Assembly: GCA_018057455.1 (NCBI GenBank)
Contig: JAGPDT010000023.1
Coordinates: 1 to 45,863, forward strand
Direction: 5' to 3'
DNA from: Flavobacteriales bacterium
GTDB taxonomy: Bacteria > Bacteroidota > Bacteroidia > Flavobacteriales_F > PHOS-HE28
DNA: 45,863 nt
Shown here: piece by piece, positions 1 through 45,863 of the stretch
Numbering within the stretch: the stretch's first letter is position 1
Layout of the letters: the number at the start of each line of letters is the position of its first letter
Program-made: the position numbers and the translations under genes
The notes under the pieces: generated by a model
What the model was told of the DNA's origin: nothing
What the model saw: the letters and a program-made list of their open reading frames with translations, nothing else
The model's database searches: none

Positions 1-918
1 TGCGGCGTGCAGGTCATCGGGGTGGTAGCGCACCCCGGTGAGGGCCGCTTCAAGCTCGCTGATCTCGCGGCTGGAGAAGAAGTCGCCGTACAACTTGGCG
101 GTCTTCACGAAGCCGCGTTCCACGAAGAGGCGGGCATCCACCTCGCCGATGGTGAAGCGCTGCACGCGTTGCAGGTTGAAGGCCGGTGATTCGCCGTAGT
201 TCCAGGCCCAGCTGCGGTAGCGGCTGTCCGCCAGCTCGTGCACCTTGGCCAGGTCGGCTTCGCCCAGTGCGTATTGGGGCGGTGTGGGGGACCCGGGAAA
301 GAGGTGCTTGAGCAACGACCCGCGGAAATCGTCCATGGACACATGGTCAGGCAGGAATTCGCCGATGTTCACCACGCGGCTGCGCACGGACTGGATGCCC
401 TTGCTGATCATCTTGCCGGCCTTGGGCTTGAGGGCATGCACCACGTCGTCCAGCTCGGAGCGGAACAACAGCGTGCCGTGGCTCACCATGCGGTCGCGGC
501 GCACGGCCTGTGCATTGCCGCTCACCTTGCGGCCTTCCACCAGGATGTCGTTGCGCCCGTTGAGCTCGGCCGGTACGCCCAGCTCGTGCAAGGCGGCCAG
601 CACCGGCCCGGTGAAGATGCGGTAGTTGTTGAAGTGGGCCTTTTCATAGCGCCGGATGAAGCTGAAGTTGAGGTTGCCCAAGTCGTGGTACACGGCCCCA
701 CCGCCGGAGATGCGCCGCACCACGCGGATGCCGCGCTCCTGCACGAAGTCCGTGTCGATCTCCTCCATGGTGTTCTGGTGCTTGCCGATGATGATCGAGG
801 GTGCGTTCACATAGAACAGCAGGTAGTTCTCATCGATCGGCAGGTGCAACAGGCAATACTCCTCCAGGGCCAGGTTGAAGGAGGCATCGTGGCTGTTGCC
901 GTTGTCCAGGAATAGCAT
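1..918 (-). CDS. lplA: Lipoate--protein ligase A, 3' end cut by window edge
   Basis: This enzyme of the biotin/lipoate ligase family activates lipoate with ATP and attaches it to a lysine of lipoyl domains (E2 subunits, GcvH). 306 codons are present from an ATG and no stop is reached. The family signature is visible: NAPSIIIGKHQN near residue 48, then RRISGGGAVYHDLGNLNFSF around residues 72-91 (the lipoyl-AMP binding loop), and GRNDILVEGRKVSGNAQ with the usual Lys. The C-terminal accessory domain (WNYGESPAFN, then VDARLFVERG) is also present, so this is the full LplA type rather than LipB. A promoter-like -7 box lies about 20 bases upstream. Dihydrolipoyl dehydrogenase, which acts on the same cofactor, is encoded 22 kb away. 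Family assignment is firm; the true C-terminus is outside the window. Confidence 0.93.
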   Translation of the reverse strand, partial: MLFLDNGNSHDASFNLALEEYCLLHLPIDENYLLFYVNAPSIIIGKHQNTMEEIDTDFVQERGIRVVRRISGGGAVYHDLGNLNFSFIRRYEKAHFNNYRIFTGPVLAALHELGVPAELNGRNDILVEGRKVSGNAQAVRRDRMVSHGTLLFRSELDDVVHALKPKAGKMISKGIQSVRSRVVNIGEFLPDHVSMDDFRGSLLKHLFPGSPTPPQYALGEADLAKVHELADSRYRSWAWNYGESPAFNLQRVQRFTIGEVDARLFVERGFVKTAKLYGDFFSSREISELEAALTGVRYHPDDLHAA

Positions 919-938
919 GGGTGCGTTGGATCGTGCCG

Positions 939-946
939 CGAAACTA
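939..946 (-). promoter_or_regulatory. Putative -7 box for lplA
   Basis: Read on the minus strand the box is TAGTTTCG followed by CGGC. It differs from the Bacteroidota -7 consensus TAnnTTTG by one base and matches boxes in front of several other genes here. No TTG is found at the expected -33 distance. Predicted start of transcription lies about 10-20 bases before the ATG. Confidence 0.4.
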
Positions 947-1019
947 ACGGCTGCGCCGGTGACCGGTGGCGATGGCCCCTGGGGATGGATGGTGTGCCCG
1001 GCCCACCACGATCTCCCCG

Positions 1020-4000
1020 CTACCTGCCCGGCGCCTCCACCTCCACCCACCGGCCTGCGTTGCGTGCGCTGATGGTATTGTCGTACATCGCCGAACAGGT
1101 GGTGCTGGGCAGATGGAAACGGCCGGTGTAGGCGGCGTTGAGGAGCACACGGTAAGTGGCGCTTTCGCCAGCACCGAGGTCGAAGTAGGTGAGCACGCGG
1201 TCGTCGCGGATGTCCTGGTAGTTGAAGTAGCTGTTCCGCACGGCATCCTCCGTGCCTTCCATGCGGCTGTTGCGGATCTCCCACCCGCTGGGGAACACTT
1301 GGGTGAGCGCCAGTTCGTGGTAGCCGCCGCGTGTTCCGGGGTTGTGCACGGTGACCACCGCTTGGAAGTCGGTGCCTTGGCCCAGCGTGGCGGGATCGAG
1401 GGTCTTGCCGTCCATGGACTGGTATTCCACCTGCAAGGCCAAGCCGTTGCTGGCGGGATGTTCTTCGCCGGCCACGGGGATGCCGGTGCGCACCAGGCGC
1501 AGGTAGATCAAGCTTTTGCCGGTGTTGCTGATGGAAGCTTTGTGCTGGCCGTTGGGTGCGGGCAGGTCCACGCGGGCCACGGCCTTGGCGCTCACCCGGT
1601 TGTCCGTTCGGCCGTTCACCACGGCGGTGTAGTGCATGGTGTGGTCCAGGCTCTGCCCGGCGGCCACACGGCTTACCGCCAGCAGGGCCCATGCGGTGCT
1701 TTGCGTGCTGAACCATTCACCGCTGCTGAGGCGCCCGGCGATCCGGCGCGCCACGTTGGCGGCGCCGGCCTTGTCGTCCATGCGCAGCAAGGCCTCGGCG
1801 ATGACGGCTTCATCGCGCAGGTCGCTGCCGTAGGTCCAGGCCATCTCGCGGTAAGGTTGCACGGCGGTCTCCAGGTCTTTGATGATGTCGCGGGCCACAT
1901 CCTTGCGGTTGTTCAAGGCATAGGTGGCGGCGAGCATCCAGCGCGCGGGCCCGGGCAGGGCGGGGGTGGTGCGCAAGCGGTTCATGGCGCCGGACTCCGC
2001 GTTGTTGGCCAGGGCCAGCACGTACAAGCGGTAGGCCTGCGCAAGGTGGTCGGCATTGCGGCTCCACTGGTTCCGCTCCACCGGCGCCCAGTCGCGGGCC
2101 TGCTTGCGGGCGTGGTTCAACCAGGCATCCTTCAGCCCGGGGGGGGAGCTGAAACCTTTGCGCTCCGCTTCCACCATGAAGTGGCCGGCATAGGTGGTGG
2201 TCCAGTTGTCGGGTTCCCGGTCACCGGGCCAATAGCCGAAGCCACCGTTGGCGGTCTGGAATTGTTTCAACCGGTTCAAGGCGCTCTGTACGTTCTGCCG
2301 CAGGGTGTTCAGGAAGGCATCGTTGAGGTCCATCACATCGGCCAGGTACAACTGTGGGAAGGCCTTGCTGGTGGTCTGTTCCAGGCAACCGTGCGGGTAG
2401 TCGATCAGGTATTGCAGGCGGCGGCCCAGGTCTACCGGGGGCAGGGTGCTCAGTTCCAAGTACGCGCTGTTGGTGCCCGCAAGGCCCAGTGCCTGGGGCT
2501 TGGCTTCCCACGTGCTGCCCGGCTCCACGATGGCCTCCTCTACTTCGGTCTCCGGTTGCCCGGCCTGCCGCACGTCGATCTCCATGCTTTGCGTGGAACG
2601 CTCGCCTGCGCCTTCCGCAACAAGGGTCACCTTGCCCACGCCGAGGCGGTCCTTGAGCTTCACACGGAAGGTGACCACCTGTTCTCCGGCCTGGGTGAAT
2701 GAGAGCGCTTTCTCCGCGCCGCTTTCCACGGTGAACAGGTCGTTGGTGCTGAGGCTCAGTTTAACGTGTTTCACCTTGGGGTCCATGGCAAACACGGTGA
2801 CGGGGAGGTCCACGGTTTCACCGGGTCCCACCACCCGTGGCAGGGTGGCCAGCAACATCAGGGGTTTGCGCACGGGCACGGTTTTCTCTGCGCTGCCATA
2901 GGCGCCGGTCCGGGTGTTGGCCACCACCATGATCCGCACGCTGCCCACGTAGTTGTCGATGGTGAACTGGTGTTTGGCCGCTTGGCCCTTGGCCAGTGTG
3001 AACGGCCCCACGAAGCGCACCACCGGCTTGAAGCGCTGCGCCTTGGCGGCTTCCGCCGGGTTGAGCTGGTCGCTGCCGCCCAAAGCGAGCACGCGGCGCA
3101 GGCGTTGCCCGAAGGCTCCGATCACCTGGTCGTACACATCCCAGGTGCGCACGCCCAAGGCTTCGCGGGCGTAGAAGTGGTTCCACGGGTCGGGCGTGTG
3201 GAAGCGTGTGAGGTCCAGCAGTCCTTCGTCCACGATGGCCAAGGTGTAGGTCATGGCCTTGCCGTTCTTTTCGGCCACTTCCACGCTGAAGGGCTGGTCG
3301 GTCTTGAATTCCTTGGCGCTGGTGATCACCGGTAGGAGGTGGGTGGCGGGATCCTCCACGAGGATGGGGATGGCGCCGTACAGGCGGATGGGCAGGTCGT
3401 TGCCCATGGCCGCCGGCACATCACTGGCCGGGGCGGTGTGGGCGTGGGGTTGCACCAGGGTGACGTGGGCGTAGATGTTGGGCGCCATGTCCGCGGTGAT
3501 GGTGAAGCGGTATTTGGTCTCCTTGGCGTTGAGTTCGATCCACTTGGTTTCCAGGATGCGGCTGCCGCTTTCCAGGCTTACCAGTGCACGGCCCTGCCCG
3601 GAGCTGGGGATGGTGAGCTCGCAGGGGTCGCCCACGGCATACTTCTGTTTGTCGCTGTTGAAGCGCAACAGGGCGGCGGCGGTGCTGGCTTCGCGGCTGC
3701 TGCGCCCGCCATAGCCGGGCCAGTCCAGGTGGAGCATGGTGGCCGAGGCATGGTTGCTTGCGGGGTCCAGCAGGCGCACGATGAAGCGCCCCCATTCCGG
3801 TTGGTCCACCCGGAAGTGGAAGGTGGCCTTGCCTTGTGCGTCGGTGGTGAGGTCCTGTTCACTGATCACGCGTGAGCTGGGTGCGGACATGTAGTTGCCG
3901 GGGGAGTCCATGTCGCCGCTCCACCACCAGTTCCGGCCCAACTTCACCACTTGTGCTTTGAGGCCGTGCCGGGGCAGGGGGTTGCCGTTGGCATCCACGG

Positions 4001-6611
4001 CGAAGGCGCCCACCGCGTAGGTGGTGTCGGTGAAGTAGCCGCCCCAAGGGCTGGTGCTTTCGGGCATTTGCAGCCCGGCATAGCTTGCATAGGGGTAGTA
4101 CTGCACGTCGGTGCGGTCCACGCTGGCCTCACCACCGGCTTCGAACACACGCGTCACCACGTTCACCTTCACGGCCGCCGGCACTTGCCCGTTCAGGCGC
4201 AGATCGAAGGGGAACGCGGCATGGCCCGTGGCGTTGAGCGCGCCATCGAAGAGGATCATTTCACCGGTGTTCAGGTCGCTGCCCAGGTCATCGAAATGGT
4301 AGTTCCCGGCACCCTTGAAGCTGGCGTGCGAACGGGTGATGCTGGCGGTGACGCGCGCCTTGAGGTCCTTGGCCGGGGCACCATGCAGCCAGTTGCTTTG
4401 CAGTTGCGCGGGTTTGCCGCCCGTGGCGGCGAGGCGGTCGCCGCCCAGGTCCAGCATCACCTTCAGCCGGTTGGGTTTCACGGTCTCAATGCGGATGGCC
4501 TTGTGGAAGGTGGTCCCGCCCACGGTGACGCGGGCATTCCACGTGCCGGTGGGCGCATCGGCGGGGGTGGTGCATGGGAAGGCATAGGTGCCGTCCATAC
4601 CGGTGGTGCGCACCAAGCGTTGCTGCAGGCGGCCCAGGGGGTCGCTTAGCTCAAAGGTGACGGGGATGTTGGCGGGCAATGCCTGCCGGGCCTGTTGGAG
4701 GATGAAGGTGAGGTGGAGCGGATCGCCGGGCCGCCACACGCCGCGCTCACCGTACAAGAAGCCCTTGAGCCCGTTGTCCACGCTTTCGCCGCCCACGTCC
4801 AGGTCGCTCACGCTCAGTGCGCTGCCAGCGTCCAGCTTCAGGTAGCCGCGTTGTTTTCCCTTGCTGGCCACGAGCAGGAAGGGTTGGTGGGCGGTGGCGG
4901 CCACCGTGGCCATGCCGTCGCGGCCGGTCTTCACGGTGGCCATTGTGCGGCCCTGGAGGTCCAGCACGTGCAGGTCCACGCCGGCCACGGGATCGGTGGA
5001 GCGAAGGTCGCTCACGGCCAACCGCATCGATCCGTCGTTGCCGCGCTTGGCGATCAAGCCCAGGTCGGAGGCCAGGATGTTGCGCTGCACGACGCTGCCT
5101 TTGTTGCGGTAGTAGCTGGGGGTGCAGGGGTCTTCGCGTTCCTGCCAATTGTATTCGCCTTCGTCCTCATGGTCGTAGTAGCCGTAGTAGCCGTAAGGGT
5201 TGTCCCAGTCCTCGTCGTCCAGCTCGTCGGGCACTTGGCTCACCAGCGGTGGCGGGGTGGTGCCCGCGTGGCCGCACGGATAGGTGGCCTGTTCCTGCCG
5301 GAAGCCGAGGATGATGCGGTAGATGGCACCGGGTTCTGCTTGGATCAGCTTGTCGAGGTCGAGGTGGTAGCGTTGCCATTCGCCGGTGCGGATGCCGTCC
5401 TTTCGTTCCAAGGCCACGGTCCTCTTCAACATCAACCGGCCAACGAGGGTGAGGTTGTCCCCTCCGCCGAGTTCGTTCACCTGCAGGAATTGCGGCACGT
5501 TGTCGGCGTAGATCTTCACCACGCGCACGTCCACGGCATGCAGGTTCACCGCCTCGAAGGGGAAGAGCAGGCCATCGGTGGAGGGCAGGATGGTGCCGTT
5601 GCCCACGGTGCGCACGTTGGGTTTCACCTCCTCGAACCGCAGGTCCACGTTCAGGTCCTTGCCCATGGCATGGCCGGCGGTGTTCTTCAGCCCGGCGGCA
5701 ATGAAGGCGGCTTGGTCGCCGGTCAGGCGTTCGGTGGGGTACAGCAGGAGCTTGTTGCCGCTCACGGCGGCACGCACGTTCTCCACGCCCCGTATGCCCG
5801 CCAGCCCATCGAGGTCCTGTGCGGGGTCCAGCGGGTCGCTGAACAGGAGCGTGGCGTATTGCTCCCCGTCGGTGAAGGTCTCGGTGCGGACCAGGCCGAA
5901 GGCCCCGATGGCGGGCACTTCGAAGGTGAGCGTGCCTTGGTCTTTGCCGCCGATCTTGCGGGCGTCCCACTTGAATTCAACCAAGCTGGCCGTGGAGCCG
6001 CGCCGGACGCTGTCGGCCACGGCGCGGTGCAGGGTGCCGCCGGGCTCATGTTCCCAACTGAGCTTCAAGTTGCGGCCCTCCTGGGTGGCGGCCACGCTGC
6101 CGGCGAGGTCCGGCCCGTTGGCATCGTCGCTGGTGAATACGCTCACCACCACGCGCTGCCACTGCAGGTCGGCGGGCGAATGGGGTTGCAGGTCGCTCAC
6201 TTGCACCTCAATGGCCTGTTCCACGGTGCTGAAGCCGAATTTGAATTCCGCCAGCTCCTTGGGCACGTCCACCAACCGGCCAAGCCGGAAGGTAACCTGG
6301 TATACTTGGCCTTGCCGCAACCGCTCCTTGGGCTGGAAGGACAGGGTGTTGGCGTCTTCCCAGCGCACGGTTCCCTCGGTGGAGGGATCCAATGCGAAGA
6401 TCGCTTGCAGGGCGGCTTGCGCGGTGTCCTTCAGCACCAACCCCTCGGCGAGCCTGACCCGCACGGGCGCCCGCGCGGAGACATGGCCGGAAGTGAAAGC
6501 CTGGATGTAGGGCACGAAGGCGTCGCTGGGGCGTTGGGGCGATCGATCACGGGTGCAGCCCAAGAGGCACAGCAGGATGAAAGCCGGAAGCAGTGGCGCG
6601 GTTCGCAACAT
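1020..6611 (-). CDS. Alpha-2-macroglobulin family lipoprotein
   Basis: A giant envelope protein of 1863 residues. Bacterial alpha-2-macroglobulins trap attacking proteases through a bait region and a reactive thioester, and are thought to protect the periplasm. The chosen ATG gives a short signal peptide ending in LLCLLGC, a lipobox; a start 15 codons upstream would only add non-signal residues. The thioester motif is intact: HGCLEQTTS with Cys1409 and Gln1412, followed by the helical thioester domain (QTANGGFGYWPG). The central part has the MG-type beta domains and a carboxypeptidase-regulatory-like stretch, and a C-terminal receptor-like domain ends the protein. An odd acidic, Tyr/Gly-rich insertion lies near residues 462-490. 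No pbpC, the usual partner in Proteobacteria, is adjacent. Flanked by 100- and 180-base gaps, it looks monocistronic. The family call is secure; the biological target is unknown. Confidence 0.93.
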   Translation of the reverse strand: MLRTAPLLPAFILLCLLGCTRDRSPQRPSDAFVPYIQAFTSGHVSARAPVRVRLAEGLVLKDTAQAALQAIFALDPSTEGTVRWEDANTLSFQPKERLRQGQVYQVTFRLGRLVDVPKELAEFKFGFSTVEQAIEVQVSDLQPHSPADLQWQRVVVSVFTSDDANGPDLAGSVAATQEGRNLKLSWEHEPGGTLHRAVADSVRRGSTASLVEFKWDARKIGGKDQGTLTFEVPAIGAFGLVRTETFTDGEQYATLLFSDPLDPAQDLDGLAGIRGVENVRAAVSGNKLLLYPTERLTGDQAAFIAAGLKNTAGHAMGKDLNVDLRFEEVKPNVRTVGNGTILPSTDGLLFPFEAVNLHAVDVRVVKIYADNVPQFLQVNELGGGDNLTLVGRLMLKRTVALERKDGIRTGEWQRYHLDLDKLIQAEPGAIYRIILGFRQEQATYPCGHAGTTPPPLVSQVPDELDDEDWDNPYGYYGYYDHEDEGEYNWQEREDPCTPSYYRNKGSVVQRNILASDLGLIAKRGNDGSMRLAVSDLRSTDPVAGVDLHVLDLQGRTMATVKTGRDGMATVAATAHQPFLLVASKGKQRGYLKLDAGSALSVSDLDVGGESVDNGLKGFLYGERGVWRPGDPLHLTFILQQARQALPANIPVTFELSDPLGRLQQRLVRTTGMDGTYAFPCTTPADAPTGTWNARVTVGGTTFHKAIRIETVKPNRLKVMLDLGGDRLAATGGKPAQLQSNWLHGAPAKDLKARVTASITRSHASFKGAGNYHFDDLGSDLNTGEMILFDGALNATGHAAFPFDLRLNGQVPAAVKVNVVTRVFEAGGEASVDRTDVQYYPYASYAGLQMPESTSPWGGYFTDTTYAVGAFAVDANGNPLPRHGLKAQVVKLGRNWWWSGDMDSPGNYMSAPSSRVISEQDLTTDAQGKATFHFRVDQPEWGRFIVRLLDPASNHASATMLHLDWPGYGGRSSREASTAAALLRFNSDKQKYAVGDPCELTIPSSGQGRALVSLESGSRILETKWIELNAKETKYRFTITADMAPNIYAHVTLVQPHAHTAPASDVPAAMGNDLPIRLYGAIPILVEDPATHLLPVITSAKEFKTDQPFSVEVAEKNGKAMTYTLAIVDEGLLDLTRFHTPDPWNHFYAREALGVRTWDVYDQVIGAFGQRLRRVLALGGSDQLNPAEAAKAQRFKPVVRFVGPFTLAKGQAAKHQFTIDNYVGSVRIMVVANTRTGAYGSAEKTVPVRKPLMLLATLPRVVGPGETVDLPVTVFAMDPKVKHVKLSLSTNDLFTVESGAEKALSFTQAGEQVVTFRVKLKDRLGVGKVTLVAEGAGERSTQSMEIDVRQAGQPETEVEEAIVEPGSTWEAKPQALGLAGTNSAYLELSTLPPVDLGRRLQYLIDYPHGCLEQTTSKAFPQLYLADVMDLNDAFLNTLRQNVQSALNRLKQFQTANGGFGYWPGDREPDNWTTTYAGHFMVEAERKGFSSPPGLKDAWLNHARKQARDWAPVERNQWSRNADHLAQAYRLYVLALANNAESGAMNRLRTTPALPGPARWMLAATYALNNRKDVARDIIKDLETAVQPYREMAWTYGSDLRDEAVIAEALLRMDDKAGAANVARRIAGRLSSGEWFSTQSTAWALLAVSRVAAGQSLDHTMHYTAVVNGRTDNRVSAKAVARVDLPAPNGQHKASISNTGKSLIYLRLVRTGIPVAGEEHPASNGLALQVEYQSMDGKTLDPATLGQGTDFQAVVTVHNPGTRGGYHELALTQVFPSGWEIRNSRMEGTEDAVRNSYFNYQDIRDDRVLTYFDLGAGESATYRVLLNAAYTGRFHLPSTTCSAMYDNTISARNAGRWVEVEAPGR

Positions 6612-6789
6612 GCAGGGGAGGATCAGGCCAGCAAGATAGGGGGCGGGGGTGGCCACCCGCTGTCGGGCAATTCCACCACGGTGGTGAACGGTGCCGGTAG
6701 CGCGGGCGTGCCGCTTGCGACCGGTGCAACCCTACCAAGGGACCGCCGGGCCCTGCTCCAGCGCTGGATGCGATCGGTCCGACCGGGGA

Positions 6790-8871
6790 TCAACGGCCCT
6801 GCTGCAGGCGCTCGGCATCCTCGGCCAGGATGATGCGGCCGTTGAGTTCGCCCACCACGAAGGCATCGGTGAAGCCCAGGTTCTGCAGTTCCTTGCGGGC
6901 CAGCTCGGCAGCGGGGCGGGTGGCATATTCGCCGTAGAGGTAGCGTACGGCGTTGGCGCCGGGCACGGGTTTCACGTTGCCCAGGTCCACATATTTGCTC
7001 ATGGTCTCCATGGGCACGTTGCCGGCAAAGGTGCCCACCTGCACCTTGAAGGTGAGCTGCGCGGCATCCACGCTGCCGGAAGGCAGGTTGGAGAGGACCT
7101 CGGGCCCCGAGAGCTGGGCACCGGCTTCGGCGATGGACACGCGCTTGCCGTCCTTGAAGGCCACCAGGAAGGCCCCCTCGAACCCGTTGAGCAGCATGTT
7201 CACCTTGTGCTTGGCGGCTTCGTTGATATCGGAGAAGGAACCGGTGTAGTAGCGCGTGAGGCCGTCCTGGTCCTTGAGGGTCACCAGGTCGTTGATGTCC
7301 TTGAAGATGTTCTGTGAGAGCGGGAAGCGGAAGGCGCCGAGCTGTACGCGGACCACCACCTGGCCGGACTGGCCTTGGGTTGCCGGAGCCAGGGCGTTGA
7401 GCAGCTCCTCTTCACGGGCCGTGATCCCACCGCTGGGCAGGTCCAGGAGCTTGCCGTCCTGTTCCATCATCACCACGCTCTCGAAGCCTTGTCCCTTGAG
7501 TTGCAGCTGGCGCTTGATGGCATTGGGCAATCCTTCATAGTTGCCCACGATGTAGAAGGTGGTGTCCCCGCGCACGATCGTGCGCACGTCGGGCAGGCTG
7601 AGGATGCGCTGGATGAGCTCTTCTGAAATGCCTTCCACCTGGGCGCCCACCTTTACCACGTAGTTGCTCTTGGCCGGCATGGGCGGGCGTGTCACCTTGG
7701 GTTTGCCCACCGGGCCGAAGGATTCCACCCGCGTGGCCACCAGGGTCACGTTGCCCGAGTCTTTGTAGTTGAGGTAGCCGCGCAGGATGTCGTCGGCGGT
7801 GAGGGTCACGCCGTGCACGTCCACGGGTGCCCCGGGCAATGTGCCCAGCTCATCGTCGAGGTGGTCGGGCACGCCATCGCCGTCATCGTCCAGCGGACAG
7901 CCATGTTCATCCACGGCCACCCCGGCAGGGGTGTGCGGGCATTTGTCCACCCAATCCATCACCCCGTCGTTGTCCTCATCCTCATGCAGGGCAATGGCGT
8001 CCATTTGCCCGGGGGAGAGCGTAGGCTTGAACTTGTCCTTCTTGGGCTTGGTCCGGATGGCGTAGCCCACACTGAAGGAGGTGAACAGGAAGCGGTCGTT
8101 GATGCCGTCGCCTTTGCGTTGTTCCACGCTGTTGCCGGTGACCCCGTCGATGAGGTCGGTCTGCGCGAGGTGCAGGGTGGTGCCGAAGCGGGCCTCGAAC
8201 CCGTGCCCCAGGTTCATTTTGGCACCGACGCCCACGGGAATGGCCCACGATTGTTCGCGGTACTTGCCGAAGCCGTCCAGGTTGGTTTCGCGCAGGTCGC
8301 TCTCGTAGCTGTAGTCGCGATGGACCTCCACGGCATCCGAGGCATTGGGCGCGTCCTCGGCCAGGTCGCGGATGCTGCCGTCGCTCCAGTAATGATAGGT
8401 GCGGCCTTGGGCATCCTTCAGGTCGGTCTTGCTCAGGAATTCCAGGCTCTCGAAGCCCAGGCTCACCCACGGCTCCACCACGCGCTTCGGGTTGAGCAGG
8501 TGGTGGAAATTGTAGAAGAGCTGCACGCCGCCGCTGGTGATGCGCGACTCGAAGTTCAAGTTGCGGCCCATGCTCCGCTCATTGGAACTGAGCTGCCCAT
8601 GCAAGGCGAAGAGGCCCACCTCCAACCATTCATTGATGGGCGAGGAGGCACGAAGCTCGTAGCCGATGCGTGCTACCAAGGGGCTGTAGTCCTTGCTGCG
8701 CAACCCCACGTCTCCATAGAACCCGAGCATGCCCGTGCCCAAGGAGAACGCCGGCTTCAGCTCGATGCGCGCACTGTCCTGTTGGGCGTGCACGGCGCAC
8801 AGCGCACCGAACAAGAAGGCCACGCCTGCCGCAAGGAAGCGGCTGCAAGGGAACAAGGCGGGCCTGCGCAT
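6790..8871 (-). CDS. Outer-membrane protein with barrel, TSP3 repeats and SPOR-like repeats
   Basis: 693 residues. A signal peptide (ending AVHAQ) is followed by an apparent beta-barrel-like region (about 30-290) with alternating strands and aromatic residues. Next come calcium-binding thrombospondin type 3 motifs (about 296-345): DEDNDGVMDWVDKCPHTP and DDDGDGVPDHLDDE, with paired Cys. The C-terminal half has three SPOR-like repeats (near 402, 504 and 607), each starting with a pattern like VQLGAF or VQVGTF. SPOR domains normally bind denuded peptidoglycan strands. In classic OmpA proteins an OmpA domain follows the TSP3 linker, so here SPOR-like repeats seem to take that place. It lies 26 bases downstream of the other SPOR protein and is probably cotranscribed with it. 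Likely role: an envelope anchor linking outer membrane and cell wall (inference). Confidence 0.75.
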   Translation of the reverse strand: MRRPALFPCSRFLAAGVAFLFGALCAVHAQQDSARIELKPAFSLGTGMLGFYGDVGLRSKDYSPLVARIGYELRASSPINEWLEVGLFALHGQLSSNERSMGRNLNFESRITSGGVQLFYNFHHLLNPKRVVEPWVSLGFESLEFLSKTDLKDAQGRTYHYWSDGSIRDLAEDAPNASDAVEVHRDYSYESDLRETNLDGFGKYREQSWAIPVGVGAKMNLGHGFEARFGTTLHLAQTDLIDGVTGNSVEQRKGDGINDRFLFTSFSVGYAIRTKPKKDKFKPTLSPGQMDAIALHEDEDNDGVMDWVDKCPHTPAGVAVDEHGCPLDDDGDGVPDHLDDELGTLPGAPVDVHGVTLTADDILRGYLNYKDSGNVTLVATRVESFGPVGKPKVTRPPMPAKSNYVVKVGAQVEGISEELIQRILSLPDVRTIVRGDTTFYIVGNYEGLPNAIKRQLQLKGQGFESVVMMEQDGKLLDLPSGGITAREEELLNALAPATQGQSGQVVVRVQLGAFRFPLSQNIFKDINDLVTLKDQDGLTRYYTGSFSDINEAAKHKVNMLLNGFEGAFLVAFKDGKRVSIAEAGAQLSGPEVLSNLPSGSVDAAQLTFKVQVGTFAGNVPMETMSKYVDLGNVKPVPGANAVRYLYGEYATRPAAELARKELQNLGFTDAFVVGELNGRIILAEDAERLQQGR

Positions 8872-8897
8872 CCGGTGGGGGTGAGGGGCCTTTCAGC

Positions 8898-10250
8898 TCA
8901 CTGCACCCGGCTTTGTTTGGCGATCATCAACGCCTCTTGTACTGTGATACGGTCCCCATTGTTATAGGCGGTGACAAAAGGCCCTGGGAATTTGTGCCCG
9001 GCGTCGATCAGGGCTTGGCGTTGGTCGCGGGCGGCGCGGTACTGGTCAAATCGGCCGGTGACGTACTTGATCCAGCCTTCGTGGCGCTCGATGCTGAAGT
9101 CCCCGCCGTACTGGTGGCGTTGGATGAAATAGGGCTTGCCCACTTCGCGGTGGGCGGCTGTGATCTGCACCTTGTAGGTGATGCCCGTTTCAGGGGCCAA
9201 GGTGGAGGTGATCCCGGGCACCACGGCGGCTTGCACGCTGGTGGCGGGCTCTTCCACGGGCCGGGCCGCGTGTGTGGTGGTGGTTTCCGGTGGGGCTGCC
9301 ACGGGTTTCGGTGCGGGGGGCGGGGCGGCAGGCGTCACCACCGCCAAGGCTGCCTGGGCGTTCAGCTGGAAGGTGCTGCTTCCGATCACGGCCCGCTGGG
9401 TAAGGTCGTTGAGGAGGTAGCCGAATTCGCCGTTCACGGTGAAATCGCCATCGGCGCCGGTGGGTGCCACCAGGCGGTAGGCCACTTTCAGATCGCTCTT
9501 CGAGGGCAGGTTCAGCCACACGAATTTGGCCGTGCGGCCGCCCGTGCTGAAAATGGCCTCGTCATTCGCCGTGGCCACGGCCGTGAAACCCGCAGGCAGG
9601 GTCTCCTGCAATTTGCCGAAGCCGCGCAACAGCCCTTTGTGCACGGTGACCTCCACCAATACTTCCGTGCTGCTCACGGGGATGATGTTGCGCGTGCCGC
9701 CCACATTGCCGGGCCCTTGTTGGGCGGGAAGCCCGGGGGTGTCGGTCACCACGGCATCGGGGATGGGGGAGGGCTCCGGGGCGTGGCCGGGAGCGGGAGC
9801 CGGGGCCAGGGCCAGGGCCAGGGCGGCGTTGCCCACCACAATGGTGGATTGTTGCATGTCCGCCGTTTTGCGCTCGTTGTCCTCAATGAAGGAGAGGCGG
9901 CCGCCGATGGGGAAGGTGCCGTTGGTGGTGGCATCGGCCGAGAGGGTGTAGCTTACCTTGAAGGAGGGCTGTGCAGGCATGGCCATCCAAATGAATTTGG
10001 CCTTGCCTTCGGCGAAGGTGAAGGAGGCGCCGCGTGTTTCGATCGCCGTGGCGCTGAAGCCGGGAGGGAGGTCGATCTGCAGTTTGGCGAAACCACTGAT
10101 CTGTTCCTTGTTCACCGTGACCGTCACCCGCACTTCCGCCCCTGGTTCCATGCGGGCGGGCAGGTCTTGGCTGAGGTCCACGTCGCCCGCGAAGAACAAG
10201 TTGAAGAGCAGCAGGCCGGCGAGGTTGAACAGGGTGAATAATTTGATCAT
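8898..10250 (-). CDS. Secreted protein with two repeated beta domains and a C-terminal SPOR-like domain
   Basis: 450 residues from the ATG at 10250; the longer reading frame would need a TTG and adds a non-signal extension. A hydrophobic N-terminus (LFTLFNLAGLLLFNLFFAG) suggests export. Two related domains (about 20-135 and 183-300) share the pattern V-K-x-x-xxGF-KLQ-xLPxGF-A followed by KFIWxxxP or KFVWLNLP, so they arose by duplication. They are separated by low-complexity Ala/Pro/Leu linkers. The C-terminus (about 357-450) starts YKVQITAAHREV and continues to YVTGRF and ARDQRQALIDAG, a SPOR-like fold. A promoter box stands 28 bases upstream. The gene starts an apparent two-gene unit with the TSP3/SPOR barrel protein. 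The exact function is not known to me; a cell-wall-associated structural role is inferred. Confidence 0.65.
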   Translation of the reverse strand: MIKLFTLFNLAGLLLFNLFFAGDVDLSQDLPARMEPGAEVRVTVTVNKEQISGFAKLQIDLPPGFSATAIETRGASFTFAEGKAKFIWMAMPAQPSFKVSYTLSADATTNGTFPIGGRLSFIEDNERKTADMQQSTIVVGNAALALALAPAPAPGHAPEPSPIPDAVVTDTPGLPAQQGPGNVGGTRNIIPVSSTEVLVEVTVHKGLLRGFGKLQETLPAGFTAVATANDEAIFSTGGRTAKFVWLNLPSKSDLKVAYRLVAPTGADGDFTVNGEFGYLLNDLTQRAVIGSSTFQLNAQAALAVVTPAAPPPAPKPVAAPPETTTTHAARPVEEPATSVQAAVVPGITSTLAPETGITYKVQITAAHREVGKPYFIQRHQYGGDFSIERHEGWIKYVTGRFDQYRAARDQRQALIDAGHKFPGPFVTAYNNGDRITVQEALMIAKQSRVQ

Positions 10251-10277
10251 GGTGTGGGGATCGGTGGGGTGCGCGAG

Positions 10278-10285
10278 CAAAACTA
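10278..10285 (-). promoter_or_regulatory. Putative -7 box for the SPOR two-gene unit
   Basis: On the minus strand the box reads TAGTTTTG, a full match to TAnnTTTG, followed by CTCGCG. The start codon of the first SPOR gene lies 28 bases downstream. No TTG is seen 17-20 bases upstream of it. Confidence 0.4.
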
Positions 10286-10423
10286 TTGGCATGCCCGGCC
10301 ATCCTTCCCCGGGGTGTGGGGCATCTTCCAACAGGGGCGTGTTGACGGATGCGCCCGGCTGCCGGAGGGGACGCGCGCACGGTGGCGCGGTGCTCTTCCC
10401 TTGGAAGGTGCGGGGCCAAGCGC

Positions 10424-13289
<2,866 letters not shown>

Positions 13290-13297
<8 letters not shown>

Positions 13298-14252
13298 CTG
13301 GCTCCACCACCTTGTCAAAGTCTTCCGTGGGCAACAGCACGGAATAGGTTTTTCCGGGTTTGCCTTTGAGCGTGTTGTCGCGCATCCAGGGATTGAGCAG
13401 CTTGAGCACCTTGTAGTTGGTGCCGTTGGACACGGCGAAGGCGTTGAGGTCTTCCACCGGTGCGGACACCTCCACCTTCCGCGTGCGGTAGGGCGGGTAC
13501 AGGTCTTTGGGCCGCAGGTGGAAGCCGTAGCGTTCCGGGTCGCCGATGATGGTCTTCATGGCCAGGATGCGGAACACGTAGCGCGAGGTTTCCTCCGGCA
13601 GCAACAGGGCGAAGTAGTCGTTCTGTTTTTGGCGGCCAAGCTGCAACTGCAGGTTGCCGTGGCCCAGGTTGTAGCTGGCGGCGGCCATGGCCCAGGAGCC
13701 GTAGCGGGCGTAGGCTTCCTTCAGATAGGCACAGGCGGCCTCGGTGCTGCGCACCACGTTGTAGCGTTCATCCACCTCGCTGGTCACTTCCAGGCCCGCC
13801 CCCCTGGCGGTGCCTTCCATGAACTGCCAGTAGCCGGCGGCACCGGCCGGGCTTACCACGTTGGTGAAGCCGCTTTCCACCAAGGGGAGGTACTTGAAGT
13901 CGTCCGGCAGGCCTTCGCGCTTGAGGATGGGTTCGATCACCGGGAACCACCGGTTGGCGCGCTTGTGCGCCAGCAGTGAATTGCTCTGCCAGTAGGTGTT
14001 CACCAGCAGTTCGCGGTCCAGCCGCTCCCGTACGTCCAGCAGTTCCAAGGGCACGCGTTCGCCGCAGAATTCCAGCTCGTTGGGCAGGTTCAGGCTGAAG
14101 ATGTTGTACTCCTCGTTGAAGCGCAGCTGATGGGCCAGGTCGGTCTCTTCCCCGCTGGTGCTGAAGCAGAGCACCTGCACGGCCACGGAGCCGGCCGCCA
14201 GGAGCAGCAGCATCGCCAGGCTTTTGGCCAGGAGGGGGGGCAGGTTGCGCAT
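13290..14252 (-). CDS. Membrane-bound lytic murein transglycosylase, MltD-like SLT domain
   Basis: 320 residues. Cleaves the MurNAc-GlcNAc bond of peptidoglycan with formation of 1,6-anhydroMurNAc. An N-terminal hydrophobic segment (residues 9-30) serves as signal or anchor. The SLT catalytic core begins at [11 protein letters not shown] with the catalytic Glu126, followed by [12 protein letters not shown] and the [15 protein letters not shown] motif of the family. No clear LysM repeat is present, although the last 80 residues ([15 protein letters not shown], then GKTYSVLLP) resemble a degenerate LysM-like module. The gene starts 4 bases after the transferase upstream and overlaps uvrA, so it belongs to the six-gene unit. 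It may open the wall for the polysaccharide export machine or serve normal wall turnover (inference). Confidence 0.88.
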
Positions 14253-14256
14253 GGGG

Positions 14257-15339
14257 CTACAAAGGTCGGGCGATCTGCGGCCTTTTGGTCATGGCGTAAA
14301 GCACACCGGCCACGATCAGGGCATAGCCCAGGTAGAACAGGCTGTGGAAGGGCAGCCATACCGGGATGAAGGCCAAGGCGATGAAGCTGAGGAAGGCGGA
14401 TACCAGGCCCAAGCCGCCGAACACCATGGCCACTTGCGGGTCGGTGAGGCCGGCATAGCTGAGGTAGTGGGTGGTGTGGTCCTTGCCGCCCACGAATGGT
14501 GAGCCTCCCTTCAGCAAGCGGTTGATCGATACGGTGGCGGTGTCGGCCAAGGGCAAGATGAAGACCACGACGGTCACCGAGACCTGGCGCCAACCGTTCA
14601 CCGTGCCGTCCAAGGCGGTGGTGTTCCAGAAGAAACGGATGCCCACATAGGCGAGGAACACGCCCAGGAACTGGCTGCCCGTATCGCCCATGTACATCCG
14701 CGAAGGATGCCAGTTGAAGAACAGGAAGCCGCCCAAGGCCCCGCACACGGCGATCATCACCACGGTGTGGATGTCCGCGGCGGTGCGGGTGAAGAGCTGG
14801 GCGAGCAAGGCCGCCACGAGTATGGCCAAGGCCACCACCGAGGTGATGGCGTCCATGTTGTCCAACAAGTTGATGGCGTTCATCAGCCCCACCACCCAGA
14901 GCAAGGTGAGGCTTTGGTCCAACCAGGCGATGCCGGAGAGGTCGATGCGGGTGCCCGTGGCCAGGAGCAGGAGGCCGCAGCAGATCTGGGTCACGAATTT
15001 CAGCAGGGGCCGTGTGTCGTAGGCGTCATCGGCCAGGCCCATGAGGAAACCCAGCCCGGTGGCGGCGAGCAACCCCAGCAGTTCCGGCCTGAAGGGATCG
15101 GTAGTCCGGGGGAAGAGCACGTTGAAGGCGGCAAAGCCGAAGAGGAAGACGATGAAGAAGCCGATGCCGCCGAAGGCCGGTTTGGAGCAGGCGTTCCAGC
15201 GCATCAGCCCGGGGGCGTTCTCCCGGATCCCGAAGGTGTGGAAGAAGCGCATGAACAGGGAGTTCACCAGCAGGGTGAAGAACAGGGCCAGGAAGAACAG
15301 GCCCGAAAGCAGGAAGAACAGTTGTTCCGTGGTGTACAT
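14257..15339 (-). CDS. MraY/WecA-family undecaprenyl-phosphate sugar-1-phosphate transferase
   Basis: 360 residues with about 10 membrane helices. Enzymes of this family move a sugar-1-phosphate (often GlcNAc-1-P) from a UDP-sugar to undecaprenyl phosphate at the inner face of the membrane, the first step of O-antigen, capsule or teichoic acid synthesis. Visible motifs: FGGIGFF in the first loop, the Mg-binding DDAYDTRPL, NAINLLDNMDAIT (the NxxNxxDxxD motif), MYMGDTGSQFLG, and the late His motif GKDHTTHYLSY. It stands between an RmlC-type epimerase and a lytic transglycosylase, in an operon with Wza- and Wzc-like genes, so it is the likely initiating transferase for that polysaccharide. WecA-like function is more likely than MraY, which normally sits in the dcw cluster. 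The substrate cannot be read from sequence. Confidence 0.88.
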   Translation of the reverse strand: MYTTEQLFFLLSGLFFLALFFTLLVNSLFMRFFHTFGIRENAPGLMRWNACSKPAFGGIGFFIVFLFGFAAFNVLFPRTTDPFRPELLGLLAATGLGFLMGLADDAYDTRPLLKFVTQICCGLLLLATGTRIDLSGIAWLDQSLTLLWVVGLMNAINLLDNMDAITSVVALAILVAALLAQLFTRTAADIHTVVMIAVCGALGGFLFFNWHPSRMYMGDTGSQFLGVFLAYVGIRFFWNTTALDGTVNGWRQVSVTVVVFILPLADTATVSINRLLKGGSPFVGGKDHTTHYLSYAGLTDPQVAMVFGGLGLVSAFLSFIALAFIPVWLPFHSLFYLGYALIVAGVLYAMTKRPQIARPL

Positions 15340-15342
15340 GGC

Positions 15343-15891
15343 CTATTGTGCCCAGGCCCGGGCCTTGAACGGCGCCCCGGCCAGGTCCTTGTCGCTGATG
15401 AGAGGGCGGTCGATGCCCCAGTCAATGGCCAGGTCGGGGTCGTTCCACAGGATCGTGCGCTCGGCCGCCGGGGCATAGTAGGCCGAGCACTTGTAGGAAA
15501 AGACCGTCTCTTCCTCCAGCGCTACGAAGCCATGGGCCATGCCCTCGGGGATGTAAAGCAGTTCGTTCTGCCGGTCGTCCAGGCGGATGCCCACGTGCTG
15601 CCCGTAGGTGGGGCTGCCGGGCCGGCAATCCACGCATACGTCCAGTACCGCGCCCCGCACCACCCGCACCAGCTTGGCCTGGGCATGCGGGGCAACCTGC
15701 AGGTGCAGCCCACGCAGGACCCCGGCCCGGGAGCGGCTCTCATTGTCCTGCACGAACCGGTCGGTGATCCCGGTGGCCTTGGCGAACTGCCCGGCGTTGA
15801 AGGTCTCCATGAATTGCCCCCTGGGGTCGCCGAACACCCGGGGTCGGATCCGCAGCAGGCCGCCGATCGCGGTGGTGAATACCTCGATCAT
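15343..15891 (-). CDS. rfbC: dTDP-4-dehydrorhamnose 3,5-epimerase family protein (RmlC-like)
   Basis: 182 residues, a cupin-type epimerase that in the standard pathway converts dTDP-4-keto-6-deoxyglucose to the L-lyxo form for dTDP-L-rhamnose. Family features: FGDPRGQFMETF, QDNESRSRAGVLRGLHLQ with the catalytic His, YGQHVGIRL, LLYIPEGMAHGF, and the Tyr-containing SYKCSAYYAP. The ATG at 15891 overlaps the kinase stop codon in an ATGA arrangement; 9 extra codons upstream are not needed. The other rhamnose genes (rmlA, B, D) are not in the window, so it may work with genes elsewhere or act on a related deoxysugar. Confidence 0.87.
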   Translation of the reverse strand: MIEVFTTAIGGLLRIRPRVFGDPRGQFMETFNAGQFAKATGITDRFVQDNESRSRAGVLRGLHLQVAPHAQAKLVRVVRGAVLDVCVDCRPGSPTYGQHVGIRLDDRQNELLYIPEGMAHGFVALEEETVFSYKCSAYYAPAAERTILWNDPDLAIDWGIDRPLISDKDLAGAPFKARAWAQ

Positions 15892-18344
15892 GGTTGTTGG
15901 AATAGGCGGGAGTACCAATGGCGCTTCCCGGTGGCCTTGGACCGGTCTTCATAGTACCCTTGGCCGTAGCCGTACCCATAGCCGTAGCCATAGCCGTAGC
16001 CGTAGGAATAACCGTACTTGTTGCGGTCCACGTCCACGCCGTTCAGCACGGCGCTCAGGCGTTTGATCTGGTTCTCGTTGATCAGGCGGTCCACGTTCTG
16101 CACGAAGGTCTTCTTGGAATAATCCGCGCGGAAGATGTAGATGGGGATATCGGCCTTCTGGATGATGGTGATGCCGTCAGTGACCAGGCCCACCGGGGGG
16201 GTGTCGATCAGCACCACGTCGTAGCGCTCTTTGAGCCGGTCCAGGATCTGGTCCATGGCCGGGCTGATGATGAGCTCGCTGGGGTTGGGCGGCGTGGGCC
16301 CGGCGGTGATGAAATCCAGCCCGGGCAGGTTGCTGTGTTGGATGCACGCGTCCAGGTCGTGCTTGCCAATGAGCAGGGTGCTCATGCCGTGCAGGTTTTC
16401 CGCACCGAAGCCGAGGTGGATCTTCGGCTTGCGCATGTCCAGGTCCAGGATCACCACGCGCTTGTCGCTGAAGCTGATGATGCCACCCAGGTTGATGGCC
16501 ACGAAGGTCTTGCCCTCGCCGGAGATGGTGCTGGTCACCGCGATCAGCTTCGGGCCCGGGGCGTTGTCCACGAACTGGAGGTTGGTGCGCACACTGCGGA
16601 AGCTTTCGGCAATGAGCGACTTGGGGTGTTTGTCCACCAGCAACTGGCTCACGGGGATCTCCTTCTTGTACTTGGGCACCATGCCCAGGATGGCCACCGA
16701 TGAGTTGCTGGCCTTGGCCACGTCGTTGAGCGAGGTGATGTTGTTGTGCAGGATGTAGCGCACCACCACGATGAGGATGCCCAGGACCAGCCCGGTGAGG
16801 ATGTAGGTGAGCATCACCACGCCACGGTCCGGCGATACCGGCCGGGTGGGCAGCGCCGCGGATTCCAGTATGCGGTTCTCCGGCACGAAGCCCGCCTTGC
16901 TGATGCGGTATTCGATGTCCTTCTCCAGCAGTTGGGTGTAGTACTTCTCGTTGATGTTGAAGAGCCGCTCGATCCGTGCGTAGGCCAGTTCCTGCTGCGG
17001 CAGGTCGCTGAAACGGCCTTCATATTCACTGAGCTTGCGCTCGAAATCCGCCATGCGGGAACGGATCCGCCCCCGCATCACCCCGATGCTCTCCATGATG
17101 AGCTGCTGCTGCTGCTCCACCTGGCGGTCCAGCATGCGCAGGCTTTCGTTCTCGGTGGTGGCCTCAAAGGCCATTTGCTCACGCTGCTGGAGCAGGTGGC
17201 CCAGCACCGTGATCGCTTCTTCCAAGGTGCCGGCGAACTGGGTGCCGGCCAGCAGCGGCCGCAGCTGGTACACGTCCATGTGGCCCGCATCCTGTTTGGC
17301 GGCATGTTCGATCTCCTGCAGCAGCTTGTCCTCCATGCGCAGCTTGAGCATTTCGTTCTCGTACTCATCGCTGCGCGCCAACAGCAGCGGGGTGAGCTGC
17401 TGCATGTTGCTCACCCGGTTGTCCCGCTTGAAGATGCCCAGCTGCAGCTCGCTGGCCCGCAATTCGGCGAACACCGTGTCCTTCTGGCTTTCAATGAACC
17501 GGAGTATGCTCTCGGCACTTTCCGACTTGCGCTCCACATCATACTTGATGAAGGCCTCGGCCATGGCTTGGCACAGGTCGCGCGCCAGCATGGCGTTGTG
17601 GTCCTTGGTGCCGATCTGGATCGTCTTGGCATTGGGGTCGGCAATGGCCACGCTGATCTGCCCGGAGAGGTCGGCGGTGAGTGTGCGCGTGTCGTTCAAG
17701 GTGAAGTAGTGCGTGCCGCGGTCCTGCCCGGAAGGCCATGATCGTTGGCCGGCGTAGGCGAACACCGCCTTGAAATGCGGGGTGGTGAACGGTTTGCCCG
17801 GGGTGATCGGCAGGCTCACCATGCGGTTGCCCAGCGCATAGGACAGCTCGATCCCGCCTTCCTCCGTCCGTGCCAAGGTGATCGGCGTGCGCAGGATGGA
17901 GGCATCGGCGATCTCCACCTGGTCCACTTTGTAGAAGGACTGTTCGTAGCGCTCCTCGGTGAGGATCTGCCCGCGGAAGAAGTACCTCACCTGCATGGGC
18001 AACAGTTCCACCGCCTTGCTGATGAAGAAGCCCGAACGCAGGAGCTGCACGTCGGCCTGGAGGTTGTTGTCCTCGATCAGGGGCGTGTTCATCTTCAGCA
18101 CCGTTTGGGCATTGTTGGTGAGGCCCAATTGCAGCACCACGCTGCTGGCATAGGTGGGTGCGGTGTAGCGCAGGTAGAGGTAGCCGGCGCAGAAGGCCAG
18201 CACCAGGCACATCATGATCCAGATCAAGGTGCGCTTGACGATATAGACGAAGAGGCCGAGGTCGAACTCGTTGCTGAAGTTGGTGATGCGGTCGCGGTAG
18301 CTGTCCAGCTGGGCAGCCCGGTTGCTCACCTCGTCGTTCAACAT
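15888..18344 (-). CDS. Polysaccharide biosynthesis tyrosine autokinase (Wzc-like)
   Basis: 818 residues. Combines a Wzz-type chain-length region with a cytoplasmic BY-kinase and works with the Wza-like lipoprotein next door to build and export polysaccharide. Two membrane helices (about 35-58 and 512-532) flank a periplasmic region with long coiled coils (about 260-450). The kinase has Walker A TSTISGEGKT (Lys612), Walker A' VVILDLDMRKPK and Walker B VVLIDTPP. The C-terminal tail has 11 tyrosines, mostly in a Tyr-Gly dipeptide repeat around residues 776-797, the usual site of autophosphorylation in BY-kinases, then a basic KATGKRHWYSRLF end. It starts 9 bases after the wza-like stop and overlaps the epimerase gene by 4 bases. 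The repetitive tail is unusually regular and is reported as a finding. Confidence 0.94.
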   Translation of the reverse strand: MLNDEVSNRAAQLDSYRDRITNFSNEFDLGLFVYIVKRTLIWIMMCLVLAFCAGYLYLRYTAPTYASSVVLQLGLTNNAQTVLKMNTPLIEDNNLQADVQLLRSGFFISKAVELLPMQVRYFFRGQILTEERYEQSFYKVDQVEIADASILRTPITLARTEEGGIELSYALGNRMVSLPITPGKPFTTPHFKAVFAYAGQRSWPSGQDRGTHYFTLNDTRTLTADLSGQISVAIADPNAKTIQIGTKDHNAMLARDLCQAMAEAFIKYDVERKSESAESILRFIESQKDTVFAELRASELQLGIFKRDNRVSNMQQLTPLLLARSDEYENEMLKLRMEDKLLQEIEHAAKQDAGHMDVYQLRPLLAGTQFAGTLEEAITVLGHLLQQREQMAFEATTENESLRMLDRQVEQQQQLIMESIGVMRGRIRSRMADFERKLSEYEGRFSDLPQQELAYARIERLFNINEKYYTQLLEKDIEYRISKAGFVPENRILESAALPTRPVSPDRGVVMLTYILTGLVLGILIVVVRYILHNNITSLNDVAKASNSSVAILGMVPKYKKEIPVSQLLVDKHPKSLIAESFRSVRTNLQFVDNAPGPKLIAVTSTISGEGKTFVAINLGGIISFSDKRVVILDLDMRKPKIHLGFGAENLHGMSTLLIGKHDLDACIQHSNLPGLDFITAGPTPPNPSELIISPAMDQILDRLKERYDVVLIDTPPVGLVTDGITIIQKADIPIYIFRADYSKKTFVQNVDRLINENQIKRLSAVLNGVDVDRNKYGYSYGYGYGYGYGYGYGQGYYEDRSKATGKRHWYSRLFQQP
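15961..16016 (-). repeat. Hexanucleotide repeat coding for the Tyr-Gly tail of the kinase
   Basis: About seven in-frame copies of a six-base unit (plus strand gccgta or gccata, with ccc and acc variants) encode alternating Tyr and Gly. Because the unit is a multiple of three, gain or loss of copies would change the number of tyrosines without breaking the frame. Confidence 0.85.
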
Positions 18345-18353
18345 GCCGGCAAT

Positions 18354-19112
18354 TTACTTGAACGTCTGGATGATGCCCAATACGAGCACGGCGCTGGTCA
18401 ACAAGGTGATCAGCGGGGTCACTTCCTGCAGGATGCCCCGGGCGATCTCGGCGTTGGGTTGCACGTACACCACGTCATCGGCCTGCATCACCATGTCCGC
18501 GTACTTCAGGTTATCGATGTCGGAGAGGTCGAACTCGAAGATCTTGCGCTGTTCGCCGTCCTTGCGGAAGAGCTTCACCCGGCGGGCATCGCCGCGCTTG
18601 GCGATGCCACCGGCGCGGGCCAGCACTTCCAGCAGGGAGGTGTTGTTGTTCTCCAGCATCACCACCTTGGCATCGCCGCCGCCACCGGGAAAGACCACCA
18701 CGCGGCGGTTGCTCACCGAGAGCAGCACGAAGGGTTTTTGGTAGTAGGTGGAATAACGCTGCTCCAGGGCCATCTCGGCCTCCCGGATGCTGAGCCCGGC
18801 CACGGGCACATACCCCACGACCGGAAGCTTGGCCTGCCCGTCAGGGTGAACAAGGTAGGAGAATTGGATCCGGTTGGCACTGGTCATGGAGAGGTTTTCC
18901 TCGTTGACCATATCCACCATCTTGAAGCCGTCGTTGGCATACATCCGGAAGGAGAGCACGTCGTCCGGTTGGATCTTGAATTGCCGGTCCAGGGTGTCCG
19001 AGGCCGTGTCGAACTGGTAGTCGCGCGGGGTCTTGAACATGATGTCCCGGTTGATCGCACAACCGGTGAACATGAGCGCGGCCAGGCCCAACACGATCGA
19101 CAATTTCCCCAT
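18354..19112 (-). CDS. Polysaccharide export outer-membrane lipoprotein (Wza/Wzb-type channel family)
   Basis: 252 residues. The family forms the outer-membrane export channel for capsule or exopolysaccharide. A lipoprotein signal ends in ALMFTGC (Cys18). The polysaccharide export domain is visible at IQPDDVLSFRMY (about 45-57) and LVHPDGQAKLPVVGYVPVAGLSIREAE; a SLBB-like domain follows with VVVFPGGGG, LLEVLARAGGI and ADDVVYVQPN. A C-terminal hydrophobic helix (about 232-248) is typical of Bacteroidota members. I chose the ATG at 19112, which gives the lipobox signal; 68 upstream codons of the open frame are not signal-like. It is the first gene of the six-gene unit and has a good promoter box 18 bases upstream. 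Confidence 0.92.
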   Translation of the reverse strand: MGKLSIVLGLAALMFTGCAINRDIMFKTPRDYQFDTASDTLDRQFKIQPDDVLSFRMYANDGFKMVDMVNEENLSMTSANRIQFSYLVHPDGQAKLPVVGYVPVAGLSIREAEMALEQRYSTYYQKPFVLLSVSNRRVVVFPGGGGDAKVVMLENNNTSLLEVLARAGGIAKRGDARRVKLFRKDGEQRKIFEFDLSDIDNLKYADMVMQADDVVYVQPNAEIARGILQEVTPLITLLTSAVLVLGIIQTFK

Positions 19113-19129
19113 TCGCTCCGGATTTCGCG

Positions 19130-19137
19130 CAAAAGTA
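19130..19137 (-). promoter_or_regulatory. Putative -7 box for the polysaccharide export unit
   Basis: On the minus strand the box is TACTTTTG followed by CGCG, a full match to TAnnTTTG. The wza-like ATG is 18 bases downstream. No TTG is seen at 17-20 bases upstream. It would drive the six genes down to uvrA. Confidence 0.45.
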
Positions 19138-19158
19138 ACCAAAGGCCCCCGCCCGGCT

Positions 19159-20385
19159 TCAGGCCAGCAACCCGGTGTACAGCGTGGCCATGTCGCCCAC
19201 CAGCCGGGCATAGTGGTACCGGGCACCCACTTGGTCCCAACCGGCTGCGGACATGCTGGTCCGCAAGGCGTCGTTTTCCACCAGGCGCAACAGGCCCTCG
19301 CCGAAGGCGCGCACATCGTTGTTGGGGCACAACAGGCCGGTGGTGCCTTCCTGCACCACGTTCTCTATGCCGCCCACGCGCGTGCTCACCACGGGCTTGC
19401 CTGCGGCTTGGGCCTCGATCAGGCTTACCGGTGTGCCTTCGTTGTAGCTGGTCAACGCCACGATGTCCGCACCGGCGTAGGCCAGGTCGATCTCGTTGAT
19501 CCAACTGGTGAAGGTCACGTCCGCGCGGCCTGTCACCGGCGTGCCGTTCACCCCGTGGCCGAACCCATGGCCATTGAAACCCGGCGCCTTTGCCAGGCTC
19601 AATCCGAGGTCTGCCACTTGGTGTTCTATGCGCGTGCGGTCCTCCCCGTCGCCCACGATGAACGCACGTACGCGCTTGCCGGTGCGCTGCTGGACGTGCT
19701 TGATGCCTTTGAGGAAGAGGGCGTGGTTCTTCACCGGCACCAGGCGGCCCACGATCACCACGGCCAGTTCATCATCGGCCAGGCCGTACACCCGGCGGAA
19801 GAGCGCGCGCTTGGCCGCTTGGTCCGCCCTGAACTTGCCCAGGTCGAACCCCAGGGGGATCACGGCCACCTTGTCCGCCCGGCACACGCGGTGCTCCTGC
19901 ACCAGTTCCTGCTTTTGTTTCTCGCTGATCGCAATGATGCGCGAGGTGCGTTGCGCCAGGAAGCGCTCGATGTTCTTGAACACCGCGGTGCGCACCGGGC
20001 CGAAGTAGCTGTGGAACACATGGCCATGGAAGGTGTGCACCACGGCTTTCACGCCCAGGTCATGGGCGGCCAGGCGCCCCACCGCACCGGCCTTGGCGGC
20101 GTGGGTGTGCACCACGTCCGGCTTGTAGTCCTTGATGATCTGCTTGATGCGCCGGTAGGCGGTATGGTCCTGCCAAGGCGAGACCTCGCGCTGCATTTCG
20201 GGCAGCACCATGGCTTCCACGCCCAGGGACCGGAGGATGTGCCCGCTGCCTTCCTCATGCGGCCCTTGGGGACCGCCCACCAGCAAGGTCTCGAATTCAT
20301 CCGGCAGGTACCTGGTGAGGTAGGCCGCATTGTGGGTGGGGCCGCCCAGGTTGAATCGGTTGATGATGCGAAGTACCCGTGGCAT
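19159..20385 (-). CDS. Glycosyltransferase family 4 (GT-B fold)
   Basis: 408 residues. Likely transfers a sugar from a nucleotide donor to a growing surface glycan in the cytoplasm. The N-terminus RVLRIINRFNLGGPTHNAAYL with the Gly-rich loop, the acceptor-domain VHTHAAKAGAVGRLAA and the donor-site motif YNEGTPVSLIEAQAAGKPVVST, with two Glu residues spaced as in the EX7E motif, place it in the GT4 group. IPLGFDLGKF and VIVGRLVPVKNHALFLKG start the second Rossmann domain as usual. The start at 20385 was chosen because 32 upstream codons have no family similarity. It follows asnB after 68 bases and precedes the export unit by 46 bases, so it belongs to the same polysaccharide locus. Confidence 0.9.
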   Translation of the reverse strand: MPRVLRIINRFNLGGPTHNAAYLTRYLPDEFETLLVGGPQGPHEEGSGHILRSLGVEAMVLPEMQREVSPWQDHTAYRRIKQIIKDYKPDVVHTHAAKAGAVGRLAAHDLGVKAVVHTFHGHVFHSYFGPVRTAVFKNIERFLAQRTSRIIAISEKQKQELVQEHRVCRADKVAVIPLGFDLGKFRADQAAKRALFRRVYGLADDELAVVIVGRLVPVKNHALFLKGIKHVQQRTGKRVRAFIVGDGEDRTRIEHQVADLGLSLAKAPGFNGHGFGHGVNGTPVTGRADVTFTSWINEIDLAYAGADIVALTSYNEGTPVSLIEAQAAGKPVVSTRVGGIENVVQEGTTGLLCPNNDVRAFGEGLLRLVENDALRTSMSAAGWDQVGARYHYARLVGDMATLYTGLLA

Positions 20386-20453
20386 GGCGTGGAAGAGTTT
20401 GCGGTCCGGTACCGGAGGATGAAGGAGCTGTGGAGAGCAGCTTGAAAGGGCGG

Positions 20454-22331
20454 CTAATGTACCGTTCGCGCCTTCCACCACGCTACATAGACGAGCAGTG
20501 CGTGCACGGTTGCTTGTGCGGTGCCGGGATCGGCGGAACGGAGCCGGCGCACCACCGCGGCCGTGCGTTGCCGGTCCAGGCCGGCGGCGGCCACGGCATC
20601 CGGGTGGAGCACCTCATCCACCAAGGGGGCCAAGGGCCCGAGCAGCAGGTCGCGCAAGGGTACTTCAAACCCTTTCTTGGAGCGTTGCATCACCACGGGC
20701 GGCAGCAGGTGGCCGAAGGTCTGCCGCAGGATGTGCTTGCCCGAGCCCTTGCGCAGCTTCAGGTCCGGCGGCAGCGCAAAGGCCAGCTCCACCACCCGCC
20801 GGTCCAGGAAGGGGGGGCGTACCTCCAGGCCATGGGCCATACTGGTGAGGTCCACTTTGTGCAGCATGTCGTTGGGCAGGGTGGAGGCCACATCGGCCAG
20901 CAGCACGCCGTTGAGCCCCTGCAGTACGCCCAACGGGGCGGCCAGCACGGCATTCCTCCGGGCCAGCCCGCCGGCATGGGCGGGGGTGGCCACCAATGCC
21001 ATGGCCTCCTCCACGGGGGTGAAGGCCGCCAGATGCAGAAAGCGCTCCTCGCCGCTTTGCCCGGCCATGCGGGCGAAACGGTCCAGTTGCCGGATGCGGT
21101 TCTGCCAAGCACTGTTGCGTGAGCGTGGGAGGGCGCTCCACAAGGGGGCCAGCAGGGCCACGGCACGTTCGGCGGCGCCGGGCTGGCGCCAACGCAGTTC
21201 AGCCTGGTGCTTGGGGTAGCCGCCGAAGACCTCATCGGCGCCATCGCCGCTGAGGGCCACGGTGACTTGCCGGCGGGTGCGCTCGCACAGGATGAAGGAA
21301 GGCAACGCCGAACTGTCGGCGAAGGGTTCGTCCAGGGCCTTCAGCAGCCGCACATACCCATCGGCCAGTTCCTCGCGCCCCAGTTTGAAGGTGTGGTGCT
21401 CGCTGCCGATGTGCGCGGCCACTTCTTCCGCATAGCGGGTCTCATCGAAGTACGGGTCCTCCGCATAGCCGACGCTGAAGGTGTGCAGATGCCGGTGGTG
21501 GCGGGCCGCCAGCGCACTGATGATGCTGCTGTCCACCCCGCCGCTGAGGAAGGCGCCCACGGGCACATCGGCCTCCAGGCGCAGTTTCACCGCATCGTCC
21601 AGCAGTTCATGCAGGCGCTCCTGCGGGCCCGGTGGCACAGGGGTGCGCTTGGCGGCGGTGGCCAGGTCATACCACGGGCTGGTGCGCATGCCTCGGCCAT
21701 CCGCGTAGAGGGCATGCCCGGGCATGAGCTTCTGAATGCCCTGCACCGTGGTGTGCGGTGCCGGTGTGAAGGAGAAGGTGAAGAACTGGCGTGCCGAATC
21801 CGGGTCGGGCCGGGCAGGCACGCCAAGGGCCAGCAAGGCGCGCAGCTCGCTGCCGAACAGCAGCGTATCCTGGTGCAGGGCCCACAGCAGGGGCTTCACC
21901 CCAAATCGGTCCCGGGCCAGGAACAGCGTGTCTTCCTGTGCATCATGGATGGCCAGGGCAAAGAACCCGTTGAGGTCATGGAGGAACTCCGGCCCCTTGA
22001 CCGTGAAGAGGCGCAGCACCACCTCGGTATCGGTGCGGCTGCGGAAGGTGTGCCCCTGTTGCTCAAGGCCGGAGCGGAGCTCGCGGAAGTTGAAGACCTC
22101 GCCGTTGAACACGATGGTGTAGCGGCCGCCCTGGTCGGTGAAGGGCTGGTGCCCGGCGGCACTGGTGTCCGTGATGCTCAACCGGCGGTGGCCCAGCATG
22201 GCACGCCCCTGGGCATGGCGCCCTGCATCATCCGGCCCGCGGTGGGCGATCACCTCCAAGGCCGCACGGACCCGTTCTTCCGCCACGGAAGCACCCGGGC
22301 CGGTCCGGAAAGCGCCGATGATCCCGCACAT
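20454..22331 (-). CDS. asnB: Asparagine synthase (glutamine-hydrolyzing)
   Basis: 625 residues. The N-terminal class II glutamine amidotransferase releases ammonia, and the C-terminal domain uses ATP to amidate aspartate. The start MCGIIGAF gives the nucleophile Cys after Met removal; RHRGPDD-like IAHRGPDDAGRH, GHRRLSITD and FNGEVFNF follow. The synthetase domain has the PP-loop FLSGGVDSS near residue 265 and ALSGDGADEVFGGY later. Proteins of this kind occur often in polysaccharide and exosortase clusters, where some amidate sugars or wall components instead of aspartate. The neighbouring glycosyltransferase and export genes make that a real alternative. Confidence 0.92.
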   Translation of the reverse strand: MCGIIGAFRTGPGASVAEERVRAALEVIAHRGPDDAGRHAQGRAMLGHRRLSITDTSAAGHQPFTDQGGRYTIVFNGEVFNFRELRSGLEQQGHTFRSRTDTEVVLRLFTVKGPEFLHDLNGFFALAIHDAQEDTLFLARDRFGVKPLLWALHQDTLLFGSELRALLALGVPARPDPDSARQFFTFSFTPAPHTTVQGIQKLMPGHALYADGRGMRTSPWYDLATAAKRTPVPPGPQERLHELLDDAVKLRLEADVPVGAFLSGGVDSSIISALAARHHRHLHTFSVGYAEDPYFDETRYAEEVAAHIGSEHHTFKLGREELADGYVRLLKALDEPFADSSALPSFILCERTRRQVTVALSGDGADEVFGGYPKHQAELRWRQPGAAERAVALLAPLWSALPRSRNSAWQNRIRQLDRFARMAGQSGEERFLHLAAFTPVEEAMALVATPAHAGGLARRNAVLAAPLGVLQGLNGVLLADVASTLPNDMLHKVDLTSMAHGLEVRPPFLDRRVVELAFALPPDLKLRKGSGKHILRQTFGHLLPPVVMQRSKKGFEVPLRDLLLGPLAPLVDEVLHPDAVAAAGLDRQRTAAVVRRLRSADPGTAQATVHALLVYVAWWKARTVH

Positions 22332-22389
22332 GTATGCCTTGCCGGTGGCCGTGGCCGCGCGCAGGCGGCCGCGGCAACCGGCGGTTCCT

Positions 22390-23778
22390 CTACAGGTGGA
22401 TCACCTCGCCGTAGGCCGCGGCGGCGGCTTCCATCACGGCCTCGCTCATCGTGGGGTGGGGGTGCACCGTTTTGATGATCTCGTGGCCGGTGGTCTCCAG
22501 CTTGCGCAGCGCCACACATTCGGCGATCATCTCCGTGACGTTCATGCCGATCATGTGCGCGCCCAGCAATTCGCCGTACTTGGCATCGAAGATCAGCTTG
22601 ACAAAACCGTCCTTGGCCCCTGCCGCGCTGGCCTTGCCACTGGCGCTGAAGGGGAACTTGCCCACCTTCACGGTGTAGCCTTTCTCCTTCGCCGTCTTTT
22701 CGGTGTAGCCCACGCTGGCCACCTCCGGCGAGCAATAGGTGCAGCCCGGGATGTTGTTGTAGTCCAAGGGCTGGGGTGCTTGGCCGGCGATCTTCTCCAC
22801 GCAGATGATGCCCTCGGCGCTGGCCACGTGGGCCAAGGCCTGGCCCGGTACCACATCACCAATGGCATAGTAGCCGGGGATGTTGGTGGCGTAGAAGGGG
22901 TCCACCTTGATCTTGCCTTTGTCGGTGACGATGCCCACTTCTTCAAGCCCGATGCCTTCGATGTTGGAGGCGATGCCCACGGCGCTGAGCACGATGTCGC
23001 ACTCGATCACCTGCTCGCCCTTGGCGGACTTCACCGTCACCTTGCAGCCCTTGCCGCCGGTGTCCACCTTGGTCACTTCACTGGAGGTCATCACCTCGAT
23101 GCCCTGTTTCCTGAAGCTCTTTTCCAGCTGCTTGCTCACGTCGTCATCTTCCACCGGCACCACGTTGGGCATGAATTCCACCAAGGTCACCTTGGCGCCC
23201 ATGGCGTTGTAGAAGTACGCGAATTCGCTGCCGATGGCGCCGCTGCCCACCACCACCAGGCTCTTGGGCATTTCGGGCAGTACCATGGCCTCGCGGTAGC
23301 CGATCACCTTCTTGCCGTCCTGCTTCAGGGCGGGCAGTTCACGGCTGCGCGCACCGGTGGCCACAATGAGGTGCTTGGCTTCCAAGACCTGCTTTTTCCC
23401 ATCCGCGCCGGTCACTTCCAGCTTCTTGCCGGGTTTCAGCACGCCTGTGCCCAGGACCACGTCGATCTTGTTCTTCTTCATCAGGAACTGCACGCCGTTG
23501 CTCATGCCCTTGGCCACGTCCCGGCTGCGCTGTACCACGCCTTTGAAGTCCGCCGTGGGGGCGCCCACGGTGATGCCGTAGTCCTTGGCGTGGTGGATGT
23601 ACTCGAACACGTTGGCGCTCTTGAGCAACGCCTTGGTGGGGATGCAGCCCCAGTTGAGGCAGATGCCGCCCAGGGATTCTTTTTCCACAATGGCGGTCTT
23701 CAGGCCCAGTTGGCTGGCGCGGATGGCAGCCACATAGCCGCCGGGGCCGCTGCCGAGAACGATCAGGTCATAGCTCAT
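22390..23778 (-). CDS. lpdA: Dihydrolipoyl dehydrogenase
   Basis: 462 residues. The FAD flavoprotein E3 subunit that reoxidises dihydrolipoamide of 2-oxoacid dehydrogenases and the glycine cleavage system with NAD. FAD-binding VLGSGPGGYVAAIRASQLG at the N-terminus, redox disulfide GGICLNWGCIPTK (two Cys five apart), NAD-binding VVVGSGAIGSEFAYFY, and the C-terminal HPHPTMSEAVMEAA with the catalytic His-Glu pair are all present. The 244-base upstream gap holds a promoter-like box. It may also supply electrons to AhpD, encoded 20 kb away, through a lipoylated E2, as known for mycobacteria; that link is inference. Confidence 0.97.
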   Translation of the reverse strand: MSYDLIVLGSGPGGYVAAIRASQLGLKTAIVEKESLGGICLNWGCIPTKALLKSANVFEYIHHAKDYGITVGAPTADFKGVVQRSRDVAKGMSNGVQFLMKKNKIDVVLGTGVLKPGKKLEVTGADGKKQVLEAKHLIVATGARSRELPALKQDGKKVIGYREAMVLPEMPKSLVVVGSGAIGSEFAYFYNAMGAKVTLVEFMPNVVPVEDDDVSKQLEKSFRKQGIEVMTSSEVTKVDTGGKGCKVTVKSAKGEQVIECDIVLSAVGIASNIEGIGLEEVGIVTDKGKIKVDPFYATNIPGYYAIGDVVPGQALAHVASAEGIICVEKIAGQAPQPLDYNNIPGCTYCSPEVASVGYTEKTAKEKGYTVKVGKFPFSASGKASAAGAKDGFVKLIFDAKYGELLGAHMIGMNVTEMIAECVALRKLETTGHEIIKTVHPHPTMSEAVMEAAAAAYGEVIHL

Positions 23779-23847
23779 CTGCTGGTGATGGGGATTGGGT
23801 ATGGATGCTGGCAGGCATCAGGGCCTGCCGTTCTGGTATTCGCGGCG

Positions 23848-23855
23848 CGAAGGTA
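23848..23855 (-). promoter_or_regulatory. Putative -7 box for lpdA
   Basis: Minus-strand TACCTTCG followed by CGCC, one base off TAnnTTTG and matching the form seen before other genes here. It lies 70 bases upstream of the ATG. No -33 TTG was found. Confidence 0.3.
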
Positions 23856-24022
23856 GCAGCACCGCGTGAAGCGTGGATGACGCCGTCCTGCTCCTGGGTG
23901 CCCGGCCCCAGCGGTGCCATGGTCTTCCGCGTTTTCAACGATCGGTCCGGAAAGTTCGCCTGCTGTTGGCTGCTACGGATCCCTGGAGAATCCTACATTG
24001 GCCCAAATCAATTCCCCCGACC

Positions 24023-24526
24023 ATGACCGATGTGAACCCCTCCATGTCCGCAACCCCAGCGCGCCCCACCTTGCTCACCGTGATCTGCATCCTCAGCTTC
24101 ATCATGGGAGCCTGGGGGATCTTCAGCGGTTTCCAGAACCTCGTCGTGGACCAGACCGCCGCCTTGGACAAGGCCCGCGTGGAAATGGAACAGGCACGCG
24201 CCGACCTGGGCGAACAGGCCTCGGGGCTGCCCGGGAAAATGCTCGACTCGGCCATGGACCTGGCCGAGAAGACGGCCGCCAACGCCACGCCCATCGGCAT
24301 CTCAACCATTGTGCTCTCCCTGATCAGCTTGTTCGGTGTGTGGCAAATGTGGAACCTGCGCAAGAACGGCTTCTGGCTCTATGTGCTTTCTTCCGTGGCC
24401 GGCCTGGCCACCACCGTGTATTTCCTCGGCGGCAGCATGGTGGCGATCCTCTCCGTGGGTTTCGCCGGCTTCTTCTCCCTGGTGTTCATCATCCTCTATG
24501 CCGTGAACCTCAAGCACATGCATTGA
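24023..24526 (+). CDS. Small membrane protein, unknown function
   Basis: 167 residues. The first helix (about 17-40, LTVICILSFIMGAWGIFSGF) is followed by a hydrophilic stretch rich in Ala, Glu and Lys (about 45-90, likely helical). Three further helices lie between 93 and 165 and the end is basic. The overall pattern resembles DUF4064- or DUF2752-like small integral proteins of Bacteroidota, but I cannot name a family. The ATG at 24023 was chosen because upstream codons are not conserved in character. A terminator follows 20 bases after the stop, so it appears to be a single-gene transcript. No function is claimed. Confidence 0.75.
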   Translation: MTDVNPSMSATPARPTLLTVICILSFIMGAWGIFSGFQNLVVDQTAALDKARVEMEQARADLGEQASGLPGKMLDSAMDLAEKTAANATPIGISTIVLSLISLFGVWQMWNLRKNGFWLYVLSSVAGLATTVYFLGGSMVAILSVGFAGFFSLVFIILYAVNLKHMH

Positions 24527-24546
24527 CCAACGCATCGGCGTCACCC

Positions 24547-24577
24547 AAAAGCCTCCGGCCGGTGCGGGGGCTTTTTC
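24547..24577 (+). terminator. Rho-independent terminator after the 167-residue membrane protein
   Basis: AAAAGCC pairs with GGCTTTT, with an inner GC-rich helix, and the 3' arm runs into a T tract (CTTTTT). It ends the transcript of the gene stopping at 24526. Confidence 0.75.
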
Positions 24578-24590
24578 GTTGCTTAGCACC

Positions 24591-25082
24591 GTGGAACAGC
24601 ACTCCGGCCCCTTTGCGGACCAGCCCCAGGCCGGTGCCCGGCCCCGCACCCTTACGTGGCTCTGCACCGCCAGCTTCGTGAACCAGGCACTGGTCTTTCC
24701 GCTGTACTTGACCGGCATTGCCGTGGCTTACGCCATGCGATCCATGCCCGACGCTGAATTGCAGCAAATGGTGGTGGACGCGTGGTCCGGGTTCGTACAG
24801 CCCGGCCAACAAGATGAACTGATGGCCTACATCGGTATGCTGAAGGCGCACGGCCCGGCACTCATGGGCATCTTCGCCCTGCGCACGCTGGCCCGTTTTA
24901 TCGGTACCCTGCGCATGTGGCAGGGCAGGTCGGACGGCTTCCACATCTACACCAGCGCACAACTCTTGGGCATGCTGCTGCCCATCTTCGTGGCCGGGCC
25001 CCGGACCATCAACTTTCTGGGCTTTATCCTGGCGCTCAACTGGTGCTACCTCTACTTCATCCACCGCAAGACCTTGCGGTAG
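24591..25082 (+). CDS. Small membrane protein, unknown function
   Basis: 163 residues from a GTG at 24591. An upstream TTG at 24579 lies at the end of the terminator stem and is unlikely. Apparent membrane helices are at about 24-45, 83-100 and 115-150, and the C-terminus is YFIHRKTLR. A short Arg-rich loop (TLARFIGTLRMWQGRSDGFH) is followed by YTSAQLLGMLLP. The pattern is that of an integral membrane protein of Bacteroidota, but I do not recognise the family. Its start lies 14 bases after the terminator of the preceding membrane-protein gene. The start codon is the least certain point. Confidence 0.6.
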   Translation: MEQHSGPFADQPQAGARPRTLTWLCTASFVNQALVFPLYLTGIAVAYAMRSMPDAELQQMVVDAWSGFVQPGQQDELMAYIGMLKAHGPALMGIFALRTLARFIGTLRMWQGRSDGFHIYTSAQLLGMLLPIFVAGPRTINFLGFILALNWCYLYFIHRKTLR

Positions 25083-25268
25083 GCTTTGAACAGTCTCCGG
25101 GCCTTGATGCTCCCGCACGCGTGCCGCAGGTGGTGCCGGGTTCGTGGATCGTAGTGCGCGGGTTCCCGTGCATGGGCACCGTGGCGTGCCAGCGCCCCCT
25201 CCCGCGTCGGTCCACACCCTGCGCACCACGCCCTTCGGGGCACGAACCACGCCCTGGTCGTCCCGGTA

Positions 25269-25646
25269 TCACCGGCACGCGATCCCGCTGATCTCCACGT
25301 TCACCCCGCGCGGCAGCCCGGCCACGGCCACGGCCTCACGCGCGGGCGGCGCATCCTTGAAGTAGCTGCCGTACACCTCGTTCACCGCGCCGTAGTGGTC
25401 CATGCTGCTCATGAAGATGGTGCACTTCACCAGGTGACCGAAGCCCAGGCCCGCGGCGTTCAGCAGCAGGCCCAAGTTGTCCATCACTTGCCTGGTTTCG
25501 TCCGCGATCGATCCCATGCGCAGCTGGCCGGTGTCGCCGATCAGGGCGATCTGCCCGCTGAGGAACACCAGGCCGTTGGCTTCGATCGCCGGTGAATAGG
25601 GGGCGAGGGGTTTGGCCGCACCTGCGGGGAAAATGGGCTTTTTCAT
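25269..25646 (-). CDS. ridA: RidA family reactive enamine/imine deaminase
   Basis: 125 residues, normal length. RidA hydrolyses reactive 2-aminoacrylate-type enamines made by PLP enzymes and so protects them. Visible signature: PYSPAIEANGLVFLSGQI near residue 16, VKCTIFMSSMDHYGAVNEVYGSYF, and the C-terminal PPAREAVAVAGLPRGVNVEI with the conserved Arg that binds the substrate carboxylate. It is transcribed away from surE across a 54-base gap that holds promoter boxes for both genes. Confidence 0.95.
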   Translation of the reverse strand: MKKPIFPAGAAKPLAPYSPAIEANGLVFLSGQIALIGDTGQLRMGSIADETRQVMDNLGLLLNAAGLGFGHLVKCTIFMSSMDHYGAVNEVYGSYFKDAPPAREAVAVAGLPRGVNVEISGIACR

Positions 25647-25651
25647 GCGCG

Positions 25652-25659
25652 CAAAGATC
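25652..25659 (-). promoter_or_regulatory. Putative -7 box for ridA
   Basis: Minus-strand GATCTTTG followed by CGCGC, five bases before the ATG. The same GATCTTTG form precedes ahpC and the M14 peptidase. The transcript would have almost no leader. Confidence 0.4.
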
Positions 25660-25685
25660 GGTCACGGCACGCCTTGGTGCGGGCT

Positions 25686-25693
25686 TAGCTTTG
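25686..25693 (+). promoter_or_regulatory. Putative -7 box for surE
   Basis: TAGCTTTG, a full match to TAnnTTTG, ends seven bases before the surE ATG. A -33 TTG at the right distance is not visible. A leaderless mRNA is expected. Confidence 0.45.
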
Positions 25694-25700
25694 GCCCCCG

Positions 25701-26480
25701 ATGAACAAGACCGACCGCCCGCTGATCCTGGTCACCAATGACGACGGGATCTTCGCCCCGGGCATTCAAACCCTGGCCCGGGAAATGCAGGCCTTCGGAG
25801 AGGTGCTGGTGGTAGCGCCGGACAAGCCCCAAAGCGCCATGGGCCATGCCATCACCATCCACAATTTCCTGCGCTTGCGCAAGGTGGATTTCATGGACGG
25901 CATGGAGGCGTACAGCTGCACGGGCACCCCGGTGGATTGCGTGAAGTTGGCCGTGTACCACCTGATCAAGGGCCGGCCCGCCCTGCTGGTCAGCGGCATC
26001 AACCATGGCAGCAACCTCAGCATCAATGTGCTGTACAGCGGCACCATGAGCGCCGCCGTGGAGGGTGCGTTGGAAGGCATCCCCAGCATCGGCTTTTCGC
26101 TCATGGAATACGGCATCGATGCCTCCTTTGCCCATACCCGGGCCGTGGTGCGGTCCGTTACCGGCAACGTGCTCCGGCATGGGCTCCGCAACGGAAGCTG
26201 CCTGAATGTGAACATCCCGCCCGCCGCGGCCGGCCCGCTCAAGGGCATCCGCGTGTGCCGCCAGGCGCCGGGCCATTGGGCCGATGCCGTGGAAACCCGC
26301 CGCGATCCCGCAGGCCATGATTACCATTGGCTCAAGGGCGAGTTCATCGCCAAGGACCAGCAGGAAGACACCGATGTATGGGCCACCGGCCATGGCTACG
26401 CCAGCGTGGTGCCCGTGCAGTTCGACATGACGGCCCACCAGGAAGTGGAACACCTCAACGCCTGGGACCATGCGCTTTGA
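25701..26480 (+). CDS. surE: 5'/3'-nucleotidase SurE
   Basis: 259 residues. A metal-dependent phosphatase that removes phosphate from nucleoside 5'- and 3'-monophosphates and short polyphosphate. The N-terminal metal-binding ILVTNDDGIFAPGI (paired Asp), APDKPQSAMGHAIT, and LLVSGINHGSNLSINVLYSGTMSAA are complete. The C-terminal part with ETRRDPAGHDYHWLKG and TDVWATGHGYASVVPVQFDMT fits the family. The next gene starts inside its last codons (11-base overlap), and lpxB follows, an order that I recall as common in Bacteroidota. Confidence 0.96.
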   Translation: MNKTDRPLILVTNDDGIFAPGIQTLAREMQAFGEVLVVAPDKPQSAMGHAITIHNFLRLRKVDFMDGMEAYSCTGTPVDCVKLAVYHLIKGRPALLVSGINHGSNLSINVLYSGTMSAAVEGALEGIPSIGFSLMEYGIDASFAHTRAVVRSVTGNVLRHGLRNGSCLNVNIPPAAAGPLKGIRVCRQAPGHWADAVETRRDPAGHDYHWLKGEFIAKDQQEDTDVWATGHGYASVVPVQFDMTAHQEVEHLNAWDHAL

Positions 26481-26790
26481 CCAGGTGTGGTTCGGCTATG
26501 TGCTGGGCTTGGTGGCGCCCTTGGCCGGGTTGTTGGGCTATTCGGCCTTTGCGGTCACCGTGCTGCGCCCCGAGCTGGAACTGGATTTCCTGCTGCGCAA
26601 CATGCTCTTCGGCATCCGCGGCAACATTGCGCCCGCCCTGTCCCTGAGCCTCCTGGCCGATGTGGTGCTCTTCTTCGCGCTCGACCGTGGGCGCATGCTC
26701 AAGGCCATGCGGGGCGTCATCGGCGCCATGCTCACCTACGGTGCAGTGATCGTCCTGCTGTTGCTGCTATGGGGAAGAGACTTTATGTGA
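26470..26790 (+). CDS. Small membrane protein between surE and lpxB
   Basis: 106 residues, three apparent membrane helices (about 8-30, 50-70, 84-104). It begins within the surE stop region (11-base overlap) and its last 22 bases overlap the lpxB start, so translation of the three genes is likely coupled. I do not recognise the family. The only clue is position: it sits between a nucleotidase and a lipid A enzyme, so a membrane role in the same operon is possible but not shown. Confidence 0.72.
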   Translation: MRFDQVWFGYVLGLVAPLAGLLGYSAFAVTVLRPELELDFLLRNMLFGIRGNIAPALSLSLLADVVLFFALDRGRMLKAMRGVIGAMLTYGAVIVLLLLLWGRDFM

Positions 26791-27878
26791 TCGCCGGTGA
26801 AGCCAGCGGCGACCTCCATGGCGCCAACTTCATCCGCGCGCTGAAGCAACGCGCCGGTGCCGATGGGGTGCAGGTGCGGGCCTGGGGCGGCGACCGCATG
26901 CAGGCTGCCGGGGCCAACGTGGTGAAGCACTACCGTGAACTCGCCTTCATGGGCTTCACCCAAGTACTGCTCAACCTGCGCACCATCCTGCGCAACATCA
27001 AGGCCTGCGAGGCGGACATCCTGCGGTTCAGGCCCGATGCCGTGGTGCTGGTCGATTACCCCGGTTTCAATTTGCGCATCGCCCGGTTCGCCAAGGCCAA
27101 CGGCATCCGCGTGTTCTACTACATCAGCCCGCAGCTCTGGGCGTGGAAGGCCGGCCGCATCAAGGCCATCCGGCGCGATGTGGACCGCATGTTCACGATC
27201 CTTCCCTTCGAGCAGCAGTGGTACGCCCAGCGTGGCATGCAGGTGGATTTCGTGGGCCACCCCTTGCTCGATGCCTTGCAACAGGAAGACCGTGCCCAAG
27301 GTGTCGCCACGGCGGAAGACCTTCGGCCCGTGGTGGCCTTGCTCCCCGGCAGCCGCCTGCAGGAGATCCGCCGCATGCTGCCGGCCATGGCCGCCGTGGC
27401 CAAGGACTTTCCGGACCACCGGTTCGTGGTGGCCGCCGCTCCGTCGGTCCCGCAGGAGGTATACCGCGCCATCATCGCCGGGGCGCCCGTTGAAGTGGTG
27501 GCCGACCGCACCTATGGCCTCTTGCGCCAAGCCAAGGCAGCGCTGGTCACCAGCGGCACCGCCACCTTGGAAACGGCCCTCATCGGTACGCCGGAGGCGG
27601 TGTGCTACAGCGGTGGTGCGGTGAACATCTGGCTGGCCAAGCGCTTCATCAACGTGCCCTTCATCTCCCTGGTGAACCTGATCATGGGCCGCGAGGTGGT
27701 GCGCGAGCTGATCCAGCGCGACATGCGGCCCCGGGCACTGCACAAGGAACTGCATGCCCTGCTCAACGATGAACCCTACCGTGCGCGCATGCAGGCCGAC
27801 TTCAAGGAATTGCAACAGCGCCTGGGCGGACCCGGTGCTTCGGCACATGTGGCCGATCAAGTGTGGAAAAGTCTGTAG
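26769..27878 (+). CDS. lpxB: Lipid-A-disaccharide synthase
   Basis: 369 residues. A GT19 glycosyltransferase that joins UDP-2,3-diacylglucosamine and lipid X to give the lipid A disaccharide at the inner membrane. Family motifs: YVIAGEASGDLHGANFIRALK, the MGFTQVL segment, DYPGFNLRIARFAK, YYISPQLWAWKAGRIK, FVGHPLLDAL, LLPGSRLQEIRRMLPAM and the C-terminal TSGTATLETALIGTPEAVCY. The ATG at 26769 overlaps the end of the small membrane protein gene. It confirms that the organism makes lipid A. Confidence 0.96.
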   Translation: MGKRLYVIAGEASGDLHGANFIRALKQRAGADGVQVRAWGGDRMQAAGANVVKHYRELAFMGFTQVLLNLRTILRNIKACEADILRFRPDAVVLVDYPGFNLRIARFAKANGIRVFYYISPQLWAWKAGRIKAIRRDVDRMFTILPFEQQWYAQRGMQVDFVGHPLLDALQQEDRAQGVATAEDLRPVVALLPGSRLQEIRRMLPAMAAVAKDFPDHRFVVAAAPSVPQEVYRAIIAGAPVEVVADRTYGLLRQAKAALVTSGTATLETALIGTPEAVCYSGGAVNIWLAKRFINVPFISLVNLIMGREVVRELIQRDMRPRALHKELHALLNDEPYRARMQADFKELQQRLGGPGASAHVADQVWKSL

Positions 27879-27908
27879 CCCCGCCCTGTGCCGCACCAAG
27901 GCCCCGGG

Positions 27909-27916
27909 TAGTTTCG
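27909..27916 (+). promoter_or_regulatory. Putative -7 box for the SpoIID-domain gene
   Basis: TAGTTTCG followed by CGCC ends seven bases before the ATG at 27924. It differs from TAnnTTTG at one base. No -33 TTG is visible. A leaderless transcript is expected. Confidence 0.4.
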
Positions 27917-27923
27917 CGCCGTG

Positions 27924-29090
27924 ATGCACCGGGCTTTCTCCCTCCTGGCCGCAGCCTGCCTTGCGACAACGGCCAATGCCCAGTATGGCGAGGTGCGCGT
28001 GGGCCTGCTGCGCGAAAACCCCGCCCGGCAACTGATGGTGATGGGCGACGGTGGGCCGCTCACCATTTGGGTGGACGGCAAACAGGCCGCCGAACTGGCC
28101 TCCACCGACGGACTCGTGCTGCGGATCACCGAGGAAGGCATCCACGCGCGTTCACTTCTCTTGGACCTGAACGCAAAGCGTTCAATGGTCTTCCGCTCAC
28201 CGGTGCGCAAGGGCTTCCGCATGCGCAGCATGGCCCCCAAGACCGCCGAACGCGCCTATCCCGGTGAATTGGAGGTCGCCATGGCCGCTGGCACCTTCCG
28301 CCTGGTGGCCACCGTGCCCTTGGAAGACTATGTGGCGGGCGTGGTGCAGGCCGAAGCCGGCAAAGGACATTGGATCGAGTACTACAAGCTGCAAGCGGTG
28401 AGCTGCCGCACCTATGCCCTGGCCAACAGGCGCCGCCACGCCGGTGATGGGTATGAAGTGTGCGATGCCGTGCATTGCCAGGTGTTCCATGGCCGCAACC
28501 GCCTGGACAGCATTGCGCAGGCCGTGGCCATCACCCGCGACCTGGTGGTGGTGGACCCGGACATCCACCTCATCCATGCCACCTTCCACAGCAACTGCGG
28601 CGGCGAAACCGTGAACGCCGAGGATGTGTGGAGCAAAAGCGAACCCTACCTGGTAAGCACGTTGGACACGTTCTGCCTGGGTGAGCCGCATGCGGTGTGG
28701 GAAAAGGACCTCACCCGCACCCAATGGTTGGGCTATTTGAAGCGCGAGTTCGGCGTGGACACCGACGACAGCAACGTGGTGGCCAGCGTCACCAACTACA
28801 GCCCCGGATGCCGCGACCTCTTCCTGGCCAACATCAGCCCGGAGGTCTCCTTGACCCGCTTGCGCAAGGACCTGCACCTGCGGTCGGCCTTCTTCAGCGT
28901 GCGTCAGGTCGGCGACAAAGTGATCCTCTCCGGCCGGGGGTTCGGCCACGGCGTGGGGCTGTGCCAGGAAGGAGCCATGCACATGGCTCGCCAAGGCTAC
29001 AGCTATTCCGACATCCTGCACCACTATTTCGCCAATGTGCACCTGGTCAAGCTCCAGAACCTGGATTTCTTCCGCGACGAAGGGCAGTGA
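27924..29090 (+). CDS. SpoIID/LytB domain protein
   Basis: 388 residues. A signal peptide (ending TTANAQ) shows export. The SpoIID domain, which in sporulating bacteria cuts denuded peptidoglycan strands as a lytic transglycosylase, is visible at VPLEDYVAGVVQAEAGKGHW (about 132-151) with its catalytic-type Glu, then YKLQAVSCRTYALAN, HSNCGGETVNAEDVW-like HSNCGGETVNA, and GRGFGHGVGLCQEGAMHMA near residue 340. Members in Bacteroidota, which do not sporulate, likely act in wall remodelling (inference). A GTG three bases upstream of the ATG is possible. It starts 45 bases after lpxB with its own promoter box. Confidence 0.9.
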   Translation: MHRAFSLLAAACLATTANAQYGEVRVGLLRENPARQLMVMGDGGPLTIWVDGKQAAELASTDGLVLRITEEGIHARSLLLDLNAKRSMVFRSPVRKGFRMRSMAPKTAERAYPGELEVAMAAGTFRLVATVPLEDYVAGVVQAEAGKGHWIEYYKLQAVSCRTYALANRRRHAGDGYEVCDAVHCQVFHGRNRLDSIAQAVAITRDLVVVDPDIHLIHATFHSNCGGETVNAEDVWSKSEPYLVSTLDTFCLGEPHAVWEKDLTRTQWLGYLKREFGVDTDDSNVVASVTNYSPGCRDLFLANISPEVSLTRLRKDLHLRSAFFSVRQVGDKVILSGRGFGHGVGLCQEGAMHMARQGYSYSDILHHYFANVHLVKLQNLDFFRDEGQ

Positions 29091-29108
29091 GGCGCTTGGC
29101 TTCCCGGT

Positions 29109-29771
29109 TCAGTCTTCCAGCTCCGTTTTCGCGGCGCGCCGCTTTTGCTTCTCCACCTGCGTGGGGAAACGCCATGTGGCCTGCAGGGAGTACACCACGT
29201 TATGCGAGCGCACCAACAGGTCGAAGGTGTTGAGGCTGCTTTGCCCGCGCAGTTCAACCAACCACGGGCCCACCTCTTGGCCCAGGCCAAACGCGGCGCT
29301 CCACTGGCTCCGGTTGGTGTTGGTGCTGGGCGAATACCGGTACTGCGTCTTCAACTCGCCGTTCTGGTAGTCCTTGGTCGTGCCGTGCAGAAAGTACCCG
29401 TAGAGCAGCCCGCCGCACAGGTACAGCCCCTGCGGGTCCGGGTTGGTGCTCACCTTCAGCAGCAACGGCAACTCCAGGTAATTGAGCGTGGTGGAACTGC
29501 GCGTCTTCTGCACGCTATTGACGATCACGCTGCCCTTGCCGATGTACATCGGCTCGATCAACAGGCTCACCTGCTGGGTCAACGGTGCTTCAAAGCTCCA
29601 CCCCGCGATGAACCCCAGCTTGGGCAGGCCGCTCCAGGCCAGGAACTGGCCGGCCGTTTGGGTGCCGATATCGATCCCCAGCTTGGGGCCGTTGCGCGAT
29701 TCCTGCGCGGACAGGGACAGCGGGCCCAGCAAGGTCAACAGCAGCGGAAGCAGGCGGGTGGAATTGTTCAT
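29109..29771 (-). CDS. Outer-membrane beta-barrel protein (PorT-like)
   Basis: 220 residues. Cleavable signal (LGPLSLSAQ) followed by a small barrel with alternating strands: KLGIDIGTQTAGQ, LGFIAGWSFEAPLTQQVSLLIEPMY, TTLNYLELPLLLKVS, and LYLCGGLLYGYFL. The pattern LELPLLLK after LNYLE is characteristic of the small Bacteroidota barrel group (outer membrane protein beta-barrel domain). It ends in a strand, VYSLQATWRF, and a short charged tail with KQKRRAAK. Start chosen at 29771, where the signal begins; 47 upstream codons are not signal-like. Convergent with the SpoIID gene. The role is unknown. Confidence 0.78.
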   Translation of the reverse strand: MNNSTRLLPLLLTLLGPLSLSAQESRNGPKLGIDIGTQTAGQFLAWSGLPKLGFIAGWSFEAPLTQQVSLLIEPMYIGKGSVIVNSVQKTRSSTTLNYLELPLLLKVSTNPDPQGLYLCGGLLYGYFLHGTTKDYQNGELKTQYRYSPSTNTNRSQWSAAFGLGQEVGPWLVELRGQSSLNTFDLLVRSHNVVYSLQATWRFPTQVEKQKRRAAKTELED

Positions 29772-29905
29772 GGCGGCTACGAAGGTGCGGATCCGGAGTT
29801 TGACCGCGGCGGAGCGGAGGCACCTTTTCTTCCGGTACCGCTGTGGGATCCAGTGCGTTGGAATGCGATAGCCCCGCACTCGTCGATGAAAATACAACGT
29901 TCGTC

Positions 29906-29936
29906 TTGACAAAGACCCTGTTCATCCCTCAAATTG
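29906..29936 (+). promoter_or_regulatory. Putative promoter for the small gene at 29956
   Basis: TTG at 29906-29908, a 20-base spacer, then TCAAATTG followed by CGCC at 29929-29936. The -7 box matches TAnnTTTG at 6 of 8 positions counting the free ones, so it is weak, but spacing and the CGCC extension fit other promoters here. Transcription would start near 29943. Confidence 0.3.
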
Positions 29937-29955
29937 CGCCACCAATCCGAACGAG

Positions 29956-30129
29956 ATGTGGCCCGTGATGACCCTCACCCTCCTGCTTCAGCTCACGTAC
30001 GAAGAGCAGCTCTTCGCCCAACAGCCGGAACCCGTTGTGGAGCCGCAAACGGAGCAGGTGGAAGCCCCGGCCGTGGAACCGGAGGAGACCTGTGCCGCAT
30101 GGCCTCAAGCGCCTGCCGGAGATTGTTGA
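29956..30129 (+). CDS. Possible small protein of 57 residues
   Basis: A short open frame reading MWPVMTLTLLLQLTYEEQL and then a Pro/Glu/Val-rich stretch ending in CAAWPQAPAGDC. The first 15 residues are hydrophobic, followed by FAQQ, which could be a weak signal cleavage site. The rest is acidic and proline-rich with two cysteines. A promoter-like pair lies upstream and a hairpin with a T run ends about 65 bases after the stop, so the frame is framed as a gene. I cannot name a family, and the transcript could also be a noncoding RNA. Opposite to it runs a long open frame antisense to the M14 peptidase, which I regard as a shadow. Confidence 0.35.
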   Translation: MWPVMTLTLLLQLTYEEQLFAQQPEPVVEPQTEQVEAPAVEPEETCAAWPQAPAGDC

Positions 30130-30138
30130 CGCCACCCG

Positions 30139-30158
30139 CCGGCGGTGCAAGCCGCCGG
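30139..30158 (+). other. GC-rich hairpin after the small gene
   Basis: CCGGCGG and CCGCCGG pair perfectly around a six-base loop. It precedes the terminator by about 10 bases and may stabilise the 3' end of the short transcript. Confidence 0.5.
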
Positions 30159-30169
30159 ATGCCCGGAAG

Positions 30170-30197
30170 CCCTGGCGTGCCACCGCGCCGGGGTTTT
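30170..30197 (+). terminator. Rho-independent terminator upstream of the M14 peptidase gene
   Basis: CCCTGGCG pairs with CGCCGGGG (one T-G pair) around an eight-base loop and is followed by TTTT. It separates the small gene from the peptidase gene. Confidence 0.55.
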
Positions 30198-30220
30198 CCA
30201 TTTCTACCCGCCGGCACAGC

Positions 30221-30228
30221 GATCTTTG
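30221..30228 (+). promoter_or_regulatory. Putative -7 box for the M14 peptidase gene
   Basis: GATCTTTG followed by CGC ends three bases before the ATG at 30232. The same box form is seen before ridA and ahpC. A leaderless mRNA would result. Confidence 0.4.
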
Positions 30229-30231
30229 CGC

Positions 30232-31965
30232 ATGGCCGATCGCAATGCAACGCCGTGGCACATCCTGGCCGTGGCGCTCCTGTGGGGAAGCACCACCCAC
30301 GCCCAATGGACCTTCACCGGTGATACCTCCGTTACCTGGCAACAGGCCGTGGCCCGCTACGCGCAGCTCGATTCCTTGCATGCCGGGGCCCGGCTCACCA
30401 CCATCGGCCACGATGATGCCGGCCAGCCCCTCCATCTCTTCGTCCTCAGCGACGGCAGCGGCTTCAGCCCGGACAGCATACGCGCCGCAGGCAAGAACAT
30501 CCTGTGGGTCACCAATGGCATCCACCCCGGTGAGCCCGACGGCATCGATGCCAGCCTGCTCTTGGCCCAAGCCCTGCTGGAAAGCGACCAGCTCATGGGC
30601 CTGCTGGTGAACACCGCCGTGTGCATCGTGCCGGTGTACAACATCAGCGGGGCCCTCAACCGGGGCAGCCACAGCCGCGCCAACCAGAACGGCCCGCGGG
30701 AATACGGCTTCCGCGGCAATGCCACGAACCTGGACCTCAACCGGGATTTCATGAAGCTCGATTCCGAGAACGCCCGCGCACTCGTGGCCGCGCTCGCCGC
30801 CTGGGACCCCGACATCTACTTCGAAACGCACGTGAGCGACGGGGCCGACCACCAGTACATCATGGCCCTCATGGCCACGCAAAAGGACAAGTTGGCGGCA
30901 CCGTTGGCCCGGTTCATGTCCAACACCCTCATCCCGGGGCAATACGCCTGGATGGAGCGCATGGAACTGCTGATGTGCCCCTACTTCGAGACCACCGGTT
31001 CCATTCCCGAAGAAGGGTTGCAGGGCTTCAATGACGGCCCGCGCTACAGCAGCGGCCATGCAGCGTTGATGGACCGCATCGGCATCGTCAGTGAGGCCCA
31101 TGTGCTCAAGCCCTTCGCCGATCGCGTGAACGCCACCTTCCAGCTGCTGCTGGGCACCTTGGCCGTGATGGACCAATACCCTGAAGATCTGCGCGCAGCC
31201 CGGTCGGCCGCCAAACAATCCACGGCGCAAACCGCCAGGCTCGGCCTCAATTGGCGGTTGGACACGGCCGTGGTGGAACAACTGCCCTGGAAAGGGTACC
31301 AGGCCATGTCCGGCACCAGCAAGGTCACCGGCCTGCCACGCCTGTGGTACGACCGCAACAGGCCAACGGACATCCTGGTGCCGTGGCGGGATACGTACAA
31401 GCCCGCATGGCTGGTACAGAAGCCCAAAGCCTACATCGTGCCCGGGCAATGGCGCGCGGTGATCGAGCGCTTGCTGCTCAACGGTGTGCACATGGAACCG
31501 GTGGCGCGCGACACCTTGCTCACCGTGGAGCAGGACAGCATCGCCGCCTTCACCACGGTGCCCATGGCCTATGAAGGACACTACCTGCACCGGGACATCC
31601 AAGTGGTGCGCACACGCAAACAGCTGGCCGTGCACGCCGGGGATCTGCGCATCCCCATGGGCCGGCCCACCGACCGCTATGTGGTGGAAGCCCTGGAAAG
31701 CCGCGCCGATGACGGGTTCTTTGCCTGGAACTTCTTCGATGGCGTGCTGCAACAGAAAGAATGGTTCGACGCCTATGTGTTCGAGGAACGCGCCGCACAA
31801 CTGCTGGAAGATGATCCGGCGCTGCGGGCGGCATTCCATGCACAGGTACAGGGCGATCCCGCCTTCGCCACCGATGCATGGGCACAGCTCCTGTGGATCT
31901 ATCGCCGATCGCCATGGATGGAGCCCGGCTACCGCAAATACCCCGTGCTGCGCGTGGTGGATTGA
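30232..31965 (+). CDS. M14 family zinc carboxypeptidase, secreted
   Basis: 577 residues. A signal peptide ends at STTHAQ. The M14 zinc site is visible: NGIHPGEPDG with ligands His98 and Glu101, and the third ligand in ETHVSDGADHQY (His200). NLDLNRDFMKLDS supplies the Asn-Arg pair that binds the substrate carboxylate, and SEAHVLKPF near residue 288 probably holds the catalytic Glu. The C-terminal half (about 330-577) is outside the peptidase core, with short predicted beta segments and no domain I recognise. Related Bacteroidota proteins are usually annotated as M14 peptidases of unknown substrate. It likely removes C-terminal residues from extracellular or periplasmic peptides. Confidence 0.88.
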   Translation: MADRNATPWHILAVALLWGSTTHAQWTFTGDTSVTWQQAVARYAQLDSLHAGARLTTIGHDDAGQPLHLFVLSDGSGFSPDSIRAAGKNILWVTNGIHPGEPDGIDASLLLAQALLESDQLMGLLVNTAVCIVPVYNISGALNRGSHSRANQNGPREYGFRGNATNLDLNRDFMKLDSENARALVAALAAWDPDIYFETHVSDGADHQYIMALMATQKDKLAAPLARFMSNTLIPGQYAWMERMELLMCPYFETTGSIPEEGLQGFNDGPRYSSGHAALMDRIGIVSEAHVLKPFADRVNATFQLLLGTLAVMDQYPEDLRAARSAAKQSTAQTARLGLNWRLDTAVVEQLPWKGYQAMSGTSKVTGLPRLWYDRNRPTDILVPWRDTYKPAWLVQKPKAYIVPGQWRAVIERLLLNGVHMEPVARDTLLTVEQDSIAAFTTVPMAYEGHYLHRDIQVVRTRKQLAVHAGDLRIPMGRPTDRYVVEALESRADDGFFAWNFFDGVLQQKEWFDAYVFEERAAQLLEDDPALRAAFHAQVQGDPAFATDAWAQLLWIYRRSPWMEPGYRKYPVLRVVD

Positions 31966-32005
31966 GGCCCGCTTGTATCATTGCGCCACAACAGCCTCCT
32001 TCAAA

Positions 32006-32548
32006 ATGGAACTTCTCGACCTGGGCATCGGCGCGCGCGTCGCGCATCCCACCATGGGCACCGGGGTGGTGTACGACTTGGATGCACGCACCGTGCACAT
32101 CTTCTTCAAAGACCATGGCGAGCAGCCCGTGAGCCGCGGCTTCGAAGGGTTGCGCGTGATCGCCCCCGGGGTGGAAGTGGAACCCGAACCCTTGGACATG
32201 GACCACGTGCGCGATGCCCTGCGCGAGGTGCTCGAGCAGATGCAGGCCCCGCAACGGCCCGTGGAACTGGCACGGCGCTACGAGGGCGGCATCCTGGAGA
32301 TCAGGCCGCGCGACACCTCCCTGAAAAGCAAGGAAATCCCCCTCGAGGACTTCTTCCACAAGATCGTCATGATCCGCGACCGCTTCCGCGTGCTGGAACA
32401 GAAGATCAATGCGCACACAGGCCTCGGCGACCAGGACAAGGTGGAACTGCAGCAGTACATCACGCGCTGCTATGGCAGCCTCACCACCTTCAACATCCTC
32501 TTCGAGGAAAAAGACGACCAGTTCATCGGGCAGAAAGGAGAGGGGTAG
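32006..32548 (+). CDS. Conserved-looking cytoplasmic protein, unknown function
   Basis: 180 residues with no signal or membrane helix. The N-terminus GARVAHPTMGTGVVYDLDARTVHIFF resembles the small beta domain (HPxxGxGxV) found in DUF3553 and the UvrD/Mfd-type RNA polymerase-binding region; this is a motif impression only. The middle is rich in Glu/Arg and the last third (DFFHKIVMIRDRFRVLEQKI) is predicted helical. A weak -7 box, TATCATTG followed by CGCC, ends 22 bases upstream. A terminator hairpin lies about 190 bases downstream. I cannot assign a function. Confidence 0.7.
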   Translation: MELLDLGIGARVAHPTMGTGVVYDLDARTVHIFFKDHGEQPVSRGFEGLRVIAPGVEVEPEPLDMDHVRDALREVLEQMQAPQRPVELARRYEGGILEIRPRDTSLKSKEIPLEDFFHKIVMIRDRFRVLEQKINAHTGLGDQDKVELQQYITRCYGSLTTFNILFEEKDDQFIGQKGEG

Positions 32549-32739
32549 TGGCAGGAGACGGATCGCAGAAGGCAAGTGGGAACAGCCACATGATTGAATG
32601 CGGAATTCGGGTGGCAGGGGACCGATGGAAGAACGCAGGTGGCATTCTGCAGCTGACCGCCATTCGGCAGGCACAAGGGGAAAGGGCAGCCCGCCGTGGC
32701 AGCCGTGCATTGTTCACAACTCATTCGCAGATGCCGGAA

Positions 32740-32774
32740 AAAGAGCTTACCTTCGGACCACGTAAGCGTTCTTT
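32740..32774 (+). terminator. Hairpin, probable terminator of the preceding transcript
   Basis: AAAGAGCTTAC pairs with GTAAGCGTTCTTT; the outer AAAGA/TCTTT helix has a two-base bulge. The 3' arm ends in a T-rich run. It separates the upstream gene from the structured RNA. The loop also contains TACCTTCG, a possible -7 box for the downstream RNA. Confidence 0.45.
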
Positions 32775-32799
32775 CTCAGCCGTGCGCTGATCATCAGAC

Positions 32800-32985
32800 A
32801 GCCCACACAGGCCATCGGTTCTCAAAACCAACATTTCTACCTCAGGGTCGGAAGATCCAAAGGGCAAAGGCGGGCCTCGCCACCTGCGGGTGGTATCCTT
32901 CGGGAACATCGAGGATTACTGAACTCTTTCTGTCCGACCCGCTCATGTGATCCATGGGTTTTCTGAACTCGGTCCTGTGTGGGCT
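32800..32985 (+). ncRNA. Candidate structured RNA, 6S-like
   Basis: 186 bases in the gap before queE, about the length of E. coli 6S RNA. AGCCCACACAGG (32800-32811) pairs perfectly with CCTGTGTGGGCT (32974-32985), and seven T follow directly, so the plus strand is the transcribed one. A second stretch of the same arms (GTTC with GAAC, AAAACC with GGTTTT) extends the stem. A perfect 8-bp helix, GGGTCGGA (32845-32852) with TCCGACCC (32933-32940), lies inside, separated from the outer stem by unpaired strands of roughly 10 and 15 bases. The apical part has hairpins CCACC/GGTGG and ATCC..TCG/CGA..GGAT. An outer stem, large central bubble and apical stem is the plan of 6S RNA. A transposon-like inverted repeat or a complex terminator are alternatives. 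Confidence 0.5.
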
Positions 32986-32991
32986 TTTTTT
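32986..32991 (+). terminator. T tract ending the structured RNA
   Basis: The closing stem of the candidate RNA runs straight into a run of T (last stem base 32985 is also T), as in an intrinsic terminator. It overlaps the -33 TTG proposed for queE. Confidence 0.6.
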
Positions 32992-33018
32992 GTGCCGTCG
33001 CGAATGGCACTTCCTTTG
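32990..33018 (+). promoter_or_regulatory. Putative queE promoter
   Basis: TTG at 32990-32992, an 18-base spacer, then TTCCTTTG at 33011-33018 (one base off TAnnTTTG). Transcription would start near 33025, a few bases before the ATG. Confidence 0.45.
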
Positions 33019-33029
33019 TCCACCACTCC

Positions 33030-33647
33030 ATGACCATGCCTGCCAAAGGCCTTGAACTGCCTGTGATGGAAGCGTTCCATACGCTCCAAGGCGAAGGTGT
33101 ATTCACCGGCCAGGCGGCCTATTTCATCCGGTTGGCCGGTTGCGATGTGGGGTGCACCTGGTGCGATGTGAAAGAGAGTTGGGACGCCGCCCGCCATCCG
33201 GTGATGACCGTGGAGGCCATCGTGGCCGAAGCCGTGCGCCACCCCGCGCGCATCGCCGTGGTCACCGGGGGCGAACCGCTCCTGCATGCATTGGGCCCGC
33301 TCACCAGCGCCTTGCGCGAAGCTGGTTTCCGTACCCACCTGGAAACCAGCGGCACTTCACCGCTCAGCGGCCAGTGGCACCACATCTGCTTCAGCCCGAA
33401 AAAATTCAAGGCACCGGTCCCCGGCTTCCATCAACTTGCCGATGAGCTGAAAGTGGTGGTGTTCAACAAGCATGACCTGCAATGGGCCCAAGGCCATGCC
33501 GAACAGGTCCGGGCCGATTGTGCGTTGTACCTGCAGCCCGAATGGGGCAAGCGCAACCAGATGACGCCCTTGGTGGTGAACTACGTCATGGAGCACCCCC
33601 GCTGGCGGATCTCCCTGCAAACGCATAAATACCTCAACATCCCATGA
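33030..33647 (+). CDS. queE: 7-carboxy-7-deazaguanine synthase (radical SAM)
   Basis: 205 residues. A radical SAM enzyme of queuosine synthesis that turns 6-carboxy-5,6,7,8-tetrahydropterin into CDG. The N-terminus VMEAFHTLQGEGVFTG is typical, and the cluster-binding CDVGCTWC has Cys38, Cys42 and Cys45. It continues with VVTGGEPLLH, the GGEP motif, and HLETSGT. The start is at 33030 or the ATG at 33036; neither changes the core. Its stop overlaps the ATG of the next gene by four bases (ATGA). Other queuosine genes are not in the window. Confidence 0.95.
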   Translation: MTMPAKGLELPVMEAFHTLQGEGVFTGQAAYFIRLAGCDVGCTWCDVKESWDAARHPVMTVEAIVAEAVRHPARIAVVTGGEPLLHALGPLTSALREAGFRTHLETSGTSPLSGQWHHICFSPKKFKAPVPGFHQLADELKVVVFNKHDLQWAQGHAEQVRADCALYLQPEWGKRNQMTPLVVNYVMEHPRWRISLQTHKYLNIP

Positions 33648-35623
33648 GCCCGAACCTTGGACAGCGGGGCGCCCATCGGGCCATACCGTTGGCATTCGCC
33701 TTGTGCGCATGGGCCATTGCCCTGGGTGTTCAGGCGCAACCCGCCCGCTATACCACCACCAGCACCAAGGCCATCAAGCTGTATGAAAGCGGGGCCGAAT
33801 GCATGCGGGTGCGCAAGTGGGATTGTGCAGAGAGCAACTTGCGGAAGGCGGCCGCCGAGGATCCCCGTTTCATCGAACCGCGCATCTATCTCGGCGAGAT
33901 GTACGAGCAGCGCCACATGGCCAAGGAAGCCATGGCCATCTACCATGAGGTGCTGGCCATCAACCCGGCGTACTTCCCGCCGGCAGCGTTGCACCTGGCG
34001 GAATTGGAACTGGGCCAAGGCTTGTACGGCGATGCACGTGAACATTTCAACTTGGCCAAGCAGTACGACAAGGACCCCCAGCGCCGCCAACGTGCCACAC
34101 GGGGCATCGCCAATGCCGACTTCGCCGAACGCGCCCTGAAACAGCCCGTGCCCTTCGAGCCGGTGAACCTGGGGCCCGGCGTGAACACCAAGGACCCCGA
34201 GTACTTCCCTGCTGTCACCGTGGACGACAGCACCTTGATGCTCACCCGCCTGGTGAAGGATGACCGGTCTTCCTACGGGGTGCAAGAAGATTTCTTCGTG
34301 AGCCACAAACAGAACGATGGATCCTGGGGCACCGCCGAACCCATTACCACGGTGAACACCGTGGACAACGAAGGCGCGGGGACGCTCACTCCGGACGGGC
34401 GCTTCATCATCTTCACCAAGTGCGCCGGCATGGACGGCTCCTACGGCAACGGCCTCAAAGGCCTGGGCAGCTGCGACCTGTTCATCAGCCGCCGCGTGGG
34501 CGACCGCTGGAGCAAGCCCCAGAACATGGGCGCCCCCGTGAACAGCGGTGGCTGGGAGAGCCAGCCTTCCATGGGCAGCGACGGGCGCACCCTCTACTTC
34601 CTGCGGGGATCGCGTTCGCCGGACGGCCAACAGAACACCGACATCCATGTGAGCCGCATGGACGAAGAGGGTGTCTTCGGCAAACCCGAACGCCTGGGCA
34701 ACCAGGTCAACAGCCCCGGCAAGGAGGAAAGTGTGCAGATCCACCCGGACGGCAAGACCCTCTACTTCAGCAGCGACGGCCGGCCCGGCATGGGCGGTTT
34801 GGACATCTACGTGAGCCGCATGCAGCCCGATGGCACTTGGGGCGAGGCTATGAACCTGGGCTGGCCCATCAACACCGGTGGCGATGAAAACAGCGTACTG
34901 GTGAACGCCAATGGCCAACTGGCCTATTTCGCCAGTGATCGCGATGGCGGTTTCGGCGACCTGGACTTGTACGGCTTCGAGCTGTACCCGCAGGCGCGGC
35001 CCACCCCCGTCACCTACATCCGCGGCATGGTCACCGACAAGGCCACGGGCAAACCCCTGGAAGCGGATGTGAAGTTGTACGACCTGGCCAGCGGCAAACT
35101 GGCCACCGCCGCCTATAGCGATCCCCAATCCGGTGAATTCCTGGTGTGCCTGCCCATCGGTGTGGACCACGCGCTGAACGCCACCGCCGACGGCTACCTC
35201 TTCTTCTCGCGCAACTACGCCTTCAACGAAAAAAGCGGCAACGCACCATTTCAGCTCAATGTGCAGCTCTCCAAGGTGGAGAGCGGGCAAACGATCGCCC
35301 TGCGGAACATCTTCTTCGAGACCGCCAGCTACGCCCTGCTGCCCGCCTCCACAACGGAACTGAACAATCTGTTGCAGCTCCTGAAGGCCACACCTGCGAT
35401 GCGCATTGAGGTGGGCGGCCATACCGACAACGTGGGCAATGATGCGGCCAACCAAGTGCTCAGTGCGCAGCGTGCCAAGGCCGTGCGTGATTTCCTGGTG
35501 GACCAAGGCATCGATGCCGCCCGCGTGGAGGCCAAGGGCTATGGCGAAACCAAGCCCGTGGCTGGCAACGACACCGACGAAGGCCGTGCCCAGAACCGCC
35601 GAACGGAGATCACCGTGCTGTAG
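33644..35623 (+). CDS. PorE-like protein: TPR, PD40 propeller, CarboxypepD, OmpA domain
   Basis: 659 residues. Signal peptide (ending LGVQAQ) with no lipobox. Order of domains: TPR-like helices (about 45-150, e.g. IYLGEMYEQRHMAKEAMAIY), a PD40/WD40-like propeller (about 180-450) with blades such as GRTLYFLRGS, GKTLYFSSDG and GQLAYFASDRDGG, a carboxypeptidase-regulatory fold (about 455-530, IRGMVTDKATGKPLEAD), and an OmpA C-terminal domain (about 550-659) with VGGHTDNVGNDAANQVLSAQ and NRRTEI. The same order is known for PorE (PG1058), a type IX secretion component that binds peptidoglycan. PorE itself is a lipoprotein, and Bacteroidota have several such proteins, so T9SS membership is possible but not shown. 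It overlaps queE by four bases. Confidence 0.85.
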   Translation: MSPNLGQRGAHRAIPLAFALCAWAIALGVQAQPARYTTTSTKAIKLYESGAECMRVRKWDCAESNLRKAAAEDPRFIEPRIYLGEMYEQRHMAKEAMAIYHEVLAINPAYFPPAALHLAELELGQGLYGDAREHFNLAKQYDKDPQRRQRATRGIANADFAERALKQPVPFEPVNLGPGVNTKDPEYFPAVTVDDSTLMLTRLVKDDRSSYGVQEDFFVSHKQNDGSWGTAEPITTVNTVDNEGAGTLTPDGRFIIFTKCAGMDGSYGNGLKGLGSCDLFISRRVGDRWSKPQNMGAPVNSGGWESQPSMGSDGRTLYFLRGSRSPDGQQNTDIHVSRMDEEGVFGKPERLGNQVNSPGKEESVQIHPDGKTLYFSSDGRPGMGGLDIYVSRMQPDGTWGEAMNLGWPINTGGDENSVLVNANGQLAYFASDRDGGFGDLDLYGFELYPQARPTPVTYIRGMVTDKATGKPLEADVKLYDLASGKLATAAYSDPQSGEFLVCLPIGVDHALNATADGYLFFSRNYAFNEKSGNAPFQLNVQLSKVESGQTIALRNIFFETASYALLPASTTELNNLLQLLKATPAMRIEVGGHTDNVGNDAANQVLSAQRAKAVRDFLVDQGIDAARVEAKGYGETKPVAGNDTDEGRAQNRRTEITVL

Positions 35624-35755
35624 GCCCGGGTGGCAAGGGCTGCACCTGCCCGCCGATCACGGAGGACCTGTGCGTACATGGCCGGAAACCTGCCGATCCG
35701 GCCTGTTCCGGCCTTCGGCCCCTTTTGGCACGGATCCTGACAACGCGGCCGCAAC

Positions 35756-36433
35756 ATGATGAAAGTGCAGATCTGGTCCGATGTGGTTTGCCCGTACTGC
35801 TATATCGGCAAGCGTGAATTTGAAAACGCCTTGGCCCAATTCGCGGACAGGGACCAAGTGGAGGTGGAGTGGAAAAGTTTCGAACTGGACCGCCATGCGC
35901 CGGTGCGCATTGCGGAGGACATGTTCGACCACCTGGCCAAGAAATACGGCCGCACCCGTGATCAAGCCAAGGATATGGTGGCCGGCGTGGTGGAACGTGC
36001 ACGCACCGTAGGCTTGGACTTCCGGATGGAGCATGCGGTGATGGGCAACTCCTTCGACGCCCATCGACTGATCCAATATGCCAAGACCAAGGGCTTGGCC
36101 GGTGCAGCGGAAGAGCGCCTCTTCAAGGCCCATTTCGTGCTGGGTGAACACATCGGCGACAAGGCCCTGCTGAAAAAAGTGGCCGTGGAGATCGGCCTGG
36201 ACGGATCCGGGGTGGAATCCTTGTTGGCCGCTGACGACTTCACCGAGGCCGTTCATGGGGACGAGTACGAGGCCCGGCAGATCGGCGTTCGCGGGGTGCC
36301 CTTCTTTGTGCTGGACAGCAAGTACGCCGTGAGTGGCGCCCAATCCAGCGAGCACTTCCTGGGTGCGCTCAACCAGGCCTGGAGCGAGCGCCAACCCGCT
36401 GCACCCCAGCCGTTGCCCACACCGGAGAGCTGA
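35756..36433 (+). CDS. DsbA family oxidoreductase, FrnE-like
   Basis: 225 residues, no signal, so cytoplasmic. Thioredoxin fold with CPYC at residues 12-15 (SDVVCPYCYIGK) and a cis-Pro site GVRGVPFFVL near residue 180. The large helical insertion FDHLAKKYGRTRDQAKDMV and SFDAHRLIQYAKTKGL fit the FrnE subgroup, which act as disulfide oxidoreductases in oxidative stress. 2-hydroxychromene-2-carboxylate isomerase is a related family but lacks CPYC. A 132-base gap separates it from the PorE-like gene. The ATG pair at 35756 and 35759 leaves the start uncertain by one codon. Confidence 0.9.
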   Translation: MMKVQIWSDVVCPYCYIGKREFENALAQFADRDQVEVEWKSFELDRHAPVRIAEDMFDHLAKKYGRTRDQAKDMVAGVVERARTVGLDFRMEHAVMGNSFDAHRLIQYAKTKGLAGAAEERLFKAHFVLGEHIGDKALLKKVAVEIGLDGSGVESLLAADDFTEAVHGDEYEARQIGVRGVPFFVLDSKYAVSGAQSSEHFLGALNQAWSERQPAAPQPLPTPES

Positions 36434-36478
36434 CCACCGGCCCATTGCATACTGCCCATTGCCCACGTCCGGCTTCCC

Positions 36479-36805
36479 TCACGCGCTCACCAACTTCAGC
36501 CCGGCAATGCTGGCGATCAGCGTGAACATGAAGAACAACCGCCCAAAGTCGGCCGGTTCCTTGAAGAGCAGGATGCCCACCAAGGCTGTGCCCACGGCAC
36601 CGATCCCGGTCCATACCGCATAGGCCGTTCCGATCGGCAACGTGAGCGTGGCGCGGTACAGCAGGTACATGCTCAGCGCCAGGCACACCGCAAAACCTGC
36701 CCACCAGTACAACGCCGTGGGGCCCGCGCTTTCCTTGGCCTTGCCCAAGCAGGTGGTGAAGCCTACCTCAAAGAGGCCGCCGACGATCAGGAGGAACCAG
36801 TTCAT
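36479..36805 (-). CDS. SMR family multidrug efflux transporter
   Basis: 108 residues, four membrane helices, the usual size. SMR proteins are proton-coupled efflux pumps for cationic drugs or guanidinium. Glu13 (GGLFEVGF) corresponds to the essential Glu14 of EmrE. AVWTGIGAVGTALVGILLFKEP in helix 3 and the loop after it is the family signature. SugE/Gdx versus EmrE subtype cannot be fixed by eye. It is divergent from vsr with 74 bases between the start codons. The ATG at 36805 was chosen; 41 upstream codons are not hydrophobic. Confidence 0.92.
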   Translation of the reverse strand: MNWFLLIVGGLFEVGFTTCLGKAKESAGPTALYWWAGFAVCLALSMYLLYRATLTLPIGTAYAVWTGIGAVGTALVGILLFKEPADFGRLFFMFTLIASIAGLKLVSA

Positions 36806-36879
36806 GCTGCAAAAGAAGCCGCTCTTGCCCAACGGAACATGGCCGTGGTTCCCACCTTTGGGGAAGGATCCACCAGGTG

Positions 36880-37326
36880 ATGCGCAGTTTCCTCCGAGAC
36901 GGGCGGGCACCCAGGCCCGTGAGCGCACGCGTAAGCGAGCAGATGCGCCGTATCCGTTCCAAGGACACCGGGCCCGAGCGTACGCTGCGCAGGCTGTTGG
37001 GCCAGGCTGGCCTCAAGGGATACCGATTGAACTATGCCAAGGCGCCAGGCAGGCCGGATGTGGCATTCGTGGGCCGCAGGGTGGCCGTGTTCGTGCACGG
37101 GTGCTTCTGGCACAGCTGCCCGAATTGCCATCCGCCCAGGCCCCGCACGCACAAGGTGTTCTGGGATGAGAAGCTCGATCGCAACCGTCAACGCGACAAA
37201 CGCATCGAGCGCGCCTTGCGCAAGGCAGGGTGGCGGGTGGTCACCATTTGGGAGTGCCGCCTGCGGCGATCGCCCGCCGGGGCTGTGGCACGCGTGAAGC
37301 GTGCCTTGGGCGAGAAGCGTACTTAA
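36880..37326 (+). CDS. vsr: Very short patch repair endonuclease Vsr
   Basis: 148 residues. Nicks DNA 5' of the T in T:G mismatches that arise when 5-methylcytosine deaminates. The N-terminal MRRIRSKDTGPERTLRRLL, the catalytic Asp60 in GRPDVAFVGRRVAVFVHGCFWHSC, His73, and the zinc Cys/His cluster CPNCHPPRP are present, as is RDKRIERALRKAGWRVVTIWEC. In most genomes vsr lies beside a dcm-type cytosine methyltransferase; none is visible here, so it is a solitary copy within this window. A GTG three bases upstream of the ATG is possible. Its stop overlaps the stop of the next, opposing gene by two bases. Confidence 0.94.
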   Translation: MRSFLRDGRAPRPVSARVSEQMRRIRSKDTGPERTLRRLLGQAGLKGYRLNYAKAPGRPDVAFVGRRVAVFVHGCFWHSCPNCHPPRPRTHKVFWDEKLDRNRQRDKRIERALRKAGWRVVTIWECRLRRSPAGAVARVKRALGEKRT

Positions 37327-37652
37327 CGCTTCTTCCCACGGCGGAAGATCCTGCTGAAGAAGCGCTTCTCGAATTCCCAGAAGAAACGGAACTGCCCGAA
37401 GAGCGTGCCGTAGACCAGCAGGAACAGGTTGTACACCGGTAGGATCAGCACGTAGTAGAGGACGGAGAAGAGCAGTGGTTGTTCCCCGTTTTCCGTGAAC
37501 AGTGCCACAACCGGGCGTTTCAGGAACATCACCGTGAGACCCGTGCAGGCAAACACCACCAGGATCAGTACCACGCGTGCAGGACCCACGCCCCACCGTT
37601 GGCCCAAACGATGCATCCATCCGGGCTTTGGCGCAGGTGGTTTTTCAATCAT
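37323..37652 (-). CDS. DUF6787-like small membrane protein
   Basis: 109 residues. Two apparent membrane helices (about 27-45 and 58-85) and a C-terminal basic end. The pattern RWGVGPARVVLILVVFACTG, then LYYVLILPVYNLFLLVYGTLFGQFRFFWEFEKRF, fits my memory of DUF6787, a Bacteroidota protein of unknown role with the conserved FGQFRFF. The gene overlaps vsr by four bases at the 3' end (convergent). A promoter-like box GATCTTCG sits nine bases upstream of the ATG. Confidence 0.78.
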   Translation of the reverse strand: MIEKPPAPKPGWMHRLGQRWGVGPARVVLILVVFACTGLTVMFLKRPVVALFTENGEQPLLFSVLYYVLILPVYNLFLLVYGTLFGQFRFFWEFEKRFFSRIFRRGKKR

Positions 37653-37660
37653 GCCGGGAG

Positions 37661-37668
37661 CGAAGATC
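37661..37668 (-). promoter_or_regulatory. Putative -7 box for the DUF6787-like gene
   Basis: Minus-strand GATCTTCG followed by CTCC, eight bases before the ATG at 37652. Two bases off TAnnTTTG. Confidence 0.28.
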
Positions 37669-37720
37669 GTGCATCGGATGGCATCCCTCCTTCCCCGGTC
37701 CTGAAATGGCCGTGTAACAG

Positions 37721-37741
37721 GAAGGGCGAAAGTCGCCCTTC
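37721..37741. terminator. Perfect hairpin between the DUF6787-like and PD40 lipoprotein genes
   Basis: GAAGGGCGA pairs with TCGCCCTTC around a three-base loop. It lies 34 bases after the stop of the PD40 lipoprotein gene. The T run after it is short, so it may be a weak terminator or an RNA-stabilising hairpin. Confidence 0.45.
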
Positions 37742-37775
37742 GCCCTTCCCTAGAAGCATGATCCTTGGCCGGTGG

Positions 37776-38909
37776 TCAATCCTTCCACTTGGCGATGAAC
37801 AGGTTCGTCTCGCGCCCTTGGCCACCCCGGTTGCTGCTGAACACAAGGTATTTGCCATCCTTGCTGAACACGGGGAAGGCGTCGAACATGTCGCTGTTGG
37901 TCAGGCGTTGCAGGTTCTGCCCGGCGGTGTCCACCATGAACAGGTTGAAGGGGAAGCCACGCTCGCTGGTGTGGTTGCTGGCGAAGATGATGTGCTGGCC
38001 GTCGGGGTGCCAATAGGGTGCCCAGTTGGCTTGGCCCAGAGAGGTGATCTGCTTGGCGTTGCTGCCATCCGCATTGGCGATGAACACCTCCATTTGCGTG
38101 GGCTGCACCTGGCCCTTCTTCAGCAGGTCTTTGTATTCCTTCACCTCGGCAGGGGTCTTGGGCCGGGAGGCGCGCCATACGAGCTTGGTGCCGTCGGGGC
38201 TGAAGAACGCACCGCCGTCATACCCGAGCTCGGTGGTCACCTGCTTCACATCGCTTCCGTCGATGTTCATGGTGTACATGTCCATGTCGCCGTTGCGCAT
38301 GCTGGTGAACACGATGCGGTCACCCTTGGGCGACACGGTGGCCTCGGCATCGTAGCCGGGCGTGTTGGTGAGCTGCTTGCGGAGGTTGCCTTTCAGGTCG
38401 CTCACGAAGATGTCGAAGCTGGGGTAGATCGGCCAGATGTACTTGCCGCCGGGCACGTGCGGGGGCACGGGCGGGCAGGCGGTATCACCCAGGTGGGTGC
38501 TGGCAAACAGCACCAGGCTGTCGCCCGGCAGGTAATAGCTGCAGGTGGTACGGCCACCGTTGAGGCTCAACTGTTGGGGCTTGTTGTCCTTCAGGTCGTC
38601 CGTGAACGGGTTGAAGGTGTAGATCTGGTCGCAGGATTCGCCCCATGCAGGCACGTTGGCCTGGAACACGAGCTTTTGGCCATCGAAGCTCCAGTAGGCT
38701 TCGGCGTTGTCCCCCCCGTAGGTGATCTGGCGCAGGTGCTCGAAGTGCTTCTGCTCAACGCTGTCGATCAGCGCATCGGCATTCCAGAAGGCGCTGTCAG
38801 GGCCCGCAGCAGTAGTGTCCGTGGCAACGGGCGTGGTGGTTGCAGGCGATGGAGGGGTGGCGCAGCCGAACAAGGCCAGCAGGGGGAGAAGGGCGATTGT
38901 TTTGTTCAT
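37776..38909 (-). CDS. PD40 propeller lipoprotein (TolB-like)
   Basis: 377 residues. The lipoprotein signal ends in LLALFGC (Cys16) and a Thr/Ala/Pro linker follows. The rest is a WD40-like PD40 propeller with blades of the form AYWSFDGQKLVFQAN, ATVSPKGDRIVFTSMR, AFFSPDGTKLVWRASR, YWHPDGQHIIFASNH and VFSKDGKYLVFSSNR. TolB itself lacks a lipid anchor and sits beside tolR/pal, so this is a relative, not TolB. The box TAATTTCG followed by CGGC stands 17 bases upstream. The substrate is unknown. The 298-base gap upstream shares its promoter region with nothing obvious on the other side. Confidence 0.83.
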   Translation of the reverse strand: MNKTIALLPLLALFGCATPPSPATTTPVATDTTAAGPDSAFWNADALIDSVEQKHFEHLRQITYGGDNAEAYWSFDGQKLVFQANVPAWGESCDQIYTFNPFTDDLKDNKPQQLSLNGGRTTCSYYLPGDSLVLFASTHLGDTACPPVPPHVPGGKYIWPIYPSFDIFVSDLKGNLRKQLTNTPGYDAEATVSPKGDRIVFTSMRNGDMDMYTMNIDGSDVKQVTTELGYDGGAFFSPDGTKLVWRASRPKTPAEVKEYKDLLKKGQVQPTQMEVFIANADGSNAKQITSLGQANWAPYWHPDGQHIIFASNHTSERGFPFNLFMVDTAGQNLQRLTNSDMFDAFPVFSKDGKYLVFSSNRGGQGRETNLFIAKWKD

Positions 38910-39207
38910 GATCTGAAATGGGCCGCGAAATTACCCAAGGATTCCGGTCAGTTGTCAGAAGCGCGCAAGGCATTGGGAAAAGCCGACACCATGTACCGGG
39001 CATGCCTGCGGCAGCTGCGGAAGGAATTGCGGCGGAGCACTCCGGCTGCCGCGCTGGTAGATGTCCGGCAGCAGCGGTGGTGGGGATTGTTCAGCACGGC
39101 GCCCCTGCCTGCGATTTGCCATTTCATGCCCCAGGTTTGATGTTTTCCCGATGATTGACCAATTTCGTGTCATGAACTGATGGTTTCCATCGATAAAACG
39201 GTATCTG
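38910..39207. other. 298-base gap between divergent genes
   Basis: Holds the promoter box of the PD40 lipoprotein gene at its left end. I see no gene-sized frame with plausible features, no RNA structure of note and no clear promoter for the large plus-strand gene at 39208. Confidence 0.5.
38926..38933 (-). promoter_or_regulatory. Putative -7 box for the PD40 lipoprotein gene
   Basis: Minus-strand TAATTTCG followed by CGGC, 16 bases before the ATG. One base off TAnnTTTG. No TTG at the -33 spacing. Confidence 0.4.
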
Positions 39208-42200
39208 ATGCAACAGATGACAGGATGCCTTTGGATGGCCGCTGGCTTGGCGGTGATCTGTTCCACGGTTGGAAGGGTGGCTGCACAGTCCGTTCCTCCG
39301 GAGTTCAATGATGCCGTGGTGGTCAGCGGGTTCAGCGAACCGGTGGGGTTCACCTTCGATGCCAATGGCCGGCTCTATGTGTGGGAAAAGGCCGGCAAGG
39401 TGTGGATCGTGGAGAACGGCGTGCCATTGCCCACGCCATTGATCGACATCAGTGAGGAGGTGGGCAACTGGCGCGACCATGGCTGCCTGGGCTTTGCCCT
39501 GGACCCCGGCTTCCTCACCAACGGGTACATCTACCTGTTGTATGCCGTGGACCGCCATTACCTGATGAACCACGGCACGGGTGCATACAACCCCGCCACC
39601 AACGAATACTTCAATGCCACGATCATGCGGCTCACGCGGTACACCGCGATCGGGCCCGCCTTCAATACCACCTCCCTGGCAAGCCGGTTGGTGCTGATCG
39701 GTGAAACCAAAAGAACCGGTGTCCCGCTGTTGCATGAGTCACACAGCACCGGTGCCCTGGTGTTCGGGAGCGACGGCACGCTGCTGCTCACCGTGGGCGA
39801 CGGGGCCAGCTACAACTCCGTGGACGTGGGCAGCGACCCCCAGACCTACTATGCGCAGGCCTTGGCGGACAGCATCATCCGGCCGCAGGAGAACGTGGGG
39901 GCGCTTCGGTCCCAACAGCTCGGCAGCCTCAGCGGCAAGGTACTCCGCGTGGACCCGGCCACCGGCAACGGCGTGGCCAGCAACCCGTTCTTCAACGCGG
40001 CCGCCCCCCGTTCACCACAAAGCAGGGTATGGGCCTTGGGCCTGCGCAATCCGTTCCGGTTCACGCGCAGGCCCGGCATGGGCAGCACCGATCCCGCTGC
40101 CGGCAACCCGGGGGCGTTCTACATCGGTGACGTCGGATGGAGCACGTTCGAGGAAATGGACGTGTGCTACACGGCCGGGCAGAATTTCGGCTGGCCCCTC
40201 TTCGAAGGCATGGACCTGCACGACGGTTACAACCTCGCGAGGACCCCGAACCTCGAAGCTCCAAACCCGCTTTATGGGCAAGGTGGTTGCACCCAAGCCT
40301 GCTTCGATTTCCAGGACCTGATCGTGCAGGAATCCTTGGCCCATCCTCCGGGGCTGCCCAACCCCTGTGATCCCGGCCAGCTGATACCCCCCAACGATGC
40401 GGTCTTCGTGCACAGCCGACCGGTGATCGATTGGAGGCACGGATTCCAGTCGCGGTGCAGCGCCTTCAACGGCAACACGGCCGTGTCCTTCGACCTGGAC
40501 GACCCCCAATCACCCATGCCGGGCCCACGCTTCGGCGGCAATGCCTCGGTGGGCGGCACCTTCATCCAAGGAACCGGTTGGCCCGCAGGCTATCAGGACA
40601 ACTACTTCATGGCCGATTACGGCGGGGCCTGGTTGCGCCGGGTGGCCATGTCACCGGACAACAAGGCGGTGCAAGTCTTCGACTTCGCCAGCAACATGGG
40701 CGCGCTGGTCTTTGCCAAGGAAGGGCCGGACGGGGCCCTGTGGTACGTGCGCTATGAAACGGGCCAGGTGCGGAAGGTGTCCCCTTTGGGCTATACCAAC
40801 CTGCCACCGGTGGCGGTGGCCGCACAGGACGTGCTGTTCGGCACGGGTCCGCTCAATGTACAGTTCACCGGCAGCAACAGCACCGATCCCGAGAACGCGC
40901 CATTGACCTATTTGTGGGACTTCGGGGATGGCGGTACAAGCACCAGTGCCAACCCTTCGCACCTCTTTACGGCAATGCCCGGGGTGCCCACGGCGTACAC
41001 GGTGACGCTCACCGTGCGCGATGACCAGAACCAGCCCAATGCCACCACACTCCTGGTGAACGTGAACAACACACCGCCCCAAGCGGCCATCAGCAGCTTC
41101 CCCGATGGGCAGCTCTACCCGGTGGGCGTGGACACCACGTTTGTCCTGCAAGCCGATGTGGACGATGCCGAGAGCTCCGATGGCCAACTGGACTTTGCCT
41201 GGCAGACGGTGCTCCACCACGACAACCACTCCCATCCTGAAACGGTGGACACATCGGCGACCAGCAGCACGGTCATTTCCGGCGTGGGGTGCTATGGCGT
41301 GGATTACCATTATGAAGTGATCCTCACGGTGACCGATCCCGGCGGGTTGAGCACCACCGTGGTGCACCAATTGCTGCCCCACTGCACGGCCATTGCGCCC
41401 ACCCCGGTGATCCTCGCATCCGTGTTCCAGGGCATGGTGCCCTTCAACAGTGCGCTGGATGGTTCGCAAAGCCTGGACAACGGCAGCATCGTCAGCTATC
41501 AATGGGACTTCGGCGATGGAACCACGGCGACAGGTCCGGTGGTGAACAACACATTCACCGAAACGGGCGAATACCAAGTAAAGCTCACCGTTACGGACAA
41601 CGACGGTCTTTCCGCCACCACCAAGGCCATCTTCCGGGGCTTCAACCTGGATCCCCCGCAGTGCGTGGGTGCCTCCGGGAGCGTGCTTCGCGAATATTGG
41701 AACGGCGTGATGGGCACGGCCATCAGCAACCTGCTCAGTGATGCGGACTATCCCGACAGCCCCAGCGGCACCACCTATCCCACCAGCATCCGTGGCCCGC
41801 TGAACAACGGCAACAACTATGGCACCCGCATCAGGGGCTACATCATCCCCGCCACCACCGGCGACCACACGTTCAACCTCACCTCCGATGATGCTGGCGT
41901 CTTCTATCTGAGCCCCAATGCCGAACCGGTCCTCAAGCAGCTCACCTGCGAAGTGCCGGGTTACTCCGGTGATACGGAGTACGGCAAATACCCGTCCCAG
42001 CAAAGCGGCAACGTGGCGCTGGTGGTAGGCAAGTACTATTACTTCGAGGTGCTGATGAAGGAAGGCAGCGGCGCCGACCATGTGACGGTCCGCTGGACCC
42101 AGCCGGACAACCCCGTGCTCACCGTGATCGGTGGGAGCAACGTGGCCCGCTGGGTGGATTGCAAGCCCAACATCAGCCTACGGGTCGCGTTGGACGGAGC

Positions 42201-42906
42201 GTTCGACCCGTCCACAGGCCTGATGCGCGACGACTTGAGGGCCGCGGACCTGATCCCCCTGCAAGAACCCTATTCCGCCATGGGCTTTGCCCAAGCCGGA
42301 GGGGGAGGAGGTGAAACGGTTGCGCCGGCCCTGCTCGACCAAACGGGCAAGAACGCCGTGGTGGATTGGGTGCTGGTGGAATTGCGCAACAAGAACCTCC
42401 CGGCCCAACTGGCGGCCACCAAAGCCGCGTTGCTCCAACGCGATGGCGATGTGGTGGGCACCGATGGCCACACCAAGCTCCTCTTCGACCTGCCCACCAA
42501 CGACTACCAAGTGGCCGTGCGCCACCGCAACCACTTGGGGGCCATGACCGCATCGCCCGTGGCCATCAACGAGAACGGCATCCTGGTGGACTTCACGGAC
42601 CCCCTGTTGACCGCCTACGGCACCGCGGCCCGGAAACAGGTGCTGCCGGCCAACATGACCTTGTGGCCAGGAAACGCGGTGCTTGACGGGAAGTTGAAGT
42701 ACACAGGCATGAACAACGACCGCGATCCGATCCTGCAGCTGATCGGCAGTTCGGTGCCCACGGCCCAAGCGGCGGGCTACCTCAAGGAAGACCACAACCT
42801 GGACGGTGTGGTGCGCTATACCGGCCCTTCAAATGATCGGGACCTGATCTTGCTGAACATCGGTGGGGCCAATCCGCTGGCTGAACGAACGGAACAATTG
42901 CCGTGA
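39208..42906 (+). CDS. Secreted sugar dehydrogenase fused to PKD, PA14 and a dockerin-like tail
   Basis: 1232 residues. A signal peptide ends near VAAQS. Residues about 30-530 are a glucose/sorbosone dehydrogenase-type propeller: FTFDANGRLYVWEKAGKVW, DHGCLGFALDPGF, GLRNPFRFTRRPG and GDVGWSTFEEMDVC, a fold that binds PQQ in known members. PKD-type domains follow (about 532-620 and 735-815, with YLWDFGDGG and YQWDFGDGT), with an Ig-like stretch between. A PA14-type domain (about 825-975, LREYWNGVMG, RIRGYIIPATTGDHTFNLTSDD) comes next. A C-terminal region of about 150 residues precedes two short DxNxDG-type repeats at the end. It is probably an exported carbohydrate-oxidising or carbohydrate-binding protein. 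Several Cys pairs suggest disulfides. A terminator follows 24 bases downstream. Confidence 0.85.
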   Translation: MQQMTGCLWMAAGLAVICSTVGRVAAQSVPPEFNDAVVVSGFSEPVGFTFDANGRLYVWEKAGKVWIVENGVPLPTPLIDISEEVGNWRDHGCLGFALDPGFLTNGYIYLLYAVDRHYLMNHGTGAYNPATNEYFNATIMRLTRYTAIGPAFNTTSLASRLVLIGETKRTGVPLLHESHSTGALVFGSDGTLLLTVGDGASYNSVDVGSDPQTYYAQALADSIIRPQENVGALRSQQLGSLSGKVLRVDPATGNGVASNPFFNAAAPRSPQSRVWALGLRNPFRFTRRPGMGSTDPAAGNPGAFYIGDVGWSTFEEMDVCYTAGQNFGWPLFEGMDLHDGYNLARTPNLEAPNPLYGQGGCTQACFDFQDLIVQESLAHPPGLPNPCDPGQLIPPNDAVFVHSRPVIDWRHGFQSRCSAFNGNTAVSFDLDDPQSPMPGPRFGGNASVGGTFIQGTGWPAGYQDNYFMADYGGAWLRRVAMSPDNKAVQVFDFASNMGALVFAKEGPDGALWYVRYETGQVRKVSPLGYTNLPPVAVAAQDVLFGTGPLNVQFTGSNSTDPENAPLTYLWDFGDGGTSTSANPSHLFTAMPGVPTAYTVTLTVRDDQNQPNATTLLVNVNNTPPQAAISSFPDGQLYPVGVDTTFVLQADVDDAESSDGQLDFAWQTVLHHDNHSHPETVDTSATSSTVISGVGCYGVDYHYEVILTVTDPGGLSTTVVHQLLPHCTAIAPTPVILASVFQGMVPFNSALDGSQSLDNGSIVSYQWDFGDGTTATGPVVNNTFTETGEYQVKLTVTDNDGLSATTKAIFRGFNLDPPQCVGASGSVLREYWNGVMGTAISNLLSDADYPDSPSGTTYPTSIRGPLNNGNNYGTRIRGYIIPATTGDHTFNLTSDDAGVFYLSPNAEPVLKQLTCEVPGYSGDTEYGKYPSQQSGNVALVVGKYYYFEVLMKEGSGADHVTVRWTQPDNPVLTVIGGSNVARWVDCKPNISLRVALDGAFDPSTGLMRDDLRAADLIPLQEPYSAMGFAQAGGGGGETVAPALLDQTGKNAVVDWVLVELRNKNLPAQLAATKAALLQRDGDVVGTDGHTKLLFDLPTNDYQVAVRHRNHLGAMTASPVAINENGILVDFTDPLLTAYGTAARKQVLPANMTLWPGNAVLDGKLKYTGMNNDRDPILQLIGSSVPTAQAAGYLKEDHNLDGVVRYTGPSNDRDLILLNIGGANPLAERTEQLP
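42663..42880 (+). repeat. Two dockerin-like repeats at the C-terminus of the sugar dehydrogenase
   Basis: Copy 1 has LWPGNAVLDGKLKYTGMNND and copy 2 EDHNLDGVVRYTGPSND, each followed by RDPIL or RDLIL and an I-G ending. The shared plan (D/N-rich start, DG, YTG, NDRD, IL, IG) is like the paired calcium loops of dockerins. Confidence 0.7.
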
Positions 42907-42930
42907 GCGGGGGGCAGGACCATGGAACGG

Positions 42931-42957
42931 GAAAGCCGCCCCGGTAGGGCGGCTTTC
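42931..42957. terminator. Bidirectional terminator between the sugar dehydrogenase and ahpD genes
   Basis: GAAAGCCGCCC pairs perfectly with GGGCGGCTTTC around a five-base loop. A/T runs at both ends suit termination from both convergent genes. Confidence 0.75.
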
Positions 42958-42976
42958 ACCATTCCAGGGAGTGCGT

Positions 42977-43576
42977 TCAGTACACCACGCGGTCGTAGCT
43001 GGCCACTACCGAGGCGATGCGGATGGCATCCCATACCTGCTCTTCCGTGGCGCCCAGTTCCATCAACGAAGCCTCATGGCTCTTCACGCACTGTTCGCAG
43101 CCGTTCACCGCGCTTACCGCCAGGCTCATCAGCTCAAACAGGTGTTTGCCCGTGGCCGGGTTCATCATGATGTTCATGCGCAGCCCGGGCCGAAGCTCGT
43201 TGTATTTCTCCTTGCCGGCGAAGTGCCTGAAACGATACAGCACGTTGTTGGCGGCAAGCAAGCTGGCACAGGCCACGGCCTCGGCCGTTTCCTCGGCCAG
43301 GGCACCGGCTTGTTCCGCCACCGTCCGGAAGTGCCCGGTCAACGCATCATTCCGCTGGTTGGCCGCCACGCTCAACGCAAGCAGGGCTGCTTCCTTCCCA
43401 CTCAGGTGTGCACTCTTGAGCACCGCTTTGAGGTTCAGCTTCAGGTCGCGGGCGTAGCGTGATGGCGTGGCTCCCAACAACCGCAGCGCGGCATTGCCCA
43501 GGCCGGTGGGTGCGCCCACTTCCTCCAGCAGGGACACGGTGCCCTCTTCGTAGGTCAATACGGGTTGCTCGGTCAT
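42977..43576 (-). CDS. ahpD: Alkylhydroperoxidase AhpD family protein
   Basis: 199 residues. In mycobacteria AhpD is the thiol reductase that recycles AhpC using lipoylated E2 and Lpd. The active-site motif VNGCEQCVKSHE has Cys160, Cys163 and His167, corresponding to Cys130, Cys133 and His137 of the M. tuberculosis protein. LALSVAANQRNDALTGH and the helix-rich remainder fit. It is somewhat longer than the 175-residue mycobacterial enzyme at the N-terminus. It starts one base after the ahpC stop, so the two are cotranscribed. A carboxymuconolactone decarboxylase is the wider family, but the CxxC and the ahpC partner favour AhpD. Confidence 0.93.
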   Translation of the reverse strand: MTEQPVLTYEEGTVSLLEEVGAPTGLGNAALRLLGATPSRYARDLKLNLKAVLKSAHLSGKEAALLALSVAANQRNDALTGHFRTVAEQAGALAEETAEAVACASLLAANNVLYRFRHFAGKEKYNELRPGLRMNIMMNPATGKHLFELMSLAVSAVNGCEQCVKSHEASLMELGATEEQVWDAIRIASVVASYDRVVY

Positions 43577-43577
43577 C

Positions 43578-44168
43578 TTAGTTCAGGGTCGCTTCGCCCT
43601 TGGTCCAGTTGCAGGGGCAGAGTTCATCGGTCTGCAGGGCGTCCAGCACGCGCAGTACCTCTTCCACGCTGCGGCCCACGCTCAGGTCATAGGCGCTCAC
43701 CCAGCGCACCAGGCCGTCCGGATCGATGATATAGGTGACCCGGTAGGCCACCTTCTCATCGGCGGTGAGGATGCCCAGTTCCTCGGAGAGGCTTTTGCTG
43801 GTGTCCGCCAGCATGGGGAACTTCAGGTCCTTCAGGTCGGCGTGGTCCCGGCGCCAGGCCACGTGCACGAATTCGCTGTCGGTGCTCGCGCCGATCAACT
43901 GCGCATTGCGGTCCTTGAACTCGCCCACGGCCTTGTTGAAGGCGGCGATCTCCGTGGGGCACACGAAGGTGAAATCCTTCGGCCACCAGAACATCACGGT
44001 CCAACGGCCCGGGGTGTTGGTGAGGTCATCGCTGCTGATCTGGGCGAATTCCTTGCCCTTTTCGGTGCTCACGCAGGTCTTCTTCTTGAAGATGGGGAAC
44101 TTGCTGCCCAAGCCCACCATGCGTTGGGGGGCCAGTTGTACTTGATCCTTCATGTCCATGTCTTTCAT
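43578..44168 (-). CDS. ahpC: Alkyl hydroperoxide reductase subunit C, mycobacterial type
   Basis: 196 residues from the ATG at 44168. A 2-Cys peroxiredoxin that reduces hydrogen peroxide and organic peroxides. The peroxidatic site FTFVCPTEI (Cys70) and the resolving site DELCPCNW (Cys184 and Cys186) give three cysteines, as in M. tuberculosis AhpC with its DELCACNW. WPKDFTFVCPTEIAAF and SVGRSVEEVLRVLDALQTDE are very close to that type rather than to the AhpF-dependent kind. No ahpF is adjacent, consistent with AhpD as reductant. Starts at 44168 or 44159 are both plausible. Confidence 0.95.
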   Translation of the reverse strand: MKDMDMKDQVQLAPQRMVGLGSKFPIFKKKTCVSTEKGKEFAQISSDDLTNTPGRWTVMFWWPKDFTFVCPTEIAAFNKAVGEFKDRNAQLIGASTDSEFVHVAWRRDHADLKDLKFPMLADTSKSLSEELGILTADEKVAYRVTYIIDPDGLVRWVSAYDLSVGRSVEEVLRVLDALQTDELCPCNWTKGEATLN

Positions 44169-44207
44169 CGGTTTTATGGGCCTATGGGGCCCGGTTGTCC
44201 AGTGGTG

Positions 44208-44237
44208 CAAAGATCGCCCTTCTATCTCATTTATCAA
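44208..44237 (-). promoter_or_regulatory. Putative ahpC promoter
   Basis: On the minus strand TTG (44237-44235), a 19-base spacer, then GATCTTTG (44215-44208). The -7 box differs from TAnnTTTG only at its first base, and spacing is ideal. The start of transcription would be about 35 bases before the ATG. Confidence 0.6.
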
Positions 44238-44239
44238 AC

Positions 44240-44264
44240 TGATTAAATCAATGATTGAATTGAT
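44240..44264. promoter_or_regulatory. Candidate OxyR operator between ahpC and oxyR
   Basis: AT-rich cluster of overlapping palindromes: TGATT-A-AATCA (44240-44250), TCAAT-G-ATTGA (44248-44258) and ATCAAT with ATTGAT six bases apart (44247-44264). It lies between and partly over the -33 elements of both divergent promoters, where a LysR-type regulator would act. The match to the E. coli OxyR consensus is not close. Confidence 0.5.
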
Positions 44265-44284
44265 GGTGTGAATGATTACTTTTG
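44255..44284 (+). promoter_or_regulatory. Putative oxyR promoter
   Basis: TTG (44255-44257), a 19-base spacer, then TACTTTTG (44277-44284), a full match in both boxes and spacing. The oxyR ATG follows after six bases, so the message is probably leaderless. The -33 TTG lies inside the palindrome cluster, suggesting autoregulation. Confidence 0.7.
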
Positions 44285-44290
44285 GCGGGG

Positions 44291-45244
44291 ATGACCCTCC
44301 AGCAGTTCCAGTACATCGTGGCCATCGATACGCACCGGCATTTCGGCCGGGCGGCGGAGGCCTGTTTCGTTACCCAGCCCACCTTGAGCAACATGGTGAA
44401 GAAGTTGGAAGAGGAGCTCGGGGTGACCCTCTTCGACCGCAGCAAGGTGCCGGTGGTGCCCACGGCCGAAGGAAGCAGGCTGGTGGACCAGGCGCGAACG
44501 GTGCTCAAGGAAGTGCAGGTGTTGCAGGACCTGGCCGACGCCAGCCGCGATGTGCCCGCCGGGGAACTGCGCATCGGCATGATCCCCACTTTGGCGCCGT
44601 ACCTGCTGCCTTTGTTCCTGGGCGGGTTGCTGCGCGCCCATCCCGGCCTGAACGTGAGCGTGGAGGAACTCACCACGGCGGTGATCGTGGAGCGCTTGGA
44701 GCATGGGCAGCTGGACGTGGGCATCCTGGCCACCCCGTTGGCCATTGCCGGGCTGAAGGAGGAACCCTTGTTCAACGAGCGCTTCCTGCTCTATGTGTCG
44801 CCCGGCGAACGCATCGGTAAAAAGCACTATGTGCTGCCCTCGGAGATCCATGCGGACCGGCTGTGGCTGTTGGAAGAAGGGCACTGCCTCCGCAGCCAGG
44901 TCGTGGACCTGTGCCAGTTGCGCGAGCAGGGCCGCGAAGGGGGGCGCTTTTCCTACATCTCGGGCAGCATCGAGGCATTGATGCGCATGGTGGACACCCA
45001 AGGGGGGCTGACCGTGGTGCCCGAACTGGCCACCGTGGGCATGTCCGCCGAACAGCGGTCCCGGTTGCGCGAGTTCAGGTCGCCCGTGCCCGTGCGCGAG
45101 GTGGCACTGGCCACATGGCGCCATGCGGCCAAGCACAAGTTGCGCGAACTGCTGCGCCACCAGGTTGCAACGGCCGTGGCACCCCACATCCGCCTGGTGC
45201 GGTCGCCCCAGGTGATGCCTGTTCTTCAACCGGGGCAAAGTTGA
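44291..45244 (+). CDS. oxyR: LysR-type peroxide sensor OxyR
   Basis: 317 residues. An N-terminal winged helix (LQQFQYIVAIDTHRHFGRAA) and a ligand domain. The redox pair falls at Cys199 and Cys208 in EEGHCLRSQVVDLCQ, the same positions and spacing as in E. coli OxyR, so it senses H2O2 through a disulfide. Thr100 in GMIPTLAPYLLP matches the position of the known peroxide-binding Thr. A TTG three codons upstream is not needed; the ATG at 44291 puts the cysteines at the expected numbers. It is divergent from ahpC-ahpD with 122 bases between, the classical arrangement for a regulator and its target. Confidence 0.96.
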   Translation: MTLQQFQYIVAIDTHRHFGRAAEACFVTQPTLSNMVKKLEEELGVTLFDRSKVPVVPTAEGSRLVDQARTVLKEVQVLQDLADASRDVPAGELRIGMIPTLAPYLLPLFLGGLLRAHPGLNVSVEELTTAVIVERLEHGQLDVGILATPLAIAGLKEEPLFNERFLLYVSPGERIGKKHYVLPSEIHADRLWLLEEGHCLRSQVVDLCQLREQGREGGRFSYISGSIEALMRMVDTQGGLTVVPELATVGMSAEQRSRLREFRSPVPVREVALATWRHAAKHKLRELLRHQVATAVAPHIRLVRSPQVMPVLQPGQS

Positions 45245-45247
45245 ATT

Positions 45248-45277
45248 TTGCCGCTAACGGACAAAGTACTACTTTCG
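45248..45277 (+). promoter_or_regulatory. Putative rpmG promoter
   Basis: TTG (45248-45250), a 19-base spacer, then TACTTTCG (45270-45277), one base off TAnnTTTG, followed by CGCC. The ATG lies 20 bases downstream. Confidence 0.6.
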
Positions 45278-45297
45278 CGCCCCATTCCAATTAAGCG

Positions 45298-45480
45298 ATG
45301 GCCAAGAAAGGAAACCGCGTACAAGTGATCATGGAGTGCACCGAGCACAAAACCTCGGGGCTGCCGGGCACTTCACGCTACATCACCACGAAGAACCGCA
45401 AGAACACGTCCGAGCGCCTGGAGTTGAAGAAATACAACCCCATCATGCGCAAGATGACCGTTCACAAAGAGATCAAGTAA
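45298..45480 (+). CDS. rpmG: 50S ribosomal protein L33
   Basis: 60 residues, a large-subunit protein near the E site. Starts [18 protein letters not shown] and contains [22 protein letters not shown], the family core. It keeps one Cys and lacks the CxxC zinc knuckle of zinc-binding L33 copies, so it is the zinc-independent form. It is followed after three bases by the DUF4295-type gene. rpmB, which often precedes it in Bacteroidota, is not here; oxyR is instead. Confidence 0.96.
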
Positions 45481-45483
45481 GCC

Positions 45484-45639
45484 ATGGCAAAGAAAACCGT
45501 TGCATCGCTCAAGAAGGCGGACGCCAAGGTGTTCGTCAAGGTCATCCGCATGGTGAAGAACGCCCAGTCCGGCGGCTACCAGTTCAGCGAGCAGGTGATG
45601 CCTGCCGAAGAGGTGGACAAGGCCCTGGCGAAGAAGTGA
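45484..45639 (+). CDS. DUF4295 family small protein
   Basis: 51 residues, MAKKTVASLKKADAK at the start and GGYQFSEQVMPAEEV near the end. This short basic protein occurs between rpmG and ftsY in Bacteroidota and is thought to be ribosome-linked from its position; its function is not known. It is too short for many gene finders. Confidence 0.88.
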   Translation: MAKKTVASLKKADAKVFVKVIRMVKNAQSGGYQFSEQVMPAEEVDKALAKK

Positions 45640-45661
45640 TCAAAACCCGCTCAACGGCGAA

Positions 45662-45695
45662 CAAAGGCTTCCCCCGAACGGCGGAGGCCTTTTTC
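45662..45695 (+). terminator. Terminator between the DUF4295 gene and ftsY
   Basis: AAAGGC (and an adjacent TCC) pairs with GGA and GCCTTT around a loop and is followed by TTTTT. It would end or attenuate the rpmG transcript before ftsY. Confidence 0.6.
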
Positions 45696-45707
45696 GCTTG
45701 AAGGACC

Positions 45708-45863
45708 ATGGCCCTTTTCGGACTCTTCGGCAGCAAGGAAAAGAAGCAGCAGCTCGATGCCGGGCTGGACCGCTCCCGATCGTCGCTCTTCGGCAAATTG
45801 GCCCGGGCCGTCGCCGGCAAGAACACCGTGGATGATGATGTGCTGGACGCCTTGGAGGAAACC
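45708..45863 (+). CDS. ftsY: Signal recognition particle receptor FtsY, 5' end only
   Basis: 52 codons to the window edge: MALFGLFGSKEKKQQLDAGL, then SRSSLFGKLARAVAGKNTVD and DDVLDALEE. This is the start of the N-domain of the SRP GTPase that docks ribosomes to the membrane. The GTPase domain lies outside. The lack of a long acidic A-domain is typical of Bacteroidota FtsY. The order rpmG, DUF4295, ftsY supports the call. Confidence 0.9.
   Translation, partial: MALFGLFGSKEKKQQLDAGLDRSRSSLFGKLARAVAGKNTVDDDVLDALEET

Follow-up and report, generated by a model that had tools for sequence, protein, structure and literature searches.

A regularly spaced tyrosine-glycine tail on a Wzc-type kinase of Flavobacteriales: conservation and length change

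The kinase gene and its polysaccharide locus

The window, by which the whole analysed stretch of 45,863 nucleotides is meant, belongs to a 3.3 Mb genome to which uncultured Flavobacteriales bacteria are the closest named relatives. Its minus strand encodes, at 15888-18344, an 818-residue Wzc-type BY-kinase and polysaccharide co-polymerase, an ORF in which a Wzz and GNVR co-polymerase part is fused to the kinase domain. Wzz (residues 25-111) and GNVR (454-530) are recognized by Pfam above cut-off, and Pfam also identifies AAA_31. A preliminary description of this DNA had called the product Wzc-like, which is borne out by the autokinase family model TIGR01007 (160.9 bits, cut-off 108.05) and by matches to solved Wzc chains in the PDB, with E values down to 8e-51. 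The Walker A, A' and B motifs read GEGKT, DLDMRKP and LIDTPP, align with those of the reference kinases and are invariant at most columns of our alignment A1. In particular, the Walker A motif TISGEGKT spans residues 606-613 (16506-16529, minus strand), with G609-T613 invariant in A1, and the Walker B region VVLIDTPP spans residues 710-717 (16194-16217, minus strand). A G7 run (C7 on the coding strand) lies at the Walker B proline codons (16195-16201) and, unlike the Tyr-Gly array described below, could slip out of frame. The predicted structure of the kinase, computed from an 18-row alignment of one genus, has a mean pLDDT of 63, mostly below 60 in the kinase part, and supports no claim made here.

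The surrounding genes, of which those given here with coordinates are all on the minus strand, are those of an exopolysaccharide locus. Directly upstream of the kinase is a Wza-type polysaccharide export protein (18354-19316; Pfam Poly_export, 4e-13, plus SLBB), and a group-1 glycosyltransferase (19159-20481; Glycos_transf_1, 1.1e-27 for 19316-20481) and asparagine-synthase genes are also found upstream. The kinase is followed by an RfbC-type dTDP-4-dehydrorhamnose 3,5-epimerase (15343-15891; Pfam 6.4e-69 for the ORF from 15918), whose ATG overlaps the kinase stop codon as ATGA, and beyond it by a family-4 glycosyltransferase (14257-15339; Glycos_transf_4, 1.5e-25), which we take to be WecA-like. 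The candidate tyrosine phosphatases of the genome, two LMW-PTP and one CpsB_CapC, are all on contigs other than that of the kinase. Elsewhere in the window, a large bacterial alpha-2-macroglobulin-like protein of 1878 residues is encoded at 1020-6656 (minus strand). The same genome holds two further kinase-like genes, one with a less regular Tyr-Gly tail (L002:1318-2814, only 498 residues from the chosen start) and one that ends in GYGYVYE, without an array (L003:1480-3807).

The tyrosine-glycine tail and its conservation

The C-terminus of the kinase ORF is DVDRNKYGYSYGYGYGYGYGYGYGQGYYEDRSKATGKRHWYSRLFQQP, with the tail NKYGYSYGYGYGYGYGYGYGQGYY. Nine alternating tyrosines (Y777-Y793) are followed by QG and then by YY, giving a Tyr-rich cluster with YxY steps that counts 11 tyrosines from Y777 to Y798. 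This Tyr-Gly array, YGYSYGYGYGYGYGYGYGQGYY, runs on the minus strand from the Y777 codon (16014-16016) to the closing YY, which ends at 15951. The preliminary description had counted about nine alternating tyrosines, which is the exact number in the translation, and had placed the array at 15961-16016; it does lie there, and its full extent is slightly longer (15951-16016). A variable basic C-terminal extension and the stop codon occupy 15888-15950 (minus strand); within the genus the extension measures 17-33 residues, with a mean of 5.5 Lys+Arg.

A kinase tail with multiple tyrosines is already a known kind, the Tyr-rich tail of BY-kinases, and is present here in a marked variant form. The closest model is the PCP-2a BY-kinase Wzc of E. 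coli K30 and K-12, which has the same Wzz and GNVR domains, Walker motifs, Tyr-rich C-terminal tail with YxY and Wza-type neighbour. According to PMC11986026, the tail of one K30 Wzc subunit lies in the active site of its neighbour with the tyrosine two residues before in a pocket, phosphorylation runs inward from the C-terminal end, and the fourth phosphorylation brings the loss of the octamer. In parallel, any single tail tyrosine of E. coli Wzc is reported as dispensable, while capsule production is severely impaired once at least four tyrosines are changed to Glu (PMC8285477). The kinase-tail part of the earlier interpretation has the support of family membership and literature, control of Wzc function by a multi-tyrosine tail being established in E. 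coli (PMC8285477, PMC11986026). The K30 tyrosines are irregularly placed (705, 706, 708, 713, 715, 717 and 718; PMC8285477), whereas those of the window kinase stand at every second residue, nine times. E. coli Etk and S. aureus CapB match the kinase domain with E values of about 1e-35 to 1e-38, and the Etk tail AYSYGYNYYGYSYS also has YxY steps; unlike the window kinase, both lack a long dipeptide array and have the pocket glutamate. Within Bacteroidota, Ptk1 of Porphyromonas gingivalis is a BY-kinase that spans the membrane, has a Tyr-rich cluster at its C-terminus and is reported to autophosphorylate (PMC4082711). No literature on Tyr-Gly arrays in Bacteroidota kinases was found among titles and the beginnings of abstracts, a search that mostly did not cover subscription papers, so that novelty is not implied.

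The pocket itself differs. In E. coli Wzc, Glu675 is proposed to exclude phosphotyrosine as part of the ratchet, a residue that does not define the family. It is glutamate in all four references (Wzc, Etk, BceF and CapB), while the aligned residue of the window kinase is F747 (codon at 16104-16106, minus strand), invariant in A1, and glutamate occurs in none of 54 aligned Bacteroidota rows; this is a comparison by sequence alignment from which a P-loop pattern filter excluded L002 and nine of 46 arrays. Since the array-less L003 is also without the glutamate, the change is a feature of the lineage, and the ratchet may work differently in Bacteroidota kinases.

Conservation was assessed in 45 genomes of the genus, the window's own included; family- and order-level searches gave the same 45. 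After added stretches, and with L041 dropped as identical to L042, 42 distinct orthologues were available, and two genomes, both below 75% complete (G007 and G031), gave no full-length orthologue. All 42, spanning 52-86% identity, keep the tail, with a longest (YG)n of 5-9 and 10-13 tyrosines; each tail starts with NKYGYx(YG)5, where x is N, S, T or A, and each has YY[DE]. The seven proximal tyrosines and the final YY are nearly fixed. Up to the closing YY, all but one of the 392 intervals between tyrosines are even (332 of two residues, 57 of four, and one each of three, six and eight), and the core, measured from NK to YY, has an even length in 41/42 orthologues.

Beyond the genus, 41 relatives at 38-49% identity have Tyr-rich tails with a longest (YG) run of 2-15, at least five in 36 of them; L118, whose longest run is two, was not used in the run tests, which cover 40 of the 41 outside arrays. 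The Bacteroidota relative L127 has 15 consecutive, codon-mixed Tyr-Gly units at the 3' end of its ORF. At least one (YG)5 site is found in 43/45 genus genomes, the two others being 73% and 69% complete, and in 50/296 genomes of a phylum sample. Among the matches listed, 48 arrays were read in context (30 phylum-sample loci and 18 more, among them one that the genus search had given), and 46 of them are at the C-terminal end of a BY-kinase, with kinase-domain E values of 1e-28 or lower. The two exceptions (L150 and L162) are Tyr-Gly-rich stretches in proteins without a kinase-domain match.

Array DNA and the tempo of length change

The array DNA of the window, TACGGC TACGGC TATGGC TACGGC TATGGG TACGGC TACGGC, had been described as a near-perfect six-base repeat, a phrase that is fair for its appearance only. 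TRF does find period 6 (score 65; 7.2 copies with 83% matches), yet ranks period 18 higher (score 69), and hexamer purity in the window array is not above that of arrays made by permuting its own codons (P=0.77) or by sampling codons from elsewhere in the gene (P=0.69). The regularity that exceeds chance is in the protein, not in the DNA. An exact 18 bp duplication is absent from the window's own array.

Under six-base slippage, neighbouring hexamers are expected to be identical more often than otherwise. No such excess is present in the genus, where 55 adjacent identical hexamers compare with 62.4 expected from within-array codon shuffling and 66.6 from draws on the rest of the gene. A wider test took in 186 arrays: 42 from the genus, 39 from outside it (L120, which contains N bases, was dropped here and kept in the earlier genus and outside array counts), 46 from the phylum and 59 from another genus, g6. 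The last set represents 48 of 118 matching genomes, among the matches listed, with arrays not confirmed as kinase tails; G101, G262 and G301 were counted in the phylum set, not in the g6 set. Identity of hexamers at lag 1 is depleted (192 against 223.2±10.2 expected, z -3.05), while the counts at lags 2, 3 and 4 are 201 against 181.0, 181 against 139.1±8.4 and 104 against 99.9. Likewise, arrays with an exact 6 bp tandem duplication fall short of expectation in number (101 against 126.0), whereas those with a duplication of 12 bp (22 against 13.0), 18 bp (10 against 1.5) and 24 bp (2 against 0.08) exceed expectation. Two sets account for the lag-3 excess, the phylum set (z 3.91) and the g6 set (z 3.19); the genus gives a weak signal (1.88) and the outside set none (0.28). 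The P values of all these array statistics are optimistic because the species are related. An excess of 12, 18 and 24 bp units indicates change in frame, by larger and rarer steps; together with the paucity of adjacent identical hexamers, it points to a length that evolves slowly. On these sequence statistics, the arrays of Bacteroidota can be read as changing length by multi-unit in-frame duplication or loss, not by single hexamers.

Six-base slippage was considered as the origin of the arrays and rejected as the main process, given the lack of a hexamer excess and the lag-1 depletion. That depletion is real, yet codon alternation as pure anti-slippage selection is not claimed, since the lag-3 excess may account for some of the depletion. 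Codon usage was also compared: TAC makes up 0.663 of Tyr codons in genus tails against 0.755 in the rest of the gene, but the few Tyr-Gly pairs that fall outside the tail (8 TAC, 4 TAT) are no different from it in this respect, and the lower TAC use may therefore reflect sequence context; outside the genus, TAC use is equal in the tail and the rest of the gene (0.391 vs 0.397). Some individual arrays deserve mention. A 13-unit array at about 14254-14330 of G467:C169 (minus strand) has a block of four hexamers (24 bp) duplicated exactly, which is a plain trace of multi-unit expansion. In group f18, which belongs to a different class of the phylum, the Tyr-Gly kinase tails L158-L161 include some that are nearly pure TATGGC/TATGGT, where recent expansion looks likely.

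The tempo of change was followed in 12 orthologue pairs with more than 90% nucleotide identity in kinase-domain DNA, which come from nine species in three clusters and are not independent; L046 and L047, cut at the N-terminus, were excluded. All 12 pairs have the same core length and no amino-acid difference in the tail. Synonymous differences per codon amount to 0.327 in the tail against 0.163 in the kinase domain, and nonsynonymous differences to 0 against 0.032. Equal lengths and unchanged residues amid many synonymous changes mean that it is the protein pattern that is conserved, the DNA not being an unusually pure hexamer repeat; judging from these substitutions, selection on the protein keeps the Tyr-Gly repeat and the tyrosine register. 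At 85-90% identity, core length is shared by 13 of 19 pairs. On a tail-free tree, core length changes 16 times (shuffled mean 23.5, minimum 19), the longest run 11 times (18.5, minimum 12) and the tyrosine count 13 times (16.5, minimum 12, with 4/300 shuffles as low). Since length labels follow the tree, array length is heritable and slowly changing. The genome collections cover one genome per species, and the sole pair of genomes with the same gene (L041 and L042) is identical.

The tail as a putative ratchet substrate

The array probably represents an autophosphorylated Wzc-type tail in an exopolysaccharide locus, a periodic ratchet substrate whose length changes by steps of 12-24 bp; ratchet and phosphorylation are here carried over, by analogy, from the work on E. 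coli. Each tail in the kinase ring would enter the active site of its neighbour. With a tyrosine at every second residue, the next one (i-2) would always be in the tyrosine pocket, so that phosphorylation could proceed from the C-terminal towards the N-terminal end by identical moves of two residues. Stepping would continue until the ring loosens, after which a phosphatase would reset it. The distal part of the tail would set the number of steps, and array length, by extension, the number of phosphorylation steps. By comparison with Wzc, a (YG)n tail would be an ideal periodic substrate for a two-residue step, and the near-absolute even register is what such a step would require. The register is kept by selection, with length changing rarely and in frame through multi-unit duplication or loss of 12-24 bp. 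An extended version of this reading strikes us as rather doubtful: Bacteroidota BY-kinases would have a many-step Wzc ratchet combining an exact-register (YG)n with a non-acidic pocket, in which length counts the phosphorylations that precede disassembly of the ring and determines how long the polymer becomes, codon mixing blocks six-base slippage, and 12-24 bp duplications retune the array.

The preliminary description had instead seen a hexanucleotide contingency locus, in which six-base slippage varies tyrosine number between strains and adjusts capsule output. Part of that proposal agrees with the data, in that species do differ in copy number by whole dipeptides, in steps of two residues, with an even core in 41/42 orthologues. 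Some arrays are also long or homogeneous, such as the codon-mixed (YG)15 of L127, the five TACGGA of L040 and the nine TATGGC out of ten in L158, and a slipping G9 tract is known in Amuc_1413, a Wzc-like gene of Akkermansia muciniphila (PMC13055324); as reported there, that simple repeat is a frameshift tract acting as a gene switch, unlike the array. The slippage itself fares badly: neither the window array nor the genus (55 vs 62.4) shows a surplus of adjacent identical hexamers, which are depleted over the 186 arrays (z -3.05), and the 12 closest pairs are constant in length. Nothing in the sequence evidence points to a six-base contingency locus, which we regard as very improbable.

No more credible is a mutational by-product, that is tandem duplication in a tolerant C-terminus under little selection. 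Multi-unit duplications do occur and the extension after YY is variable, but the tails of the closest pairs have accumulated many synonymous changes without one amino-acid change, and the array is retained outside the genus at about 38-49% identity. A spacer or sticky low-complexity region, in which Tyr-Gly stacking joins kinases, phosphorylation dissolves the contacts and exact register is unimportant, is unlikely, if less so than the two preceding accounts. It would agree with the alternating Tyr/Gly composition and with the YG-rich stretches of the two non-kinase proteins (L150 and L162); against it, a role of composition only would have no need for the near-absolute register of two seen in the genus (391/392).

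The avoidance of single-unit repeats, together with the enrichment of multi-unit duplications, calls for caution against regarding every codon-level repeat as phase-variable. As for the periodic ratchet substrate, the irregular tail of E. coli Wzc makes step number and register hard to dissect in that system. Kinases that differ naturally in their number of identical Tyr-Gly steps, from 5 to 15, would make it possible to ask directly whether the length of the tail determines how long the octamer lasts and how long the polysaccharide chains become.

Follow-up and report, generated by a model that had tools for sequence, protein, structure and literature searches.

6S RNAs restrain RNA polymerase through their resemblance to an open promoter, and they share a general plan in which 180 to 190 nt form a closing stem, a central bubble, and a long apical stem. 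In the Bacteroidota, dRNA-seq of Bacteroides thetaiotaomicron is reported to have detected a Bacteroides 6S RNA together with pRNAs (PMC7366714). In F. psychrophilum, 6S RNA was detected as expressed (PMC9723704), and the 6S-Flavo family (RF01685) was proposed as 6S RNA (PMC2864571). A further family, Bacteroidales-1 (RF01693), carries the Rfam annotation "6S-Bacteroidales RNA suggested." Because of this annotation, and because Bacteroides ihuae matches RF01693 and not the general 6S (SsrS) profile RF00013, the validated 6S RNA of B. thetaiotaomicron is probably, by elimination, the RNA filed under RF01693.

The locus compared here with these families comes from a Flavobacteriales bacterium (assembly GCA_018057455.1, contig JAGPDT010000023.1), and the window is the whole stretch of DNA that was analyzed, 45,863 nt long. 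The RNA occupies the gap between the gene of a 180-residue protein (p180; 32006-32548), which has no Pfam match, and queE, whose product has a radical SAM domain. The original prediction, made from the sequence, had proposed a 6S-like RNA here with a 12-bp closing stem running into a T tract and an inner 8-bp stem, and both stems proved exact: AGCCCACACAGG pairs perfectly with CCTGTGTGGGCT to form P1, which T(7) at 32985-32991 directly continues, and GGGTCGGA pairs perfectly with TCCGACCC to form P2. The minimum free energy fold includes both stems and reaches -80.5 kcal/mol, compared with -64.1 +/- 4.6 kcal/mol for dinucleotide shuffles (z of -3.5; 1 of 200 shuffles was equally good). Since a covariance model of the genus sequences scores 221 bits on the sense strand of locus L001 versus 21 bits on the antisense strand, and since a putative promoter of the Bacteroidota type lies upstream, the RNA is placed on the plus strand, as originally called. 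Bases 32800-32985 are, in our confident judgment, best explained as the stretch of a 6S RNA gene that yields the mature RNA (Table 1), and the transcription unit probably starts about 40 bases before 32800 and not at 32800 itself.

Table 1. Coordinates of the RNA gene, its leader, and queE in the window
Feature	Position	Strand	Remarks
Putative -7 promoter element TACCTTCG	32748..32755	+	Conserved in genus, surroundings diverge
boxA-like leader element CGTTCTTT	32767..32774	+	Conserved in genus, surroundings diverge
Putative small leader hairpin TCAGC/GCTGA	32776..32790	+	From alignment, main genus clade
Bacteroidota 6S RNA (highly probable)	32800..32991	+	Full-length match to genus model R1 and class model R2
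P1 closing stem, 5' arm	32800..32811	+	Partner 32974-32985
Central bubble, 5' strand	32814..32844	+	Genus ..AACCAACA.., class ..CUCAACA..
P2, 5' arm	32845..32852	+	Partner 32933-32940
P3, 5' arm	32859..32864	+	Partner 32924-32929
Conserved core GGCGGGCC	32869..32876	+	Almost invariant; matches Bacteroidales-1 consensus
Conserved core GGATTAC	32913..32919	+	Faces GGCGGGCC; almost invariant; matches Bacteroidales-1 consensus
3' arms of P3 (32924-32929) and P2 (32933-32940)	32924..32940	+	Covariation in genus and class
Central bubble, 3' strand	32941..32973	+	Possible hairpin CTCATG/CATGGG (32942-32947 with 32953-32958)
P1, 3' arm, then T(7)	32974..32991	+	Closing stem, can double as intrinsic terminator
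queE	33030..33647	+	7-carboxy-7-deazaguanine synthase by original prediction and synteny; not part of RNA

The predicted overall fold is one long interrupted hairpin. From its base upward come P1, a central bubble that is open, P2, and P3; its apical part would consist of an internal loop of GGCGGGCC facing GGATTAC and of small tip hairpins. In some class members (L046, L045, and L055), an apical insert, GCCGTTGACTTGTCCGG (with variants), forms a tip hairpin that is absent from the window copy. The strands between P1 and P2, which had been described as unpaired, separate the two stems but are not simply unpaired: either an AACC/GGTT extension of P1 or the CTCATG/CATGGG hairpin of the 3' strand may form, and the two compete. 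A 6S RNA would be expected to form a hairpin in its 3' strand when released; within the genus, 98.1% of the cells of the CTCATG/CATGGG hairpin are paired, but its sequence is almost invariant; it has no covariation support there, and its stability does not exceed that of shuffles. The separated 3' bubble strand has a mean z of about -0.7 in both genus and class, only slightly lower than the -0.2 of random flanks, and hairpins in the separated bubble strands are not clearly under selection. A self-hairpin of the 5' bubble strand (AACTGT...ACAGTT) is possible in several non-genus copies (L044, L045, L046, L106, L049, and L112) and not in the window copy. In the 5' strand, AACA and a U/A-rich stretch are conserved.

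Comparison within the genus indicates that this structure is maintained. When 58 genomes were searched with the DNA, 27 of the 34 other genomes of the same genus each had one match, and no genome outside the genus had any. Of the seven genus genomes without one, six have no queE either, and the contig of the seventh begins inside queE, so these cases reflect a locus missing from the assembly rather than a demonstrated loss. Covariation, which the original prediction had asked to see, is present: aligning 26 copies with MAFFT gave a genus consensus fold of 45 pairs, and in 18 of these both partners differ in at least one sequence with pairing preserved. Covariation is also seen class-wide, as detailed below. 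P2 provides an example, with GGGTCGGA/TCCGACCC switching to GGGATCGC/GCGATCCC in a divergent genus clade.

Named RNA families recognize the window copy poorly. At the gathering threshold, Rfam finds nothing in the whole window; when the gap was searched permissively, RF01693 ranked first, at 19.4 bits (E of 0.49) against a cut-off of 60, in an alignment that covers the core GGCGGGCC...GGATTAC. This core match revises the original statement that the primary sequence resembles no other class. RF01685, which spans 108 positions, has no match in the RNA's own genome or in the control genomes, and RF00013 has none in the own or related genomes, while its Escherichia coli and Bacillus subtilis controls are positive. 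The window copy is too diverged for standard database models to recognize.

Intermediate sequences connect the RNA to both Bacteroidota families. Model R1 is a covariance model built without any sequence from outside the genus. Applied to 395 class genomes, it found homologues along its full length in another 13 Bacteroidia genomes, all from other families (E of 7e-15 to 5e-6), a count from which two weak matches outside the genus were left out. Three of these 13 loci are curated-level members of Bacteroidales-1 at the same coordinates (183 to 189 bits; cut-off, 60); others are sub-threshold Bacteroidales-1 and, in some cases, sub-cutoff 6S-Flavo matches, all of which overlap the R1 match. Conversely, the places to which RF01693 and RF01685 pointed when run on genomes are also found by R1 or by the class-wide model R2: the RF01685 matches in G164, G172, G097, G132, and G054 are places found by R1 and/or R2, and those in G164, G172, and G054 coincide with R1 loci. 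Because the places found with the family models are also recovered by R1 or R2, the window RNA, Bacteroidales-1, and 6S-Flavo are, as judged by homology in sequence and structure, one group. The original 6S-like reading thereby gains support. Its link to 6S-Flavo stands as homology, but the nearest named family is Bacteroidales-1, and neither family passes its cut-off.

The RNA resembles Bacteroidales-1 in length, closing stem, central bubble, and an apical GGCGGGCC facing GGATTAC. It differs in its bubble and stem sequences, its boxA-like leader, the gene order p180-RNA-queE, and its low direct score with the family model. With 6S-Flavo it shares the places recovered by R1 and R2, although its own genome goes unmatched by that family's model, and with SsrS it shares the general plan but no profile match.

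The RNA is also conserved across the class. A core-motif pattern scan of named genomes gave at least 117 stretches, most in Bacteroidota; the matches listed include Saprospiraceae, Lewinella, Phaeodactylibacter, Chitinophagales, Bacteroides, Prevotellaceae, and Flavobacteriales, and more than 100 of the loci among the matches listed fit R1, almost all over its full length. In an alignment of 92 sequences from across the class, pairing is kept in 88.6% of pair cells, versus 37 to 45% for slid controls, two-sided changes occur in 43 of 45 pairs, and the covariation score is 0.705, versus about 0.1 for the slid controls. P1 has 95.9% of its cells paired and two-sided changes in all 12 of its pairs; P3 has 83.4% paired and two-sided changes in 6 of 6, and P2 also shows compensatory changes across the class. 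These class values come from an alignment fitted to the structure and from a set picked in part by the core motif, a selection that accounts for some of the invariance of the GGCGGGCC core; the stems lie outside the search pattern, and the genus alignment and the R1 search of 395 genomes are free of both weaknesses. Fitted to the window RNA, R1 gives an E value of 2.4e-60 (its own sequence is part of the model) and R2 gives 163.5 bits; the models were calibrated briefly, and all E values are rough. Under strict filters, at which weak matches are lost, R2 has a match in 126 of the 395 class genomes, always a single copy per genome. By comparison, the cut-off of RF01693 is passed in 4 of 149 genomes and that of RF01685 (85) in 0 of 149, where only sub-cutoff relatives appear, which marks a clear gap in the available models.

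Taken together, the Bacteroidota sequences share homology in sequence and structure, and the closing stem, open bubble, and apical stem are kept by compensatory change. The gene is single and stand-alone, with one copy, a conserved, putative promoter-like element, and a T tract. Because this architecture fits, the gene stands alone in a single copy, and RF00013 finds no 6S RNA in these genomes while its controls are positive, we regard 6S RNA as the best explanation of the window RNA and hold it to be very probably correct. GC-rich DNA is able to fold by chance, and a chance structure or a mobile repeat in intergenic DNA might be suspected, but one copy per genome, strong covariation, and class-wide conservation make such an origin vanishingly improbable; covariation and copy number refute it, and the many copies that the original prediction named as a sign of a mobile repeat are not what the genomes contain.

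A closer competitor is a cis-acting leader of queE, such as a riboswitch or attenuator governing the synthesis of 7-deazaguanine, with its terminator ending at 32991. In every genus copy, as in nine other loci, some of them of the Flavobacteriales type, queE follows the RNA immediately and in the same orientation, and a terminator-like T tract stands at the end of the RNA. Yet 95 of 104 non-genus homologues have no queE match in their flank, which often extends over several kilobases; because most distant homologues are thus not beside queE, we rejected the queE riboswitch. Also, no preQ1 family of Rfam matches in the window, the fold is of the 6S type, and the terminator is formed by the closing stem P1, leaving this reading very unlikely. 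In most of the genus, p180 precedes the RNA and queE, and the order p180-RNA-queE recurs in seven other loci (L128, L095, L099, L136, L092, L177, and L174); apart from sequence, this supports reading the divergent copies as orthologs. Only slightly less improbable than a queE leader is a conserved Bacteroidota noncoding RNA that is homologous to Bacteroidales-1 and 6S-Flavo and has a function other than 6S. In its favor, the most conserved part is the apical GGCGGGCC/GGATTAC core and not the bubble, and the pRNA evidence for the class in the literature consulted comes from B. thetaiotaomicron only (PMC7366714). Nevertheless, pRNAs are reported there, 6S RNA was detected in F. psychrophilum (PMC9723704), and these genomes have no other 6S candidate.

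As a 6S RNA, the window RNA would mimic an open promoter and bind the housekeeping RNA polymerase holoenzyme, withholding the bound enzyme from promoters as growth declines. Once nucleotides are again available, the polymerase would copy the 5' bubble strand, the likely pRNA template by analogy, into a short pRNA, which would melt the lower stem and release the enzyme. For the window RNA, we infer polymerase binding, pRNA synthesis, expression, and the growth-phase role alike. A mimic of the Bacteroidota -7 motif (TAnnTTTG) in the bubble strands was not found above shuffles: at least five of six positions of CAAAnnTA were matched in 38 of 85 5' bubble strands versus 31.6 expected, with a largest shuffle value of 41.

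The leader suggests how the gene might be controlled. The Bacteroidota -7 consensus is TAnnTTTG; TACCTTCG is a putative element of this kind, for the -33 element, a candidate is the weak TTCG at 32724-32727, and transcription would probably start near 32760-32763. Just downstream lies CGTTCTTT, exact or near-exact in the genus copies that have upstream sequence. With two occurrences in the window versus 0.65 expected, the evidence for this element is its conservation, not its rarity. The rRNA operons of genus relatives are preceded by the same kind of -7 element. Because the RNA's own genome (G000) has no 16S rRNA match in a 99%-complete assembly, the rRNA leader was read in three relatives (L072-L074), whose 16S leaders have TAC[A/C]TT[T/C]G, 18 bases, and then CGTTCTTT, which occurs once more before the 23S gene. 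There, we read CGTTCTTT as the boxA of rRNA antitermination. boxA is bound by NusB and S10, a complex that CRISPR arrays also use (PMC12691694). As in the 16S leader, the 6S-leader copy comes soon after a TAnnTTTG-type promoter; unlike it, the element is separated from the -7 element by about 9 to 12 bases rather than 18, stands ahead of a 190-nt RNA and not an rRNA operon, and often has C next instead of GA. Outside the genus, a similar GTTCTT stands near the 5' end of a few copies; in most class members, the start is close to P1 and a boxA-like element is absent. The literature searched yielded no report of a boxA on a 6S gene. On these sequence grounds, we put forward tentatively, as a minority possibility, that the 6S gene of the genus is transcribed under rRNA-type antitermination, its leader boxA being recognized by NusB/S10.

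With high probability, then, a 6S RNA is now placed in uncultured, GC-rich Flavobacteriales in which current Rfam models see none, and a class-wide model unites two separately filed families, Bacteroidales-1 and 6S-Flavo, as one RNA. Should the conserved boxA-like leader prove functional, rRNA synthesis and 6S RNA would be linked directly at the level of regulation, with the synthesis of a polymerase-sequestering RNA tied to the same machinery as that of rRNA.
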